Part shown: piece by piece, positions 1 to 64,000 of the stretch
Layout of the letters: every line of letters starts with the position of its first letter
Numbering within the stretch: the stretch's first letter is position 1
Assembly: GCA_000350305.1 (NCBI GenBank)
Contig: CP002916.1
Span: 620,001 to 684,000, forward strand
DNA from: Thermoplasmatales archaeon BRNA1
GTDB taxonomy: Archaea > Thermoplasmatota > Thermoplasmata > Methanomassiliicoccales > Methanomethylophilaceae
Reading direction: 5' to 3'
DNA: 64,000 nt
Made by a program: the position numbers and the translations under genes
The notes under the pieces: model-generated
The model's database searches: none
Told to the model about the DNA's origin: nothing
Seen by the model: only the letters and a program-made list of their open reading frames with translations

Positions 1-641
1 TTGTCGCATTTGGCGACCTTGAGGGGGGTTCCGTGGCCCTTGGTGTGCATGGCGGATGCGATGGTCAGCTCGTCAACTCCGAAATCGACGGACAGAGCTG
101 CGGAGACCATGGCTTCCACGGGCGCACCGATGCATATGCTGATCTTGAGGTCCTGGCCGGCCTTCTTGGCCTCGTTGAACAGGGTGAAGGTGTGCCTGGG
201 GACAAGGCGGATCCCGATCTCGTCCTTCCCGCGTATGAGCATGCGGTGGAAGGAGACGTTCCTCTTGCCCCCGAACTCGGAGACCACGATGCCTGCGGAG
301 ATGTAGCGTCCCGCATCCTCGGGGAAGTACTTCACGATGGGGAGCTTGGTGAGGTCCAGGGGGAGCTCCTGCTGCTTGAACAGGGGTTCGGCGTCCTCCT
401 CGGTGGGGACGGGGGCCGCGATGGCGTCCATGACATGCATGACGATCTGGTCCCTTTCGATGCCCATGGCCTTGGCGATCTTCTCCCTGGTGGAGTAGAC
501 GTTCCCTGCCGCTTTCCCGCCGTTCAGTCTCTCGAAGAGGAAGGTGGCCTGCTGGTCATCCTGCATGTAACGGGTGGCGTCGTAGTTGTCCGGGTCGATC
601 TCCTCGGAGATCACGCGAGCGCCCTTGGTGTCGATTGTCAT
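1..641 (-). CDS. UbiD-family decarboxylase (3' end beyond the window)
   Basis: The reading frame opens at an ATG at 641 and runs without a stop off the left edge (213 codons seen). The N-terminal region carries UbiD-family features: 'LDLTKLPIVKYFPEDAGRYI' around residues 97-116, then a glycine-rich 'ISAGIVVSEFGGKRN' stretch. UbiD enzymes use prenylated FMN for non-oxidative (de)carboxylation. In archaea a UbiD homologue acts as anhydromevalonate phosphate decarboxylase in isoprenoid synthesis, which is the likeliest role here, but the catalytic Glu/Asp region lies outside the window. It follows tetR by 42 nt on the same strand and has its own TATA-like stretch (minus-strand TAAAATACA near 668). 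Family is confident; substrate is inferred. Confidence 0.85.
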   Translation of the reverse strand, partial: MTIDTKGARVISEEIDPDNYDATRYMQDDQQATFLFERLNGGKAAGNVYSTREKIAKAMGIERDQIVMHVMDAIAAPVPTEEDAEPLFKQQELPLDLTKLPIVKYFPEDAGRYISAGIVVSEFGGKRNVSFHRMLIRGKDEIGIRLVPRHTFTLFNEAKKAGQDLKISICIGAPVEAMVSAALSVDFGVDELTIASAMHTKGHGTPLKVAKCD

Positions 642-683
642 TGCACGTGAATGGTCGCGCGTGTATTTTAGAAGTGTGCAGGT

Positions 684-1385
684 TCAGTCGCTGAAATCGC
701 TGAACTCGGACAGCCTGTGGCCGAGGATGGACACGTCCTTCCCGACGATATATCCCGACATCTCCTCGACGATGCTCCTGACATCGAATGCCTGGATGTC
801 GAAGATGGCACAGGCTCCCCTGATGAGGAGGGACATGGTCTCGTCGAAGTCGATGTTCATGCCGTTGGCGCACATGGCCGCGATGTTTCCGGTGGCTCCT
901 ACCATGGCAATGACCTTCTTCCTCAGGAGTTCGTCGCTGAGGATCTTCCCGCTGTTCTCCGGCATGATGGCGGAGGCCCACTCGAGATAGCTGTCGGTGT
1001 ACTGCGTGACCGCGGCCCAGGATTTGTGTGCCGCGTAGATGAGGTCCGCGGCCTTGGCGGAACGGCTGGCGATGTAGATCTCGAGGGCGGATGGGAGAAC
1101 GAAGGCCACGATGGGGTTCTTGCTGTCCTTGAAGACGGTCTCGGCCTCCTTCATGAATTCCGACTGTCCGTCCGACACGAGGCTGAGCAGGATGTCCTCC
1201 TTGCTCTTGAAGCGGTTGTACAGGGTTCCGTTGAGGATCCCGGCCCGGTATATGATCTCGCGGGTGGTGGTCTTGTCGTAGCCCTGTTCGAAGAACAGAT
1301 CCATGGCCGCATTGAGGATCTTGACGCGGGTCTCCTCGCGTCTCTCCCCCTGGCTTTTTTTGACGACAAGCTTCCTCGGGCACAT
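684..1385 (-). CDS. TetR-family transcriptional regulator
   Basis: This 233-residue protein has a TetR helix-turn-helix at about residues 20-66, with 'AGILNGTLYNRFKSKEDIL' as the recognition-helix block. A ligand-binding domain follows and resembles no specific subfamily I know. The start is the ATG at 1385. It is transcribed divergently from an MMPL-type exporter, and the gap between them holds two copies of an 18-bp palindrome, one next to each promoter. This suggests it represses both itself and the exporter until a ligand binds. The inducer cannot be read from the sequence. Confidence 0.9.
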   Translation of the reverse strand: MCPRKLVVKKSQGERREETRVKILNAAMDLFFEQGYDKTTTREIIYRAGILNGTLYNRFKSKEDILLSLVSDGQSEFMKEAETVFKDSKNPIVAFVLPSALEIYIASRSAKAADLIYAAHKSWAAVTQYTDSYLEWASAIMPENSGKILSDELLRKKVIAMVGATGNIAAMCANGMNIDFDETMSLLIRGACAIFDIQAFDVRSIVEEMSGYIVGKDVSILGHRLSEFSDFSD

Positions 1386-1431
1386 ACTGGATTACACTCT
1401 GTCCCTGCATACGCAGCTTCCAGTATTAAAG

Positions 1432-1449
1432 TTTTGAGTATGCTCAAAA
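1432..1449. promoter_or_regulatory. Palindromic operator, copy 1 (tetR side)
   Basis: TTTTGAGTATGCTCAAAA is an inverted repeat with 7-bp arms (TTTTGAG/CTCAAAA) around TATG. It lies beside the AT-rich tetR promoter (minus-strand TTTAATAC near 1422-1430) and is nearly identical to the copy at 1516-1533. Two matching palindromes in a tetR-exporter intergenic region is the normal arrangement for a TetR autoregulatory operator. Confidence 0.75.
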
Positions 1450-1515
1450 AATTGTTTATAAATACCGTTTTTAAAGGCCTAAAGAGGCTGCCGTGTTGCC
1501 TTTTACGAATGATAT

Positions 1516-1533
1516 TTTTGAGCATGTTCAAAA
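1516..1533. promoter_or_regulatory. Palindromic operator, copy 2 (exporter side)
   Basis: TTTTGAGCATGTTCAAAA matches copy 1 at 16 of 18 positions. It sits just upstream of the TATA-like TTAAATAC (1537-1544) that would drive the exporter gene starting at 1579. Occupancy would block TBP/TFB access, consistent with repression. Confidence 0.75.
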
Positions 1534-1578
1534 TGGTTAAATACGGTTTGACCATAGGGTCTAGACAAGGTAATACAA

Positions 1579-4170
1579 ATGTTCGCGAGCATGGCAAACT
1601 TTGTCCACAAGCATTCCAAAGTCATCGTTGTACTTTGGCTCGTTGTGCTCGTATGCTCTCTGCCTTTCGGACTCAGGTCCGGCGACGTTCTCGAATACGA
1701 CATGGCAAACATGTCCGGCGCCGAGACCGAAGGTACCCAGGGTCAGGAGATCATCGACGAGTACTTCTCCAATTCGATCGACCTGTCGGAGATCCTCGTG
1801 ATCTCGTACTCTTCCCCCGCCGAGCTGGTTCAGGCCGGCGCCGTCGCCAACAAGTTCATCAGCCTGATGAACGGCAAGTACGCCGGGAAGATCGTCGCTT
1901 CCAACTACGGTTCGTTCTCCAAGACCGATGCAGCGAATGAGGGAATCCTCATGGTCGCCATCGCAAAGGTCGATGAGAACATCGACGTCTCCGACCAGAC
2001 CGGGGACATCAGGCACCTCGTGTCCCAGGCCAAGGCGAACGTCGGGGCCGACCTGACCTCCTACGTCACCGGCAACGATGCGATCTCCTACGACACCGAG
2101 AAGTCCTCCATGCAGGATGTCGCCAGGGTCGACCCGATCAGCGTCGCGCTCATCTTCATCCTTCTTGCCCTGTTCTTCTACGCCCTCGTCACCGCATTCG
2201 TGCCTCCCGCGGTCGTGGGAATGGCGTACGGAGTCGTCCTCTCCCTCATCTGGGGACTCGGACAGCTGATGGGCATCTACTACATCACCTCCACCCTGAT
2301 CCTCGTCTCCATGCTCGGAGCCGGATGCGATTACTCCATCTTCATCATCGCGAGATACAGGGACGAGCGCAAGAAGGGACTCGACCACGATGTCGCCCTC
2401 AAGGAGGCCATCATGTGGGGAGGAGAGGCCGTCTTCACCTCCGGTGTCTCCGTCATGATCGGATTCGCCGCACTCGCACTCTGCGACTTCTCCATGGTCC
2501 AGACCATGGGTATCTGCCTCGCCCTCGGAATCCTGATGGCGCTGCTCGCGGCCCTGACCTTCATCCCGGCCATGCTCAACATCGTCGGCGACAGGATCTT
2601 CTGGCCCTCCAGCATCGACAAGTACCAGCAGACCGACATCGAGTCCGTCGGACTCACCAAGAAGACCATGCGCGGAAGGCTCTCCAACATCGGAAGGGGA
2701 TACTTCGGATGGCTCGCAAGGGTCACCACCAAGCACGCCAAGCCCCTGGCCGTGGTTCTGCTGGTCATCTCCGCCCCCGCAATCTACTACTACGCAACCA
2801 CCGAGGACTCGCCCGACCTGATCAGCGTCATGCCGGATTCCGAATCTGTCGACGGTCTGAACCTCATCATGACCCAGACCAGCGGCGGAACCATCATGCC
2901 CACCTATGTCGTGCTCGACCTGGACTTCAACGCCGCCAAGACCATAGGCACTCTGCAGTTATCCGAAACCACTTCGGTTCCGTACGTGATATGGAACGAT
3001 ACAGAGCTGCGCCCCGGCGTTAAGGTCGGAGATATGGTCGTCGGAGCATGCATGACCATTTCGAGCGAGCTTACCGCGAAGTACGGTCCCGCAGGAACCG
3101 GTATCGCGGGAACCATCTCGGGTCTGAACTCGTACGACATCATCTGCAACAATGTCCGCGCGGCAATGCCTGGAGCAACGACCGCACAGGTCAACGCTGC
3201 AGCGATAAGCATGCTTCCTGACATGGTGAAGACTCCAATCCAGAGCCTGTTCTACAACCCGCTTGACCAACAGTACCATTACGAGATCGACACTACGACG
3301 ACCTATCTGTCTGCAGACCCGCTCGTTTCCATATCCAATGTGATCGACGGAATCCTCAACGTTTCCACCGGAATCCTTCCGGCGAACGTCGCCGACAGCC
3401 ACTACGTCAACATGATGGTCATCACCACCGAGAAGCCCATGTCCGAGAACACCATGGCCTTCATGAAGGACCTCCAGAAGGAGTTCCACGGGGAGAACGG
3501 CTATGACACCTACGTCACCGTATCCGGCAGCAACGTGGACGTCATCGGCGCATCCTACGTTTCCGGATCCTCCGCGGTCATGGACCAGATCACCGGGGTC
3601 GTCGAGGACCAGTTCAGCATGATCAGGATTGTCGTCATCGTCCTGCTGATCATCCTGCTGTTCCTCATCCTGGGATGCTACCTCACTCCCATCAGGGCGA
3701 TCATCACCATCATGCTCTCGGTCGTCTGGACCGTCGCGCTCACCCGTTTCGTCTTCGACGGGCTCATGGACACGCCGGTCATATGGCTGATCCCGATCGT
3801 CCTGTTCGTCGTCCTGCTGGGACTCGGAATGGACTACGAGATCTTCCTCACGACCAAGATCCGCGAGAACAGGGTCAAGGGAATGGACAACGACACCGCC
3901 ATCGAGGAGGCGGTCAAGCAGGCCGGCGGAGTCATCAGCCTGTGCGCCCTCCTCATGGGAGGAACCTTCCTGTCCCTGACCCTCGCCAACTCCTCCATGC
4001 TGCAGGAGTTCGGATTCGCCCTCGGAGTGGGAATCCTAATCGACGGTCTGTTCATGGTCGGATTCATCAGCCCCTCGCTCATGCACCTCATGGGAGAGTG
4101 GAGCTGGAAGGGACCCGCCTTCCTCCAGAGGAAGCACGTCTCCTTCGAGAACCCCGAAGAGAAGGACTGA
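1579..4170 (+). CDS. MMPL/RND-family exporter
   Basis: This 863-residue inner-membrane transporter has the duplicated MMPL layout: one N-terminal membrane helix (about residues 14-32), a first extracytoplasmic domain, a five-helix bundle (about 190-345), a second extracytoplasmic domain (about 420-690) and a second bundle. The conserved Asp-Tyr pairs in 'GAGCDYSIFIIARYRDE' and 'GLGMDYEIFLTTKIRE' mark the proton-relay helices of each half. Members export lipids, hydrophobic compounds or biosurfactants by proton antiport. It is paired with the divergent TetR regulator. Start ATG at 1579; stop TGA. A likely terminator hairpin follows at 4191-4209. Cargo unknown. Confidence 0.9.
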   Translation: MFASMANFVHKHSKVIVVLWLVVLVCSLPFGLRSGDVLEYDMANMSGAETEGTQGQEIIDEYFSNSIDLSEILVISYSSPAELVQAGAVANKFISLMNGKYAGKIVASNYGSFSKTDAANEGILMVAIAKVDENIDVSDQTGDIRHLVSQAKANVGADLTSYVTGNDAISYDTEKSSMQDVARVDPISVALIFILLALFFYALVTAFVPPAVVGMAYGVVLSLIWGLGQLMGIYYITSTLILVSMLGAGCDYSIFIIARYRDERKKGLDHDVALKEAIMWGGEAVFTSGVSVMIGFAALALCDFSMVQTMGICLALGILMALLAALTFIPAMLNIVGDRIFWPSSIDKYQQTDIESVGLTKKTMRGRLSNIGRGYFGWLARVTTKHAKPLAVVLLVISAPAIYYYATTEDSPDLISVMPDSESVDGLNLIMTQTSGGTIMPTYVVLDLDFNAAKTIGTLQLSETTSVPYVIWNDTELRPGVKVGDMVVGACMTISSELTAKYGPAGTGIAGTISGLNSYDIICNNVRAAMPGATTAQVNAAAISMLPDMVKTPIQSLFYNPLDQQYHYEIDTTTTYLSADPLVSISNVIDGILNVSTGILPANVADSHYVNMMVITTEKPMSENTMAFMKDLQKEFHGENGYDTYVTVSGSNVDVIGASYVSGSSAVMDQITGVVEDQFSMIRIVVIVLLIILLFLILGCYLTPIRAIITIMLSVVWTVALTRFVFDGLMDTPVIWLIPIVLFVVLLGLGMDYEIFLTTKIRENRVKGMDNDTAIEEAVKQAGGVISLCALLMGGTFLSLTLANSSMLQEFGFALGVGILIDGLFMVGFISPSLMHLMGEWSWKGPAFLQRKHVSFENPEEKD

Positions 4171-4190
4171 GGCTCATAACAACACCCTTA

Positions 4191-4221
4191 CCCGCCCCTA
4201 CGGGGCGGGAACCCCCCTTTT
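4191..4221 (+). terminator. Terminator after the MMPL exporter
   Basis: CCCGCCCC-TA-CGGGGCGGG forms an 8-bp GC stem with a minimal loop, followed by a short C/T-rich stretch ending in TTTT at 4218-4221. It lies between the exporter stop and the gltX promoter (TATA-like AATATAAACG near 4229-4238). Confidence 0.6.
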
Positions 4222-4260
4222 ACTAATATTAATATAAACGCTTACGATTGGCTGGGACAT

Positions 4261-5934
4261 ATGTCAGCCCTCGAGGACGAGATCAGAAAGTTCGCACTGC
4301 AGAACGCGGTGTTCTTCAAAGGAAAGGCAAACCCCAAGGCCATCGTCGGGAAGATCCTGGGAACCCATCCCGAGTGCCGCGCCGATGTCGCGGGCACCAC
4401 CGAGATGATCAACGCCATCGTGGAGGACGTCAACTCAATGGACCCCGAGGCCCAGAAGAAGGCCCTCGAGGAGATCGACCCCTCCATGCTCAAGAAGGAG
4501 AAGAAGGAGCGTGTCTACGAGCTCCCCGAACTCGACAACGTCGAACAGGGCAAGACCGTCATGAGGATCGCGCCCGGACCTTCCGGACCCCTCCACATCG
4601 GACACACCCGCGTCTCCGTCCTAAACGACGAGTACACCAAGCGTTACGAGGGACAGCTGGTGCTCAGATTCGAGGACACCAACCCCGAGAAGATCGACCC
4701 CGACGCCTACGACATGATCCCCGAGGACCTGGACTGGTTGGGAGTCAGGATCCACCAGAAGTTCATCCAGTCCGAGAGGTTCGAGACCTACTACGACATC
4801 ACCCGCAGACTCATCGAGGAGGGGCACGCCTACGTCTGCACCTGCGACCCCGACGACTGGAGGGCGAAGAAGGAGAGGAAGGAGGCCTGCCCCTGCAGGA
4901 ATCTCCCCGTGAACGAGCAGATGGAGAGGTTCGACAGGATGATGGAGGGCGGATACGAGCCCGGGAAGGCCATCGCGGTCGTGAAGACGGCCATCGACCA
5001 CCCCAACCCCGCAGTCAGGGACTTCGTCGCCCTCAGGATCGTCGACGCGCCCCACCCCAGGACCGGTTCCAAGTACCGCGTGTACCCCATGATGAACCTG
5101 TCCGTGGCCATCGACGACCACCTCATGGGGATGACACACGTCATCCGCGGGAAGGACCACCTCAACAACACCGAGCGCCAGAAGTACATCTTCGGGTACA
5201 TGGGCTGGAAAATGCCCACCTACTACCACTACGGTCTCGTCAACATCCCAGACACCGTGCTTAAGACCTCGCTGATCAAGCAGTCCATCAAGGCCGGGGA
5301 GTACACCGGATGGGACGACGTCCGCACCGGCACCGTCAGGGCCCTGGAGAGGAGGGGAATCCGCCCCGAGGCCATCAGGCGCTACTGGGTCGAGAGCGGT
5401 ATCAAGAGCGTCGACATCGAGTTCAGCTGGGACAACCTCTACGGCATGAACAGGAACATCATCGACCCCGGGTCCGACAGGTACTTCTTCGTCCAGGACC
5501 CAGTCCGCTACGACATCAGCGGAACGGACGTCATCGAGGGGAAGGCACCGCTGCACCCCGACAACGCCGACAAGGGATTCAGAGAGTACAGGCTGGAGGG
5601 ACCCAAGACCGTTTTCCTGTCCGAGAAGGACTCCTCCCTGTTCGCACAGGAGAGGAAGGTCAGGCTCAAGGACCTGTGCAACCTCGATTACAACACCCCT
5701 GCGATCTTCGCGGGCTACGATGTGAAGAAGGGCGGGATGAAGGCCGTTCAGTGGGTCTCCAGGGACAGCACCCCCTGCAAGGTGTACATGCCTGACGGCA
5801 GCATAGCCGAGGGTCTCGTGGAGAACGCCATCCTCAAGGAGAAGGCCGACACCGTCCAGTTCGAGAGGTTCGGATTCGTGAGGATCGAGAAGAAGGATCC
5901 CTCGCAGATCACCGCGGTCTACACGCACGACTGA
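4261..5934 (+). CDS. gltX: Glutamyl-tRNA synthetase, archaeal type
   Basis: This 557-residue class I synthetase charges tRNA-Glu. The HIGH signature appears as 'GPSGPLHIGHTR' near residue 105, after an N-terminal archaeal extension. The 'GEYTGWDDVRTGTVRALERR' block and the 'NRNIIDPGSDRYFFV' block are typical of the archaeal/eukaryotic GluRS-GlnRS branch. The KMSKS loop is divergent: 'LKTSLIKQSIKAG' stands where family members usually have S-x-S-K. Start ATG at 4261 follows a TATA-like box by about 25-30 nt. No operon partner; a GC hairpin follows. Whether it is non-discriminating cannot be read from the sequence. Confidence 0.93.
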   Translation: MSALEDEIRKFALQNAVFFKGKANPKAIVGKILGTHPECRADVAGTTEMINAIVEDVNSMDPEAQKKALEEIDPSMLKKEKKERVYELPELDNVEQGKTVMRIAPGPSGPLHIGHTRVSVLNDEYTKRYEGQLVLRFEDTNPEKIDPDAYDMIPEDLDWLGVRIHQKFIQSERFETYYDITRRLIEEGHAYVCTCDPDDWRAKKERKEACPCRNLPVNEQMERFDRMMEGGYEPGKAIAVVKTAIDHPNPAVRDFVALRIVDAPHPRTGSKYRVYPMMNLSVAIDDHLMGMTHVIRGKDHLNNTERQKYIFGYMGWKMPTYYHYGLVNIPDTVLKTSLIKQSIKAGEYTGWDDVRTGTVRALERRGIRPEAIRRYWVESGIKSVDIEFSWDNLYGMNRNIIDPGSDRYFFVQDPVRYDISGTDVIEGKAPLHPDNADKGFREYRLEGPKTVFLSEKDSSLFAQERKVRLKDLCNLDYNTPAIFAGYDVKKGGMKAVQWVSRDSTPCKVYMPDGSIAEGLVENAILKEKADTVQFERFGFVRIEKKDPSQITAVYTHD

Positions 5935-6026
5935 GCGGTCGCAGAAGATTGTCCCGGATGGGCATCGTCGCCGTATTGACCCTCCGCATACGTACACGTA
6001 CCTTAGCGTCAATATACGCCGGCAGG

Positions 6027-6046
6027 GCCCGAGAACGGGCAGGGTT
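6027..6046 (+). terminator. Hairpin downstream of gltX
   Basis: GCCCG-AGAA-CGGGC (6027-6040) is a short stem with a tetraloop followed by AGGGTTT. It lies in the 130-nt gap between convergent gltX and dtxR. A weak upstream inverted pair (CGTATTGAC near 5972 and GTCAATA near 6008) may extend the structure. Confidence 0.4.
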
Positions 6047-6053
6047 TAGGGCA

Positions 6054-6063
6054 TCTGGCACTT
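6054..6063. repeat. Founding copy of the dispersed TCTGGCACTT motif
   Basis: This 10-mer recurs exactly at 12429, 20501, 21191, 33337 and 52162 on the + strand, and as AAGTGCCAGA at 28620 and 48548. The 8-mer core TCTGGCAC/GTGCCAGA also occurs at 18944, 23244, 24852, 25752, 30495, 32664, 50421, 53193, 54108, 59142 and 61637. The variant GCTGGCACTT occurs at about 13636, 37066 and 62624. Copies lie in coding and non-coding DNA on both strands. Function unknown; see findings. The count is by eye and may be low. Confidence 0.7.
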
Positions 6064-6066
6064 TTA

Positions 6067-6732
6067 TCAGAGCGAACCGGCGTCGACGAACACCGCGCAC
6101 GCCATGGTGCGGTCGAGCACGACGGACTGGTTACCGATGATGATTACGAGAGGCGAGTCCTCGCCCTCGCAGGAGTCCATGACCACCTCCCTTCCGGGTA
6201 CGAATCCCATCGTCAGGAGCTTCTTCACCTGGGCGGTGTCCTCGCTCTTGAGGTGCGATACCTTCCCTTTGTCGCCGGAGCGCATGTCGGTGAGGTTCAT
6301 GGTGATCGAGACGCCGGTGGCGGATACGGACTTGCAGGGGCTGACGCAGCATTGGCAGTCGCAGTCCGGAGGGTTGCCTAGCATGTTGCACATGTTGACG
6401 GCGGCCTCGTCGGAGATGGAGTGCTCGATGCGGGAGGCCTCCTCGTGGGCGGCCTCGTGGTCCATGTCCAGGACGTCGATGAGGAACCTCTCGACGACGT
6501 GGTGTCTCTTCCTGGTGAGCCTAGCCTCCGTGAGTCCTGCTTCGGTAAGCTTCACGCCGCGGTATTTGGCGTACTCCACGAGCCCGTCCTTGGAGAGGAT
6601 CTTCAGCATCTCGGAGACACTCGCGGGGGAGACGTTCATGAACTGTGCGAGTTCGGTGGTCTTGGCGACGGTCCCGTCTTCCGTGAGCTTGAGAATCGCG
6701 AGCAGGTAATCTTCGCGGTTGCTAGTGGTCAT
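6067..6732 (-). CDS. DtxR/MntR-family metal-dependent regulator with FeoA-like domain
   Basis: This 221-residue protein has a DtxR winged helix at residues 1-65, a dimerisation/metal domain with His/Glu ligands ('HHVVERFLIDVLDMDHEAAHEEASRIEH', split around residues 76-105), a Cys-rich stretch 'DCDCQCC' and a C-terminal SH3-like FeoA domain (about 145-221). Such proteins repress metal uptake genes when Fe2+ or Mn2+ is replete. It is divergent from the DUF1638 gene, with a partial palindrome at 6765-6778 between them. The CxCxCC insert is unusual and could add metal or redox sensing. Regulon unknown. Confidence 0.9.
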   Translation of the reverse strand: MTTSNREDYLLAILKLTEDGTVAKTTELAQFMNVSPASVSEMLKILSKDGLVEYAKYRGVKLTEAGLTEARLTRKRHHVVERFLIDVLDMDHEAAHEEASRIEHSISDEAAVNMCNMLGNPPDCDCQCCVSPCKSVSATGVSITMNLTDMRSGDKGKVSHLKSEDTAQVKKLLTMGFVPGREVVMDSCEGEDSPLVIIIGNQSVVLDRTMACAVFVDAGSL

Positions 6733-6764
6733 CGTTCCCGTATCCGTGTATGAATATAAATTAA

Positions 6765-6778
6765 TTAAGGATACCTAA
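6765..6778. promoter_or_regulatory. Possible DtxR-type operator
   Basis: TTAAGGATACCTAA is an imperfect palindrome (TTA-x-GG..CC-x-TAA) in the divergent dtxR/DUF1638 promoter region, next to AT-rich TATA-like sequence (GAATATAAATTA near 6752-6763). The half-sites resemble the TTAGG/CCTAA pattern of DtxR-family operators. Autoregulation is inferred. Confidence 0.4.
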
Positions 6779-6848
6779 CAATACTGGCTGATGCCGAAAT
6801 CCGGAATTTAGGGAAATTCTATTTAATCGCCTAAAATGTTTAACGGAT

Positions 6849-7691
6849 ATGGTACGCAAGGTCATGGGGGTCATCGGATGCCCCATGCTGGAGGACGAGC
6901 TCATACACGGTTTCGAGATGGACGAGGGGGAGAAGACCCTGTTCGTGATCGACAACATCCCCTCCTCCAGTCTCCGCGCTAAGATGGATTCCAAGGGGAT
7001 CCCGTATTCCCTCGTCTCCGAGGACGACGCGGCCGACGGCAGGGTTGGATATTCCGACGGATTCAACATCCTGATCCTCATGAACCGCCTCGGTCTCCAT
7101 GCGGACCCCAAGGCTCTGAGGGAGAAAGTGGAGGAGCAGGTCAGACGGATTAGCCCCCGCGTGGATTCCATAGCGTTGTACTACGGCTTATGCGGCAACT
7201 TCGGATGGGACATGACACAGTGGGCAAGGGACAACGGACTGAAGCCCACCGAGATGTTCCGTGACTCCGCGGGAAGGATCTGCGACGACTGTATCGGAGC
7301 GGCCATCGGAGGGGGCGCGAGATACCTGGAGCTGCAGAAGACGTACTTCGGGATGTTCTACGTCATCCCCGCCATCGCCCACAACTGGAAGGACTTCCTG
7401 GACGACGGTTCCGCCACCGATGCCGCGAGGAACCTCCCGGACGACCTGAAGGACGAATTGGACATCCACTCGGACGAGGATTACATCAGGTGGATGTTCC
7501 GTACATGCGGATACACTAACATGGTGAAGATGGACACCGGTCTCGCGGACAAGGAGCTCTTCGAGAAGGAGTTCGAGGCCCTCTGCGAGAGGATGGAGCT
7601 GAAGCCGATAACCATAGGTGACGGATGGCTCACCCTCCAGCCCGCAGAGGACATATACTGGCGCTCGAAGGAGAACGCCATCGACAGCTGA
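6849..7691 (+). CDS. DUF1638 family protein
   Basis: This 280-residue soluble protein matches the DUF1638 pattern: an N-terminal 'GVIGCPMLEDEL' block, a central 'ALYYGLCGN' motif with a conserved Cys, and 'RICDDCIGAAIGGGARYLE'. The conserved cysteines (about residues 11, 117, 141 and 144) suggest metal or corrinoid-related chemistry. The family occurs in methanogens and acetogens, often near methyltransferase genes, but has no established function that I can state. Start ATG at 6849. A strong hairpin terminator follows before convergent glyA. Confidence 0.75.
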   Translation: MVRKVMGVIGCPMLEDELIHGFEMDEGEKTLFVIDNIPSSSLRAKMDSKGIPYSLVSEDDAADGRVGYSDGFNILILMNRLGLHADPKALREKVEEQVRRISPRVDSIALYYGLCGNFGWDMTQWARDNGLKPTEMFRDSAGRICDDCIGAAIGGGARYLELQKTYFGMFYVIPAIAHNWKDFLDDGSATDAARNLPDDLKDELDIHSDEDYIRWMFRTCGYTNMVKMDTGLADKELFEKEFEALCERMELKPITIGDGWLTLQPAEDIYWRSKENAIDS

Positions 7692-7702
7692 TAAAAATGA
7701 GG

Positions 7703-7725
7703 GCCGGGGTCTCCCCCGGCGTTTT
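7703..7725. terminator. Terminator between DUF1638 gene and glyA
   Basis: GCCGGGG-TCTC-CCCCGGC (7703-7720) is a perfect 7-bp GC stem followed by GTTTT. It sits between the two convergent stop codons and may serve both directions. Confidence 0.65.
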
Positions 7726-7732
7726 AACCTGT

Positions 7733-9016
7733 TTAGTCGACGAGCTTCCTGTACTCGTAGGCGGGCTCGCCGGCGTTGAAGCAGAACTGGATCTTGTCGA
7801 AGCCGTGCTTGAACTCCGCGACGTCCTTCTTGACGGCGGCGGGGTCCTCCTTCTTCACGACGACGCGGGCGATGAACTCGGCGACATCGACCATCTCCTT
7901 CTCCTTCATGCCGAGGCGGGTCATCTCCTGGACTCCGAGCCTGAGGCCGGAGGGGTTGACCGAGCTGGTGTCGGTGGGGAGCATGTTCTTGTTGCAGATG
8001 ATGTTGGCATCCTCCAGGTCCTTCGCGCACTGCTTGCCCTTTCCGAACTGGGTGACGTCCAGGGCGATGGCGTGGGAGCGGGTGAATCCGAGGTTCTCGC
8101 AGAGGACGGGGATTCCCCTCTCGTACAGGGCCTGTCCGAGGGCGCGGGCGTTCTTGCATGCCTGCGCGGCGTACTCCTTGCCGAAGACGTCCATCTCGGC
8201 GAGGGTGATCGCGAGGGCGGCCATGGCGTGCAGGTGGTGCGAGGAGGTGACTCCGGGGAAGATGGCGTGCTGCATCTTCTTGACCTGCTCCTCGGTGAGG
8301 TTGTTCCCGAGGACGATACCGTGGTTGGGTCCGGGGAAGGTCTTGTGGGTGGATGCGGAGACGAGGTTGACACCGTCCTCGAAGGGTTTCTGGAACTGTC
8401 CTCCGGCGATGAGACCGAGGACGTGCGCGCAGTCCTCCCAAACGAGGCATCCGACCTCGTTGAAGGTGTCCTCCAGCTCCTTGATCGGCGGGGGGAAGAG
8501 GAACACGGAGAGTCCGAACTGTGCGACCTTGGGCTTGACCTGCTTGATGAGCTTGGCGGTTCCGTCGATGTCGAGGTTCATGTCCTCGATCCTCCACGGG
8601 TAGTTGACGCTCTTGACTCCCCTCTGTCCGAACGCACCGAACTCGCAGGTGGAGATGTGCGCACCCTGGTCCAGGGCGGAGCAGGTGATGGTGTCGCCGG
8701 GCTGTGCGAAGGCGAAAAGGACGGACATGTTGGCGACGGTTCCCGAGATGGGGCGGACGTCGGCGAAGTCGCAGTTGAAGACCTTCTTGGCGAGCTCGAC
8801 GGCCCTGGTCTCGACCTTGTCGACGTAGATGTTGCCCTGGTAGTACCTCTTTCCGGGCAGTCCCTCGGCGTACCTGTCGGCGAAGTCGGAGATGAGCATT
8901 TCCTTGGCGAGAGGGCTCATGAGGTTCTCGGATGCGATCATGGGGATGCAGTCTTCGAACCACTTGTTGTGGGCCATCACGTTCTCTCTGATGAATTGGG
9001 CGTCCTCTTTTGACAT
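7733..9016 (-). CDS. glyA: Serine hydroxymethyltransferase
   Basis: This 427-residue PLP enzyme interconverts serine and glycine with transfer of the C1 unit to a pterin carrier. The PLP-lysine motif is 'STHKTFPGPNHG' near residue 225, and the fold-type I pattern is complete from 'LMSPLAKEMLISDFADRYAEG' onward (read with a break after 20 residues). With formate-THF ligase at 33639-35321 it implies folate-type C1 metabolism, as described for Methanomassiliicoccales, which lack the H4MPT methyl branch. Stop is TAA. The minus-strand promoter has a TTTATATTAAA box about 35 nt upstream of the start. Confidence 0.93.
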   Translation of the reverse strand: MSKEDAQFIRENVMAHNKWFEDCIPMIASENLMSPLAKEMLISDFADRYAEGLPGKRYYQGNIYVDKVETRAVELAKKVFNCDFADVRPISGTVANMSVLFAFAQPGDTITCSALDQGAHISTCEFGAFGQRGVKSVNYPWRIEDMNLDIDGTAKLIKQVKPKVAQFGLSVFLFPPPIKELEDTFNEVGCLVWEDCAHVLGLIAGGQFQKPFEDGVNLVSASTHKTFPGPNHGIVLGNNLTEEQVKKMQHAIFPGVTSSHHLHAMAALAITLAEMDVFGKEYAAQACKNARALGQALYERGIPVLCENLGFTRSHAIALDVTQFGKGKQCAKDLEDANIICNKNMLPTDTSSVNPSGLRLGVQEMTRLGMKEKEMVDVAEFIARVVVKKEDPAAVKKDVAEFKHGFDKIQFCFNAGEPAYEYRKLVD

Positions 9017-9097
9017 TGTTCGGGGGATTGGTTCTTTAATATAAATCTTAAAGTCCGCACGGGGGCGGGATGCCTTACTGTTCCGGCGGTTGTAAGG

Positions 9098-9652
9098 TCA
9101 GGCGGAGAGCCTCATCTTCAGGCCGAGGACGGCGGTCCAGACCATGGTCGCGATGACAAGGAGGGGCTCCCAGACCTCGAACCTCTGGGTCGCCAGCATG
9201 ATGACGGTGAATGCGAGGACTATGACGTCGATCTCCGGATGGTCGCGGTTCCTGTAGTCGACGGCCGACGCCAGCAGGATGGCGATGAACACGAACACGC
9301 CGAATGTGGTGGCGACGGTGTTGTGTATGGTCCCCAGGTCCATGGGGAAGACTCCCACGAGCATGAGGAACACCATGCCTGCGGAGTACGCGATCCCCTC
9401 GGGTTTGGATAGGGGATCCTTCCCGGACATGATGCCTATGCCTACGATGAACCCCATCGCACCGACGAACACGCATCCGCCGTTGAACAGGGCGGCCGCG
9501 ATGCGGTTCTCGGAGATGCCCATGCGGGAGAGGCTGTCCTCTCCGAAAGTCCAGTCCCCGTCGATGGTCGCCGATAAGACCCAGAGCACCGAAAATACGA
9601 TGGGTGCGGTGAGGCAGAGCAATGAACAGATTCTCGGGTTCGGAGCTAGCAC
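9098..9652 (-). CDS. DUF998-family membrane protein
   Basis: About 184 residues with six predicted membrane helices and a DUF998-like pattern: 'LSRMGISENRIAAALFNGG' follows helix 1, and 'GVFPMDLGTIHNTVATTFG' lies in the middle. I chose the GTG at 9652 because a minus-strand TATA box (TTTATACC, about 9668-9675) lies about 20-25 nt upstream and would give a leaderless transcript. An upstream in-frame ATG at 9709 would lie on the far side of that promoter. Function unknown; it acts in the membrane. Confidence 0.75.
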   Translation of the reverse strand: MLAPNPRICSLLCLTAPIVFSVLWVLSATIDGDWTFGEDSLSRMGISENRIAAALFNGGCVFVGAMGFIVGIGIMSGKDPLSKPEGIAYSAGMVFLMLVGVFPMDLGTIHNTVATTFGVFVFIAILLASAVDYRNRDHPEIDVIVLAFTVIMLATQRFEVWEPLLVIATMVWTAVLGLKMRLSA

Positions 9653-9799
9653 GCACCCAATATTGCGACTTCGGTATAAATGATTGGATTTGACCAAGTG
9701 GCCGGGCATCTGTTCGATTCAGAATATATACGATTCACTCCAGAAACCATTAAACATCGATATTTACTGGAGAAAATAGTGAGTCTTACGACCCGTGTC

Positions 9800-10102
9800 A
9801 TGGAAGAGTCGTCGAAGGACTACTCCAATCCTTCGTGCAAACTCGGACGTCTCGTGAAGGACGGGAAGTACCATAGAATCATAAGGGGACTCTTTGAGAC
9901 CGATCCCGACACTCCCGGGGAACTGTTGGCGCAGGCCATCTGTAGTCCGTCGTACCTGTCTTTCGAGTATGCTCTCTCAAGATCCATCGATTGTCGCAGC
10001 GCTCTCTCTGACGTTTCCCCGTTCATAGCGGACAGGAAGAAACTCGAGAACCGGTCTCCAGAGCTGTACGTTCAGGTTGCCGAACGGCTGATATTCCACT
10101 AA
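9800..10102 (+). CDS. Small protein with AbiEi-antitoxin-like winged-helix segment, possibly truncated
   Basis: About 100 residues. The segment 'LGRLVKDGKYHRIIRGLF' followed by 'SPSYLSFEYALS' resembles the winged-helix N-terminal region of AbiEi-type antitoxins, which repress their own toxin operon. The expected C-terminal domain is missing: after 'FEYALS' the sequence diverges and ends within about 45 residues. I prefer ATG 9800 because a TATA-like box (GATATTTACTGG near 9758) precedes it. The frame is open back to 9680, but that ATG lies inside a TATA element. No toxin partner is adjacent. It may be a relic. Confidence 0.5.
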   Translation: MEESSKDYSNPSCKLGRLVKDGKYHRIIRGLFETDPDTPGELLAQAICSPSYLSFEYALSRSIDCRSALSDVSPFIADRKKLENRSPELYVQVAERLIFH

Positions 10103-10127
10103 GACATATGCTGTTAGAGTGAATCAT

Positions 10128-10430
10128 ATGAGAGAAGTCAGGATCGTTGTGAAGAAGGTCTGCTGCCACCGGGATCTGATCGAACTCTACGAGAACCCCA
10201 TCGAGCATGCCTGCGAGATGGAGGCGGGCATGGAGTTCGTCTCCAGGGATGCGAAGAAGCCGGAAGGCATGTGCGATTCCGCCTGGAGGGTCATGGAACC
10301 ATATGTCACCGAGCTCGCCAACGGAGGCGGCAACTTCTTCGGCGGATGGATGAGGAACCCCCGCTCCGCGATGATATCCTGCGACGACGGATTCAGGCCG
10401 GTTTCCTTCTATCTCGAGACTGTCGAGTAA
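10128..10430 (+). CDS. TIGR04076-family protein
   Basis: This 100-residue protein has the TIGR04076 pattern: an N-terminal Cys-Cys-His ('KKVCCHRDL'), 'PEGMCDSAWRVMEPYV', 'NGGGNFFGGW' and a C-terminal 'SCDDGFRPVSFYLE'. The conserved Cys residues suggest metal binding. The family is common in anaerobes and methanogens and has no assigned function. ATG 10128 with a weak AGAG-type leader is preferred over the GTG at 10119. Stop TAA. Confidence 0.75.
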   Translation: MREVRIVVKKVCCHRDLIELYENPIEHACEMEAGMEFVSRDAKKPEGMCDSAWRVMEPYVTELANGGGNFFGGWMRNPRSAMISCDDGFRPVSFYLETVE

Positions 10431-10454
10431 AGACCCAGATGTCTGGAAAAACAA

Positions 10455-10474
10455 ACTACCAGAATAGTGGTAGT
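10455..10474. promoter_or_regulatory. Inverted-repeat operator upstream of the riboflavin operon
   Basis: ACTACCA-GAATAG-TGGTAGT is a perfect inverted repeat with 7-bp arms. It abuts the TATA box CTATATATTTTA (10481-10492) that precedes ribB. Archaeal riboflavin operons can be controlled by RbkR, a DNA-binding riboflavin kinase that recognises palindromes near rib promoters. Assigning this site to RbkR is an inference. Confidence 0.65.
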
Positions 10475-10527
10475 TACCCACTATATATTTTATATTCCAC
10501 CTTTAACGGGACCATAGAGGAAATACC

Positions 10528-12139
<1,612 letters not shown>

Positions 12140-12156
12140 GAATCGGAGGAAGGAAA

Positions 12157-12573
12157 ATGAAAGCATACAAGATCGGAGCCGTTCTGGCAGAGTTCAACTA
12201 CGAGGTCACCATGCTCATGATGGAGAGGGCGAAGGCCGAGGCCGAGTTCCTCGGGGTCGAGATCACCAAGACCATCAAGGTCCCCGGGGTCTTCGACATG
12301 CCCCTGGCCATCAAGAAACTCCTCGAGTGCAAGGACATCGACGCCGTCATCACCCTCGGCGCCGTCATCACCGGAGCCACCAAGCACGACGAGGTCATCA
12401 TGGCGCAGGCATCCCGTCAGATCATGGATCTGGCACTTTCCTATGACAAGCCCGTCGCATTCGGAGTCAACGGACCCGGGATGACCGAGCTCGAGGCGGT
12501 CGACAGGATCGAGAAGGGACGCGACGCGGTGGATTCCGTCGTCAAGCTCCTCCAGAGACTGGACAAGGTCTGA
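12157..12573 (+). CDS. ribH: 6,7-dimethyl-8-ribityllumazine synthase
   Basis: 138 residues. 'VLAEFNYEVTMLMMERAKAE', 'VPGVFDMPLAIKKLL', 'ITLGAVITGATKHDEVI' and 'FGVNGPGMTELEAVDR' are lumazine-synthase landmarks. ATG 12157 is chosen because GGAGGAAGG lies immediately upstream; a GTG at 12136 overlapping the ribC stop is less likely. Last gene of the operon, followed by a strong terminator. Codons around 12429 carry one exact copy of the dispersed 10-mer. Confidence 0.93.
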   Translation: MKAYKIGAVLAEFNYEVTMLMMERAKAEAEFLGVEITKTIKVPGVFDMPLAIKKLLECKDIDAVITLGAVITGATKHDEVIMAQASRQIMDLALSYDKPVAFGVNGPGMTELEAVDRIEKGRDAVDSVVKLLQRLDKV

Positions 12574-12580
12574 TTCTCCA

Positions 12581-12610
12581 GAGGGGGCCCCGCCCCCTCA
12601 TAACCCTTTT
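12581..12610 (+). terminator. Terminator of the riboflavin operon
   Basis: GAGGGGGC-CCC-GCCCCCTC (12581-12599) is an 8-bp perfect GC stem followed by CATAACCCTTTT. It also lies just upstream of the FNT gene promoter. Confidence 0.65.
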
Positions 12611-12635
12611 ATCCGTATTGCGGGTTTTCCGTCAC

Positions 12636-13274
12636 ATGGACGCGTCCCACTATTCCAAGTGCCTCCTCAGGGCGATACTCGCGGGTATGGCCATAGGCAT
12701 GGGCGGATGCGTGTTCATGGCCCTCGTGAACACCGACTACAGATGGGTCGGGGCGGTTCTCTTCTCCATCGGACTGTTCGCCGTGTTCACCTTCGGGTTC
12801 GACCTCTACACCGGGAAGGTGGGGTATGCGGTGGAGAACCCCCCGTCGTACATCGTGGATCTCGTCGTGATAATCCTCGGTAACTTCGTCGGGGCGCTTA
12901 TCACCGGATACATGATCCCCATGTCGGACGCATCCGTAGTCTCCATCGTGGATGCCAGACTAACCGACGACATCGACTTCTTCCGCGTGTTCTGCAAGGG
13001 TGTGTTCTGCGGCATCCTGATGTTCATCGCAGCCGATTACTACAAGACCAGGAAGCAGTACCTGGCCACATTCATCTGTGTCCCGGTCTTCATCCTGGCG
13101 GGATTCGAGCACTCCATCGCGGACATGTTCTACTTCTGCTCCGCGCAGGCCTTCACCTTCGACGCGCTGCTGTTCATCCTCGTCGTGATCCTCGGGAACG
13201 CGGTTGGAGGCATCTTGATCCCCCTGTGCAGGAAGTACATGTACGAGGACGCCCCTGCCAAGTCCGGGAACTGA
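12636..13274 (+). CDS. Formate/nitrite transporter (FNT) family channel
   Basis: 212 residues with about six membrane helices and FNT-family spacing. 'AILAGMAIGMGGCVFMALVN' is helix 1, 'GKVGYAVENPP' lies in the loop, and 'GVFCGILMFIAADYYKTR' and 'GNAVGGILIPLCRKYMY' match the second repeat. FNT proteins are pentameric channels for formate, nitrite or hydrosulfide. ATG 12636 is about 25 nt after a TTTTATCC box, suggesting a leaderless mRNA. Substrate not determinable; formate is plausible given formate-THF ligase elsewhere in the window. Confidence 0.85.
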   Translation: MDASHYSKCLLRAILAGMAIGMGGCVFMALVNTDYRWVGAVLFSIGLFAVFTFGFDLYTGKVGYAVENPPSYIVDLVVIILGNFVGALITGYMIPMSDASVVSIVDARLTDDIDFFRVFCKGVFCGILMFIAADYYKTRKQYLATFICVPVFILAGFEHSIADMFYFCSAQAFTFDALLFILVVILGNAVGGILIPLCRKYMYEDAPAKSGN

Positions 13275-13296
13275 TCGTTTCCGTGCCGGAGGGGAG

Positions 13297-14580
13297 ATGG
13301 GACAGATCATCATACATGTGGATATGGATGCTTTCTATGCGTCCGTGGAGATCCGCGACAATCCCTCCCTGAGAGGCAGGCCCCTGATCATCGGTTCCAT
13401 GCCCGACGAGAGGGGAGTGGTCTCCACCTGCAGCTATGAGGCGAGGGAGTTCGGGGTACGTTCGGGCATGAACATCAAGGAGGCCTACCGTCTCTGTCCC
13501 GACGGGGTGTACAAGCACCCGGATTTCTACAAGTACATGGAGGTCTCCCGGAAGCTTCACGAGATATGGGACCCGTATGCATCCTCATCGGAACCGGTGG
13601 CTCTCGACGATACGTATCTCGACGTAACCGAGACCGCTGGCACTTTTGAGAAGGCGAGGGAGATCGCCCGCCTGATCAAGGAGAGGACGTTCAAGGAGAT
13701 GGGCCTAACCTGCTCGGTGGGATTGGCTTATTCGAAGGCTGCCGCCAAAATCGCGAGCGAGGAGATGAAGCCCGACGGGTACTTCGAGATCCTCACTCCC
13801 GGGGAGTATGTGGATCTAATCTCCAGCCGCGATGTGAGGGTGCTCTTCTCGGTGGGCCCCAAGACCGCGGAGAGGCTGAACTCGATCGATATTTTCACCG
13901 TCGGCGACCTCAGAGAGAGGGCGGATGATGTGGAATCGCTCCTGGGGGCCCACGGCAGGTTCCTCGCGGACCTGGCTTCCGGGATCGATGACAGGAAGGT
14001 CGAGGCCTACGATCCGCGCGAGGCCAAATCCGTCAGCCGCGAGATGACCTTCCAGAAGGACGTGTCCGATACCCGTCTCATCGCCGATGTCATGCTCCTC
14101 CTGGCCATGAGTGTCGAGGAACGTGCCAGACGTCACGGATTGCATGGCACGGGAGTGTCCATTAAGGTCACATTCTCCGATATGAAGAGCATCACCCGCT
14201 CCAGGACGGTCCCCTCCTGCGAGACCGCGGTCGAGATACATTCGGAAGCCGTTAAACTCCTGGATGGGGTGAAGAAGAGGCCGGTGAGGCTGATAGGTGT
14301 GGGGATCTTCAACCTCTCTGAGAAGAGGGTCCGCCAGTCCACATTGGACGACCTCGGGGACTCGGAGGAAGGGAACGGACTCCGGGAGAAACTCAAGAGG
14401 ATGCATTCCCGCTACCGCTTTGATTTCGTGAAGCATATGGATAAGATCTACAGGGTGGACAGTCTCCACGGCATCGTGGAACACATGAGGATCCAGAGTG
14501 TCCGCAGGAGACAATCGGTAAAAGTTGTTGCCGTGCCCGAAGAACACGGAGTTAGCCGACGAATTACTTACATGGCTTGA
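13297..14580 (+). CDS. dinB: Y-family DNA polymerase IV (translesion)
   Basis: 427 residues, longer than the usual ~350. The palm opens with 'HVDMDAFYASVEI' (D9). The fingers motif 'STCSYEAREFGVRSGM' and the thumb HhH 'LFSVGPKTAERLNSIDIFTV' follow, then a little-finger domain. The second catalytic cluster reads 'ALDDTYLDV' at residues 102-110, so the usual Asp-Glu pair of the SIDEAYLD motif is Asp104-Asp105. The C-terminal extension after about residue 360 is basic and unlike the PIP-box tail I would expect. Role: lesion bypass with low fidelity. Start ATG at 13297 follows a GGAGGGGAG leader. Confidence 0.92.
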   Translation: MGQIIIHVDMDAFYASVEIRDNPSLRGRPLIIGSMPDERGVVSTCSYEAREFGVRSGMNIKEAYRLCPDGVYKHPDFYKYMEVSRKLHEIWDPYASSSEPVALDDTYLDVTETAGTFEKAREIARLIKERTFKEMGLTCSVGLAYSKAAAKIASEEMKPDGYFEILTPGEYVDLISSRDVRVLFSVGPKTAERLNSIDIFTVGDLRERADDVESLLGAHGRFLADLASGIDDRKVEAYDPREAKSVSREMTFQKDVSDTRLIADVMLLLAMSVEERARRHGLHGTGVSIKVTFSDMKSITRSRTVPSCETAVEIHSEAVKLLDGVKKRPVRLIGVGIFNLSEKRVRQSTLDDLGDSEEGNGLREKLKRMHSRYRFDFVKHMDKIYRVDSLHGIVEHMRIQSVRRRQSVKVVAVPEEHGVSRRITYMA

Positions 14581-14936
14581 TGGGAAGGTTAGGGTGCTGG
14601 GAGAAAGACCGGAGAAACAGAAGGAATAGGACGTTAGGGCCGGTAAATCCCCTCCCGTCGGTCTCACAGGCCGAACTTCTCGCGGCTGAACTCGGAAAGT
14701 CCGCCCATCTTTCTTACGGGGCGGTTCTCTCAATCGTGCGCCTGTCAGGATCCACATGAGTTGTTTTGTCAAGCCTTGCTTCATAGTGGTCCTCGTTCAC
14801 CTGTGAAGTACTGCTTCATGCTTTCGTTAACTATCGCATCCCTAGGAAGGGTAATGGCCGTTCGGATTTGTATCGGGATAGGATGTATCTGTCGGAAAAG
14901 GTAAACCCGGCCGGGGGAATGGCCGGGTAAGAGGTT
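14581..14936. other. 356-nt gap without a recognised gene
   Basis: I looked for RNase P RNA, SRP RNA, tRNA and C/D-box signatures and found none convincing. On the minus strand a short frame encodes 'RKMGGLSEFSREKFGL' ending at TGA (about 14670-14729). It reads like the C-terminus of a lost protein and has no start. The right end holds the mscS terminator hairpin. Confidence 0.4.
14906..14927 (-). terminator. Terminator of the mscS gene
   Basis: CCCGGCC-(8 nt)-GGCCGGG is a perfect 7-bp stem. Read on the minus strand it follows the mscS stop and is succeeded by a T-rich stretch (GTTTACCTTTTCC). Confidence 0.55.
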
Positions 14937-16064
14937 TCAGTCGTTTGAGGCTTCGATGTCCTTGGAGGCTTCCTGCTGCTCCTTGACGAAGACATCGGCC
15001 TTCTTCTGGGTCCTGGCGCTGTTGGAGAACTCCCCCCTCTCGGAGTTGTCCATGTGGACGACCAGCTGGTCGAACGGGATGTTGATTCCGATCTCGTTTG
15101 CCATGATGTAGACTTCCCTGTTCAGGGCCCTCCTGGCGGGGAAGTAGTCCTCTTCCTTGCAGAGCGCATGGAACATGAGGTCGACGGAGCTGGCGGACAT
15201 GGCCTCAACTCCCTTGTAGAAGGGACCCTCCACGAAGATGGGCTCCCTCTGCATGATCTTGGGGATGTACTCCTTGATCTTCAGCTCGGTCTCGATGAGG
15301 TTGGCCTCGTAGGGGATGCACAGGGTGCTCGATACCAGGGAGAGGTCCTGGCTCTTGTTGATGACCTCGGAGATGTGGCTGTTGTTGATGTACTTGATGT
15401 TACCGCCGGTGTCCACGATCTTGGTGGTGCGGATCCCGATCTCCTCGACGGTACCCCTCCAGGAGTTGACCACGATGACGTCGCCGACCTTGTACTCGCC
15501 GTCGAAGACGATGAACATACCGGCTATGATGTCCGCGATCAGACTCTGGGCCCCGAGACCGATGATGAGTCCCAAGATACCGGCGCTGACGAGCAGGGTG
15601 CGGGTGTCCGCTCCCCAGGCGGTGAGGATGAACAGGATGGCGATGATGAAGATCGCGTACCTGGTGAAGCTGATCATCAGCTTGGCAGCGGTCCTGAAGC
15701 TGGTCTTGTCCCCGATGAACCTCTGGAGGAACTTAAGGCCGATGAACAGGATGGCAGCCACGAACAGGATCTGGCAGGACCTTATGATGTGGGGTATCTG
15801 CTGGTTGGTCCAGTCGAGGTACTTGTTGTCGATGCTCCCGGGGTCGTAGTCGGTGGCGGCTCCGAAGAACTCGTCGTCGTAGGCGATTCCGATGATGGTC
15901 ATCACGGCCAGGAAGGTCAGGAATATCGCCAGGATTATGAGCTCGTGGCTGAGCACGATCGGCTTCCTTTCCTTCTTGGGCCTGGGCTGTTTCTGTTTGG
16001 GTTCCCTGGGAGGTGCCTGTGCGCCCTCCTGGGCTTCCGTTTCTTTCTTCTCGAACAGTTTCAT
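14937..16064 (-). CDS. MscS-family mechanosensitive channel
   Basis: 375 residues. A Lys/Pro-rich cytoplasmic N-terminus precedes four membrane helices (near residues 42-62, 95-115, 135-155 and 160-195). The last is the pore helix with Gly/Ala-rich 'SAGILGLIIGLGAQSLIADI'. A beta domain with 'GEYKVGDVIVVNSWRGTVEE' follows, then an alpha/beta C-terminal domain. It relieves osmotic pressure as a tension-gated channel. It lies 30 nt downstream of the FN3-like surface protein gene on the same strand, so the two may be cotranscribed. Confidence 0.92.
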   Translation of the reverse strand: MKLFEKKETEAQEGAQAPPREPKQKQPRPKKERKPIVLSHELIILAIFLTFLAVMTIIGIAYDDEFFGAATDYDPGSIDNKYLDWTNQQIPHIIRSCQILFVAAILFIGLKFLQRFIGDKTSFRTAAKLMISFTRYAIFIIAILFILTAWGADTRTLLVSAGILGLIIGLGAQSLIADIIAGMFIVFDGEYKVGDVIVVNSWRGTVEEIGIRTTKIVDTGGNIKYINNSHISEVINKSQDLSLVSSTLCIPYEANLIETELKIKEYIPKIMQREPIFVEGPFYKGVEAMSASSVDLMFHALCKEEDYFPARRALNREVYIMANEIGINIPFDQLVVHMDNSERGEFSNSARTQKKADVFVKEQQEASKDIEASND

Positions 16065-16094
16065 TCTTTTCCCCCTTTGGGTGTTTTAAGATGT

Positions 16095-18395
16095 TTAGGC
16101 TTGGTTGGTGAATTCGTAATACGGGCTCTGGGAATCCATCAGATCGATCTCATCGCCATTGGAGATGAGCTTGATGTATACCCTGTACAAATCTCCGCCG
16201 AGCACGAGGTCCTGACTGAACGACTCGGATGTAACGGTGAATTCATCCACAAACTCTTCCTGTCCCGTGGTGTCGGAGTAAGAGAATATCTTGACGCGGA
16301 CGACATCGCCGTCCATGAATCCGTTGACCGTTCCGCCGATGGTGACATCGTCGGATCCGCCTTCGTAGGAGACATCGAGTTCCGACGGCTGCTGTGTGTA
16401 GTCGAATGTGCTCGCGGTCCATTGTCCTACCTCATCTGCTCCGTCGTAGAGGTGGAAGGTGTACGAGGTGATGGGTTCCAATCCGGTCACCGTTCCGCCG
16501 TATACGTTGCTGGGCATTGTCGCATCGACGGGATCGCCGTTGCCGTTGGTGACGACCACGGAGGCGGCAGACGTCGGAGTGTACGAGAGGCTGTAGTTTA
16601 TCGATGTAAGTCCGCTTGTCGAGTTGAACGACATGGGGTCGGTGGACACCTCTTCGTATTCGTTCGCAAGCAGATCTCCGGGCTCTCCCTGATACTCGTA
16701 GACGACATGGAGCCTGTATGTGGTTCCAGGGTTCAGACCGACCGCGGTATGGTTGGTGACGGTCGGGGAATTGAGGTTGAATATGCAGGACTCGACGGTC
16801 TGCTCATAGGTCGAAACGGAGCCAATCAATTCGTTCACAAGGACCTGGACATTGTCGCCCGCCAGATAGTCCGGGGCATTTACGGAGTATGTGATCGAAG
16901 AGCTCGTATGGCCGCTGACCGTGAGGGTCACTTCGGATTCTTCCAGGTTGACGGTATCCACGTCTGTGGTGTAGACGGTGTTGCCGCCGTCGGTGAATGT
17001 GAAGGTGTAGGTTCCGCTGGGTTCCAGATCGTAGATCCATCCGTTGAGGTCCCCGCTTGAGAAAACCGTCTGTCCCATTGACGAGACGGATACGGACGTC
17101 TCCCCGTCCGGGACGTAATCGAGACGGTAGTTGATGGTGGTGTAACCGGATTGGGATTCCATTCCGGAAGTCTCGAACTCGACATAGTCGCTGTCGAGCA
17201 GGCTGTAATCTGTTCCGTTCACGGTGCAGACCACGTAGAGCCTGTATCCGGTTTCGGGCGAGAGGCCGGAGACGATCTTCTTTTCGATCTCCGCGGTTAC
17301 CACGGAGAATTCGTCTATCACGGTTCCAGAGAGGTCGGTCACCCTGACCGTGACGTTGTCTCCCGTGTAGAATCCGTTGATGGTGCCCGAGTACGCAACG
17401 TAGTTGGCCCCCGCACATTGGGTGATCGTGGCGACAGTCGCGGGAGGTCCGGACGTCGACACCATTTCGGACCAGAGGGTGTCCGTGCCGTCGGTGATAG
17501 AGAAGTAGCATTTGGATCCGGGCGCCAATCCGGTGATCTGTCCGCTCGAAGTGGGCTCCGTCATGGCTTCGTTGAGCAGTTCGGTCCCGTTTTCGCTGAA
17601 TGCCGAGAGGACGAGTCCCGTGTACTCCTCGAAGTCTTCGACTTCCAGGAAGTAGTTGATCAGGGACAGCCCGGGCCTGTACTCGAAGCTGAGGCTCAGG
17701 TCCTTTCCCGCGGCGAGGGTGGCTATCTCCTTGCTTGCTAGGACATACAGCGCAGGTGTTCCGGACCGTACCTCAAGTACGTAGCTATTACCCGGTTTCA
17801 GATTGTCGATGGACCCGGAGTTCTCCCCGTTCATGGCCTCCACACTGTAGACCTCGTTGAGGCCGTCCATGAGGACGATGCGGATGTTCTCCCCCTCGAA
17901 GTCGGAGATGTAGATCTCGTAGCCGATGAAGTCCGATCCGGATACCAGTTTGGAGAAATCCACGGACACGTCTGCGTCGGTGACGGCCGGGACGATGACC
18001 GAGGACACCACGACCAGAGCCACGAATGTGGTGGCGACGGTCCCCACGGTGGCGGCGGTGGATGCGGCCGCGGTCGTGGCGGCGGTCGAGGTTGCCGCAG
18101 TGGTCGTCGCTGCGGTGGTGGAGGCACCGGTGGTCGCCCCGGTGGAAGCGGAGGAACTCATGGAGTTGACAATGTCGTTGCCGTCCACCTCCGGCTCCAT
18201 GTTCCTCTGGGGGGAGGACGAGGAGACGGTGGTGGACCTCATCGGTCTCCCGGCGATCTGGTCCTCTGTGTACGAGTCGGCCCTGAAGTCCCTGAGGTTG
18301 TTGTACTCCGCGCTCTGGACGTCCACGTACTGCTGGCTCTCGCGGACCCCGTCGGAGTTCTGCTCGCTGGAGAAGTTCTGGTCCTCCCCGCTCAC
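16095..18395 (-). CDS. Large membrane-anchored surface protein with FN3-like repeats
   Basis: This 766-residue protein starts at GTG 18395, with GGAGGT about 8 nt upstream. Residues 1-80 are acidic and polar. An Ala/Thr low-complexity stretch (about 83-117) leads into one membrane helix ('VATTFVALVVVSSVIVPAV', about 120-138). The rest is at least six tandem beta-sandwich-like units of about 90-100 residues with recurring 'GLxPGxxYxLxV' and 'Y-T-F-T/H' strands typical of fibronectin-III folds. There is no cleavable signal, so topology is probably type II with repeats outside. It could be a host- or cell-contact adhesin. Stop TAA. Function not assigned. Confidence 0.75.
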   Translation of the reverse strand: MSGEDQNFSSEQNSDGVRESQQYVDVQSAEYNNLRDFRADSYTEDQIAGRPMRSTTVSSSSPQRNMEPEVDGNDIVNSMSSSASTGATTGASTTAATTTAATSTAATTAAASTAATVGTVATTFVALVVVSSVIVPAVTDADVSVDFSKLVSGSDFIGYEIYISDFEGENIRIVLMDGLNEVYSVEAMNGENSGSIDNLKPGNSYVLEVRSGTPALYVLASKEIATLAAGKDLSLSFEYRPGLSLINYFLEVEDFEEYTGLVLSAFSENGTELLNEAMTEPTSSGQITGLAPGSKCYFSITDGTDTLWSEMVSTSGPPATVATITQCAGANYVAYSGTINGFYTGDNVTVRVTDLSGTVIDEFSVVTAEIEKKIVSGLSPETGYRLYVVCTVNGTDYSLLDSDYVEFETSGMESQSGYTTINYRLDYVPDGETSVSVSSMGQTVFSSGDLNGWIYDLEPSGTYTFTFTDGGNTVYTTDVDTVNLEESEVTLTVSGHTSSSITYSVNAPDYLAGDNVQVLVNELIGSVSTYEQTVESCIFNLNSPTVTNHTAVGLNPGTTYRLHVVYEYQGEPGDLLANEYEEVSTDPMSFNSTSGLTSINYSLSYTPTSAASVVVTNGNGDPVDATMPSNVYGGTVTGLEPITSYTFHLYDGADEVGQWTASTFDYTQQPSELDVSYEGGSDDVTIGGTVNGFMDGDVVRVKIFSYSDTTGQEEFVDEFTVTSESFSQDLVLGGDLYRVYIKLISNGDEIDLMDSQSPYYEFTNQA

Positions 18396-18584
18396 GAGAG
18401 CACCTCCGCGGAGGCATCGGTATGCGACACTGATGTCGAAGAATCAGAGTTGTTGCTGACAAATCCGACCGATGCCAAGTTATTACCTGCGGAGTGAACC
18501 CCTGTTCCCCCTAATAAAATATCGTCCTATCGTGCGCGACATGAGTCTAACTCGGCAACTGGACGGGTGACGCGGTCGGGACGG

Positions 18585-18852
18585 TTAGTCTGTCGGGCTT
18601 TTCCGGAGCGCTCTGAACCTTTCGTTCGCAGCCGACGGGTCGACGCCGGAAATCTCGGACACGCTGTTCTCCTCGAGGAAGCAAGCTCCGTACAGTGGCA
18701 GACGGACCGCTCCGTTGTCATCCGTGAATATGTTCCCGTCCGCCAGTTTGATGCCGGTACGTCTCCTGTTCTTCTCCTTTAGCAGGATGTTCAGGGATTT
18801 GGACCGTTTGTCCTTGCCGGATTTCACTTCTAGGAGATTTATCCGTCCTTCG
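18585..18852 (-). pseudogene. C-terminal remnant of a DUF4143 AAA ATPase
   Basis: Only the C-terminal part of the DUF4143 (restriction-endonuclease-like) domain remains: 'INLLEVKSGKDKRSKSLNIL' (the E-V-K motif) to 'PLYGACFLEEN'. The AAA module and the middle of the protein are absent. Upstream the coding sequence gives way at about 18850 to a TATA box and two direct repeats with a 33-bp period, as if the gene body had been deleted between its promoter and its last ~85 codons. The frame is still open from 18959, but those residues are translated repeats. Stop TAA. Confidence 0.75.
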
Positions 18853-18859
18853 GTATATA

Positions 18860-18905
18860 AATTGCAACAAATAAGGGGGAACTTTTGAACAAAATTGCAA
18901 CAAAT
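18860..18905. repeat. Direct repeat AATTGCAACAAAT x2, 33-bp period
   Basis: Copies at 18860-18872 and 18893-18905 are identical over 13 nt and start exactly 33 bp apart. On the minus strand they read ATTTGTTGCAATT and lie just upstream of a TTTATATACC box, so they may have been operator sites of the truncated ATPase gene. A copy of the dispersed GTGCCAGA motif lies at 18944. Confidence 0.7.
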
Positions 18906-18986
18906 GGGCATAATAGAATGAGGTCGGAACGAACAAACCGTCAGTGCCAGATCATGCAATTTCGGCAGATGCCGACACGCGTCGGA

Positions 18987-20195
18987 TCATCCGAGGCGCT
19001 TGACCATGAACTTCTCGAGGAGGCCATAGGCTTCCTCGAGGACGTCCATCGGGGGCAGGAGGATGCTCCTGAAGTGGCTCTGGCCGAACTCCTGGCAGAA
19101 GCCCGATCCCTGGACCATGACCACGCCGGTGGTGTCGAGGAGATCCAGTACGAACTCCTTGTCGTTCTTCCATACCTTCCCGAGATCGACCTTGGGGAAC
19201 GCGTACAGCGCGCCGTGGGGCTTGTTGGAGCTCAGGCCGGGAATCTCGTTGAACCTCTTGTAGGTGTACTCCGCCCTCTCCTTGAGCTTCCTGTTCATCT
19301 CGACGATGTAGTCCTGGGGACCCTGCAGTGAGACCCTCGCGGCCTCCTGGCAGGGGACGTTGGCGCAGATCCTCGCGCGGAACTGCCTCATCATGCCCTC
19401 ACGGATCTCGTCCATCAGACCGTTCCTGTCCATGAAGTAGCAGTAGCCCTGCCTCCATCCGGGCATGAGGTTGACCTTGGAGAATCCGTTGAGGATAACG
19501 CGGGGGATGTCGTCGGGGAGCCTGGACATCGAGAAGAACTTCCCGTCGAAGACGATCTTGTCGTAGATCTCGTCGGAGATCACGGGGATGTCGTACTCCG
19601 CCGCGATGTCGCCGATGGCCCTGAGGTCCTTCTCGGTGTAAACTGCGCCGGTGGGGTTGTTGGGGTTGATGACGACGATGGCCTTTGTCCTGTTGGTGAT
19701 CCTGTCGCGGATCATGTCCACGTCGGGGGCCCAGTCCTCCTCCTCGATCATCCTGTAGGGGACGCACTTCCCCTCGTAGAAGTTGATGTACTGCTCGTAG
19801 TTGGGGTATCCGGGTCCGGGCACGAGGACCTCGTCGCCGGGCTCGATCATGGCGCCCATCATGAAGTTGATGCACTCGCTTACCCCTGCGGTCACGTAGA
19901 CGTCCTTGGTGTCGATGCGGATCCCGTTCTTCTCGAACTCCCTGTCCACGATGGACTCCCTTAGGTCGAGGTTGCCCTGGGAGTCTCCGTAGCCGTTGTC
20001 GGTGTTGTCGACGGCCTGCCTCAGGGTCTCCTTGAAGTACTCCGGGGTCTCGAAATCCCACTTGTTGGGGTCCCCGATGTTGAAGTTGTACATCTTCATG
20101 CCACGCGCGGCGGCTGCTGCGGCGGGAACGGTGATCTCACGGATCGCGTAGTTCATACCCATCGAGCGCCTAGATGCCTTGATCTTCTTCTGCAT
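18987..20195 (-). CDS. Class I/II (fold-type I) aminotransferase
   Basis: About 402 residues from ATG 20195 (a GTG at 20204 is in frame). The PLP-lysine motif is 'GFSKVNLMPGWRQGY' near residue 245. 'NPNNPTGAVY' and 'SDEIYDKIVFDG' are the cofactor-binding blocks, and 'YNFNIGDPNKWDFETPEYF' is the N-terminal lid. It resembles archaeal alanine/aspartate-type transaminases (AlaA/AspC group). Substrate is not certain. Stand-alone gene, divergent from the PAPS-reductase-like gene with two inverted repeats between them. Confidence 0.9.
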   Translation of the reverse strand: MQKKIKASRRSMGMNYAIREITVPAAAAAARGMKMYNFNIGDPNKWDFETPEYFKETLRQAVDNTDNGYGDSQGNLDLRESIVDREFEKNGIRIDTKDVYVTAGVSECINFMMGAMIEPGDEVLVPGPGYPNYEQYINFYEGKCVPYRMIEEEDWAPDVDMIRDRITNRTKAIVVINPNNPTGAVYTEKDLRAIGDIAAEYDIPVISDEIYDKIVFDGKFFSMSRLPDDIPRVILNGFSKVNLMPGWRQGYCYFMDRNGLMDEIREGMMRQFRARICANVPCQEAARVSLQGPQDYIVEMNRKLKERAEYTYKRFNEIPGLSSNKPHGALYAFPKVDLGKVWKNDKEFVLDLLDTTGVVMVQGSGFCQEFGQSHFRSILLPPMDVLEEAYGLLEKFMVKRLG

Positions 20196-20240
20196 GGCAG
20201 TCACTTCTTATCCCGAAAACAAGTCCCACATTATAATAGG

Positions 20241-20285
20241 TGTCGCAGGAACCGCGACAACCTTTAATCCAACCAATCGGATTGG
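20241..20285. promoter_or_regulatory. Two inverted repeats in a divergent promoter region
   Basis: TGTCGC-(7)-GCGACA (20241-20259) and CCAATC-G-GATTGG (20273-20285) flank a TTTAAT box (about 20262) between the aminotransferase and PAPS-reductase-like genes. The second lies between that box and the start codon at 20295. They could be operators for sulfur or amino-acid control. The factor is unknown. Confidence 0.4.
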
Positions 20286-20294
20286 CGAGGCATC

Positions 20295-22250
20295 ATGGCA
20301 GTGACCAAACTGGGAAAGAACCACCTGAGATGGTGCTCCGCTTGCAACCTCCCCGTCATGGAGAAGAAGGAGTGCCCCGTGTGCGGAGGGGAGACCTTCG
20401 AGACCCCCCTCACGCCCCCGGCGGATTCCCGCCCGGCGTTCGACTTCGACATCGCGAAGATCAGGGACATGGCGGACAGGACCTTCGGCCCCGGATGCGG
20501 TCTGGCACTTATACCGGAAGGTCACATCGCCATCATGAACAAGTGCCCTTCCGTCGACAGGATGGAGGAGGTCTTCTGCGACGGCGCGGTCGTCACCACG
20601 ATGAGGTTCGACATGGGTGCGGGATGGAGGTTCATCATCCGCACCCAGGGTGCGTTCAGGATCAGGGACGCCATGTCCAGAGGGAGGGTGTTCCTGGACC
20701 CCTCCGCCGTGAAGTTCGTCCAGGAGAACAAGAACCTGATGGCCCCTGGGGTGGTGGATGCCGACGAGAGCATCCGGCCGGACGATGAGGTCATCATGAT
20801 GCTGGCGGATCACACCGTCATCGGTACCGGGACCGCGAAGATGTCCGGGAAGGAGATGAAGGAGTCCGACCACGGGATGGCCGTCAAGACCAGGTGGCAT
20901 AAGCCCGAGGAGCAGATCTCCAGCGACATCGCCCACACCTGGGACGATGTGGTGGAGGCCAACAAGGCCGTCATCGAGGCACGCAGGGACGAGGCCGTCG
21001 GGTTCGTGAAGAACACCGTCGCCAAGTACGACCTGCCCGCGGTCGTCTCGTTCTCCGGAGGCAAGGATTCCCTCGCAACCATGCTCGTGACCATGGACGC
21101 CGGACTGAACCTGCGCCCCATGTTCCTCAACACCGGACTGGAGCTCGACGAGACCGTCCAATACGTTCACGATTTCGCGAAAAGGCACGATCTGGCACTT
21201 CTCGAGGAGGACGCCCCCAACGACGCTTTCTTCGGCAATCTGGTGTACTTCGGTCCGCCCGCGAAGGACTACAGGTGGTGCTGCAAGACCAACAAGCTCG
21301 GCCCCACCGTGCATATGATCTCCTCGAACTTCCCCGACGGGGTCCTCTCCTTCATCGGCCAGAGGAAGTACGAGAGCGAGGCCAGGAACGCCAAGCCCAG
21401 GATCTGGCAGAACCCCTGGACCCCGGGTCAGATCGGGGCGTCCCCCATCCAGAACTGGTCTGCCATGCACGTCTGGCTGTACATCTTCTACAAGAAGGAG
21501 CCCTACAACGTCTGGTACGCCAGGGGTCTGGACAGGATCGGGTGCTTCATGTGCCCCGCGTCCGACATGGCCGACCTGGACACCGTCTCCCACGCCTCCG
21601 CGAGGTATCCCAAGTGGGACGAGTACCTCACAAAGTACATGCAGGACCACGGCCTACCCTCCGAGTGGAAGGACTACGGGCTTTGGAGGTGGAAGACCGT
21701 CCCCAAGTCCGCCAAGGACGAGATCCTCAGAGTCACCGGTAAGGAGGTGCCCCCGATGAAGATGACCAACAAGGACGAGAGCGACGACGGACCCGTCGCC
21801 ATCAGAGTGCAGGACGGATACTCCCCGTGTACCATGGGATACAGCCTCGAGGCCGCCCTCAGCAGACCCATCGACCTGAAGAAACTGGAGCCCTTCACCC
21901 ACGCCCTCGGATGGGTGATCAAGCTCGATGAGGAGAACGACGCCCTGTACGCCAACTACGTCACGTTCTACGGCGCCGGCTCCATCACGGTCAAGGCCTA
22001 CACCGAGAGGGACGCCCAGCGCCAGATGGGGGAGGCCTCCCAGCTGATCGCCAGGGCCTTCAACTGCGTCGGATGCGGACTCTGCGCAGCCAGATGCCAG
22101 AAGGACGGCGGCAAGTGCATGTACATGGAGGACGGCAAGGTGAAGATCAACGGCGACGACTGCATATTCTGCAGGAAGTGCTACGGACCCTGCCCCGCGG
22201 TGGACTTCGCACCCATGAACAAGGGGGAGCAGAAGGAATTCGAGCAGTGA
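20295..22250 (+). CDS. PAPS-reductase-family protein fused to zinc ribbon, PUA and ferredoxin domains
   Basis: 651 residues in four parts. There is an N-terminal zinc ribbon ('WCSACNLPVMEKKECPVCGG', C-x2-C...C-x2-C) and a PUA domain (about 130-200, 'VFLDPSAVKFVQENKNL'...'VIGTGTAKMSG'). The PP-loop PAPS-reductase domain has 'SFSGGKDSLATM' at about 251 and later 'RIGCFMCPASDM'. A C-terminal 2[4Fe-4S] ferredoxin has 'CVGCGLCAARC' near 591 and 'CIFCRKCYGPCPA' near 623. A PUA domain points to RNA binding, so an RNA sulfur-transfer role is as possible as sulfonucleotide reduction. The cysE and cysS genes follow, which supports a sulfur/cysteine context. Confidence 0.85.
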   Translation: MAVTKLGKNHLRWCSACNLPVMEKKECPVCGGETFETPLTPPADSRPAFDFDIAKIRDMADRTFGPGCGLALIPEGHIAIMNKCPSVDRMEEVFCDGAVVTTMRFDMGAGWRFIIRTQGAFRIRDAMSRGRVFLDPSAVKFVQENKNLMAPGVVDADESIRPDDEVIMMLADHTVIGTGTAKMSGKEMKESDHGMAVKTRWHKPEEQISSDIAHTWDDVVEANKAVIEARRDEAVGFVKNTVAKYDLPAVVSFSGGKDSLATMLVTMDAGLNLRPMFLNTGLELDETVQYVHDFAKRHDLALLEEDAPNDAFFGNLVYFGPPAKDYRWCCKTNKLGPTVHMISSNFPDGVLSFIGQRKYESEARNAKPRIWQNPWTPGQIGASPIQNWSAMHVWLYIFYKKEPYNVWYARGLDRIGCFMCPASDMADLDTVSHASARYPKWDEYLTKYMQDHGLPSEWKDYGLWRWKTVPKSAKDEILRVTGKEVPPMKMTNKDESDDGPVAIRVQDGYSPCTMGYSLEAALSRPIDLKKLEPFTHALGWVIKLDEENDALYANYVTFYGAGSITVKAYTERDAQRQMGEASQLIARAFNCVGCGLCAARCQKDGGKCMYMEDGKVKINGDDCIFCRKCYGPCPAVDFAPMNKGEQKEFEQ

Positions 22251-22316
22251 TTTTTCCCGTTCCCGCGCCCCTGCGCGACTCAACCCTTAATAATACGTTG
22301 GCGATTGGTGTAGACC

Positions 22317-22979
22317 ATGTACTACGAGCCCGGCGACCTTCAAGCGGTGATGGAGCGCGACCCAGCCGTCATCGACGAGAACGATGCCATCAACTACCAC
22401 ACCGGATTCCGCGCGGTCTGCATGTACCGCGAGAGCCACAAGCTGTGGGTGGAAGGCAAGAAGGAGCAGGCCCGCAAGATCAACTACGATGCCCACACCC
22501 TCACCGGCTGCGACATCCACCCCGGTGCCCAGATCGGCGAGAGGTTCTTCATCGACCACGCCACCGGAGTGGTGATCGGCGAGACCGCCATCATCGGCGA
22601 CGACGTCACCCTCTACCAGGGAGTCACCCTCGGCGGAGTGTCCACCAAGAGGGAGAAGAGGCACCCCACCGTCGGAAACAGGGTCGTCTTCGGCGCGGGC
22701 GCCATCGTTCTGGGCAACATCACCATCGGAGACGACGTCCGCATCGGAGCGGGATCCGTCGTCGTCAAGGACGTGCCTCCGGACTGCACCGTCGTCGGTG
22801 TCCCCGGGCGCATCGTCGCCTGCGGGGGAGTCAAGGTCGACATGACCAACGCCCTCGACCACAACCGCCTTCCCGACGTCATCGCCGACAAGATCGACAG
22901 CATGCAGAAGCAGATCGACGAGCTCCAGACCGAAGTGAGGGAGCTGAGGGAAGAGAACCGCCGCCTCAGGAAGGAGTGA
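22317..22979 (+). CDS. cysE: Serine O-acetyltransferase
   Basis: 220 residues. The left-handed beta-helix of hexapeptide repeats is visible from '[20 protein letters not shown]' through '[20 protein letters not shown]' and '[20 protein letters not shown]', with the catalytic His/Asp positions of CysE. It activates serine as O-acetylserine for sulfhydrylation. The short N-terminus matches the EpsC/CysE short form. The last ~35 residues are a heptad-like coiled coil ('[20 protein letters not shown]'). It ends 6 nt before cysS and is probably cotranscribed with it. Confidence 0.93.
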
Positions 22980-22985
22980 GACCGA

Positions 22986-24410
22986 ATGACGCTGAAGATA
23001 CAGAACACCCTGACCAACAAGAAAGAGGAATTCGTCCCCATCGAGAAGGGGAAGGTCAAGATGTACGTCTGCGGCGTCACCGTCTACGACGACATCCACA
23101 TGGGCCACGCCAGGAGCATCATAGTGTTCGACGTGGTCAGCAGGTACCTGAGATACCTGGGCTACGACGTCACCTTCGTCACCAACTTCACCGATGTCGA
23201 CGACAAGATCATCAACCGTGCGAACGAGCGCGGGATCGAGGCTCTGGCACTCTCCAAGGAATACATCGAGAAGTACTTCCGCGACATCGAGTCCCTCGGC
23301 GTCAGGAGGGCCGACATCTACCCCCAGGCGAGCACCTCCATGCCGTACATCATCGACATGGTGAGGGACATCATCGACAAGGGATACGGATACGCCACCA
23401 AGGACGGTTCCGTGTACTTCCGCGTCAGGAAGATCCCCGACTACGGACAGCTCTCCAACAGGACCCTCGACGAGATGAGGTCCTCGGGACGCGTGGACCT
23501 GGACCCCGACAAGGAGGACCCCATGGACTTCGCCGTCTGGAAGGGAGTGAAACCGGGAGAGGTCTCCTGGGAGTCCCCCTGGGGAGAGGGCAGGCCGGGA
23601 TGGCATATCGAGTGCTCCGCCATGATCCGCCACTACCTCGGCGACGTCATAGACATCCACGGGGGCGGGAACGACCTGATTTTCCCGCACCACGAGAACG
23701 AGATCCTCCAGACCGAGGCCGTCACCGGCACCCACCTCGCCAACTACTGGATGCACAACGGCATGCTGGAGACCAAGGGCGCGGACGGGAAGGCCGTCAA
23801 GATGTCCAAGTCCCTGAAGAACTTCTTCAAGGTCGAGGACGTGGCCAAGAAGTTCGACAAGTACACCATCCGCTTCTACTACCTCAACACCCACTACCGC
23901 AGTCCCCTCACCTACGGGGAGGAGAACATGCTCGAGGCCCAGGCCGCCCTGAGGAGGCTGTGGAACAACTACCGCGACCTCCAGGCCGCGGCCAGGGACG
24001 GGGCGTCCGGGTCCGCCGACTGCATCTCCCGGGACATCGAGGAGGCCCGCAGGGGATTCAGGGAGTCCATGGACGACGACTTCAACACCCGCGCAGCCAT
24101 CGAGGCCCTGTTCGCCTTCGCTCGCACGACCAACAGGATGATGGGCGAGAAGACCCTCACCAAGGAGGGCGCCCAGGCCGCCATAGCCTTCATGGACGAG
24201 ATCAACGACGTCCTCGGAATCCTCCCGGAGAACGAGGGTTCCTCCGACGACGGTTCCTTCAACGAGGTAATGCAGATCCTCATCGACCTCCGCAAGGAGC
24301 TCCGCACCAAGAAGCAGTACGAGCTCGCGGACATGATCCGCGACCGTCTGAAGGATGCGGGATACGTGATCGAGGATTCATCCGAAGGCGCCAAGTGGAA
24401 GAAGATCTGA
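22986..24410 (+). CDS. cysS: Cysteinyl-tRNA synthetase
   Basis: 474 residues, class I. The zinc Cys is in '[19 protein letters not shown]', where HMGH is the HIGH motif. KMSKS is exact in '[10 protein letters not shown]' near residue 272. The '[14 protein letters not shown]' zinc/active-site block and the C-terminal helical domain are complete. Pairing with cysE couples cysteine supply to its use. A direct CysS route implies that this organism need not rely on SepRS/SepCysS. Confidence 0.95.
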
Positions 24411-24415
24411 AACTC

Positions 24416-24444
24416 AATGAGGGGGAGACCCCTCATTTCTTTTC
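24416..24444. terminator. Bidirectional terminator between cysS and ttcA-like gene
   Basis: AATGAGGGG-GAGA-CCCCTCATT (24416-24437) is a perfect 9-bp stem with a GAGA loop followed by TTCTTTTC. It lies between convergent genes and includes the stop codon of the minus-strand gene (24433-24435). Confidence 0.7.
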
Positions 24445-25359
24445 GTTAATGCGTTTGATCAGGGTCTCCTCGTACTCGCATGCCTTGCAGCGCCTGCCGT
24501 TACAGGGTTCGCCGCAGGCGCAGAACCTCGCCTCGGATTCCCCCAGGTCCGCCCTCACGAGGGGGCGCACCCTGTCGTACGAGGACAGGATGCTGTACTT
24601 GGAACCGGGGGACCTGTCCTCCAGGCCGTCCACGAGGTCGCGGTACTCGTTCCTGAGGGCGGCCTCCCAGTAGGGGCATTCGCCGTCCCAGTGCGGGATG
24701 TCCCTGACGATGGAATAAAGGAGGGATTCCTTCTCGGGGATCATTCTCAGAGGGTAGAACCTGGGGACCATCCCGGGGCGGACGTTGGTGTGTGGGCCGA
24801 GCCTCGCCATACGGTCGACATCCCCCCTCACGAAGTTCATCATCACGGACTGTGCCAGATCGTCAAGGTTATGTCCCGTCGCGAGGTATTTCGCACCCAC
24901 CTTCCTCGCCTCGTCGTTCATGAGTTTCCTCCTGAACACCCCGCAGTAGGTGCACGGGGAACTGTCCCCGCTGACGGGTGCGATGGAATCCATGGTGAGC
25001 CCGCCGAGTTCGCTGAAAGACCTCTGGCGGTACTCGATGCCGTGGTCTGAGCAGAACTTCCTGACGATGTCCAGGGACGGCGGGCGGTAGCCCTCGATCC
25101 CCTCGTCGATGGCGATGCACACGAGCCTGATCCCGTTCTTGGTGTTGAAAAGGGAGTTGAGGATGGAGAGGACGACCATGCTGTCCTTCCCTCCGGAGAC
25201 GGCCACTCCGACGACGTCCCCCCTGCGGAGGTCCACCTCCTTCCTGATTTCCTTCTTCACCCTGCGCTCCACGTACTCCGCGAAATGGTTCCCGCAGAGA
25301 TGCGAGCCGTTGTACCTGAGGAAGGTGACGGCATCCGACGGGCACAGGTCGCACTTCAT
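24433..25359 (-). CDS. tRNA 2-thiolation enzyme, TtuA/NcsA/CTU1 family
   Basis: 308 residues from ATG 25359, overlapping the cdc6 stop by 4 nt (ATGA). An N-terminal zinc knuckle ('CDLC'...'CGNHF') precedes the PP-loop 'VAVSGGKDSMVVLSIL'. The catalytic 'PCTYCGVFRRKLM' and 'ATGHNLDDLAQ' blocks and a C-terminal zinc cluster ('CACGEPCNGRRCKACE') complete the TtuA-type layout. Members adenylate and thiolate uridine in tRNA (U34 or U54), using an Fe-S cluster held by the central cysteines. It is cotranscribed with cdc6. Confidence 0.9.
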   Translation of the reverse strand: MKCDLCPSDAVTFLRYNGSHLCGNHFAEYVERRVKKEIRKEVDLRRGDVVGVAVSGGKDSMVVLSILNSLFNTKNGIRLVCIAIDEGIEGYRPPSLDIVRKFCSDHGIEYRQRSFSELGGLTMDSIAPVSGDSSPCTYCGVFRRKLMNDEARKVGAKYLATGHNLDDLAQSVMMNFVRGDVDRMARLGPHTNVRPGMVPRFYPLRMIPEKESLLYSIVRDIPHWDGECPYWEAALRNEYRDLVDGLEDRSPGSKYSILSSYDRVRPLVRADLGESEARFCACGEPCNGRRCKACEYEETLIKRINEKK

Positions 25360-26543
25360 ACGCTCATGTCCTCGCGGCGAAGGCGTGACTCGATCATGCC
25401 TTCGAGGTTCTCGGCCAGGTCCCTCGGGGGGATGCCGGTGATCGTGATGTATGTGGCCCTCCCTCCGGCGGGCTCGGGCCTGAGCTCGGTCTTGATGAGG
25501 CTCCTGGCCTCCAGGTCCTTGACGTAGGTGTAGTACTGGGTGTACTTCTTGGCAGGCACCCCGAACTCCTCGCATGCGGCGGCGTAGGTGCCCTGGGCAT
25601 GGAGGGTGGTGACCTCGGGGTTCTTGAAGAGGGAACGTGCGATTGAGAGAAGGACGAGCAGGCGGTTGAGGTCAAGGGACTCCAGTTTGGATTCCGATAC
25701 GTCGGAGTAGACGGATGCCCCCGCGGTGCGGATATGGTCCAGATCGATGTATCTGGCACCTTTGGTCTCTGCGAGGTTCGCCGCCTTCTCGAGGATCTCC
25801 ATGGCGAGCCTGGCATCGCCGTAGGGGGCGGAGATCTTGGCGATCATCCCTATGCCGTCGTCTGTGATGGAACCGGGGCCCAGGGCAAGGTCCGCACGCA
25901 GTTTGACGATGTCTCTGAGCTGGTCCTCGTTGTACTTGTCGAACTTAACCGTCCCGGACCTTCCGAAGGAGGACTGGGAGGCCTGGTCCAGGGCGAGTGC
26001 CTGGAGGGAGTACTGGGAGATGAGTATGAGGGACACGGGGATGCCGGCCGTGGCGTCCTCGGAGAACCTGGTGAGCTGGTAGACAACGTTCTTGGCGGAC
26101 GACCTGAGGATGACGTCCGCCTCGTCGAGGATGATGACCACCGGGGTCTTCTCCGAGTTGATGTGCTGCTTGAGGGAGGAGATCATCTGGTCCACGGAGA
26201 ATCCCCTGTCCGAGAACAGCCTGTCGTAGTGCCTCACAAGCTCCAGCATCACGCCGTACTCGCTGTTCTTCAGGCGGCAGTTCACGTAGATGATATCAAG
26301 GGATTTCCCCGAAACAGAGAACTCCCCGCGCATGTCCGAGCAGAACTTCCTGACGGTGACCGTCTTACCCGTCCCCACGCTCCCGGTCACGTATGCCGTG
26401 CACGGGACGTTGTTGAAGAAGAGGGGCCTGAACGCGTTCTCGAGCTCCGTCATCTGGGCGTCCCTGCAGACGAGCTTGTCGGGGATGTACTCGAAGGCGA
26501 GCTTCTTCCCGTCCCTGATGATCGCGGAGCTTCTCTCGAACAT
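25356..26543 (-). CDS. cdc6: Orc1/Cdc6-family replication initiator
   Basis: 395 residues. AAA+ core: Walker A 'VTGSVGTGKTVTVRKF', Walker B 'VVIILDEADVIL', sensor 1 'SLILISQYS' and sensor 2 'YGDARLAMEILEKAANLAE'. A C-terminal winged helix follows (about 290-395). It binds origin recognition boxes and loads MCM. It sits inside a minus-strand run NIF3-cdc6-ttcA-like, with only 4 nt between NIF3 and cdc6, and I saw no ORB-type repeats or long AT-rich region nearby, so this is probably not next to its origin. Confidence 0.93.
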   Translation of the reverse strand: MFERSSAIIRDGKKLAFEYIPDKLVCRDAQMTELENAFRPLFFNNVPCTAYVTGSVGTGKTVTVRKFCSDMRGEFSVSGKSLDIIYVNCRLKNSEYGVMLELVRHYDRLFSDRGFSVDQMISSLKQHINSEKTPVVIILDEADVILRSSAKNVVYQLTRFSEDATAGIPVSLILISQYSLQALALDQASQSSFGRSGTVKFDKYNEDQLRDIVKLRADLALGPGSITDDGIGMIAKISAPYGDARLAMEILEKAANLAETKGARYIDLDHIRTAGASVYSDVSESKLESLDLNRLLVLLSIARSLFKNPEVTTLHAQGTYAAACEEFGVPAKKYTQYYTYVKDLEARSLIKTELRPEPAGGRATYITITGIPPRDLAENLEGMIESRLRREDMSV

Positions 26544-26547
26544 GCGC

Positions 26548-27510
26548 TCAGTTCCTGCTGTGGCGGTGGAATCCGGAGAATCCGACGACCTCGATGCCCT
26601 GCTTCTCCCACTCGTCGCAGATGAGGTTGACTCCCAGGGAATCGGACGCCATGTGTCCGGAGATGATCACGTTGAGGTGGTGCTCGCGGCACTGCTTGAT
26701 GTGGGCCTCCGGGAAGTGCATACCGACGATGGTGCCCACTCCCGCTTTCGCGAGCTCGGCGTAGATGCCCTCCGGTCCGGAGGTGCCGCCGGTCATCTTT
26801 GCGATGACGCCGCCGCACCTAGCCTCCTTGTCGCCGACGATGATCTTCGGGGGGTCGTTGAGGCGGGCGTGGTGCTGGTACTCGGGTTCCTCCATGAGGA
26901 GGTCGATGACGTCCTTCAGCCTCTGGGGCTCCCTCTCCTTGATCTTGTTCTCGAGGTACTCCTGCACCATGTTGTCGGCGGCGGAGTGGACGTTGAAGAG
27001 AGGGATGTTCAGAATTTCCGCGGTCTCGGCGGAGCGGTTGAAGTTGTCTCCCATGACCCCCCTGAGGACGTCCTGCATCCTGGGCTTCATCAGGCCCTCG
27101 GCGACGTTGATCGGGACGCCGCAGTCGGCGTAGATGTCGGTCTGCATCCACATGACCTCGGGGAAGATGTTGCGGGACTTCCCCAGCGGGTGGTGCGCCA
27201 CGACCGCATCGACCCTCTGTCCCTTCTCCCTGAGCCTGTCGGCCAGAAGGAGTTCGGAGGGGGTGATGTCGATCCCCCACATGAGGCGGACGGCGTCGTT
27301 CTCCTTGGCGATGTCCTCCCCCCAGGAGAAGCGGCAGTCCTGGTAGGGGTTCCAGAGCCTCTCCCGGTCGAAGTACTGCTTCTCGTCCTCGGGGGTCTTC
27401 TCATACGCTTCCTTGGCCTTGGACAGCACCAGTTCCACCTCGTCCCTGGGGCGGGGGTCGTGCTTCATACCGGTCTCGATGGCCAGTCTGTAAGCGTCGT
27501 AGATCTTCAT
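26548..27510 (-). CDS. NIF3 (NGG1p-interacting factor 3) family protein
   Basis: 320 residues. The archaeal NIF3 pattern includes 'WGIDITPSELLLADRLREKG', 'VVAHHPLGKS' (metal-binding His pair), 'NIPLFNVHSAADNMVQEYLE' and 'GTIVGMHFPEAHIKQCREHH' with 'IISGHMASD' near the C-terminus. NIF3 proteins are dinuclear-metal, GTP-cyclohydrolase-I-fold-like proteins with poorly defined activity. First gene of the NIF3-cdc6-ttcA-like run; divergent from rfcS. Confidence 0.88.
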   Translation of the reverse strand: MKIYDAYRLAIETGMKHDPRPRDEVELVLSKAKEAYEKTPEDEKQYFDRERLWNPYQDCRFSWGEDIAKENDAVRLMWGIDITPSELLLADRLREKGQRVDAVVAHHPLGKSRNIFPEVMWMQTDIYADCGVPINVAEGLMKPRMQDVLRGVMGDNFNRSAETAEILNIPLFNVHSAADNMVQEYLENKIKEREPQRLKDVIDLLMEEPEYQHHARLNDPPKIIVGDKEARCGGVIAKMTGGTSGPEGIYAELAKAGVGTIVGMHFPEAHIKQCREHHLNVIISGHMASDSLGVNLICDEWEKQGIEVVGFSGFHRHSRN

Positions 27511-27621
27511 GCGATGGCGAAGTGCGACCGTGCTTATAACCCGTTCGCGCGCGGATGCGTGAAAACAGTCCTGTCGAACCGATACTTTATTTGCGTCTTA
27601 GACAATGACCCGTCGGTTCCC

Positions 27622-28578
27622 ATGAACGAGATTTGGACGGAGAAGTACAGGCCCAAGAAACTTGACGAGGTCATCGGACAGAAGAACGTCACCGAGAGGC
27701 TCAAGGGTTACGTCGAGGCCAGGAACATGTCCCATCTGATGTTCGCGGGTACACCCGGAACCGGGAAGACCACCTGCTCCCTCGCCCTGGCAAGGGAGAT
27801 GTACGGCGACTCCTGGAAAGGGAACTTCCTGGAGCTGAACGCGTCCGACGAGAGGGGAATCGACGTCGTCCGCGGGAGGATCAAGGATTTCGCCAAGACC
27901 GCCCCCATCGACGGGGCCGAGTTCAAGATCATCTTCCTCGACGAGGCGGATGCCCTCACCAACGACGCGCAGGGTGCGCTCAGGAGGACCATGGAGATGT
28001 ACTCCCGCACCTGCCGCTTCATCATCTCCTGCAACTACTCATCCAAGATCATCGACCCCATACAGTCCAGGTGTGCGGTGTTCAGGTTCCGCCCCCTGAA
28101 CAACGACGACATCAGGGAGTACCTGGAGAGGATCGTCGCCGCGGAGAACCTCGACATGGAGGAGGGTGCCATGGATGCCCTCGTGTACATCGCATCCGGC
28201 GACATGAGGAAGGCAGTCAACACCCTCCAGACCGCCGCATCCCTCGGAGCCTCCATCTCAGCGGACACCATCTCCAAGGTTTCCGGGACCCCAAACGAGG
28301 AGGACATCCTCGGCGTGATGACCGCCGCCCTCGACGGAAAGTTCGTGGAGGCCTCCAACCTGCTCGACAAGGTCATGATCGAGTACGGTCTGTCCGGACA
28401 GGACGTCATCAAGCAGATGCACTCGGAGATCTTCAAGCTCCCCCTGGAGACCAGGGACAAGGTCCGCCTCATCGACAAGACCGGCGAGGTGGAGTTCAGG
28501 ATCATCGAGGGAAGCAACGAGAAGATCCAGCTGGAAGCGCTCATCGCCTACCTCGTCATGGCCGGCGGAAAGGGATGA
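27622..28578 (+). CDS. rfcS: Replication factor C small subunit
   Basis: 318 residues from ATG 27622; the frame is open further upstream, but a TATA-like TACTTTATTTG near 27583 and homology fix the start. It has the 'WTEKYRPKKLDEVIGQ' N-terminus, Walker A 'GTPGTGKTTCSLALA', Walker B 'IIFLDEADALT', the arginine-finger 'QSRCAVFRF' (SRC) and a collar domain. It loads the PCNA clamp with the large subunit, which is not in this window. Confidence 0.95.
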   Translation: MNEIWTEKYRPKKLDEVIGQKNVTERLKGYVEARNMSHLMFAGTPGTGKTTCSLALAREMYGDSWKGNFLELNASDERGIDVVRGRIKDFAKTAPIDGAEFKIIFLDEADALTNDAQGALRRTMEMYSRTCRFIISCNYSSKIIDPIQSRCAVFRFRPLNNDDIREYLERIVAAENLDMEEGAMDALVYIASGDMRKAVNTLQTAASLGASISADTISKVSGTPNEEDILGVMTAALDGKFVEASNLLDKVMIEYGLSGQDVIKQMHSEIFKLPLETRDKVRLIDKTGEVEFRIIEGSNEKIQLEALIAYLVMAGGKG

Positions 28579-28583
28579 GAGCC

Positions 28584-28616
28584 CTGTGCCCCCGAAGGGC
28601 ACAGAGTGCAGTTTTT
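28584..28616 (+). terminator. Terminator of rfcS
   Basis: CTGTGCCC-CCGAA-GGGCACAG (28584-28604) is an 8-bp perfect stem, followed by GTTTTT at 28611-28616. It lies between convergent rfcS and the phenylacetate-CoA ligase-like gene. Confidence 0.7.
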
Positions 28617-28629
28617 CAAAAGTGCCAGA

Positions 28630-29865
28630 TCAGTATCTGTTATCGAAGATTCTGCTGGTCTTCTTCTCGGATCTCGGGAGGTCACCTATCTTCACGGCCT
28701 TGGGGGAGATGGTCGGTCCGACAATCTCCCTGAACTTCCCGGTCACGGCCTCCTCGAGTGCGGGCCACTTCTCCTTGGGTTCCCCGGTCTCGAAGAACAG
28801 GGTGAGGATGTCCTTCCCTTCCAGATGGTCGATCATTACCTGATACTCCGACGAGGTGCCCGGTACCTTTGAGAGGACCTCCTCGAACTGAGCGGGGAAC
28901 ATGTTCACTCCCTTGACCTTCACCATGTCATCGGTGCGTCCGGTGATGATGTCGATCCTCGGGTACCTGGAACCGCAGGGGCAGGTGCCGGTCATTATGC
29001 GGGTGAGGTCGTGGGTGCGGTACCTGATGAGGGGTGCCCCTTCCTTCACGAGGGTTGTGATGACCAGTTCCCCCACGGTGCCGTCGGGGACGTTCTTCAG
29101 GGTCACCGGGTCGATGACCTCGAAGTAGACGTAGTCGTCCCACATGTGGATGCCGTCCTTGTAGCTGCAGGAGATTCCGATCCCGGGTCCGTAGATCTCG
29201 GTGAGTCCGTAGATGTCGTACAGCTCCACGCCGAGCTCGTCGGCGATCCTCTGCCTCATCCTGTCCCCCCATCTCTCGGAACCGATGATGCCCTTCCTGA
29301 GGCGGATGCTGTCCTTGATCCCGCGGGCGGTTATCTGCTCGGCGAGGAGGAGTGCGTAGGAGGAGGTGGCGCACAGGACGGTGGACTTCAGGTCCTGCAT
29401 CATCTTGAGCTGCTTCTCGGTGTTCCCGGGGCCCATGGGGACCACCATGGCGCCGAGTTTCTCGGCTCCGGCCTGGAAACCGATGCCTGCTGTCCAGAGC
29501 CCGTATCCGGGGGTGATGTGGATGCGGTCGAGGTTGGTGCACCCGGCCATCTTGTAGCAGCGCTCGAACATGGTGGCCCAGTCCTCGACGTCCTTGGCGG
29601 TGTAGGGGATGACGACGGGGGTCCCGGTGGTCCCGGAGGAGGAATGGATCCTGACGATCTGCTCCTCGGGAACGGCCATGAGTCCCAGCGGATACGCCTC
29701 GCGGAGATCCCCTTTGTCGGTGAACGGGAGGGTCTCGAAGTCCTCCTGCGTTCTGATCTTCGACAGGTCGATGTCCTTGTATTTCTCCGCGTAGAAGGGG
29801 CTCTTCTCCTAGATGGTGGAGAGTTCCCTTGCGATGGCCTCCGCCTGGTATCTGCTCATCCTCAT
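28630..29865 (-). CDS. Phenylacetate-CoA ligase-like AMP-forming enzyme with in-frame amber codon
   Basis: From ATG 29865 to TGA 28630-28632 there are 411 codons, with codon 19 a TAG (29811-29809). Both sides of the TAG are family sequence: 'YQAEAIARELSTI' before and 'EKSPFYAEKYKDI', 'LPFTDKGDLREAYP' after. The AMP-binding motif 'SSGTTGTPVVIPYT' and the C-terminal 'GRTDDMVKVKGVNMFP' domain are intact. It activates an aryl acid as its CoA thioester. Without readthrough the first ATG after the TAG (29679) would delete the family-typical N-terminal ~60 residues. Read-through, presumably as pyrrolysine, gives a full-length enzyme. Substrate unknown. Confidence 0.85.
29809..29811 (-). other. In-frame TAG (amber) codon in the PaaK-like gene
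   Basis: The minus-strand context is ..ACC ATC TAG GAG AAG.. and the frame is maintained on both sides. The codon lies just before the conserved 'EKSPFY' segment. No gene in this window ends with TAG. Confidence 0.85.
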
Positions 29866-30054
29866 GGGCGCACTTCCGTTGCATGGGAATGGCCTTTCCG
29901 ATAATACACATTTCGTATGCCAGAATCTGAGATCTACTTGGCGGAATACATTCGGCAGATCATAACGAGACAGATTCATCCCGGACGACATCGACGGGAT
30001 AAGTGCGGTCCCGACCAGGGAATAGCTGAACGAGAAGCCATGAGACGCCGACGG

Positions 30055-30777
30055 TCATAGCGTCCCGAGGAGCTTCTTAGCCTCCTCGTTCCCTCTGACG
30101 GATGCCTTCTGCAGCCACTTCTTCGCATTGTTCACGCTCTTCGCCATCCCCTCGCCGGAGAGGCTGAGCTTCCCGAGCCAAAGCATGGCGTCCGCATCGC
30201 CGTTCCCGGCGGCGGCGTTGAGATGCTTCACCGCGGCGTTGGGGTTCTTCTGCACCCCTCTCCCTTCGAGGTATAGCATGGCGATCCTGACCGACGCACG
30301 GTCGTATCCGACCTCGGCGCAGCGGGAATAGTACCCGAAGGCCTTCTCCGGATCCTTCTCCACGCCGTATCCCTCGTCGTAGATAACCCCGAGACGGTAG
30401 CAGGCGGGAACGCTCCCGCCCTCCATCGCCCTTTGATAGTAATCTATGGCCTTCGACCAGTCCTGCTTCACGCCGAGACCGTCTGAATACATATGTGCCA
30501 GATTGAACATCGAGCGTACAAATCCCTTCTCCGCGGAGTCGGTGTAGAATCTCACGGCCTCGTCGATGTTGGCGTTGGTTCCGAGAGCGTGGACGTACAT
30601 GTACGCGGTGTAGAACTCCCCCTCGGGGTCGCCCTGCTCGGCAGCCATGTTGAACCATATGAACGCGCGGTTAAGGTCCTGCGGGGTGCCGTCCCCGGTG
30701 TAGTAGATGAGACCCAAAGCACACTGCGCACGGGGATCCCCGGAGGATGCCTTGTCCATGACCTCCCTGAATCCCAT
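30055..30777 (-). CDS. Sel1-repeat protein (240 aa)
   Basis: ATG 30777 lies 8 nt after the stop of the larger Sel1 gene, so the two form an operon. The whole protein is Sel1-like (TPR-related) repeats of about 36 residues, recognisable by 'A..LG..Y..G.GV..D..KA..YY..A' spacing, e.g. 'LGVIYDEGYGVEKDPEKAFG'. There is no signal peptide or membrane helix, so it should be a cytoplasmic alpha-solenoid scaffold. Partner unknown. A core copy of the dispersed motif is at 30495. Confidence 0.85.
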   Translation of the reverse strand: MGFREVMDKASSGDPRAQCALGLIYYTGDGTPQDLNRAFIWFNMAAEQGDPEGEFYTAYMYVHALGTNANIDEAVRFYTDSAEKGFVRSMFNLAHMYSDGLGVKQDWSKAIDYYQRAMEGGSVPACYRLGVIYDEGYGVEKDPEKAFGYYSRCAEVGYDRASVRIAMLYLEGRGVQKNPNAAVKHLNAAAGNGDADAMLWLGKLSLSGEGMAKSVNNAKKWLQKASVRGNEEAKKLLGTL

Positions 30778-30785
30778 GGGATCAC

Positions 30786-32273
30786 TCAGTACTTCTTCGC
30801 CTTGATGGCTGCAAGCATCGCGTTGGCATCGTCGTCTCCCTGCTTGGCAGCCATGGAGAGCATCTTCTTGGCGTACGGGATATTCTTCTCCACGTACTCG
30901 CCCTCTGCGTAGAGCTTGCCGAGGTAGAACTGTGCATCGACGTAGCCGTTGTCGGCGGCATCCTTGAGCATCTGCACGCCGCCCTCGATGTCCTGTTCGA
31001 CATCCTTTCCGGTGACTTTGAACATGCCGAAGAAGGCCATGGCTCCCGGGTGTCCCTGCTCGGCGGCCTCCTGGAACCAGGCGGCGGCCTTCTTGTTGTC
31101 CTTCTCCACGCCCCTCCCCTCGTAATAGAAGCATGCGAGGGCGTACTGGGCGTTGGGCTCACCGCCCTCGGCCGCCTCCTGGAACCAGTATGCGGCCTTG
31201 GTGTTGTCCTGTTCGTAGTAGTATCCGTTGCCGTAGAAGCATCCGAGGGCGTACTGCGCCTGCCCGTTGTACTCCTTGGCCGCCTTCTCGAACCAGTATG
31301 CGGCCTTCTGGAGGTTCCTGGGCAGTGCCTGTCCCTCGAAGCAGAGGTTGGCGTAGTTGATCATCGCCTGCTGGTCCCCGGCCTCGCAGGCCTTGAGGAG
31401 GTAGGCGTCCGCCTTCTTCGGGTCTCTCCTGAAGTTGTTGTACCCGTAGGCGTACATGGTCCCCAGTTCGCGCATGGCATCCCTGTTGCCGCCGTCGGCG
31501 GCCTTGATGAGGTGCTTCTGCGCCTTGGACGGGTCGAACCACTTGCCCTGTTTCATGAACATGATGCCGGTCAGCTGATAGTCGGCATCGGGATATCCGA
31601 GGTCGGCTGCCTTCTGGTACCACTCGACCGCCTTGTCCAGGTCCTGGTCGACGTAGCACTGGCCGGCGTCGTACATGTATCCGATCCTGTAGGCGGCCTG
31701 GGCACATCCGTGGTCCGCGGCCTCTGAGAGGAGCCTGATGGCGATTTCCTTGTTCTTCTCCACCCCCTTCCCGCAGAGGTACATGTATCCGATGGTGTTC
31801 TGCGCCTCGGTGTCGCCGTCGTCGGCGCATGCCATATAGAAGCGGACGGCCTCCGCGTGGTTCTTCCTGACCGGACCCTTGGTCCCGTCGGGGTTCTTCC
31901 CGGTGTCGTAGAGGGGGAAGAGCTTGCGGGAGGCGACGGTGTCGCGCTGCTCCGCCCTGAACCTGAGATCGATGAGCGGGATCTCCACGTCCTCGGGGTT
32001 GGCTTCCATCTCCTTGTCGGCGATCTTCGCCGGTTCGTATCCTTCGGCGGCGGCCTTGAACATCTCCTTCTGTGCATCCTTCCTGTCGCACTTGGTACAG
32101 GTGCCAGTATATCTGAAAAGTGCGTAGAGGTAACGGCATGCGGGATCCTTCTCCCTGTTCTCGGAGACGATCCTGAAGGCGTCATCGAGGCTGTATCCCT
32201 CGTTCTTGACGTCCATCGCCGCTTTTGCCCGGAGGTATGCCTCACCCATCATGGAGGCGTTATCGCTGCTCAT
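30786..32273 (-). CDS. Long Sel1-repeat protein (495 aa)
   Basis: About ten Sel1 repeats from roughly residue 130 to the end, such as 'YMYLCGKGVEKNKEIAIRLL' and 'LACFYYEGRGVEKDNKKAAA', after a less regular N-terminal region with a Cys pair ('CTKCDRKDA'). I chose ATG 32273, preceded by GGAG and a TATA-like AAAATATATA box near 32305; a frame-open ATG at 32312 would lie within the promoter. No secretion signal. Probable protein-interaction scaffold, cotranscribed with the 240-residue paralogue. Confidence 0.85.
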   Translation of the reverse strand: MSSDNASMMGEAYLRAKAAMDVKNEGYSLDDAFRIVSENREKDPACRYLYALFRYTGTCTKCDRKDAQKEMFKAAAEGYEPAKIADKEMEANPEDVEIPLIDLRFRAEQRDTVASRKLFPLYDTGKNPDGTKGPVRKNHAEAVRFYMACADDGDTEAQNTIGYMYLCGKGVEKNKEIAIRLLSEAADHGCAQAAYRIGYMYDAGQCYVDQDLDKAVEWYQKAADLGYPDADYQLTGIMFMKQGKWFDPSKAQKHLIKAADGGNRDAMRELGTMYAYGYNNFRRDPKKADAYLLKACEAGDQQAMINYANLCFEGQALPRNLQKAAYWFEKAAKEYNGQAQYALGCFYGNGYYYEQDNTKAAYWFQEAAEGGEPNAQYALACFYYEGRGVEKDNKKAAAWFQEAAEQGHPGAMAFFGMFKVTGKDVEQDIEGGVQMLKDAADNGYVDAQFYLGKLYAEGEYVEKNIPYAKKMLSMAAKQGDDDANAMLAAIKAKKY

Positions 32274-32335
32274 CTCCAAGCCTATCCCCTCGGACCGATA
32301 TATATTTTGCACGGAACCGGTGCCTATCTTCCCGT

Positions 32336-32833
32336 TCAGTCGCGCATCCGGGGCGTTATCGATTCCCCCTTGGACAGCTGTTCCGCAAGGAGGAAAGTCT
32401 GATACAGCTGGATCGAGAGCAGGTCTCTTTCCGGGTCATATCCGTAGTTGCCGGAGGAGATTTTGACCGCGGTGTATTTCGGATTGAATGTTCTGAAAGC
32501 ATCAAGGGAATTCTTTTTCCCTGCATTTTTCTTCACATCGATCGGAACGGCATATGGTCCGTTCTGTACTGCAAATTCCATCCCGTTGGACTTCTTGCCT
32601 GTCCAGTAGAAGAGAGCAATCTCCTTTGCTCTAAGCTCATCTGCCACATATTTCTCATAGAATGTGCCAGATAAGGTACGGCGCTTGTCTTTCACCATGA
32701 AGTCCGAGCGCGGGATGCGGCTCTGGTGGACGAACATGCCCGTGTCTGCGAGATAGTATCTGAATAATCCCGAATCTTCCTCCGACAGCGGCAGCGGGAC
32801 GGTGCCCTCTTTCTTTTCTGAACGGTACACCAC
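32336..32833 (-). pseudogene. C-terminal half of a DUF4143 AAA ATPase
   Basis: 165 codons remain, starting inside the protein: 'GLFRYYLADTGMF' (the conserved D-T-G motif), 'FYEKYVADELRAKEIALFYW', 'PIDVKKNAGKKNSLDAF' (the E/D-x-K motif of the nuclease-like domain) and a normal C-terminus. The AAA module is missing. The break at about 32833-32845 is followed at once by three direct repeats with a 33-bp period. The GTG at 32833 could still start a short protein, but loss of the ATPase core suggests a remnant. Confidence 0.75.
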
Positions 32834-32846
32834 CCTTGCAAGGTCA

Positions 32847-32929
32847 ATTTACAAGTTTTATCCACTTTATTTCTTGATAATTTACAAGTTTTATCCTCTT
32901 TTTTCGTCTATTATTTACAAGTTTTAGGC
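32847..32929. repeat. Direct repeat ATTTACAAGTTTTATCC x3, 33-bp period
   Basis: Copies start at 32847, 32880 and 32913, exactly 33 bp apart. The first two are identical over 17 nt and the third diverges in its last three bases. The intervening 16-nt segments are T-rich and not conserved. Read on the minus strand the unit is GGATAAAACTTGTAAAT, immediately upstream of the truncated DUF4143 gene. The array may be a stack of operator sites or iterons. Confidence 0.8.
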
Positions 32930-32977
32930 AAATTGCAGTCGCGTAAAGATTATTATTTAAACCCCATTCGGGACGGT

Positions 32978-33646
32978 ATGAACGGCATCTCGGACGGACG
33001 CATGGACCCACTCGAATGGGCCAAGTTCGTCATCAGGAGCAGGACCGACGTCGATTATTCCGACGCATTCTCCGTCCTCTCCTCCTATGCCGACAAGGGG
33101 AACGCCGAGGCCCAGTTCTACCTGGGACTGGTCTACGCCCGCGGGCAGGGGATCCCCAGGGACTTCCGCCTCGCACGCGACTGGCTTCAGAGAGCGTCCG
33201 ACCAGGGGAACCTGGGGGCGATGTACTTCCTCGGCAAGATCTACGTCAGGGGATACGGAACCGAGCCCGACCCGGTGAGGGCCGCGGAGCTCTTCACGAA
33301 GCCTTCCGAGGCAGGGGACACCCGTGCCATGTACGCTCTGGCACTTCTTTACATGGACGGCAACGGGGTGGGCAGGGACCTCTCCAAGACCTTCTCCCTC
33401 ATGAGGGATGCAGCAGAGGGAGGTAACATCGAGGCGCAGTTCGTCCTCGGTCAGCTGTACAAGACGGGCGCCGGATGCGAGACCGACTTGAACCAGAGCG
33501 TCAGGTGGCTGTCCTCCGCGGCGGTGAACGGGCATAAGGGCGCCCAGATCCTGCTGGGGGACATGTACACGGCCGGTGACGGGGTCCAGGAGGACCCCGA
33601 CGAGGCCGGCCGCTGGTATAACATGGCCGACGGCCGTTTCATTTGA
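32978..33646 (+). CDS. Sel1-repeat protein (222 aa)
   Basis: Start ATG 32978 follows a TATA-like TATTATTTAAACC box (32951-32963), suggesting a short leader or leaderless mRNA. Five or so Sel1 repeats are visible, e.g. 'LGLVYARGQGIPRDFRLARD' and 'LLYMDGNGVGRDLSKTFSLM'. Codons near 33337 carry an exact copy of the dispersed 10-mer. Its 3' end overlaps the convergent fhs gene by 8 nt. Soluble scaffold; partner unknown. Confidence 0.85.
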   Translation: MNGISDGRMDPLEWAKFVIRSRTDVDYSDAFSVLSSYADKGNAEAQFYLGLVYARGQGIPRDFRLARDWLQRASDQGNLGAMYFLGKIYVRGYGTEPDPVRAAELFTKPSEAGDTRAMYALALLYMDGNGVGRDLSKTFSLMRDAAEGGNIEAQFVLGQLYKTGAGCETDLNQSVRWLSSAAVNGHKGAQILLGDMYTAGDGVQEDPDEAGRWYNMADGRFI

Positions 33647-35321
33647 GTCCGATGATCTTCTTGCCGTCCTCGGACAGGTCAATCCTCAGCGCCGCGGGCT
33701 CCTTGGAGAGACCCGGCATCAGCATGATGTTGCCGCAGACCGGGACGACGAATCCCGCTCCCGCGGAGAGGAGGACCTCCCTGACGCTGAGGGTCCAGCC
33801 GATGGGCGCTCCCTTCAGGTCCGGGTTGTCGGAGATCGAGTACTGAGTCTTGGCGATGCAGATCGGGAGCTTTCCGTAACCCTGGTCGTTGATCGCCTGT
33901 ATCTGCTTCTCGGCGAGCTTGGAGAACCTCACGCCGTCCGCTCCGTAGATCTTCGTGGCGACGGTCTCGATCTTCTCCTGGATGGAGAGCTCGTCGGGAT
34001 AGGAGAACTTGAACTCGGGTTTGGTGGAACCGAGGACCTCGACGACCTTCTCGGCGAGTTCCTTTGCACCCTTCCCTCCCTCGAGGTATCCGTCGGACAT
34101 GACGCACTCCGCGCCGATTTCCCTGCAGTGGTCCCTTATGAGCTTGATGTCGGACTCGGAATCGGTGTAGAAGTGGTTGATGGAGACGATGACGGGGACC
34201 CCGTAGGACTTCATGTTCTCAACGTGCTTGTCGAGGTTGGCGAATCCCCTCTGGAGGGCCGCGGTGGTGAAGGACTCCGGATCCTTCACGTCGGCCCCGC
34301 CGTGCATCATGAGGGCACGGACGGTGGCGACGATGACAACCGCGCTGGGGCGGATGCCGGACTGGCGGGCGACGATGTCCATGAACTTCTGCCCTCCGAG
34401 ATCGGCGGCGAATCCCCCCTCGGTGACCGCGATGTCCCCGAAGGCCATGGCGGCCTTGGTGGCGATGACGGAGTTGTTCCCGTGGGCGATGTTGGCGAAC
34501 GGGAACCCGTGGACGAAGACGGGCTGGCCCTCGAGGGTCTGGACGAGGTTGGGCATGAGCGCCTCCCTGAGGAGGACCATCATGGAACCGACGCATCCCA
34601 GCTGGCCGGCGGTCACGGGCTTGTTGTCGAAGGTGTAAGCGACGACGATCCTCTCGAGCCTCTCCCTCAGGTCCTTGTACGACACGGCGAGGGCGAGGAT
34701 GGCGGAGATCTCGGAGGCGGAGGTGATGAGGAAACCGCTCTCGTGGGTGACCCCTCCGCTTACCTTTGTGTCGCCGATTCCGACGACGATGCGCCTGAGC
34801 TCCCTCATGTTCATGTCGACGGTCTTCTTCCACACGATGCGGGAGGGGTCGATGTTCAGGGGGTTGTCCCTGACGAGGTTGTTCTCCAGGACCGCGGACA
34901 GGAGGTTGTGGGCGGATGCGACGGCGTGGATGTCGCCGGTGAATTCGAGGTCGATCTTCCACATGGGGTAGATCTGGGCGTGGCCCCCTCCGGTGGCTCC
35001 TCCCTTGATCCCGAAGGTGGGACCGATGGAGGGCTCGCGGAGGGCCCCGACGACGTTCTTGCCGAGGGCGGCGAGGCCCTGGATGAGACTGATGGTGGTG
35101 ACGGTCTTCCCCTCCCCGGCCTGGGTGGGGGTGACCGCGGTGACGAGGACGAGCTTGCCCTGTCCCTTCTTGGCCTCTGCCTTCTCGAGGACGTCCAGGG
35201 GGACCTTGGCGATGTATTTGCCGAACTGCTCGATGTCGTCTGCATCGAGGCCGATGGTTTTGGCGATCTCGGTGATCTTCTTGACCTTCGCGTTCTCCGC
35301 GATTTCGATGTCGGTCATCAT
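33639..35321 (-). CDS. fhs: Formate-tetrahydrofolate ligase
   Basis: 560 residues, the normal family length. The ATP-binding P-loop is 'TPTQAGEGKTVTTISLIQGL', and 'REPSIGPTFGIKGGATGGGH' is the family signature. It forms 10-formyl-THF from formate and ATP. With glyA this marks a folate-linked C1 pool in a methanogen, consistent with Methanomassiliicoccales. ATG 35321 is used (a second ATG follows directly). It overlaps the convergent Sel1 gene by 8 nt. Confidence 0.95.
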   Translation of the reverse strand: MMTDIEIAENAKVKKITEIAKTIGLDADDIEQFGKYIAKVPLDVLEKAEAKKGQGKLVLVTAVTPTQAGEGKTVTTISLIQGLAALGKNVVGALREPSIGPTFGIKGGATGGGHAQIYPMWKIDLEFTGDIHAVASAHNLLSAVLENNLVRDNPLNIDPSRIVWKKTVDMNMRELRRIVVGIGDTKVSGGVTHESGFLITSASEISAILALAVSYKDLRERLERIVVAYTFDNKPVTAGQLGCVGSMMVLLREALMPNLVQTLEGQPVFVHGFPFANIAHGNNSVIATKAAMAFGDIAVTEGGFAADLGGQKFMDIVARQSGIRPSAVVIVATVRALMMHGGADVKDPESFTTAALQRGFANLDKHVENMKSYGVPVIVSINHFYTDSESDIKLIRDHCREIGAECVMSDGYLEGGKGAKELAEKVVEVLGSTKPEFKFSYPDELSIQEKIETVATKIYGADGVRFSKLAEKQIQAINDQGYGKLPICIAKTQYSISDNPDLKGAPIGWTLSVREVLLSAGAGFVVPVCGNIMLMPGLSKEPAALRIDLSEDGKKIIGLK

Positions 35322-35428
35322 GTTAATCTGAGGGCGGAATCCCCTTGGGATTATATATTACAGGCAGGCGCGCGCGGAGTCCAGCGGTAGGTGTTTTATC
35401 CTTGTCGGCCTTCGTTACCGTGTTTGAA

Positions 35429-36055
35429 ATGCCGTTCATGAACTACATCTTCGACTTCGGGAACACCATCGCCGACCTTAGACGCACGTACGGGATGACT
35501 TATTCCTAGGTGTTCAAGCAGTTCGGGATGGCATACGATCCCAACATGGACTACGAGTATGCGGAGATGCCCCTGGACCAGCTGTTCTCCCAGCACCACA
35601 AGGGCTGCACCTGCGAATACAGGGACTTCGTCACCATGACCATAGCGGCCTACGAGAGGAACATGAAGTCGGAAGCGAACATATTCCCGGACGTGCCCCT
35701 AACCCTGGGGATCCTCCGCAGCAACAACCGTAGGCTCGGCATCGTGTCGAGGTCCTACGAGCACCACATCCGCATGATTCTCTCGGACTTCTCCATGGAG
35801 GATGCCTTCGATTCCATAGTGGGTCTGGAGAGGGCCGTCCTCCAGAGACCGAACCCTTACACCGTCGATCTGTGCATGAGGGAGATGGGGGCCGACAGGA
35901 ACAACACCCTGCTCGTGAGCTCGAATCCCCTGGACATCGAGACCGGCCACAACGCGGGGGTAAAGACCGCCCTCCTCGACAGGTCGGGACACACCGGACC
36001 CGACTGCGGGCCCACCTATTACATCAGCAGCTTCGATGAGATCCTGAAGCTGTGA
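35429..36055 (+). CDS. HAD-superfamily phosphatase with in-frame amber codon
   Basis: From ATG 35429, codon 27 is TAG (35507-35509), and the frame continues to TGA at 36053 (208 codons). The nucleophile motif 'YIFDFGNTIAD' lies before the TAG, with the second Asp of DxDxT replaced by Gly-Asn (DFGNT). The cap and remaining HAD motifs ('LGIVSRSYEHH', 'QRPNPYTVDLCMREM', 'TLLVSSNPLDIETGHNAGVK') lie after it. Stopping at the TAG would leave a 26-residue peptide, and starting after it would lose the nucleophile, so read-through is needed for a working enzyme. The acid/base Asp loss leaves catalytic competence uncertain. It ends 1 nt before a convergent Sel1 gene. Confidence 0.8.
35507..35509 (+). 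other. In-frame TAG (amber) codon in the HAD gene
   Basis: The context is ..TAT TCC TAG GTG TTC AAG.. The frame encodes HAD sequence on both sides: 'FDFGNT' upstream and 'VFKQFGM' downstream. This is the second such case in the window. Confidence 0.85.
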
Positions 36056-37012
36056 TCACTTCTCTTCCGCACCGTCGATGTGGATGATCTGCGTGTTCTG
36101 GCGCCTGCGCAGGCTGTCTATCAGGAGAATGGCCCTCTCGTCGCCCGCCTTCGCCGCGATTCCGATGTACCTGAACCCTTCCTCCGCGTTCTGCTCCACG
36201 CCCTCGCCGTCGAGGTACATCTTGCCGACCTGCATGGCGGCGTCCTTGTCGCCCAGGTCCGCCAGATCCCTGTAGAGGGAGAACGCCTTTTTGGCATCCT
36301 TGGCTACGCCGTCCCCCTGGAGGTACATGGTCGCGAGGTTGAATTTCGCCACCGGTACGTGTTCGGAACAGGCGGTGTACCACTTGGCAGCCTCCTCGTG
36401 TCCGCCGGGCATCTCGCCGTCGTAGACCATGGAGGCGACCTTGAACTGGGCCTCGGCGACGCCTCCCTGAGCGGAGCCGTAGAACATGGTCTGGGAGCGT
36501 TTGGGGTCCTTCTCCACGCCGATCCCCGCTTCGAACATGCACCCGAGCTTGAACATCGAGATGTAGTCTCCCTTGGAGGCCGCCCTCATATACTCCTCCG
36601 CGGCCCTGGCGGGGTCCTTGTCCCTCCCGATACCGTAGTAGTGCATGTCCCCGAGGCACCCGTGGGCCAGCGGGAAACCCGCATCCGCGCACTTGGTGAG
36701 GTAGTCGAAGGCCTTTGCCGGGTCCTCGTGGTCCTTGTCGGTGACGAAGATGTTCCCGAGGCGGAACATGGCGGGGATGTTGCCCTGTTCCGCGGCCTTG
36801 GTGTAGAGGGAAATGGCCCCCTCGGTGTCCTGGGGCACCCAGCGTCCGGACATCTTCAGTTCCGCGAGGCCGAACATGCCCCCGGAGATCCCTGCGTCGG
36901 AGACCTCGGTGAAGATGGCCACGGCCCTGTCGGCATCCTCCCGGGTGGCGGATGGGTTGGATACGAGCTTCGCGGCCTCGATGAGCTTGAGGTCTGCCTC
37001 CTTGGAATCCAT
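36056..37012 (-). CDS. Sel1-repeat protein (318 aa)
   Basis: About seven Sel1 repeats, e.g. 'LGDMHYYGIGRDKDPARAAE' and 'LATMYLQGDGVAKDAKKAFS', with a short polar C-terminal tail. ATG 37012. It is convergent with, and directly abuts, the HAD gene stop. It is divergent from the arsR/zntA pair, with about 140 nt between. No signal peptide. Function unknown; fourth Sel1 protein in 7 kb. Confidence 0.85.
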   Translation of the reverse strand: MDSKEADLKLIEAAKLVSNPSATREDADRAVAIFTEVSDAGISGGMFGLAELKMSGRWVPQDTEGAISLYTKAAEQGNIPAMFRLGNIFVTDKDHEDPAKAFDYLTKCADAGFPLAHGCLGDMHYYGIGRDKDPARAAEEYMRAASKGDYISMFKLGCMFEAGIGVEKDPKRSQTMFYGSAQGGVAEAQFKVASMVYDGEMPGGHEEAAKWYTACSEHVPVAKFNLATMYLQGDGVAKDAKKAFSLYRDLADLGDKDAAMQVGKMYLDGEGVEQNAEEGFRYIGIAAKAGDERAILLIDSLRRRQNTQIIHIDGAEEK

Positions 37013-37128
37013 GCTTCCCCATCCGTGACCTGCCTTTTATTATTGCCGATTGCACCTTTTCCGATGCTGGCACTTTTCGAAACGCGCCGTATGGTGATCG
37101 GGAAATGTTGATATATTGATTTGAACAT

Positions 37129-37144
37129 TTGAACAATCGTTCAA
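37129..37144. promoter_or_regulatory. ArsR/SmtB-type operator
   Basis: TTGAAC-AATC-GTTCAA is a perfect inverted repeat with 6-bp arms, preceded by a further half-site TTTGAACA (37120-37127). It lies between a TATA-like GATATATTGAT (near 37110-37120) and the arsR start at 37153. The spacing and arms fit the imperfect 12-2-12-like palindromes bound by ArsR/SmtB metal sensors. Confidence 0.65.
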
Positions 37145-37152
37145 GTGATACC

Positions 37153-37470
37153 ATGGGAGAACACGAGCCGACATCCATCGACATGCCCACCGACGAGTGC
37201 GTGATGGACCTTGCCGATTTCTTCAGCATCTTCTCGGATTCCACCCGCATCCGCATCCTGTGGGTGCTGTACGGCCGCGAACTGTGCGTGCGCGACATCA
37301 GCGACACCCTGGGCATCTCCATGTCGGCATGCTCCCACCAGCTCAAGACTCTCAGGAACTCCGGCGCCGTCGAGGCCCGCCGGGACGGGAAGATGATCTA
37401 CTACAAGCTCGCCGACGAGCACGTTGAGATCCTCCTGAGGACGGGTCTCGAGCACATCCAGGAGGAGTGA
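37153..37470 (+). CDS. ArsR/SmtB-family metal-responsive repressor
   Basis: 105 residues from ATG 37153. The winged helix is clear: 'DSTRIRILWVLYGRELCVRD', then 'LGISMSACSHQLKTLRNSGA' as the recognition helix and 'RRDGKMIYYKLADEHV' as the wing. 'ELCVRD' matches the ELCVCD alpha-3 metal-box position with one Cys, and C-terminal 'DEHVEILLRTGLEHIQEE' carries the alpha-5 His/Glu/Asp zinc ligands seen in SmtB/CzrA. This predicts Zn/Cd/Co sensing. It overlaps the zntA leader; the zntA SD (GGAGG) lies inside its last codons. Confidence 0.92.
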   Translation: MGEHEPTSIDMPTDECVMDLADFFSIFSDSTRIRILWVLYGRELCVRDISDTLGISMSACSHQLKTLRNSGAVEARRDGKMIYYKLADEHVEILLRTGLEHIQEE

Positions 37471-37472
37471 GC

Positions 37473-39782
37473 ATGAAGCTGGTGTTCGCCATCGATATCG
37501 ACTGCCCGAATTGCGCCCGCGAGGTCGAGGAGGCCATCTCCAGGATCGACGGTGTGGAGTCCGCCACCCTCTCCTTCATGGAGAAGAGGATGTTCCTGAG
37601 GATCGACGGCGGCCGCACGGAGGAGATCATGGCGGAGGTCGACAGGGTCTCCCACGCCGTCGAACCCGATTTCAGGTACTGGTCCCCGGAGGAGGAGCCG
37701 GAAGAAGAGGAGGGCGGAAGGTGGCTGATCCCGAGGATCGCCATCGGGTTCGTGTTCATGATCCTCGGCCTCCTCATGGAGTACGGGTTCCTGGATGTCG
37801 AGATCGAGGACCTCCATCTGCGCATCATCTACCTCTGTGTCCTCCTGTTCGTCGGATACAACGTCTTCATCAACGCCGCGGTGAACCTCAGGAACTCCAG
37901 GTTCCTGGACGAGAACTTCCTGATGTCGATTTCCACGCTGGGGGCCATCGCCATCGGCTACTGGACCGAGTCCGTCGCGGTCATGGTGTTCTATCTCATC
38001 GGCGAGTGGTTCGAGGGCCGTGCGGTGGACAGGACCAGGAGGGACGTGAAGGACCTCATGAACCTCAAGGTCTCCTACGCCACCGTCGTCCGTGGCGGGA
38101 AGGCGGTGAAGGTCAGCCCCCAGGACGTTAACGTAGGCGAGGCGGTCATCGTGGGGCCGGGAGAGATGGTCCCCGTGGACGGCACCGTCCTAGAGGGAGA
38201 CGGATTCGTGGATACGAAGGCCCTGACCGGGGAGTCCGTCCCCAGGCACGTCTCCCCGGAGGACCAGGTCCTCAGCGGTTACATAAACACGGAGATAGAA
38301 CTGGTCATCAGGGCGGACCGCCCATACAGCGATTCCGCCGTGAAGAGGATATTCAGGCTCATCGAGGAGTCCTCCGCGGTGAAGTCCGAGTCGGAGAAGT
38401 TCATCACCAAGTTCGCCAGGGTCTACACCCCGGCGGTGGTCATCTGTGCCATTGCGGTAGCGATCATACCCTCGATAATCTGGCCGGACTCCTGGGAGGA
38501 CTGGGTGCTCCGCTGCCTGATCTTCCTCGTGGTCTCCTGCCCGTGCGCCCTCGTCATCTCCGTGCCGCTCTCCTACTTCTGCGGCATAGGCGCTGCTTCG
38601 CGCAGGGGAATCCTCGTGAAAGGTGCCACCTACATCGAGCAGCTGTCCAAGATCAGGAACGTGGCCTTCGACAAGACCGGGACCCTCACCAAGGGCGACT
38701 TCAGCGTCGTGTCCGTGACCCCTTCGGAGGGCTTCACCGAGGAGGAGGTCGTGGACCTGGCGTTCTGCGCCGAGGCGTATTCCAACCACCCCATCGGGCG
38801 TTCCATCCGCGAATACGCGGGCAGGGACGTGGACCCGTCGAGGATCCAGAACAGCATCAACACCCCAGGTAAGGGGGTCGGCGCACAGGTCGACGAGCGC
38901 GCGGTACTGGTGGGTTCCTATTCCTTCATGACCGAGAACCAGATACAGTGCCAGCACAGGGAAATCGGCATGGGTGTGGACATCTACGTTGCCGTCGACG
39001 GAAGACACGCGGGGAACATTCTCATCTCGGATTCACTGAAGGCCGAGGCCGCCCACGCCATCGGCAGCCTCAGGACCGACGGCATCAGGACATTCATGCT
39101 GACCGGGGACACCCAGGCAAGCGCTGCGGAGATCGCCGGCACGCTGGGCGTCGACGAGTTCAGGGCGGGGATGCTCCCGGAGGACAAGACCAGGGTCCTG
39201 GACGGGATCATCCGTTCGGCCGACGGCACCACCGCATTCGTCGGGGACGGCGTCAACGACGCCCCGTCCCTCATGAGGGCCGACGTGGGAATCGCCATGG
39301 GAGGCATCGGTTCGGATGCCGCCATAGAGGCCGCCGACGTCGTCATCCTCGATGACGATCCGTACAAGGTCGTGGAGGCCAGGAGGCTCTCCGTGAAGAC
39401 TCAGAGGATCGTCATGCAGAACATCGCCATGGCGCTGATAGTCAAGTTCATCATCCTCGAATTAACCCTCATGGGGCTGGTGAACATGTGGCTCGCCATC
39501 TTCGGAGACGTCGGGGTGCTCGTGATATGCATCCTCAACGCCACCCGCGCCCTGGGAAGGATGAAGGGGGAGAGCCACAACCACAGTCTCGAGGCCGATG
39601 GGGAGGAGTGCGCCTGCGGACACGACCATCATGAGCATCACGACCACGGGCACGGTGAGTGCCATTGCCATGACCACGAATCCCATGACCACGGCGATGA
39701 AGAGTGCCAGCACCACGAACACGAGCACCGTCACGACCACGGTCGCTGCGCCTGCGGACACGACCATCACGACAAGGATTGA
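37473..39782 (+). CDS. P1B-type Zn/Cd/Pb-exporting ATPase with His-rich tail
   Basis: 769 residues from ATG 37473 (GGAGG 7 nt upstream; a GTG at 37467 is possible). N-terminal HMA domain with 'DIDCPNCAREVEEAIS' (C11-x2-C14), eight membrane helices, the 'TGES' actuator loop, the 'SCPCALV' ion channel motif, phosphorylation site 'DKTGTLT', 'NHPIGRS' and 'GDGVNDAPSL'. The last ~65 residues are an extreme His/Cys/Asp-rich tail with two 'CACGHDHH'-type blocks, probably a metal-buffering site. With the ArsR sensor and operator it forms an inducible zinc-group efflux unit. Confidence 0.95.
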   Translation: MKLVFAIDIDCPNCAREVEEAISRIDGVESATLSFMEKRMFLRIDGGRTEEIMAEVDRVSHAVEPDFRYWSPEEEPEEEEGGRWLIPRIAIGFVFMILGLLMEYGFLDVEIEDLHLRIIYLCVLLFVGYNVFINAAVNLRNSRFLDENFLMSISTLGAIAIGYWTESVAVMVFYLIGEWFEGRAVDRTRRDVKDLMNLKVSYATVVRGGKAVKVSPQDVNVGEAVIVGPGEMVPVDGTVLEGDGFVDTKALTGESVPRHVSPEDQVLSGYINTEIELVIRADRPYSDSAVKRIFRLIEESSAVKSESEKFITKFARVYTPAVVICAIAVAIIPSIIWPDSWEDWVLRCLIFLVVSCPCALVISVPLSYFCGIGAASRRGILVKGATYIEQLSKIRNVAFDKTGTLTKGDFSVVSVTPSEGFTEEEVVDLAFCAEAYSNHPIGRSIREYAGRDVDPSRIQNSINTPGKGVGAQVDERAVLVGSYSFMTENQIQCQHREIGMGVDIYVAVDGRHAGNILISDSLKAEAAHAIGSLRTDGIRTFMLTGDTQASAAEIAGTLGVDEFRAGMLPEDKTRVLDGIIRSADGTTAFVGDGVNDAPSLMRADVGIAMGGIGSDAAIEAADVVILDDDPYKVVEARRLSVKTQRIVMQNIAMALIVKFIILELTLMGLVNMWLAIFGDVGVLVICILNATRALGRMKGESHNHSLEADGEECACGHDHHEHHDHGHGECHCHDHESHDHGDEECQHHEHEHRHDHGRCACGHDHHDKD

Positions 39783-39820
39783 TTAACCGTCCCAAGCGGA
39801 AAGCCCCTCTGGCTCCCACA

Positions 39821-39830
39821 GTATAAATAA
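39821..39830 (+). promoter_or_regulatory. TATA box of the Hsp70/GTPase operon
   Basis: AGTATAAATA lies 33-42 nt upstream of the first start codon (39863), in an otherwise GC-rich gap. It is the only clear promoter before the next 8.6 kb of tightly spaced genes, which supports a single transcript. Confidence 0.6.
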
Positions 39831-39862
39831 TCGCGAGACTATCCCCTTCACGGGATGCACAA

Positions 39863-41890
39863 ATGAAGGTGGGTATAGACCTAGGTACGACCTACTCGGT
39901 GGTCGCCAGATACAACCCAGCAACCTCCTCGGCGGACATCATTCCGAACGGCGAGGGGAAGGACCTCACGCCGTCGGTCATATGTTTCATGGACGGGGAC
40001 GTCCTCATCGGAGACGATGCCAAACGCATGCAGATGGGAGGGGCGGGGGAGATCGCCTCCACCTTCAAGCGCGGCATCGGGAACCCCAACTTCTTCATCG
40101 ACTGCAATTCCGAACACTACAGCGCCGAGGACCTCTCGGCCATCATGTACCGCCACCTCGCCGAATCCGCGGAGGAGTCCGCCGGGGAGAAGATCGACGG
40201 TGCGATCATCACGGTCCCCGCCTACTTCAACGACATCCAGAGGAAGGCGACCATCAGCGCCGCGCAGACCGCGGGCATCAAGGTCCTGAAGATCATGAAC
40301 GAGCCCACCGCGGCCGCCATCTACTACGGCTACAGGCACTCGGCGGACAAGACCCTCATGGTGTACGACCTCGGGGGCGGGACGTTCGACGTCACCATCG
40401 TCAAGGTCACCGAGGGGAGGATAGACGTCCTCGGAACCGCAGGGAACCACATCCTCGGCGGGAAGGACTGGGACGAGGTGCTCATGAACATGGTCTGCGA
40501 CAGGTTCGCCGACGAGTTCGGCGCGGATCCCCGCAACGACACCGTCGCACGCGAGGAGATCCTCGCCCAGTGCGAATCGTTCAAGAAACTGCTCTCCACG
40601 TCCGGCGTCATCCGCATCCCGGTGTCCTTCGCCGGGAACGACGGGGAGTATTCCGTCACCCGGGAGGAGTACGAGGCGAAGACCGCCTACCTCATCACCG
40701 CCACCGATGCCGTGGTCGATTCCGTCCTGGATGACCTGCACCTCGCCCCCGCCGCCGTGGACGAGGTCCTCCTAGTTGGCGGTTCCACCAGGATGCCCCA
40801 GGTGGAGCACCACCTGAGGAGGCAGGGATTCACCAACATCAAATCGCACAGGGACACCGACCTTGCCGTGGCGAAGGGCGCGGCGCTTTCCGCCGAGTTG
40901 TTCAGCGGTTCCGCCACGGGGCTCAGGGACATCGTCGTGAACGACGTCACCTCCCACAGCCTCGGCATGCTCTCCATCGGCCCGGACCACCGCAGCTACG
41001 TCAACGAGATCATGATCGAGAGGAACTCCCCGGTCCCGGTGTCGAAGACCAAGGCCTACCGCATCGAGGAGGACAACCTCACCGACATCATCGAGGTGTT
41101 CATCCTACAGGGGGAGAGCACGGTCCCCGCCGACTGCACGGTCATCGGCAAGGAGGTCATCACCGGCTTCGAGAACAACGGCCGCGGCCTCAACATCAGC
41201 ATCACATTCTCGTACGACGAGAACGGCGTCGTGCACGTCTCCGCCCGCAACGGGAACCAGGACCTCTCCATCATCACCGAGTCCCTGCCCTCCGACATGG
41301 GGTGGATGGCCAAGACCCCCTCTGAGAGGAAGACCAACGACAGGGTCGCCAAGAACATCGCCATCTGCGTGGACCTCTCCCGCAGCATGGGGGAGAACCT
41401 GGAGGGCGTCAAGGACGCCATCCGCAACTTCGTCCTCAGCCTCGCCGGGGACTTCACCAAATTCGCGCTCATAGGCTTCGGGGACCGCACCCACGTCATC
41501 AGCCCCCTCTCGTCCGACCCCGACGACATCCGCAACGCGGTCGAGAGGCTGAAGCTCAACCGCATGGGGAGGGGGACGGACGCCAACCCCGTCGACACCA
41601 TCAGGGAGATCCTGTCCGGGGAGAAGGGCGCCAGGGTCGGCGTCATCCTCACAGACGGTATCTGGGGGAGCCGCGACGAGGCGGTGGAATCCGCACGCGA
41701 GTGCAGGGCGGAGAAGATCAACCTCGTGGCCGTGTGGTTCGGCGACGCCGACTACTCCTTCCTGAAACAGATAGCGACCATCGAGGAGAATGCGATGTAC
41801 ACCACCCTCAGCAACCTCGGGAAGACCGTAAGCACCATAGCCACGGCCATACGCGACACCCCCGACGGTCTCATGGAGAGATTCAGATGA
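39863..41890 (+). CDS. Hsp70-family protein fused to a C-terminal VWA domain
   Basis: 675 residues. The ATPase half has phosphate-1 'GIDLGTTYSVVARY', phosphate-2 'YDLGGGTFDVTIVKV' and adenosine motif 'LLVGGSTRMPQVE'. A beta-sandwich substrate-binding region follows (about 370-485), but the helical lid is replaced from about residue 495 by a von Willebrand A domain. That domain has a complete MIDAS: 'DLSRSMG' (DxSxS), 'GRGTDANP' and 'LTDGIWG'. Hsp70 gives ATP-driven client binding and VWA gives metal-dependent protein docking. First gene of a five-gene operon; its stop overlaps the next start (ATGA). Client unknown. Confidence 0.92.
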   Translation: MKVGIDLGTTYSVVARYNPATSSADIIPNGEGKDLTPSVICFMDGDVLIGDDAKRMQMGGAGEIASTFKRGIGNPNFFIDCNSEHYSAEDLSAIMYRHLAESAEESAGEKIDGAIITVPAYFNDIQRKATISAAQTAGIKVLKIMNEPTAAAIYYGYRHSADKTLMVYDLGGGTFDVTIVKVTEGRIDVLGTAGNHILGGKDWDEVLMNMVCDRFADEFGADPRNDTVAREEILAQCESFKKLLSTSGVIRIPVSFAGNDGEYSVTREEYEAKTAYLITATDAVVDSVLDDLHLAPAAVDEVLLVGGSTRMPQVEHHLRRQGFTNIKSHRDTDLAVAKGAALSAELFSGSATGLRDIVVNDVTSHSLGMLSIGPDHRSYVNEIMIERNSPVPVSKTKAYRIEEDNLTDIIEVFILQGESTVPADCTVIGKEVITGFENNGRGLNISITFSYDENGVVHVSARNGNQDLSIITESLPSDMGWMAKTPSERKTNDRVAKNIAICVDLSRSMGENLEGVKDAIRNFVLSLAGDFTKFALIGFGDRTHVISPLSSDPDDIRNAVERLKLNRMGRGTDANPVDTIREILSGEKGARVGVILTDGIWGSRDEAVESARECRAEKINLVAVWFGDADYSFLKQIATIEENAMYTTLSNLGKTVSTIATAIRDTPDGLMERFR

Positions 41891-44800
41891 ACGACCAGAA
41901 CCGCGACAACTTCTGCTACCTCCTCGGACTGAACCCGTTCAGGGAGGACCGCTACGAGCAGGCCGACATAGTGAAGGCCATCGACTCCAGGAAATCCAAG
42001 TGGGAGTCCGCCACCAAGGCCAACCGCGGCGGCAGCAAGGCCGTTTACACCGCATACGTCTGCCTCGACCTCGTGCCGGAGATGCGCCGCGTCATGGACA
42101 ACAAGGTCCTCCGCCACAACGAGTTCGAGGACGCCAGGAAGATCCTGAGGGCGAAGGCATCCCGCCTCATCCGCTCCTCCGTGGTGTTTAGGAACGGAGC
42201 CATCTCGATATGCCCCAGCGCGATCCGCAACCTGATGAAGGCCGTCGCCTGGGAGAACGTGGAGGAGGACACCCTCATAGAGGCCTCCGGCATCAGCAAC
42301 ACCCCCCTCCCCAGAGTCGTGGACGCCCAGGTCATCAACTGCTTCGAGGCGCTGAACGACATCGGGCTGTGGCATCCCTACGACTTCGTCAACCGCATAA
42401 TATCCATCCCGTCGCTCGCCGTGGAGGCGAACACCCTCGACGAGTTCTCCTCCTACGACGACTTCCGCGGGTCGTTCAAGACCGTCTACAACCGCCTGAG
42501 CTCGGTCTCCCCGGGGAAGGTCCGCAACCAGGACGCGTACATCAACGTCGGCAGGTCTCTGAACCTCGTGCAGACCGACGAGCAGATCGGGTCCCTCATC
42601 GCCTACTGCAGGTGCCGCCTCTCCCTGAAGCCGGTGCTCACCATGATGGACGACGACTCCGGTCAGCCCTTCGACCACGGCTACATCGACAACATCATAG
42701 ACACGTTCGTCTCCGGCAGGGACCTCGACGAGGACCTCGCCGTATACATCCTTGAGGACTACTGCCTCCGCAAGGGGTATCCCGCCAACTTCTCGGGGAA
42801 GGACAGCGGCCTCGCCGTCTGCCCCTCCTGCACCGCGATGATCCCCTCCTCGGACAGCCTGTTCTTCTGTCCGGTCTGCGGTTCCCCCGTGCGCACGATG
42901 TGCCCGGTCTGCGGGAAGATACAGGCCGCCGGGAACAGGAACTGCTCCGGATGCGGTTCCAACCTGTCCGAGAGCCGCACCGAGGCCGAGAAGATGGACT
43001 CCAGGGTACGCTCGTACATCTCCGTCGGGGAGGTGGAGAGCGCCAAGAACCAGCTCTCGGACCTTAAGGCGAAGTACCCCAGGTACGGGCAGAACGAGGA
43101 GCTCTCGGACCTGGTCTCCAGCACCGACGGCAGGCTCGCCTGCATCCGGTCGAGGGTCTCCGAGGACAGCATCGCACGCAACCTCTACGACCTCAAGACC
43201 TGCGTGGAGGAGTCCCTGTCCGACTTCCCCGACCTCCTCTCCGACGGGGAGATCAGGAACCGCTACGACGAGGCGTGCTCCAAGGTGTCCGAGGCGGACG
43301 CCCTCTGCGTACAGGCCGCATCGAAGAGCGGGGAGGAGGCCACCGAGCTCTACATCCGCGCCTCCGCGATCTGCCCCGACCACCCCGACGCGGTCTCCCA
43401 GCTGAAGGGACGCCCGCCGGAGGGCCCCGCCGACGCCAGCGCGGAAGCGCGTTCCGACTGCGTCATCCTAAGGTACGCCGTGCCGGAGGAGAGGAGGGGC
43501 ATGACCTTCTGCATCTACCGCGGCAGCGGCGCCTACCCCGAGGTCGACCAGTCCACCGTCCCCCTCGCCGAGACCGACAGGGGTGCGTTCTCGGACAACA
43601 CCCCCGATCCGGGCATCGCTTATTTCTACCGCATCTACTCCAAACGCTGGGGGGTGCTCTCCCGCGAGTACGCCGAGTGCGGACCCGCCATGGTGGTCAG
43701 GGAGGTCACCAACGTCACCATCACCCCCGTCGAGGACGGGTTCGTCATCAGATACCTCGTGCCCTCCGGATGCACCCGCGTCAGGGTCTGGAGGAAGGAG
43801 GGCGGCACCCCTGCCGGGGAGGGGGAAGAGACGGAGATTGCCGATACAGGCAGCGGCGTGTTCGAGGATCACGGGCTCCGCGGGGGGCAGGTGTACAGCT
43901 ACCTGTTCGTCGCCGAGTACGAGTACGACGGGGACGTCGAGAGGTCCCTCGGGACGGTGTTCAACTGCGAGACCCCCCTGTACCCCGACCCCGTCGACGA
44001 CATGGTCATCAGGTGGAACAAGGAGGACGGGACCTACACCGCCAGGTGGTCTCGCACCGAACGCGTGGACCTCTACTGCTCCCAGAAACGTCCCCAGATG
44101 TTCGGACGCACCGCATCGCTGGAGGACCTAGGGAGATGGATGTCCAAGATCGTCCCGCTCGAGACCTTCGCCGGAGGGTGCACCTTCGCGTTGGAACCCG
44201 GGTCGGCGGTCTATGTCTATCCGGTCATCCCCGTCGGGGAGACCGGCGTCAGGGGGACCGAGAGCCTGGTCGCAAACCTCCGTCCGTTCAGGGATGTGGA
44301 GAAGAAGCTGGATGGCGGCGACTGCCTGCTGACCGCCACCTGGCCGGACGGCGCCGGGGAGGCGGTCATACTCATCAACGGCGCGGACGACGACCCCTCC
44401 GCCGAGAAGGTCACCGTCACCCGCGAGGAGTACGAACAGAAGGGATACGTCCGCGTGCCCATGAAGGGCGCCAGCAGGCGCACCATTTCCATGTTCGCAG
44501 TGTACGACGTGGAGGGCGAGAGGATGAGGTCCATAGGGATCAGCACCGACGTGTGGTCCGGGACCTACCGCAAGGTCGCCTATTCCCTCAGGTCCGACCC
44601 CGTCAAAGGGGAGAACGGCAGGATGAGGGTGCACGTAAGGATAGAGTGCCAGGGTGCCGTGAGCGTACCCCGCTGCGTCATGGTCCTGGTCCCCGAGGGC
44701 ATCCCACTCAAGATGAACGACGGGGAGATCGTCTGGGAGTCCGAGGACCCAATGGTCCTGAAGGACGGCCGCTACGAGGGCGACTTCGTCCTGGAGAAGG

Positions 44801-44892
44801 ACAGGTCCGCCCTGGACAGGATGAGGCCGTTCTTCCCGCGGAAGGAGGACTACAGCCGCTTCAGGTTCGTCCACCCGCTCAGGAGGCTGTGA
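41887..44892 (+). CDS. J-like / zinc-ribbon / beta-repeat scaffold protein
   Basis: 1001 residues from ATG 41887, overlapping the upstream stop. The N-terminus ('FCYLLGLNPFREDRYEQADI', about 9-28, then 'VKAIDSRKSKWES') has the shape of a J-domain-like helical hairpin but lacks HPD. Residues about 310-360 form paired zinc ribbons ('CPSCTAMIP', 'CPVCGSPVRTMCPVCGK', 'CSGCG'). A helical stretch follows (360-510), then beta-rich FN3-like units to the end with repeated 'GxxYxYxxxxEY' strands. No catalytic motif found. Likely the scaffold that links the Hsp70s to the GTPase. I recognise no named family for the whole protein. Confidence 0.75.
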   Translation: MNDQNRDNFCYLLGLNPFREDRYEQADIVKAIDSRKSKWESATKANRGGSKAVYTAYVCLDLVPEMRRVMDNKVLRHNEFEDARKILRAKASRLIRSSVVFRNGAISICPSAIRNLMKAVAWENVEEDTLIEASGISNTPLPRVVDAQVINCFEALNDIGLWHPYDFVNRIISIPSLAVEANTLDEFSSYDDFRGSFKTVYNRLSSVSPGKVRNQDAYINVGRSLNLVQTDEQIGSLIAYCRCRLSLKPVLTMMDDDSGQPFDHGYIDNIIDTFVSGRDLDEDLAVYILEDYCLRKGYPANFSGKDSGLAVCPSCTAMIPSSDSLFFCPVCGSPVRTMCPVCGKIQAAGNRNCSGCGSNLSESRTEAEKMDSRVRSYISVGEVESAKNQLSDLKAKYPRYGQNEELSDLVSSTDGRLACIRSRVSEDSIARNLYDLKTCVEESLSDFPDLLSDGEIRNRYDEACSKVSEADALCVQAASKSGEEATELYIRASAICPDHPDAVSQLKGRPPEGPADASAEARSDCVILRYAVPEERRGMTFCIYRGSGAYPEVDQSTVPLAETDRGAFSDNTPDPGIAYFYRIYSKRWGVLSREYAECGPAMVVREVTNVTITPVEDGFVIRYLVPSGCTRVRVWRKEGGTPAGEGEETEIADTGSGVFEDHGLRGGQVYSYLFVAEYEYDGDVERSLGTVFNCETPLYPDPVDDMVIRWNKEDGTYTARWSRTERVDLYCSQKRPQMFGRTASLEDLGRWMSKIVPLETFAGGCTFALEPGSAVYVYPVIPVGETGVRGTESLVANLRPFRDVEKKLDGGDCLLTATWPDGAGEAVILINGADDDPSAEKVTVTREEYEQKGYVRVPMKGASRRTISMFAVYDVEGERMRSIGISTDVWSGTYRKVAYSLRSDPVKGENGRMRVHVRIECQGAVSVPRCVMVLVPEGIPLKMNDGEIVWESEDPMVLKDGRYEGDFVLEKDRSALDRMRPFFPRKEDYSRFRFVHPLRRL

Positions 44893-44893
44893 A

Positions 44894-46135
44894 ATGTCGA
44901 AGAAACCCGCCAAGTACATCTGTCCGTTCTGCTTCGGAACGGTCTCCATGGACCGCATCCACTACGTGTGCGCGGATACCGCCTGTACCCTCAAGTTCCT
45001 CGAGAAGGCCAACGACGCGGAGAAGAGGAGGTACGTCTCCGACGCCCACCCCGGACAGGAGGTGGATGTCGAGAGGTCGCTGTACATGGACCTGGACCCC
45101 AGGGGCCCCGAGGCCGTGGCCACCTCCCACCACATCTCCAGGAACTCCCGCGACGGGAGATGCGAGATCTGCGGGCAGCCCGCCTATCTGAGGCTGTGCC
45201 CCATCTGCCACAACCCCATCCCGCCGGATGCGGAGGAGAACGGCAGCAGCATCTACGTCGTACTGGGTTCCGCCAGGACGGGTAAGAGCCACTACCTGGC
45301 GGTGCTGGTCAACACCCTCATGCACTCCTTCAGCGCGGAGTTCGGGACGGAACTGAAGCCCGCGTCCCAGAGGACTGTGTCGAAGTATCAGAACTGCTAC
45401 TACAAGCGTCTGTTCCAGGACGGCATGGAGCTGGAGCCCACCCCCTCCTACGATACCGACAGACAGTCCCGCGAACCCATGATCTACTACCTCTCCCACG
45501 GGGAGGGGGAGGAGCGGAAAACCCACACCCTGGCACTGTTCGATACCGCGGGCAGCGACCTGGATTCCACCAACAAGCTCATGTCCCTCAACATAGGCTC
45601 GTTCATCGCAGGCGCAGGAGGGATCGTTTTCCTCATCGACCCGCTCCAGGTGAAGGCGATCAACGAGCGCCTGAGAGTGGACGGCAAACCGGTCCCGGCC
45701 GACGACACCGAGGACCGTCTCAGATACATCGCCGACCTGGTGCGCATGAAGAACAAGCTGCGCCCGGGCAAGAAGATAGACGTCCCCCTGGCCGTCGTGC
45801 TCACCAAGGTGGACCTCCTCATGAAGGTCCCGGAGAACGATGAGGAGGACAGGATAGTGTTCGGCCCCGAATCCTCCCTCCACGTGGAGAGGGAGAAGGG
45901 CGTCTTCGACAGGGTGAACATGAACGAGGTCAGCGCCGAGGTGGAGGAATACCTCCGCCGCACCGTGGGCCAGGGGTTCGTGGACACCGTAAACGCATTC
46001 TCGGATCACGAGTACTTCGCGGTCTCGGCCCTGGGCAAGAGCCCGGTGAACGGCGCGGTGCCGAAGGGCATCTCCCCGTTCAGGGTCGAGGACCCCTTCA
46101 TATGGCTGCTAATGGGCGGCGCAAGGAGGAATTGA
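44894..46135 (+). CDS. Zinc-ribbon P-loop GTPase (TRAFAC-like, double-GTPase-2 type)
   Basis: 413 residues, 1 nt after the scaffold gene, with AGGAGG 7 nt upstream. Two zinc ribbons precede the GTPase: 'CPFCFGTVSMDRIHYVC' (about 10-26) and 'CEICGQPAYLRLCPICHN' (about 91-108). G1 is 'GSARTGKSHY', G3 'DTAGSDLDS' and G4 'TKVDLL', with a long insert between G1 and G3. The layout resembles GTPases described in prokaryotic multi-component conflict or signalling modules, though I cannot confirm the subfamily without a profile search. A strong SD for the next gene lies in its last codons. Confidence 0.82.
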   Translation: MSKKPAKYICPFCFGTVSMDRIHYVCADTACTLKFLEKANDAEKRRYVSDAHPGQEVDVERSLYMDLDPRGPEAVATSHHISRNSRDGRCEICGQPAYLRLCPICHNPIPPDAEENGSSIYVVLGSARTGKSHYLAVLVNTLMHSFSAEFGTELKPASQRTVSKYQNCYYKRLFQDGMELEPTPSYDTDRQSREPMIYYLSHGEGEERKTHTLALFDTAGSDLDSTNKLMSLNIGSFIAGAGGIVFLIDPLQVKAINERLRVDGKPVPADDTEDRLRYIADLVRMKNKLRPGKKIDVPLAVVLTKVDLLMKVPENDEEDRIVFGPESSLHVEREKGVFDRVNMNEVSAEVEEYLRRTVGQGFVDTVNAFSDHEYFAVSALGKSPVNGAVPKGISPFRVEDPFIWLLMGGARRN

Positions 46136-46136
46136 T

Positions 46137-46811
46137 ACGGCAGAGAAACAGCAGCAGACAATCGACGGCGGAGCGCCGGCGGAGAAACCGAAGAAGAAGC
46201 CGGCCGCGAGGATCACCATGTCCTCGCTCGACGAGAAATACAACGGTATCCTGGAGCTCCTCCGCGAGAACGGCACCAAGCTCGACGACATCGTGATCGC
46301 GAGCGGCAACGCGAACGCATCCGGCATTCAGCAGGCGCCCGCGGCACCCGCACCCGCCGGGGACACCCAGTACATGACGTCGAGGGAGCAGTTCGAGAGC
46401 TACCAGAAGGTCATCAACCGCCGCGACGGCGAGTTCGCCGAAAAGCAGTTCATGCATCTCCTGGAGCAGCTGTGCCTCCTGAGGGAGGACTTCCTCAAGC
46501 TCTGCAGCGGGATGCAGACCAAGATAGACACCTTCTCCGCATCGGACGTCCTCGCATCGTTCCGCGCATACGGCGTGGACATCGAGAACATGCTCACCGA
46601 CGCGGGAGTGAAATTCGGCACCTTCGGGAACCCCGGTTCCCAGGTGGACACCAACAACCAGAGGATAGTCTCCGTCGTCCCGACGTCGGACCCCTCCCGC
46701 AACGGGGTGGTGGCCCAGAGGCTCTCCAGCGGATACCAGTACCAGGGACGCACCATAGTGAAGGAGAAGGTGACGGTCTACCGCACCGCTTCCGCACAGG
46801 AGAAGGCATGA
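46137..46811 (+). CDS. GrpE-like nucleotide-exchange factor with apparent ACG start
   Basis: The frame is open upstream of the first ATG (46218), and 'AEKQQQTIDGG' continues back to an ACG at 46137, placed 7 nt after AAGGAGG. ATG 46218 has no SD. An ACG start, or a mutated ATG, gives 224 residues. The N-terminus is Lys/Pro/Ala-rich. A long helix (about 60-125) leads to a GrpE-like beta domain: 'GVKFGTFGNPGSQVDTNNQR', 'IVSVVPTSDPSRNGVVAQRL', 'GYQYQGRTIVKEKVTVYR'. GrpE releases ADP from Hsp70, which fits its place between two Hsp70 genes. Confidence 0.78.
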   Translation, partial: TAEKQQQTIDGGAPAEKPKKKPAARITMSSLDEKYNGILELLRENGTKLDDIVIASGNANASGIQQAPAAPAPAGDTQYMTSREQFESYQKVINRRDGEFAEKQFMHLLEQLCLLREDFLKLCSGMQTKIDTFSASDVLASFRAYGVDIENMLTDAGVKFGTFGNPGSQVDTNNQRIVSVVPTSDPSRNGVVAQRLSSGYQYQGRTIVKEKVTVYRTASAQEKA

Positions 46812-46846
46812 AACTACAAATCACCAAGAGAGAAAGGATGGGATAA
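46808..46846 (+). CDS. 12-codon micro-ORF between grpE-like and hsp70 genes
   Basis: An ATG overlaps the grpE-like stop (ATGA) and opens a frame for 'MKLQITKRERMG' ending at TAA, 4 nt before the next ATG (46850). It could merely couple translation across the gap. No independent support for a functional peptide. Confidence 0.25.
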   Translation: MKLQITKRERMG

Positions 46847-46849
46847 AGG

Positions 46850-48496
46850 ATGGCAGAAGAACTCAGCGTGGGAATAGATCTGGGGACGACCTACTCCTGC
46901 ATCGCCTTCATCGACGAGAACGGCGATGCGGTGGTGGACAAGAACTACGAGCAGGAGGACACCACACCCTCGGTGATCCTGTTCAACGAGAACGGGGAAT
47001 CCATCGTGGGGAGCCCCGCGAAGGACATGGTGCTGATGTATCCTCCGGACAGAATCATCAGAGGGGTCAAGAGGAGGATGGGTACCGACTACACCGTGAC
47101 CATCGACGACGTGGTGTACAACCCGGTCACCCTCTCGGGTATGATACTCAGGAAGATGATCACCGACTTCAACGAGAACCACGGGGTGGAGCTCAAGAAA
47201 GCGGTCATCACATGTCCCGCGTACTTCGGGCAGAAGGAGAGGGACGCCACCAAGGACGCCGGCAAGGTCGCGGGACTCGACGAGGTCACCATCATAAACG
47301 AGCCCACCGCCGCAGCAATCTCCTTCGGGTACGGCAACACCGAGACCAGGAAGAGGATCTTCGTCTACGACCTGGGAGGAGGCACCTTCGACGTCACCAT
47401 CCTCGAGATCGAGGGCAAGGGGTTCACCGCGGTCACCACCGACGGCGAGAGGGAGCTAGGAGGTCTGAACTGGGACGAGGCCCTCACCGGGATCATCATC
47501 AGGAAGATCGCCGAGCAGACCGGCATGGACGATTCGGAGATCGACGCCGACGACGAGGTCAGGTCCTCCCTCTCCATCGACTCCGAGAACATCAAGAAGA
47601 GGCTGTCCCCCGCCGAGTCCACCAAGGGCACCATCACCATCGGCGGCAAGAAGATCGTCTACAAGGTCACCCGCGACGAGTTCGAGGACGCCACCCGCCC
47701 GCTCATCGAGAGGACAATGGACATCGTTCAGCGCGCCCTCGACGTGAAGGGATTCACCCCCAGGGACATCGACGCGTTCCTGCTGGTGGGAGGGTCCTCC
47801 AAGATGCCCATGGTCTCCGATTCCATGATCGCCCGCTTCCCCGACGCGAAAATCCAGGTCTTCGACCCCAACCAGTCCGTCGCCAAAGGGGCGGCGATCT
47901 TCGCGAGGTCCAACAATGCCATGAAGGAGGTCATCAGCAAGCTGCCGGAGACCGCCAAGAAGGACGCGGACCCCGCCGAGGGTCCCTTGGACGTGTACGT
48001 CGTCGACAACGGCGATATCCGGGTCCAGGTTCCCGACGTCGTCCCCGAGGAGAGCATCGTCGTGCACAACGTGCTCAGCAAGTCCTTCGGAATCAAGGTC
48101 ACCGACGAGAGCGGGAGGGAGTACATCTCCAACATCATCTTCCGCAACAAGACCCTGCCCATCACCCGCACCAAGCAGTACAGCCCCATGGTGGACGGCC
48201 AGATCTCCATCAAGGTGGAGATCTACGAGAACAACGCCCAGGACGACGAGGACGGCCTGAGGTCGGACGTCGCCGCCTCCAACCCCGTCGGCGAGTTCGA
48301 GATGGAGCTCCCCGAGATGGTGACCAAGGACACCCCCGTATCCGTCAGGTTCATCGCCTCGGACGAGGGCATCCTCAGCGCCACCGCCGAGTGCATGAAC
48401 CAGCGCAAGGACTACCGCATCCAGAACAACATCGCCATGGATGCCGATGCGATAGCCAAGTGCAAGGGCCTGATGGAGAAGGTCTCCCGTTCCTGA
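46850..48496 (+). CDS. Hsp70-family (DnaK-like) ATPase, short form
   Basis: 548 residues, shorter than canonical DnaK (~600-640). Nucleotide-binding motifs are intact: 'GIDLGTTYSCIAFI', 'IINEPTAAAISFGYG', 'VYDLGGGTFDVTILE' and 'LLVGGSSKMPMV'. The substrate-binding beta domain is present ('VLSKSFGIKVTD', 'NKTLPITRTKQYSP'), but the C-terminal lid is cut to a short helix. It is 43% or so like its operon partner by eye in motif regions, so the two are distinct paralogues. Last gene of the operon; a hairpin follows. Confidence 0.9.
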   Translation: MAEELSVGIDLGTTYSCIAFIDENGDAVVDKNYEQEDTTPSVILFNENGESIVGSPAKDMVLMYPPDRIIRGVKRRMGTDYTVTIDDVVYNPVTLSGMILRKMITDFNENHGVELKKAVITCPAYFGQKERDATKDAGKVAGLDEVTIINEPTAAAISFGYGNTETRKRIFVYDLGGGTFDVTILEIEGKGFTAVTTDGERELGGLNWDEALTGIIIRKIAEQTGMDDSEIDADDEVRSSLSIDSENIKKRLSPAESTKGTITIGGKKIVYKVTRDEFEDATRPLIERTMDIVQRALDVKGFTPRDIDAFLLVGGSSKMPMVSDSMIARFPDAKIQVFDPNQSVAKGAAIFARSNNAMKEVISKLPETAKKDADPAEGPLDVYVVDNGDIRVQVPDVVPEESIVVHNVLSKSFGIKVTDESGREYISNIIFRNKTLPITRTKQYSPMVDGQISIKVEIYENNAQDDEDGLRSDVAASNPVGEFEMELPEMVTKDTPVSVRFIASDEGILSATAECMNQRKDYRIQNNIAMDADAIAKCKGLMEKVSRS

Positions 48497-48505
48497 AACC
48501 TTTAA

Positions 48506-48531
48506 CCGCGGGGGTCTCCGGGCCTCCGCGG
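48506..48531. terminator. Hairpin ending the Hsp70/GTPase operon
   Basis: CCGCGGGGG pairs with CCTCCGCGG (one G-T) around an 8-nt loop. It lies between the hsp70 stop (48496) and the convergent pseudouridine synthase gene. No long T-run follows, so termination strength is uncertain. Confidence 0.45.
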
Positions 48532-48559
48532 ACCTTCTGAAAAACAAAAGTGCCAGACG

Positions 48560-49294
48560 TCAGTCCTTCTTCTCGAGTTCGCTGTGGGACAGGGTCTCCA
48601 TCAGCACCTCGCGCTCCCTCTTGGAGATGTCGCGGTACCTTCCGGGTTTGAGGTTCCCGAGCTCGATGTTCATGACGCGGACGCGGACCAGTTTCTTCAC
48701 CCCGTAACCGAAGTGCTCGCACATCCTGCGGATCTGGCGGTTGAGTCCCTGCTTGAGGACGATCCTGAAGGTGAAGAGGTCGACCATCTCGGTCCTGCAC
48801 TTCCTGGTGACCACACCGTCCTCGATCTCCACGCCCTTCTCCATCCCCCTGAGGAACGACTCGTCGATCTCCCTGTCGACGGTCACGACATACTCCTTCT
48901 CGTGGCCGTAGCGGGACCTCATGATCTTGTTGGCGAGGTCGCCGTCGTTGGTCAGGAGAAGTAAGCCCTCCGAGTCCTTGTCGAGCCTGCCGATGGTGAA
49001 GATGCGACGGGGGTATCCGATGTAGTCGATGACGTTGGTGCCGTCCCCCTTGTCGGAGGTGCAGGTGAGTCCCCGGGGCTTGTTGAAGACGAGGATGACG
49101 GATCCCGAATCGTCCCTGGTGATCACCCTGCCGTCGACGCGGACCTCGTCATCAGAGGTTATCCTGTCCCCAAGGACGCCCTTCCTTCCGTTGACGGTGA
49201 CCCTCCCCTCCTCGATCATCCTGTCGGCCGCCCTGCGCGATGCCACGCCTGCCTCCGCGATGAACTTGTTGAGACGAACCCCGTCCTCGGCCAT
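48560..49294 (-). CDS. RsuA/RluB-family pseudouridine synthase (bacterial type)
   Basis: 244 residues. An N-terminal S4 domain ('VRLNKFIAEAGVASRRAADR') precedes the catalytic domain with 'GRLDKDSEGLLLLTNDGDLA', where the Asp is the nucleophile, and 'LKQGLNRQIRRMCEHFGYGV'. Members modify single uridines in rRNA in bacteria. The family is uncommon in archaea, so acquisition from bacteria is likely. An exact AAGTGCCAGA copy lies 2 nt past its stop codon. Divergent from pirin, sharing an AT-rich promoter gap. Confidence 0.9.
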   Translation of the reverse strand: MAEDGVRLNKFIAEAGVASRRAADRMIEEGRVTVNGRKGVLGDRITSDDEVRVDGRVITRDDSGSVILVFNKPRGLTCTSDKGDGTNVIDYIGYPRRIFTIGRLDKDSEGLLLLTNDGDLANKIMRSRYGHEKEYVVTVDREIDESFLRGMEKGVEIEDGVVTRKCRTEMVDLFTFRIVLKQGLNRQIRRMCEHFGYGVKKLVRVRVMNIELGNLKPGRYRDISKREREVLMETLSHSELEKKD

Positions 49295-49346
49295 ATTGCT
49301 CCCAACCGTCCCCTATTATTTATTGTTGCGTTCATATGGGGAAGGC

Positions 49347-50417
49347 ATGGGAATCATCTTCGGGAGAACCAGGGACGGGGGGCCCGTCCTGCGCGAGCAG
49401 GTCGCGGGATACAATTGGGACTGCGAGGACCCGTTCTACCTCGTCACCCATCACTTCGACAACTATCCCTCGGGCAACGTCCAGCAGGCCCCTCCTCTCC
49501 CGGAGATCCAGAGGAGGACCCTCGGGAACGACTACGACAAGTACCTCGGATACCGCATGTACAAAGGGAAGGTCTCTCCCGGATTCCCCCTGCACACCCA
49601 CTGGGGATACGAGACCCTGACCTACGTCTCCCAGGGATACGTGGACCACTTCGACAGCGAGGGCAACTGCGGGAGGTTCGGGTTCGGGGACCTGCAGTGG
49701 GTCACCGCATCCTCCCGCTACAGGCATGACGAGATGTACCCCCTGGCATTCACCGACAGGGACAACCTCCAGACGGTGACCCAGATCTTCATCAACCTTC
49801 CCCTGGGGGACAAGAACAAGGCGAACCAGGTCAGGACGATCTGGGAGGAGGAGATCCCCGTGGTCGAGGGAGAGGGATGGAAGGCGACCGTCATCGCGGG
49901 GGAGTTCATGGGGAAGACCGGGCCCGTCCCGAACGACCTCTCGTGGGCGAAGGACCCGTCCCATCATGTGAGGATCGTCAGGCTGGTCATGGACAGGGAC
50001 GCGGAGATCGAGATCCCCGCCTCCGAGGCCGGAACCAGGAACCTCTACCTCATAGACGCTAAGGTCACCGTGTTCGGCAGGGAGTACCACGCCGACACCC
50101 GCCTGAAGATCAGACCCGACGTAACCGTCCCGATCAGGATGGGGGAGGGCAACAGGCCGGAGATATGGCTCCTCGAAGGGGACCCCATCGGGGAGAAGCA
50201 GGCAAGTTACGGCCCGGTCATTCTGGGGACCGACAAGGAGGTCAGGTCCTCCCTGCGGATAATCTCGGAGACGGAGCAGGCGGAGTGGCCCTGGCAGTAC
50301 GTCAACCAGAAGCAACCCCTCGGCACGGAGAGGTTCTTCAGGGATTCCCAGGGGAGGGAAAACCGCCCTTCCGGGAAAGCTTCCCAGGAGCCGGATTTCC
50401 CGCCTGCCGGATCCTGA
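49347..50417 (+). CDS. Pirin-like bicupin protein
   Basis: 356 residues from ATG 49347 (GGGGAAGG leader). The pirin N-cupin is clear: 'DPFYLVTHHFDNYP', then 'GFPLHTHWGYETLTYVSQGY' with the metal-binding His pair and Glu, 'VDHFDSEGNCGRFGFGDLQW', and the 'HDEMYPL' segment. A C-cupin follows, with a ~50-residue Pro/Gln-rich tail that is not part of the family core. Pirins bind iron; some are quercetinases or redox-sensing cofactors. Role here unknown. Confidence 0.85.
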   Translation: MGIIFGRTRDGGPVLREQVAGYNWDCEDPFYLVTHHFDNYPSGNVQQAPPLPEIQRRTLGNDYDKYLGYRMYKGKVSPGFPLHTHWGYETLTYVSQGYVDHFDSEGNCGRFGFGDLQWVTASSRYRHDEMYPLAFTDRDNLQTVTQIFINLPLGDKNKANQVRTIWEEEIPVVEGEGWKATVIAGEFMGKTGPVPNDLSWAKDPSHHVRIVRLVMDRDAEIEIPASEAGTRNLYLIDAKVTVFGREYHADTRLKIRPDVTVPIRMGEGNRPEIWLLEGDPIGEKQASYGPVILGTDKEVRSSLRIISETEQAEWPWQYVNQKQPLGTERFFRDSQGRENRPSGKASQEPDFPPAGS

Positions 50418-50482
50418 GATGTGCCAGATTATCACGACAATCGTGGCAATGGTTAAATCGGCGGAAAGCCCTAACAATTAGC

Positions 50483-50764
50483 ATGGTCAGAGAAGTCCAC
50501 GTCGCACACATCCTGGTCGCGACCGAGAAAGAAGCGAAATCCCTCAAGGACAGGATAGCATCCGGCGAGAACTTCGGCCAGCTTGCCAAGAAGTTTTCAC
50601 AGTGCCCCTCCGGTAAGGAAGGAGGGGATCTCCATTGGGTCAGGCCGGGGATGATGGTCGAGCAGTTCGACAAGGCCATCTTCGCCGGCAAGAAAGGGGA
50701 CCTCATAGGCCCGGTGAAGACCAAGTTCGGCTGGCACGTGATCAAGATCCTCGAAGAGAGATGA
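50483..50764 (+). CDS. Parvulin-type peptidyl-prolyl isomerase
   Basis: 93 residues, a single-domain rotamase. 'HVAHILVATEKEAKSLKDRI', 'FGQLAKKFSQCPSGKEGGDL' and 'GPVKTKFGWHVIKILEER' are the PpiC/Pin4-like landmarks, including the two active-site His and a Cys. No signal peptide, so cytoplasmic. It overlaps the downstream H1-like gene by 4 nt (ATGA). A core copy of the dispersed motif lies upstream at 50421. Confidence 0.93.
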   Translation: MVREVHVAHILVATEKEAKSLKDRIASGENFGQLAKKFSQCPSGKEGGDLHWVRPGMMVEQFDKAIFAGKKGDLIGPVKTKFGWHVIKILEER

Positions 50765-51228
50765 GCGACATGGCAGAAGCGGCGAAGAAACCCGCGGCGA
50801 AGAAAGCATCCGCCGACGGGCCCAAGAAGAACTACAAGGTCGAGAAGGACAAGGAGAAGAACAAGTGGGTGGTCAAGGCCGTCGGCGCACAGCGCGCCAT
50901 CGGATACTACAACACCAAGGACGAGGCGATCGCCAAGGTCAACAGCCTCACCTCCAAGAACACCAACGCGACCGCCACCGTACGCAAGACGGACGGAACC
51001 TTCCAGAAGCACGAGAACGCCGCGGTCAAGAAGGCCGCCGCACCCAAGAAGGAGCCTGCCAAGAAACCCGCCGCCAAGCCTGCGGCGAAGAAGACCGCGG
51101 CCAAGCCCGCAGCCAAGAAGGCCCCCGCCAAGAAGGAGACCGAGAAGAAGCCGGCCGCGAAGAAACCGGCACCCAAGAAGGAGCCCGCCAAGAAACCCGC
51201 GGCGAAGAAGGCTCCCGCGAAGAAGTGA
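50761..51228 (+). CDS. DUF2188-like domain with H1-type Lys/Ala/Pro tail
   Basis: 155 residues. A DUF2188-like core (about 20-80: 'YKVEKDKEKNKWVVKAVGAQ', 'AIGYYNTKDEAIAKVNSLTS') is followed by about 70 residues of PAKKA-type repeats, extremely basic and like histone H1 or bacterial HupS-like tails. It probably binds DNA or RNA as a nucleoid component. It starts within the parvulin stop (ATGA), so both are made together. I cannot tell whether it replaces archaeal histones. Confidence 0.7.
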   Translation: MSDMAEAAKKPAAKKASADGPKKNYKVEKDKEKNKWVVKAVGAQRAIGYYNTKDEAIAKVNSLTSKNTNATATVRKTDGTFQKHENAAVKKAAAPKKEPAKKPAAKPAAKKTAAKPAAKKAPAKKETEKKPAAKKPAPKKEPAKKPAAKKAPAKK

Positions 51229-51271
51229 CCTAAAAATCATTAAATGCGAGTTTGCAGTAGGAGACGGTACC

Positions 51272-51649
51272 ATGATCTCTTCCGCCGATTACGATTATGC
51301 CCTCGATGCGACCATGTCCGCAATCGAAGGTAGGTGGAAGACCGTCATCCTCTGCAGGCTCGCGAATGCGGGCGTCCCCATGCGCTTCAACCAGCTCATG
51401 GCGGAGCTTCCCGGAATCTCCCCCCGCATCTTCTCCCTTCAGCTCAAGGAGCTGGAGAAGGACGGGCTCCTGGTCAGGGAGGTCCGCTCAGAATCGCCCA
51501 AGTGCGTGGTGTACAGCCTCTCCGACAGGGGGCTGTCCCTCATCCCCATCCTCGATCTTCTTGCGGTATGGGGCATGCAGAACTTCTCCACCGATCTGAT
51601 TTCCATCGGCACCGAGCAGATCAGGGAGAAGGAAAAGGCTAGAGCCTGA
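51272..51649 (+). CDS. HxlR-family winged-helix regulator
   Basis: 125 residues. 'IEGRWKTVILCRLANAGVPM' opens the HxlR domain. 'FNQLMAELPGISPRIFSLQL' is the recognition helix region and 'LVREVRSESPKCVVYSLSDR' the wing. HxlR proteins respond to aldehydes, redox state or metals and often lie next to their target. Here the next feature is 5S rRNA and no enzyme partner is obvious. Start ATG 51272. Confidence 0.9.
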   Translation: MISSADYDYALDATMSAIEGRWKTVILCRLANAGVPMRFNQLMAELPGISPRIFSLQLKELEKDGLLVREVRSESPKCVVYSLSDRGLSLIPILDLLAVWGMQNFSTDLISIGTEQIREKEKARA

Positions 51650-51656
51650 CGTTAGT

Positions 51657-51666
51657 GTTATATACC
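51657..51666 (+). promoter_or_regulatory. TATA box of the 5S rRNA gene
   Basis: GTTATATACC lies about 23-27 nt upstream of the inferred 5S 5' end, the standard archaeal spacing. Confidence 0.7.
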
Positions 51667-51683
51667 AATCATGTATGGTGGTG

Positions 51684-51806
51684 ATTGGACGGCCACAGCA
51701 GTGGGGTTCACCCGGTCCCATCTCGAACCCGGCAGTTAAGCCCACTCACGTAGGTGTCGCGTACTGTGTTGCGCAAGTGCACGGGAAAGCACCCACGCTG
51801 TCCACT
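51684..51806 (+). rRNA. 5S ribosomal RNA
   Basis: The sequence contains the conserved loop A/B/C core CCGGTCCCATCTCGAACC followed by CGGCAGTTAAGCCC. Its 5' TGGACGGC pairs with 3' GCTGTCCA (51797-51804) as helix I. Length of about 123 nt fits archaeal 5S. A TATA box precedes it and a CTTTTC stretch follows at the 3' end. It stands alone with no 16S or 23S nearby, as in Thermoplasmatota with unlinked rRNA genes. End positions are approximate to a few nucleotides. Confidence 0.93.
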
Positions 51807-51840
51807 TTTCACACTCATCCGTTGGGCGGAGCTGTTTTCC

Positions 51841-52851
51841 TCATCTCGATGCGTATTCGGACAGTGCGAGCATGTTCTCGTCGGGGGTCTCCGGGGGGAT
51901 CCCGCATTCGGGAGTGATGAGGTCGAATCCCGCTTCGGCGGACTTCTTCGCCTGGGCAACGACGTCCGCGGGAGTGCCCATAAGAAGGGTGTCCACCGGG
52001 TTGACGCTCCCCAGGAGTCTGGTCCTTCCGTTCACGAGATCCACGTATTCCTCCATGCAGTCCGAGGCCTGGGGGGACAGAGCATCCTCCCCCAGGGAGG
52101 ATACCTTGTCTGCGACCTCGATGGTCGATCCGCAGCAGTGAATGGAGCAGTAAGAATCCGATCTGGCACTTTTGATGACATCCTTAAGCGGACTGGCCGT
52201 AATGGATTCGAAGTACTCCGCGGGGATGAGATCGGTGGTGATCTCCTCGATGATCAGGACGTTGTCGCATCTCGAGGAAAGGGCCTCGGCGTAAGCCATG
52301 GCATGGGGCTTCAGTGCGGCAACCCATGACTTGACGACCGACTCGTCCATCATAAGGGCCATCATGACGTTCTCCATTCCGAGGATGTCGTTGGCGGAAC
52401 CCAGGGGGCCGGTCATGGCGGCGGTGCTGAAAAGTCCGTGCCCGGAAGCGAGCTCCGCGGCCTCTAGCATCGTCCGGATCCTCGGATTCTTCATGAACTC
52501 CTCAACGGGGATGAAATCCTCGGGCACCGGGGGGATCTCCATGCTGCCGTCGTTGAAAGGCGACGACATCACTGCGGGCTGGGAGTTCTTCCTCCCCTTG
52601 TCCACGGAGCATCCGAAGGCCTCCGCCTGGACGGTGATGTCGAAGGGTATCCTGATGGTGCCGAACCCGAACCTCTTGTGCGCCTGAAGGGCCAGCTCCA
52701 CCATCTTGGAGGCAACGAAGTTAGCCTCCGGCCAGTAGCTGCCGCATGCGTCCATCTGGCTGACGGTCCCGGTCTGGGTGAAGACGGCCGCCGGGGGACA
52801 GTCGCCCCCTTTGCCGTCCATGGCGTCTATGATCTGGTCCCTGGTGCTCAT
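51841..52851 (-). CDS. MtbA/MtaA-like methylcobamide:CoM methyltransferase (UroD fold)
   Basis: 336 residues from ATG 52851. UroD-superfamily blocks: 'FGFGTIRIPFDITVQAEAFG', 'TGPLGSANDILGMENVMMAL' and the zinc motif 'SIHCCGST' with a later Cys in 'ITPECGIPP'. MtaA/MtbA enzymes move methyl groups from a methylated corrinoid protein to coenzyme M, the key step of methyl-reducing methanogenesis. Which methyl donor it serves, or whether it is a paralogue with another role, is not shown; no corrinoid protein gene is adjacent. One exact 10-mer copy lies at 52162. Confidence 0.85.
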   Translation of the reverse strand: MSTRDQIIDAMDGKGGDCPPAAVFTQTGTVSQMDACGSYWPEANFVASKMVELALQAHKRFGFGTIRIPFDITVQAEAFGCSVDKGRKNSQPAVMSSPFNDGSMEIPPVPEDFIPVEEFMKNPRIRTMLEAAELASGHGLFSTAAMTGPLGSANDILGMENVMMALMMDESVVKSWVAALKPHAMAYAEALSSRCDNVLIIEEITTDLIPAEYFESITASPLKDVIKSARSDSYCSIHCCGSTIEVADKVSSLGEDALSPQASDCMEEYVDLVNGRTRLLGSVNPVDTLLMGTPADVVAQAKKSAEAGFDLITPECGIPPETPDENMLALSEYASR

Positions 52852-52890
52852 GGGGTATGAACGGGATTGGGGCAATAAAATCCCTATCGC

Positions 52891-53781
52891 TTATTGGGTA
52901 TCGCCGGAGGGGCGGGAAAGCAGGAATATGGAGACGAGGATTAGCAGGATCCCGAGGATCTCCACGATGCCGAGGGTCTCGTCGTAGACGACGAATCCCG
53001 CAACGGTTGCCGTCATGGGCTCCGCGAAGGCGAGGACGGATGCCTTGCCGGCCTCCATCCCCTCAAGGCCCTTGGTGTACAGGAAGTAGGGTGCGGCGGT
53101 GCAGACGGTGCCCAGGGCGAGCATCTCGAGGAGGTGCTTCCCGGAGCCCGATGCCACGTCCGCAATCTCCCAGAGGCCTGCGAAAGGCAACAGTGCCAGA
53201 GCAGCGATCAGGAAGGTATAGAAGGTAATCGTGAAGGGGTGATACTTCCTGAGCGCGAACTTGGCGAAGATGCTGTAGAACGCGTATCCGATGCCTGCAC
53301 CCAACCCGAACAGCAGTCCCCTGACGTTGACCCCCTGGGATCCTCCGATCAATCCTGCGGTGAGCACGCATCCGGCGAATGCCAGGGCAAGCGCGATCAT
53401 CTTCACGTTGGTGAGGCGCTCTCCGAAGAGTATCACCGACATCAGCATCACGAACACCGGCGCGGTGTACAGCAGGACGGCTGCCATCGACATGGTGACC
53501 TCCTCCGCTGCGGAGAAGTAGCAGATGTTGAACATCACGATGCTGAGGATACCCGTCCCGAGGAACATCCAGATGTCCTTCGGCTCTATCCTGAACAGTC
53601 TCCTGTCGGCCACGGCAAGGATGGCCCCGACTATGGGGGCGGTAACCAGCGCCCTCACGAATGTGCACTGGACGGGGCTGAGACCCTCATCGTTCAGCGA
53701 ACGGGTGAAAAGGCAGATGACACCCCAGAGGACTGCGGCCGTGATGACCAACGCTGCCGGTCCGCCCTTGATCTCTGCCAT
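52891..53781 (-). CDS. EamA/DMT-family transporter
   Basis: 296 residues, ten membrane helices in two EamA repeats ('TAAVLWGVICLFTRSLNDEG' in repeat 1 and 'FGLGAGIGYAFYSIFAKFAL' in repeat 2). ATG 53781 has a GGAG element about 8 nt upstream and is preferred over TTG 53793. DMT transporters usually export amino acids, nucleosides or small metabolites. Substrate unknown. Stop TAA. Confidence 0.9.
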   Translation of the reverse strand: MAEIKGGPAALVITAAVLWGVICLFTRSLNDEGLSPVQCTFVRALVTAPIVGAILAVADRRLFRIEPKDIWMFLGTGILSIVMFNICYFSAAEEVTMSMAAVLLYTAPVFVMLMSVILFGERLTNVKMIALALAFAGCVLTAGLIGGSQGVNVRGLLFGLGAGIGYAFYSIFAKFALRKYHPFTITFYTFLIAALALLPFAGLWEIADVASGSGKHLLEMLALGTVCTAAPYFLYTKGLEGMEAGKASVLAFAEPMTATVAGFVVYDETLGIVEILGILLILVSIFLLSRPSGDTQ

Positions 53782-53817
53782 GTTACTCTCCAAGTCGGTC
53801 GTCGTGATAAAGGTTGC

Positions 53818-54795
53818 TCATTTCAGGAAGTCCGTGTTCCCTTCCTTCACGAGTTTGGCATAGAATTCAGCAACGGCCTCGGAGTGGGATTTCCCGAGTC
53901 TGGAGAGGATCTCCTCCGCATCGTGGAGGAGGATGGGGTCCATTCTGATGTCGACGGCGGCGTCCCTCAGGAGATTGGCGTTCCTGAGGTCGAGGCCCTC
54001 GTAGATGCGGGCTATGTACCTGTTGTACCTGACGCCTTCCTTCTTTGCGGCATCGCCTATGAGCTCGGTGGTGCCGGAGCCGTATTGGGAAGCCTTCTTC
54101 GTACGGTGTGCCAGAGCAGGGAAACCGAGTTCTTCAGCGACCTGTTTGACGACGGACTTCCTCTCCCCGAGGGAGCGGGGTCTGAGTTCCTCGGGATCGA
54201 TCTTACCGACCTCTCCGAGTACACTTCCGTCAAGGTAGGGGTAGAGGATCCTCCTGCCGAAGTGTTCGGCTATGGAGATCTCGCAGGGGACGGAGACCTT
54301 CATCAGCCTCTCGATGCCCCAGGCCCTGAACTCCTCGTACGCGGAATCGTCATCGCTGACGGAGTTGAAACATCCTCCGAAATACTCGTCGCTGCCCTGC
54401 CCACTGAGAACGACTGGCTCATGGGCCTTCCTACAGACGGTGAAGAGCTGGAGTTCGTAGGAGATGGTAAAGGGATCCGATACCTTCGTTGCCTGTATCA
54501 GTTCCCTTATGTCTCCCTCGATCGTGTCTTCTCCGATTCTGCAGTGGACCCATGGCAGCTCCAGTTTCCCGGCCAGCTCACGGCCTGCCTGAACGTCGAA
54601 CGAATCGTCCGTTCCGCAGGTGTAGCAGGTGACCGATCTGGCGTACTTCTTAGCTAACGCGGCGACCAGTCCCGAATCCATCCCGCCGGAGAACGCTACT
54701 GCGACCTCCTTGCCCATACTGGCCTTGCGGACGGACTCTTCGATTGCTCTGCCGAGTTCTTCGTATTTCGCCAACTGTATCTTCCCACGTGTCAA
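53818..54795 (-). CDS. Asparagine-synthase-like PP-loop protein lacking glutaminase
   Basis: 325 residues. The PP-loop 'AVAFSGGMDSGLVAALAKKY' and 'VVLSGQGSDEYFGGC' match the AsnB synthetase domain, followed by 'LYPYLDGSVLGEVGKIDPEE' and 'HRTKKASQYGSGTTELI'. The N-terminal glutaminase (Cys2) domain is absent, so it would need ammonia or act on another carboxylate, as in carbapenam or N-amidation relatives. No ATG suits the start; TTG 54795 is the most upstream frame-consistent option and remains uncertain. Confidence 0.8.
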   Translation of the reverse strand: MTRGKIQLAKYEELGRAIEESVRKASMGKEVAVAFSGGMDSGLVAALAKKYARSVTCYTCGTDDSFDVQAGRELAGKLELPWVHCRIGEDTIEGDIRELIQATKVSDPFTISYELQLFTVCRKAHEPVVLSGQGSDEYFGGCFNSVSDDDSAYEEFRAWGIERLMKVSVPCEISIAEHFGRRILYPYLDGSVLGEVGKIDPEELRPRSLGERKSVVKQVAEELGFPALAHRTKKASQYGSGTTELIGDAAKKEGVRYNRYIARIYEGLDLRNANLLRDAAVDIRMDPILLHDAEEILSRLGKSHSEAVAEFYAKLVKEGNTDFLK

Positions 54796-54876
54796 GGCTT
54801 AGACGGTATCTCGCCTGCAAAAGCGTGGATTTTCAAAGAAAACTCACCAGCTCTGAGGTTGATACTCTCTTCGCTG

Positions 54877-55003
54877 ATGGGTAAAACGTTTAGGGAAGTA
54901 TTTTTAGGTTTCACAAGTCGAGGGCATCGCTGACCCCGAGATAGCGAAAATGGCCAATATCGGGAACGTGGGCAAGAGCTACGTCAAGAAGAAGGATGAG
55001 TGA
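54877..55003 (+). pseudogene. Possible decayed small gene
   Basis: An ATG at 54877 begins 'MGKTFREVFLGFT', and after a one-base frame change near 54918 the sequence continues 'GIADPEIAKMANIGNVGKSY' to a Lys-rich end and TGA at 55001. The second part in its own frame has a TAG a few codons upstream. The 259-nt gap between the AsnB-like gene and the ATPase remnants holds nothing else I recognise except the palindrome at 55021. No family identified. Confidence 0.25.
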
Positions 55004-55020
55004 CTTTCCGAATTTTATTC

Positions 55021-55050
55021 CGCAAAAATGTTACATGTAACAAATTTGCG
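55021..55050. repeat. 30-nt near-perfect palindrome
   Basis: CGCAAA..TTTGCG outer arms enclose ATGTTACATGTAACA; 13 of 15 base pairs match. The centre GTTACATGTAAC (55030-55041) is a perfect 12-mer. It lies 5 nt from the stop of the ATPase remnant at 55055 and 18 nt after a + strand TGA, between two convergent reading frames. It could be a bidirectional terminator or a leftover operator or recombination site. Confidence 0.6.
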
Positions 55051-55054
55051 TAAT

Positions 55055-55626
55055 TCAGATACTGTCCGGACCCATAAGGAATTCCATCAGGCCGATCCTC
55101 TCGATCCCGTCCTCGTCGTATCTGCCGCTTCTCCCGTCCATCGTGATGATGATCTTCCTGAAGGAATCCTTCATGGACAGATACGGGCGTTTCTCCCTTG
55201 TCTGGACGTCGCCGTCCAAGGTGTAAGCTGATTGGATGTAGATCCTCGTGTTCCCGCGGTTCGCGACGAAGTCCACTTCGCTTCCTATTCTCTTGCGCTT
55301 ACCGTCCTCCGATTTGGTCCTGTAGATGGTACCGACATCCACATCATAACCCCTGCAGCGGAGTTCGTTGTAGATTACGTTCTCCATTATATGGGACGTG
55401 TCGTTCTGTCTGAAGTGCTCCCTGGCATTCTTCAGTCCGGAATCGGCGATATAGTACTTCTTCTCGGATCCATGTGCTCATTCTGCATGATCCTGAGGGG
55501 GATTCTAGGCACCTCCGCCTGTACGAGAAGAGGCCCCGGATGAGGTTCTTCTGTAGGACCGACGCGGAGGAGCTGGTGTTCGACCGGGGGTCCATCCGCC
55601 GAGGGCCCTCTTCTGCGCGTCTGCAA
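55055..55626 (-). pseudogene. Frameshifted C-terminal remnant of a DUF4143 AAA ATPase
   Basis: In one frame 'KKYYIADSGLKNAREHF' and 'MENVIYNELRCRGYDVD' lead to 'GSEVDFVANRGNTRIYIQSA', the DUF4143 nuclease-like core, ending in 'FLMGPDSI'. Upstream of about 55480 the matching sequence shifts frame ('AEVPRIPLRIMQNEHMD' in another frame), and the AAA module is missing. It runs directly into a second remnant at 55651 on the same strand. Confidence 0.75.
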
Positions 55627-55650
55627 GCCACAGACCGTTATCGGATGGGA

Positions 55651-55992
55651 TCAGTCCCTCAGGCATCCGATCGGTACGACGTATATGCCGTCATCACGTC
55701 TGTATGCATATCCTCCGACACCGGTTACGACGGCCATGAAGGAAGGTTCGCCCATCTTCTGGGTATCCAGTCTTTTCAGGACCCTGCAGAGGGATTTCAC
55801 GCCATCGGATATCAGATTTTCACCGCCCAGTTTGATCGCGACCAATCCGTATCTGCCGTTCCTTAAGTGTACGACGGCGTCGCATTCGTTGCCGAGGTTG
55901 TCGCGGTAGCGGTACACATCCCCGTCCAGCGATTGTGCATAGACCCTGAGGTCCCTTATGACCATGGTCTCCAGGAGGAATCCGAAGGTGTT
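55651..55992 (-). pseudogene. C-terminal remnant of a second DUF4143 AAA ATPase, cut by the CRISPR array
   Basis: The frame encodes 'FGFLLETMVIRDLRVYAQSL', 'NECDAVVHLRNGRYGLVAIK' (the nuclease-like motif) and 'MGEPSFMAVVTGVGGYAYRR', ending '..VVPIGCLRD', the normal C-terminus of this ATPase subfamily. Coding similarity stops exactly at 55992, where the first CRISPR repeat begins. The codons beyond are translated repeat. No N-terminal part exists on the other side of the array. Confidence 0.75.
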
Positions 55993-56425
55993 GTTTGAGA
56001 GTGTTGTCAAATACGAGGTAACTCAATCTACCCTTGACAAGACCTCGATGCAGGCATCGTTTGAGAGTGTTGTCAAATACGAGGTAACTCAATCATTGTC
56101 TGCCGGTGATTACTCAGGATTCCAGTTTGAGAGTGTTGTCAAATACGAGGTAACTCAATCTTCCTCTTGAGCTCGAAGAGACGCTTGGAGAGTTTGAGAG
56201 TGTTGTCAAATACGAGGTAACTCAATCACTCAGTATGGGCCATGCATCGACGAGTATGTTTGAGAGTGTTGTCAAATACGAGGTAACTCAATCAATCATC
56301 GCCGGGGTACAGCCTGTCGCACCGTTTGAGAGTGTTGTCAAATACGAGGTAACTCAATCGCTATTGAGAGGGTATATTACCCAAGCCATGTTTGAGAGTG
56401 TTGTCAAATAATAGGCAACTTCATC
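55993..56425. CRISPR. CRISPR array, 7 repeats and 6 spacers, no cas genes in the window
   Basis: The 36-nt repeat begins GTTTGAGAGTGTTGTCAAAT and ends ACGAGGTAACTCAATC. Copies start at 55993, 56059, 56125, 56192, 56258, 56324 and 56390. Six are identical; the last is degenerate after its 20th base and marks the array end. Spacers are 30 nt (one 31) and all differ. Within the repeat GTTGTC can pair with GGTAAC (two wobble pairs), and GTTTGAG with CTCAATC (one mismatch). The left end abuts a gene remnant without a leader; the right flank (56426-56533) is AT-rich. The GTTTGAGAG start resembles some type II repeats, but type is not assignable here. Confidence 0.97.
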
Positions 56426-56533
56426 TCAATAATTGATGTTGGAGTTTCTTTATAATGGTGCAAAGTAATTCATGAATTACCGCAGATGAATATGGGTTAA
56501 TACCATACGAAATGAAAGTTCAGCGTATGTAAA

Positions 56534-58483
56534 TTAATATCTAATATCCGAAATTTTTCTCTTAATGTGCTCAGACAAAGGTGCATCAACACAGTAAACG
56601 ATGCAACCATCCATGCCACGGGTCATCAGAGTGCGATAGATGTTCCTAATAATCCGGTCTGCCCTGGCAGGATCCTTTCTCCATCCGCCGAGAGCACCCT
56701 TGTCATGATTCTCCTCCGGGCAGGTTTCAATATGTCCGTTGCGGTAGACCATATCGCCGCCGATAATCACTCCTGCATATTGGAATTCCATACCCTGTCC
56801 CGTATGGACGCATCCGATTTCGTCCCTCAGATTATTGTTATTTGCCCATGTGTAGTCCGTATTCCATCTCTGAGCTTCTATCCCGTCAAGATCGAAATCC
56901 TTGCCGTCCTTCGTATTGTGACTCCTCCAATCCCAGCAATATCCCGCAAGGATGCGGGAGTCATACCCTTCGGCTCTTTTCTTCTCAATGCGTTCCATAA
57001 GTTCCTTCGGGGAATCTGCAACCGATATGTCATAAGGCAGTTTTCCGAGAAGGTTTAGATTCTCTGATTTTCTGATTCCGAGCATGTCATCCAGCCAGGC
57101 GATGTAGAGTCCGGAGCCGCTGCACCTGAACTGCGTTTGGAGTACAAGGCCATTTGTAACTATTTCGGCACCGAATTCGTTTGCCCAGTGCTCTATTTCG
57201 TCAATAGTGCCGATGTCCTGCATCGAAACATTCTGATCCTCGTCGATGAAGAAGACGCTCGCCAGGGCGGCGTTGATTATCTCCATGACCTGGTTCTTCC
57301 CACCCTTGACGTATTGGGAAGATCTGGTGGTTAGCCTGTGAGCCTCATCGACAAGGATTGCAGGATATTCGTTCCGTTCCGCATCAACGAAACTCGATGC
57401 CCCTTTGAAAAGATATTCAACACCGACTTCCTTAGAAAGAGTCTTAAGTTCCTTCGAGTAAATTTCCCTCGGTGCAGAGGTTTTGGTCACATAGAGGGTG
57501 GGAATCATGATGTGGTTGCCAGTAAACTTATCTTCGTATCCGCCGATTAGTTCAGCTAGAAGTTTCAAGGCCAGAACGGATTTGCCCGTCCCCGGTCCAC
57601 CTCTTACGATGTAAACTCTTTTCGTACGTGTCCTGTGACAGTTACGAATTCCGTTCAGGAGTTTGTGGTAGACGGCAACCTGGTTATCCATGGGGGCGAA
57701 AAAGTCCTTTTCGTGCAACACCCTCTTCAACGACTTCTGGAGTGAGGAGGAGACCGTGAGTTTCCCGTTTTCGATTTTTTCGAGCGTTTCAAGGTTGTCG
57801 GGTTTGACAATATTCCGTTTGATGAAATCTGAAAACGATTTGATGTCCTCGTAGTAGAACACCTGTGCTTTCTCAGTGTAATAACTGTATTGGGGGTCGT
57901 CGAGTGTTTTCGAGGCATCGGAACGATGGTAGTTGTAGAGGTATGCACAGGGGATAACCTGGACTTGTCCGTCAACCACTTCGCTGTTAAAGTAACGCAG
58001 ATAATTTGCGTAGCTCCATGCCTGATATGACGGATGGAGGACATCCTTGTGGTAGAACTCTGCATGAACCATCCCCTCGTTTTCAGACAAAGAGACACCT
58101 TCGGACCATCCCTTCAATTCCACGATGACCGCAGAGTTCCTGTTATCGATGTCAAAGCCGGTGATGCCGAAATCTATCCTGCTGGCGGTAAAAGGAACGT
58201 TGAATTCGATGAAAACACCTGCGTTAGGAGGAATATTGGAAGTCTCTAAAACCTCTTTCATACAGCGGGTGGAATCCTTCCAAGCACGCTCTTCCGAAAT
58301 CTTGTCATATCCAATGTGACGAACATCCATGGCCGACTCAATCTTGTCAAGAATCCTGCGAGAACTGACGTCGTCAAAGAATCCAGAGAGAGTGTTCTTG
58401 TATATGATCACGCGAGAGAATTCGTATGAGACAATATACAGTTTGCCGTCATGTAACCGATTGATCCATCCACGATCAGACAT
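56534..58483 (-). CDS. DUF2075 nuclease/helicase-like P-loop protein
   Basis: 649 residues. The N-terminal part has a PD-(D/E)xK-like nuclease core ('SRIDFGITGFD'...'AVIVELKGWSEG', about 130-160). The DUF2075 NTPase has Walker A 'VRGGPGTGKSVLALKLLAEL' (about 297-316), Walker B 'AILVDEAHRLT', and late helicase motifs 'QFRCSGSGLYIAWLD' and 'HTGQGMEFQYAGVIIG'. Lower GC than its neighbours and a position beside a CRISPR array suggest a mobile defence gene. Exact system unknown. Stop TAA. Confidence 0.85.
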   Translation of the reverse strand: MSDRGWINRLHDGKLYIVSYEFSRVIIYKNTLSGFFDDVSSRRILDKIESAMDVRHIGYDKISEERAWKDSTRCMKEVLETSNIPPNAGVFIEFNVPFTASRIDFGITGFDIDNRNSAVIVELKGWSEGVSLSENEGMVHAEFYHKDVLHPSYQAWSYANYLRYFNSEVVDGQVQVIPCAYLYNYHRSDASKTLDDPQYSYYTEKAQVFYYEDIKSFSDFIKRNIVKPDNLETLEKIENGKLTVSSSLQKSLKRVLHEKDFFAPMDNQVAVYHKLLNGIRNCHRTRTKRVYIVRGGPGTGKSVLALKLLAELIGGYEDKFTGNHIMIPTLYVTKTSAPREIYSKELKTLSKEVGVEYLFKGASSFVDAERNEYPAILVDEAHRLTTRSSQYVKGGKNQVMEIINAALASVFFIDEDQNVSMQDIGTIDEIEHWANEFGAEIVTNGLVLQTQFRCSGSGLYIAWLDDMLGIRKSENLNLLGKLPYDISVADSPKELMERIEKKRAEGYDSRILAGYCWDWRSHNTKDGKDFDLDGIEAQRWNTDYTWANNNNLRDEIGCVHTGQGMEFQYAGVIIGGDMVYRNGHIETCPEENHDKGALGGWRKDPARADRIIRNIYRTLMTRGMDGCIVYCVDAPLSEHIKRKISDIRY

Positions 58484-58569
58484 TACCTGAGGTGTCGGTG
58501 CTTGCGATTAATCACTTCAAATTATTCCGAGGACGAAATCACATAAACCCCTCCGCCATTCTCCTCATC

Positions 58570-60063
58570 ATGCGCGGTCATTCTGTCCCTGCATTCGCGG
58601 CAATCGCCGTCGTCTTCCTCGTCCTCGTCTCAGTCTCGGCCGTATTCCTGACAGAAACCAGCGACGCCGCCGATTCCGACTACACAGGGTTCTACTACGA
58701 CAGCCTCACCGCCGAGGGCAAGACTGCCTACGAGATAATAGTGGAAGGTGCAGCCGCCTGTGAAGCGACCGTCAGCACGGGCATACTTTCTTCAGACACT
58801 CTCCTCGATGCTCTGGGCGCCGTCTATTACGACCACCAGGAACTGTTTCATCTCAACATAAACAATTGTAAGGCATATCCAAACGGAAAGATCAACCTTT
58901 CCTACACCGTCTCTCCCTCCGTCTACTCCGAGATGATCGCCGACATCGATTCCCACGTCGCCACCATCTCCAAGAAGCTGGAATCCTGCACCTACGACTA
59001 CGAGAAGGTCCTGACCATCCACGACTCACTCGTATCCGGGATAAAGTACACCAAGGACCGCGCAAACAGCCACAACATCTACGGTGCCCTCGTGGAGGGA
59101 CAGTGCGTCTGCGAGGGATACGCAAGGGCAATGCAGTATCTGTGCCAGATCAACGGTATCGACTGCCCCGTGGTCTCCGGCACAGGCATCAACAGCTCCG
59201 GGTCAGAGGGCCACATGTGGAACATAATCCGCATCTCCGGCTCATGGTACTGCCTCGACGTAACCTGGGACGACCCCCTGGTCAACGGCAGCGATTCCGG
59301 CAAGGTCCACTACGACTACTTCCTGGTCGGAACCGACACCGTCACCGACGGCAGGAAGTTCACCGAGTCCCACGTGACCGATTCCTCCCTGCCCGCGCTG
59401 TCCCCGCAGCCATACCACATCAGGCCGGGAGCCACCGTCACTTATTCTCTTGAAGGCACCGTTACCGCTTCGGGCGATTCCCTCAGGTTCACGACCGATG
59501 CCGCATCCATCGATGCCGCTCTGGATTACCTTCAGAACAACGGTCTCGCCGAGGTCTCATTCGGCGAAGGCAAGGCCAAGATCGGAATAGACGCGATAGT
59601 CCTGGGGAAGATCTCCGCATATATGGCATCCAAGGGGGCATCCACTATCTCGTTCGGGGTCACCTCCTCGGAGGAGAAGGTCTCCGTCGGATTCCTGGAC
59701 AGGGAGAACTCCGTCTACCGCTTCTCCATGTACGTGGGCGACACCGAGACCAAACTCTCCGACATCTCCGATGGAGCGAAAGCAACCCTCTTCATCCCCT
59801 TCGAGGCCTCCGCCCTCGATATCATCAAGGCGCTGGTGTTCGCATGGGACGTGAACGGTCCCATGAAGCCCATGGCCTCCAGCAGCTACGACGGCACCTA
59901 CGTCTCCGTTGAGGTGGATTCTATGGACGGCGCCTACATCGCCGGCAGCACACCCATGAAGGACGTGCCCGTTCTAGCAATCATAATCGGAACCCTGGTA
60001 ATCATCCTGCTAATCTGGTTCGTCTTTCACAGGATCCGGAGGCACAGACAATCAAGGAAATGA
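58570..60063 (+). CDS. Secreted/membrane-anchored transglutaminase-like protein
   Basis: 497 residues from ATG 58570; the frame is open upstream but without signal-like sequence. An N-terminal membrane/signal helix ('AAIAVVFLVLVSVSAVFL') ends at an 'SDAAD' cleavage-like site. The transglutaminase triad is complete: Cys in 'GQCVCEGYARAMQ' (about 180), His in 'GHMWNIIRI' and Asp in 'YCLDVTWDDP'. A beta-rich region and a C-terminal membrane helix ('VLAIIIGTLVIILLIWFVF') plus basic tail anchor it. Likely a surface cysteine protease or crosslinker. Confidence 0.85.
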   Translation: MRGHSVPAFAAIAVVFLVLVSVSAVFLTETSDAADSDYTGFYYDSLTAEGKTAYEIIVEGAAACEATVSTGILSSDTLLDALGAVYYDHQELFHLNINNCKAYPNGKINLSYTVSPSVYSEMIADIDSHVATISKKLESCTYDYEKVLTIHDSLVSGIKYTKDRANSHNIYGALVEGQCVCEGYARAMQYLCQINGIDCPVVSGTGINSSGSEGHMWNIIRISGSWYCLDVTWDDPLVNGSDSGKVHYDYFLVGTDTVTDGRKFTESHVTDSSLPALSPQPYHIRPGATVTYSLEGTVTASGDSLRFTTDAASIDAALDYLQNNGLAEVSFGEGKAKIGIDAIVLGKISAYMASKGASTISFGVTSSEEKVSVGFLDRENSVYRFSMYVGDTETKLSDISDGAKATLFIPFEASALDIIKALVFAWDVNGPMKPMASSSYDGTYVSVEVDSMDGAYIAGSTPMKDVPVLAIIIGTLVIILLIWFVFHRIRRHRQSRK

Positions 60064-60135
60064 TTGTCGTCCTGCTGCCCATCCTGTAATCTTTGCGGAT
60101 GGAACCCTTGCTGTTGATGAACATCATCAGACAGC

Positions 60136-60149
60136 ATGCATCGATGCAT
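60136..60149. promoter_or_regulatory. Palindrome upstream of the NCS2 permease
   Basis: ATGCATCGATGCAT is a perfect 14-bp palindrome about 95 nt upstream of the GTG start, in a 180-nt gap. A regulatory role is possible; chance cannot be excluded. A TATA-like AACAAATAATG lies nearer the start (about 60210). Confidence 0.3.
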
Positions 60150-60243
60150 CTCGGTTCAGCAACGATGCGCACGCCTCCCGAACTTCAGAAGTTTCTTTGC
60201 CCCCGACCGAAACAAATAATGCGATTACGGACATAATCCCTGC

Positions 60244-61614
60244 GTGGCAAGCGCGAGGGGTGCTCTGGACAGGTACTTCGGGATAACCGAGAGGGGGTCC
60301 ACCCTCTCCGCGGAGATCAAGGGAGGACTGATCACATTCCTCTCGATGTCCTACATCCTGGCCGTCAACCCCCTGATCCTCTCTCCCGCCGCCGAGGGCT
60401 ACACCTTCGACGAGCTCTTCACCGCCACCGCCCTCGCCGCGTGCATAGCGTGTCTCCTGATGGGGCTCTACGCCCGTTTCCCGGTGGCCCTCGCACCCGG
60501 GATGGGGCTGAACGCGTTCCTGTCCTACACCATCTGCCAGAGCATGGGGTTCACCTACGAGCAGGGTCTCATGGTGGTCTTCATATCGGGTACGATGTTC
60601 TTCCTGGTGACCGTCTCGGGCATCAGGAGGGGGATGGTGGAATCCATCCCCAAATCCCTCAAGATAGCCATCGCCGCGGGGATAGGGTTCTTCATCGCCA
60701 TAATCGACCTGTACAACACGGGGATCATCGTCCACGGCACCAGCAGCGCGCTGGTTCCGGGCGACATGAGCGACCCCGGCGTCCTCCTGGCATTATTCTG
60801 CATCATCGTCACCGTGTGCCTCTGGTACCGCAGGAAATGGTACGCCATCATCCTCGGCATCATAGCCACCTGGGCGATCGGCGCCCTCCTGTTCCGTTAC
60901 GGATTGGAATCCGAAATCGGGACCCTTCCCGACGCCGGTCTGGTGACCGGCATATCCGCCCCGGACTTCGGCCTGTTCGCCAAGGTCTTCACCGGTTTCG
61001 AGATGTTCCCCTCATCCATGTGGGTCGCCTTCATAGGGGCGCTGGTGTCCATGTTCATCGTCGACATGTTCGACACCACCGGGACCCTCATATCCGTCAG
61101 CAGTATGTCCGGCATGTCCGAGGGGAGGGACGAGTTCGACACCATCGACGTGGCCATGAGGGCTGATGCTGCCGCATCCCTCTCCGGTGCCATGGTGGGA
61201 ACCAGCACCACCACCTCGTACATCGAGTCGTTCACCGGCATCGAATCCGGTGCAAGGACTGGGATACTCGCGCTGGTCTGCGGACTCCTGTTCGCCTTCG
61301 CCATGGTGTTCTCCGGCCTGTTCGCCAGCGTCACCGCCGCCTGCACCGCGGGCGCACTCATACTCGTCGGGCTCATAATGGTCCGCAACATCAGGGACAT
61401 AGAATGGAAAGACCCAGTGCTCTGTTTCTCGTCCATAATCACCGTGTTCATGATGGGCCTCGCGGGATCCATCACCGACGGTATCGGGATAGGAATCATG
61501 GCTTACGTGATTGGCTACGTCGCCATGAGGAAGGAGAAGGAGATTAGTCCCACCATGTGGGTGCTGTTCCTGATCTTCACGGGATATTTCGTCATCCACG
61601 CGACGATCTACTGA
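60244..61614 (+). CDS. NCS2/AzgA-like purine permease
   Basis: 456 residues, GTG start at 60244 (no nearby ATG in frame). Family blocks: 'ITERGSTLSAEIKGGLITFL', 'NPLILSPAAEGYTFDELFTA', 'APGMGLNAFLSYTIC', 'MFDTTGTLISVSSMSGM' and 'GTSTTTSYIESFTGIESGAR'. The pattern is AzgA-type (hypoxanthine/adenine/guanine:H+ symport) with 12-14 helices. Converges on the fic gene with 1 nt between stops. Confidence 0.92.
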   Translation: MASARGALDRYFGITERGSTLSAEIKGGLITFLSMSYILAVNPLILSPAAEGYTFDELFTATALAACIACLLMGLYARFPVALAPGMGLNAFLSYTICQSMGFTYEQGLMVVFISGTMFFLVTVSGIRRGMVESIPKSLKIAIAAGIGFFIAIIDLYNTGIIVHGTSSALVPGDMSDPGVLLALFCIIVTVCLWYRRKWYAIILGIIATWAIGALLFRYGLESEIGTLPDAGLVTGISAPDFGLFAKVFTGFEMFPSSMWVAFIGALVSMFIVDMFDTTGTLISVSSMSGMSEGRDEFDTIDVAMRADAAASLSGAMVGTSTTTSYIESFTGIESGARTGILALVCGLLFAFAMVFSGLFASVTAACTAGALILVGLIMVRNIRDIEWKDPVLCFSSIITVFMMGLAGSITDGIGIGIMAYVIGYVAMRKEKEISPTMWVLFLIFTGYFVIHATIY

Positions 61615-61615
61615 A

Positions 61616-62662
61616 TCAGGCTCTCTTCCTGCGGTATCTGGCACCCTTGTTGTTCCCGATCTTTTCGATCCTTCCCTCCCGGAGCATCCTGCCGAGACAG
61701 GCCTCAACGGTGGTCCTGCTGACGTCCGGAAGCGCGGAGAGGATCTCCGCCTTGGAAATGGGGATGATGCTGTCCAGGACCACCGCCTCGATCCTGTTCT
61801 TCTTCGTGGCCTTCTTCCCCTGCAGGGTGGCGAAGCACCTGTCCAGGCCGCGGTAGCACATCATGAGGGTGTCGATATAGTAGGATATGAACGGGACGTA
61901 GTCGTTGGTCCCGTCATGCCATTTCACGGAGGATGCCGTAAGCACCCCGTAATAGCGGTCCTTGGTGAGGTCGATCCTCTCCTCGAACGAGATGTACTTC
62001 CCCACGTCGTAGCCGTGCCCGTACAGCAGCAGGAGCGTCAGCAGGCGGGACATCCTGCCGTTCCCGTCGTCGAACGGATGGACGGAAAGGAAATCCAGGA
62101 TGAAGCACGGGATGAGGAGCAGGGGCTCTATCCCCTCCTGTTCGGCATCGATGTACGCGAGCACCATCTGTTCCATGGCGTGCGGTGTGTCCCTGGCCGG
62201 CAGCGGCTTGAAGTGGATACGCCTGTTGCCCGAGCCGTCTATCTCCATGATGATGTTGTCCGAGGTCTTGTACGAACCGCCCTTCCTATCCGTATGCGAA
62301 AGGAGGATCCTGTGGAGGTCCAGTATGGTTGTCTCGTCGAAACCCATGTCGCCGTGGTGCTCGTGGATGAGGGTCAGCGCATCCCTGTAACCGGCGATCT
62401 CCTGTTCATCATGACCTACGGGTTCGACACTGCGGTCCATAAGGCTTGTCAGCCTCTGGTCGGAGGTGAATATGCCTTCGATGGCATTCGATCCCTTGAC
62501 GGACAGGAACTTCGCATTACGTTCCAATTCCAGGAAATCGTTCTTGCGCGATTCCCTCAGAGCGAACATCCGTTCCTTCAGAGAGCCTATGCTAACGGCC
62601 TTTCCGAGCATAGCCGCCGGAATGCTGGCACTTTTGAGGAATGAGTAATCGAAGTTGCGCAT
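61616..62662 (-). CDS. Class II Fic-domain AMP-transferase
   Basis: 348 residues. The catalytic motif is 'VHPFDDGNGRMSRLLTLLLL' (HPFxxGNGR). The inhibitory helix motif 'SNAIEGI' ([S/T]-x3-E-[G/N]) lies N-terminally at about residue 57, making it class II and self-inhibited. A C-terminal winged helix ('ISKAEILSALPDVSRTTVEA') suggests autoregulation. Fic enzymes AMPylate proteins. Promoter DNA holds two copies of an inverted-repeat module. The N-terminal codons include a GCTGGCACTT copy (62624). Confidence 0.92.
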   Translation of the reverse strand: MRNFDYSFLKSASIPAAMLGKAVSIGSLKERMFALRESRKNDFLELERNAKFLSVKGSNAIEGIFTSDQRLTSLMDRSVEPVGHDEQEIAGYRDALTLIHEHHGDMGFDETTILDLHRILLSHTDRKGGSYKTSDNIIMEIDGSGNRRIHFKPLPARDTPHAMEQMVLAYIDAEQEGIEPLLLIPCFILDFLSVHPFDDGNGRMSRLLTLLLLYGHGYDVGKYISFEERIDLTKDRYYGVLTASSVKWHDGTNDYVPFISYYIDTLMMCYRGLDRCFATLQGKKATKKNRIEAVVLDSIIPISKAEILSALPDVSRTTVEACLGRMLREGRIEKIGNNKGARYRRKRA

Positions 62663-62675
62663 AGAGTGGTATTTT

Positions 62676-62764
62676 ATTGCATATATTTAATTATTTTATA
62701 TGCAATAAATTGATAGATTGCTCAGAAATATTGCACATTAATTGAAATTTTATATGCAATAAAT
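62676..62764. promoter_or_regulatory. Duplicated inverted-repeat operator upstream of fic
   Basis: Module 1 is ATTGCATA (62676-62683) and TATGCAAT (62699-62706). Module 2 is ATTGCACA (62730-62737) and TATGCAAT (62753-62760). Each has half-sites 23 bp apart, and the modules are 54 bp apart; ATTTTATATGCAATAAAT is repeated exactly at 62693 and 62747. Module 1 overlaps the fic TATA region, so binding would repress it, probably by the Fic protein's own winged helix. Confidence 0.75.
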
Positions 62765-62849
62765 CGGATAATTGTGTAGCATTCGGGGCCATCACGCGCG
62801 CGTTATTCTCCCCGCGACCCTTATTAAGAAGAAGTCCGTTGTTACTGGC

Positions 62850-64000
62850 ATGGCAAAAACCGCGGGAAAGAAGGACGTTCAGCCCCTGAACAAATGGAAG
62901 GCAATCACGGACCAGGAATGGCGTGCCAACAGGCAGTCCAAGACCGACGAGGTCAAGGAGATCGTCGAGGGCATCATCGAGCAGGTCCGCACCGGAGGGG
63001 ACAAGGCCCTGAAGGAGCTCACCGAGAAGTTCGACAAGACCAAGCTCACCCGCATCTCCGTCTCCCGCGACGAGATCGACAAGGCGTACGAGAAGGTCGA
63101 CCCCGACATCGTCGACGAGCTCGAGAACGCCGCCTACAACATCCAGAGGTTCCACAGGATGCAGCTCCCGCCCGACATGTGGACATCGGAGGTCGAGCCC
63201 GGGATCACCCTCGGAGTGAAGTCCACCCCTCTCGAGAGGGTCGGATGCTACATCCCTGGAGGCCTCGCGTCCTACCCCTCCACCGCGCTCATGACCGTTG
63301 TCGCCGCGAAGACCGCAGGCGTCGACGAGGTCATCTGCTGCACCCCCGCACCCGTCAACCCCATCACCCTCGTCGCCCTCGACATCGCCGGATGCGACGA
63401 GATCTACACCGTCGGAGGCGCCCAGGCGATCGCCGCCATGGCCCTCGGAACCGAGAGCATCGAGCCCGTCCAGAAGATCGTCGGACCCGGGAACAGGTTC
63501 GTCACCGAGGCGAAGATCCTCCTGCAGAACATCTGCGGCATAGACTTCCCCGCGGGTCCCTCCGAGGCCGCCGTCCTCGCCGATTCCTCCGCTGTCCCCG
63601 AGTTCGTCGCAGCCGACCTGGTCGCCCAGGGGGAGCACGGACCCTCCTCGGCCTTCGTCCTCGTCACCGACGACGAGACCCTTCCCGACAAGGTCTGGAA
63701 GTGCATGGAGGAGCAGGTCGCCGAGGCCCCCAGGAGGGACATCATCGTACAGTCCTTCCAGAACTCCGGATACATCGTCTGCAAGGACATGGAGCTCGCC
63801 ATCGAGACCATGAACGAGGTCGCCCCCGAGCACCTATGCATACAGGTCAGGGACCCCATGGACGTCCTCTCGAAGATCAGGAATGCCGGTTCCATCTTCG
63901 TCGGACCCTACACACCCATTGCCGCCGGCGACTACGCGAGCGGTACCAACCACGTCCTCCCAACCTCGGGATACGCCACCATGTGCTCCGGTCTCACCGT
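62850..64000 (+). CDS. hisD: Histidinol dehydrogenase (3' end beyond the window)
   Basis: 383 codons are seen from ATG 62850, near the full length of the family (~430). The signature 'VGCYIPGGLASYPSTALMTV', 'GGAQAIAAMALGTESI', 'KIVGPGNRFVTEAKILL', 'DFPAGPSEAAVLAD' and 'EHLCIQV' are all present, including the catalytic Glu/His region 'EVAPEHL' and zinc-ligand 'QGEHG'. It performs the last two oxidations of histidine synthesis. A CTTATTAAG box lies about 30 nt upstream of the start. Confidence 0.95.
   Translation, partial: MAKTAGKKDVQPLNKWKAITDQEWRANRQSKTDEVKEIVEGIIEQVRTGGDKALKELTEKFDKTKLTRISVSRDEIDKAYEKVDPDIVDELENAAYNIQRFHRMQLPPDMWTSEVEPGITLGVKSTPLERVGCYIPGGLASYPSTALMTVVAAKTAGVDEVICCTPAPVNPITLVALDIAGCDEIYTVGGAQAIAAMALGTESIEPVQKIVGPGNRFVTEAKILLQNICGIDFPAGPSEAAVLADSSAVPEFVAADLVAQGEHGPSSAFVLVTDDETLPDKVWKCMEEQVAEAPRRDIIVQSFQNSGYIVCKDMELAIETMNEVAPEHLCIQVRDPMDVLSKIRNAGSIFVGPYTPIAAGDYASGTNHVLPTSGYATMCSGLT

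Follow-up and report, generated by a model that had tools for sequence, protein, structure and literature searches.

An in-frame TAG, probably read as pyrrolysine, in the fhs-linked HAD-family gene of Thermoplasmatales archaeon BRNA1

A HAD-family gene of Thermoplasmatales archaeon BRNA1 contains an in-frame TAG at codon 27, which very probably works as a sense codon read as pyrrolysine, the 22nd amino acid, at a variable position of a 208-residue protein with a HAD fold. We found the gene in a window of 64,000 nucleotides (the whole stretch of DNA that was analysed), in a genome that codes for a complete pyl set and has internal TAGs in many other conserved genes, and the gene itself is under constraint. 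Read-through as such is ordinary for this archaeal group, the less expected part being the apparent drift of the gene towards a pseudoenzyme.

The HAD-family gene and its in-frame TAG

35429..36055, + strand: HAD-family gene, 208 codons with TAG as sense, from the ATG at 35429 to the TGA at 36053-36055
35507..35509, + strand: in-frame TAG, codon 27, probably pyrrolysine; the column varies, with Ala or Lys frequent among relatives

When the TAG is translated, the frame is open from its ATG over 208 amino acids, with no second lesion. The Pfam profile HAD_2 (PF13419) covers residues 6-182, the TAG included (E 3e-23, 83 bits, cut-off 23.8), and this whole-domain sequence match places the protein in the HAD superfamily; with the first 33 residues removed, leaving only the part downstream of the TAG, the profile is matched only from its position 40 onwards. 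Residues 1-26 can be aligned with relatives, so homology extends in frame to either side of the TAG. Together with the profile match across the TAG, this alignment shows that the frame is not a chance ORF, and the amber codon reported by the first-pass annotation is borne out. Residue 27 falls inside a predicted helix (18-32) in the cap region, in a structure model of poor quality (mean pLDDT 57). RNA structure 3' of the TAG is not above chance (z 0.04), and no PYLIS match was found in the 64,000-nt window.

Pyrrolysine machinery and TAG usage

The BRNA1 genome is a single contig of 1,461,105 bases, with ~58.5% GC in our sample, one cdc6 gene near 1 kb and another near 645 kb; in the published description the size is 1.46 Mb, GC is 58%, and 645 kb separate the cdc6 genes (PMC5011839). 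The pyl set is complete, with tRNA-Pyl(CUA), PylS, PylB, PylC, and PylD. The tRNA-Pyl gene (anticodon CTA), missed by ARAGORN and recovered by a pattern search, lies immediately 5' of pylS, while PylC and PylD are coded 3' of pylS and PylB separately, at 442 kb. PylS is of the C-terminal domain type; the N-terminal domain was looked for and not found, an absence that is expected in this order. Two TAG-bearing mtmB genes are located 5' of pylT, with TAG-bearing mtbB and mttB genes within ~10 kb, and there are PYLIS-family matches at the methyltransferases, those at mtmB under the curated threshold.

TAG usage was analysed with a simple codon-usage gene finder in a sample of the window plus 21 further stretches (478 kb, 33% of the genome). 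Among 459 gene models, 405 end in TGA, 50 in TAA, and 4 in TAG (0.9%), and TAG is almost free of a stop role in this genome. Internal TAGs occur in 17 of the 459 models, or about 16 after setting aside a window model of replication factor C, whose TAGs are due to a doubtful start and are avoided by the ATG at 26290. The four methylamine methyltransferases (mtmB twice, mtbB, mttB), which are classical pyrrolysine proteins, serve as positive controls. In these four and in the HAD gene the TAG falls within a single Pfam domain, as it also does in genes for a radical SAM protein, a GNAT acetyltransferase, a histidine phosphatase, and a 4HBT thioesterase. In the sole copy of carA (carbamoyl-phosphate synthase small chain; L043:849-1934, - strand), codon 143 is an in-frame TAG located between the two domains. 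Internal TAGs are followed by G in 10 of 18 cases against an expected 38%, with no clear preference. Two long TAG-containing frames, L040:10757-13714 (+) and L047:12127-13545 (+), are uncertain in start or decoding, one having no Pfam match and one having three TAGs before a CobW domain.

Reading TAA or TGA as sense mostly fuses tandem genes, and the control was judged by the spanning of single domains: none of 10 TAA cases had a domain spanning the TAA, the domains found being tandem-gene-like or run-on ends. This asymmetry between TAG and TAA argues against both sequencing error and a general decay of genes. The first-pass annotation had proposed that read-through is normal in this organism, which is strongly supported by the full pyl cassette, the scarce TAG stops and the many conserved genes interrupted by TAG. 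It had also pointed to a second case within 6 kb, which exists in the window, its TAG being 5.7 kb from that of the HAD gene:

28630..29865, - strand: PaaK-like CoA ligase, TAG at codon 19 (29811-29809)

Within the genus, the likely orthologues of this CoA ligase, at 64-85% identity, are free of internal stops, and Lys occupies the codon-19 position in all four aligned relatives.

Two other features of the window were recorded. A gene at 39863-41890 (+) codes for a DnaK-like Hsp70 protein carrying a von Willebrand A domain as a C-terminal fusion, and relatives of it occur in the family. The only rRNA match in the window is a 5S rRNA gene at 51685-51806 (+); scattered rRNA genes are known in this order.

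Catalytic motifs and the fhs-linked family

35453..35467, + strand: motif I, Asp9-Phe-Gly-Asn-Thr13 (DFGNT), nucleophile Asp present, Gly at the second Asp
35747..35749, + strand: motif II, Ser107
35846..35848, + strand: motif III, Arg140, where Lys is usual
35918..35935, + strand: motif IV region, SSNPLD (164-169), where GDxxxD is expected
33639..35321, - strand: fhs, coding for formate-tetrahydrofolate ligase; its divergent placement next to the HAD gene is conserved

The motifs are placed as first described, with Asp9 located 5' of the TAG and Ser107, Arg140, and motif IV 3' of it. The assignment as a HAD phosphatase appears weak. Motif I (DFGNT) lacks the second of the two aspartates of DxDx[T/V], and motif IV (SSNPLD) lacks the first Asp of the acidic pair in GDxxxD; these two phosphatase-defining aspartates are absent from the full-length protein and from its nearest orthologues. 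The earlier argument that neither fragment alone could be an enzyme accordingly carries little, as the full-length protein is already without them. Phosphatase activity, with or without read-through, seems unlikely because the catalytic residues are lost in this gene and in the genus. In an alignment with 1jud, the protein does contain the SSNxxD motif IV of L-2-haloacid dehalogenases (HAD type II), with a score of 43 bits against the family cut-off of 125 (TIGR01428). We think that the protein is a HAD homolog that lost phosphatase chemistry, a pseudoenzyme that would act through its conserved cap; a dehalogenase-like enzyme, for which the SSNxxD match to 1jud is the sole argument, would be less likely.

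Wherever the examined stretch of a related locus includes fhs (18 loci), the HAD gene is divergent to it, mostly directly adjoining it; G007 has a second HAD gene between the two. Outside the genus, the HAD copies compared have the intact catalytic set (D, D, T, S/T, K, GDxxxD). Within it (35429-36055 plus loci L007-L010, L019, L020, L023, and L029-L032), only the G007 copy is catalytically intact. The BRNA1 gene, G005, and G001 have in common DFG(N/S)T, Arg140, and SSxPxD, the G011 copy has also lost the nucleophile, and the remaining genus copies have lost more residues and end early, at 173-188 residues. The best conserved part of these proteins is the cap segment PLDxLF..GCTCxxRDF, and mean pairwise identity is 0.52 over residues 40-75 versus 0.31 over residues 81-208. 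These alignments suggest that the fhs-linked HAD gene is likely undergoing pseudoenzyme drift across the genus, with the cap conserved. A narrow literature search returned no description of such a genus-wide catalytic loss with a kept cap, and the repeated loss beside fhs is a small question in its own right.

Conservation, constraint, and alternative explanations

None of the 28 related genes having the codon-27 column has a TAG there. Conservation of the TAG in sister genomes had been proposed as a check, and the codon turned out to be private to BRNA1; its absence from other species counts against decoding as pyrrolysine, as does the catalytic loss in relatives of the genus, which may mean that the HAD gene is only weakly constrained.

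Compared with its nearest relative, G005 (~65% identity), the gene has a dN/dS of ~0.23 in the stretch before the TAG, which has only 26 codons, ~0.30 after it, and about 0.3 overall; with dS near 1 these ratios are rough, and they would not yet reveal a nonsense mutation of recent date. Counts of unique amino acid changes are even with two of the outgroups (15 to 17 and 14 to 16), the third gives 24 to 12, with more in the BRNA1 gene, and there is no consistent acceleration over the three. The gene has no sign of decay since the split from its nearest relative, and purifying selection is seen in that pair. Elsewhere, the G003 match contains one TGA and one TAG, and the G013 copy is broken over two frames. 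The first-pass annotation had held that decay in all relatives would refute read-through: the catalytic residues do decay across the genus, but most frames are open and the nearest pair is under purifying selection.

A recent pseudogene, in which the TAG terminates and an already non-catalytic gene is being lost, would fit the genus-wide catalytic loss, the species-private TAG, and the matches in G003 and G013. We consider it improbable, as TAG would be a poor stop when tRNA-Pyl is in the cell, the 208 codons have no other lesion, the comparison with G005 shows purifying selection both before and after the TAG, and the internal-TAG pattern is common to conserved genes such as carA. A partial stop, with read-through tracking the supply of pyrrolysine and the amount of HAD protein following methylamine availability, seems to us equally improbable. 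TAG decoding does depend on pyrrolysine, and a few TAG stops persist (4 of 459), but with TAGs in general-metabolism genes such as carA a tight dependence would be costly, and the variable position 27, the chance-level RNA structure, and the lack of a PYLIS match in the window also argue against such a control. The least credible alternative is an error in the finished single genome at a true sense codon: one assembly of the species was considered, but random errors would hit TAG and TAA alike, and domains are interrupted by TAG and not in the ten TAA cases.

If the TAG is a sense codon, as we prefer, charged tRNA-Pyl(CUA) would decode it; we infer both the insertion of pyrrolysine and its efficiency. 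The pyrrolysine would sit at residue 27, a variable position in the predicted cap helix, and a dedicated insertion element is seemingly unneeded, TAG being almost free of a stop role. The codon probably arose by mutation in the BRNA1 lineage, presumably a neutral one, and may be tolerated because TAG is decoded routinely. A more speculative and rather doubtful extension is that the genus protein has passed from a phosphatase to a non-catalytic, cap-driven protein that retains a role close to one-carbon metabolism, such as partnering or regulating formate-tetrahydrofolate ligase, and that its production in BRNA1 is also pyrrolysine dependent.

Comparison with known systems

M. alvus, ISO4-H5, and ISO4-G1 are, like BRNA1, Methanomassiliicoccales with pyl machinery, rare TAG stops, and lineage-specific TAGs in ordinary genes. 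For M. alvus, PMC4153887 gives 16 extra predicted pyrrolysine proteins other than methyltransferases and 1.6% TAG stops, and 46 and 25 pyrrolysine genes in all are given for ISO4-H5 (PMC5011839) and ISO4-G1 (PMC4824259), respectively. The present case differs from the published ones in genome and in gene, and no HAD protein was seen in the M. alvus table of extra pyrrolysine proteins as excerpted (PMC4153887). Pyrrolysine decoding as a cause is already published for this order, and the BRNA1 HAD gene is one more example. In a 2025 study, archaea reportedly read all TAG codons as pyrrolysine. The HAD gene, the CoA ligase, and the sole carA copy, all ordinary non-methylamine genes, extend the list of likely pyrrolysine proteins in a rumen methanogen. 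They support the idea that this lineage uses TAG almost like any other sense codon and that annotation under the standard code truncates genes of this sort.

MtmB, MtbB, and MttB share the genome and the tRNA for TAG with the HAD gene, but their pyrrolysine is catalytic and conserved, with PYLIS-family matches, whereas the HAD residue is variable and species private. By sequence, the HAD protein shares its fold family with HAD phosphatases (phosphoglycolate phosphatase, 2nyv) and L-2-haloacid dehalogenase (1jud); it keeps Asp9, Thr13, Ser107, and Asp169, and its SSN..D resembles motif IV of 1jud. In contrast to these families, it has neither the second Asp in motif I nor the GD in motif IV, has Arg140 for Lys, and scores far under the curated cut-offs of both the phosphoglycolate phosphatase and the haloacid dehalogenase families.
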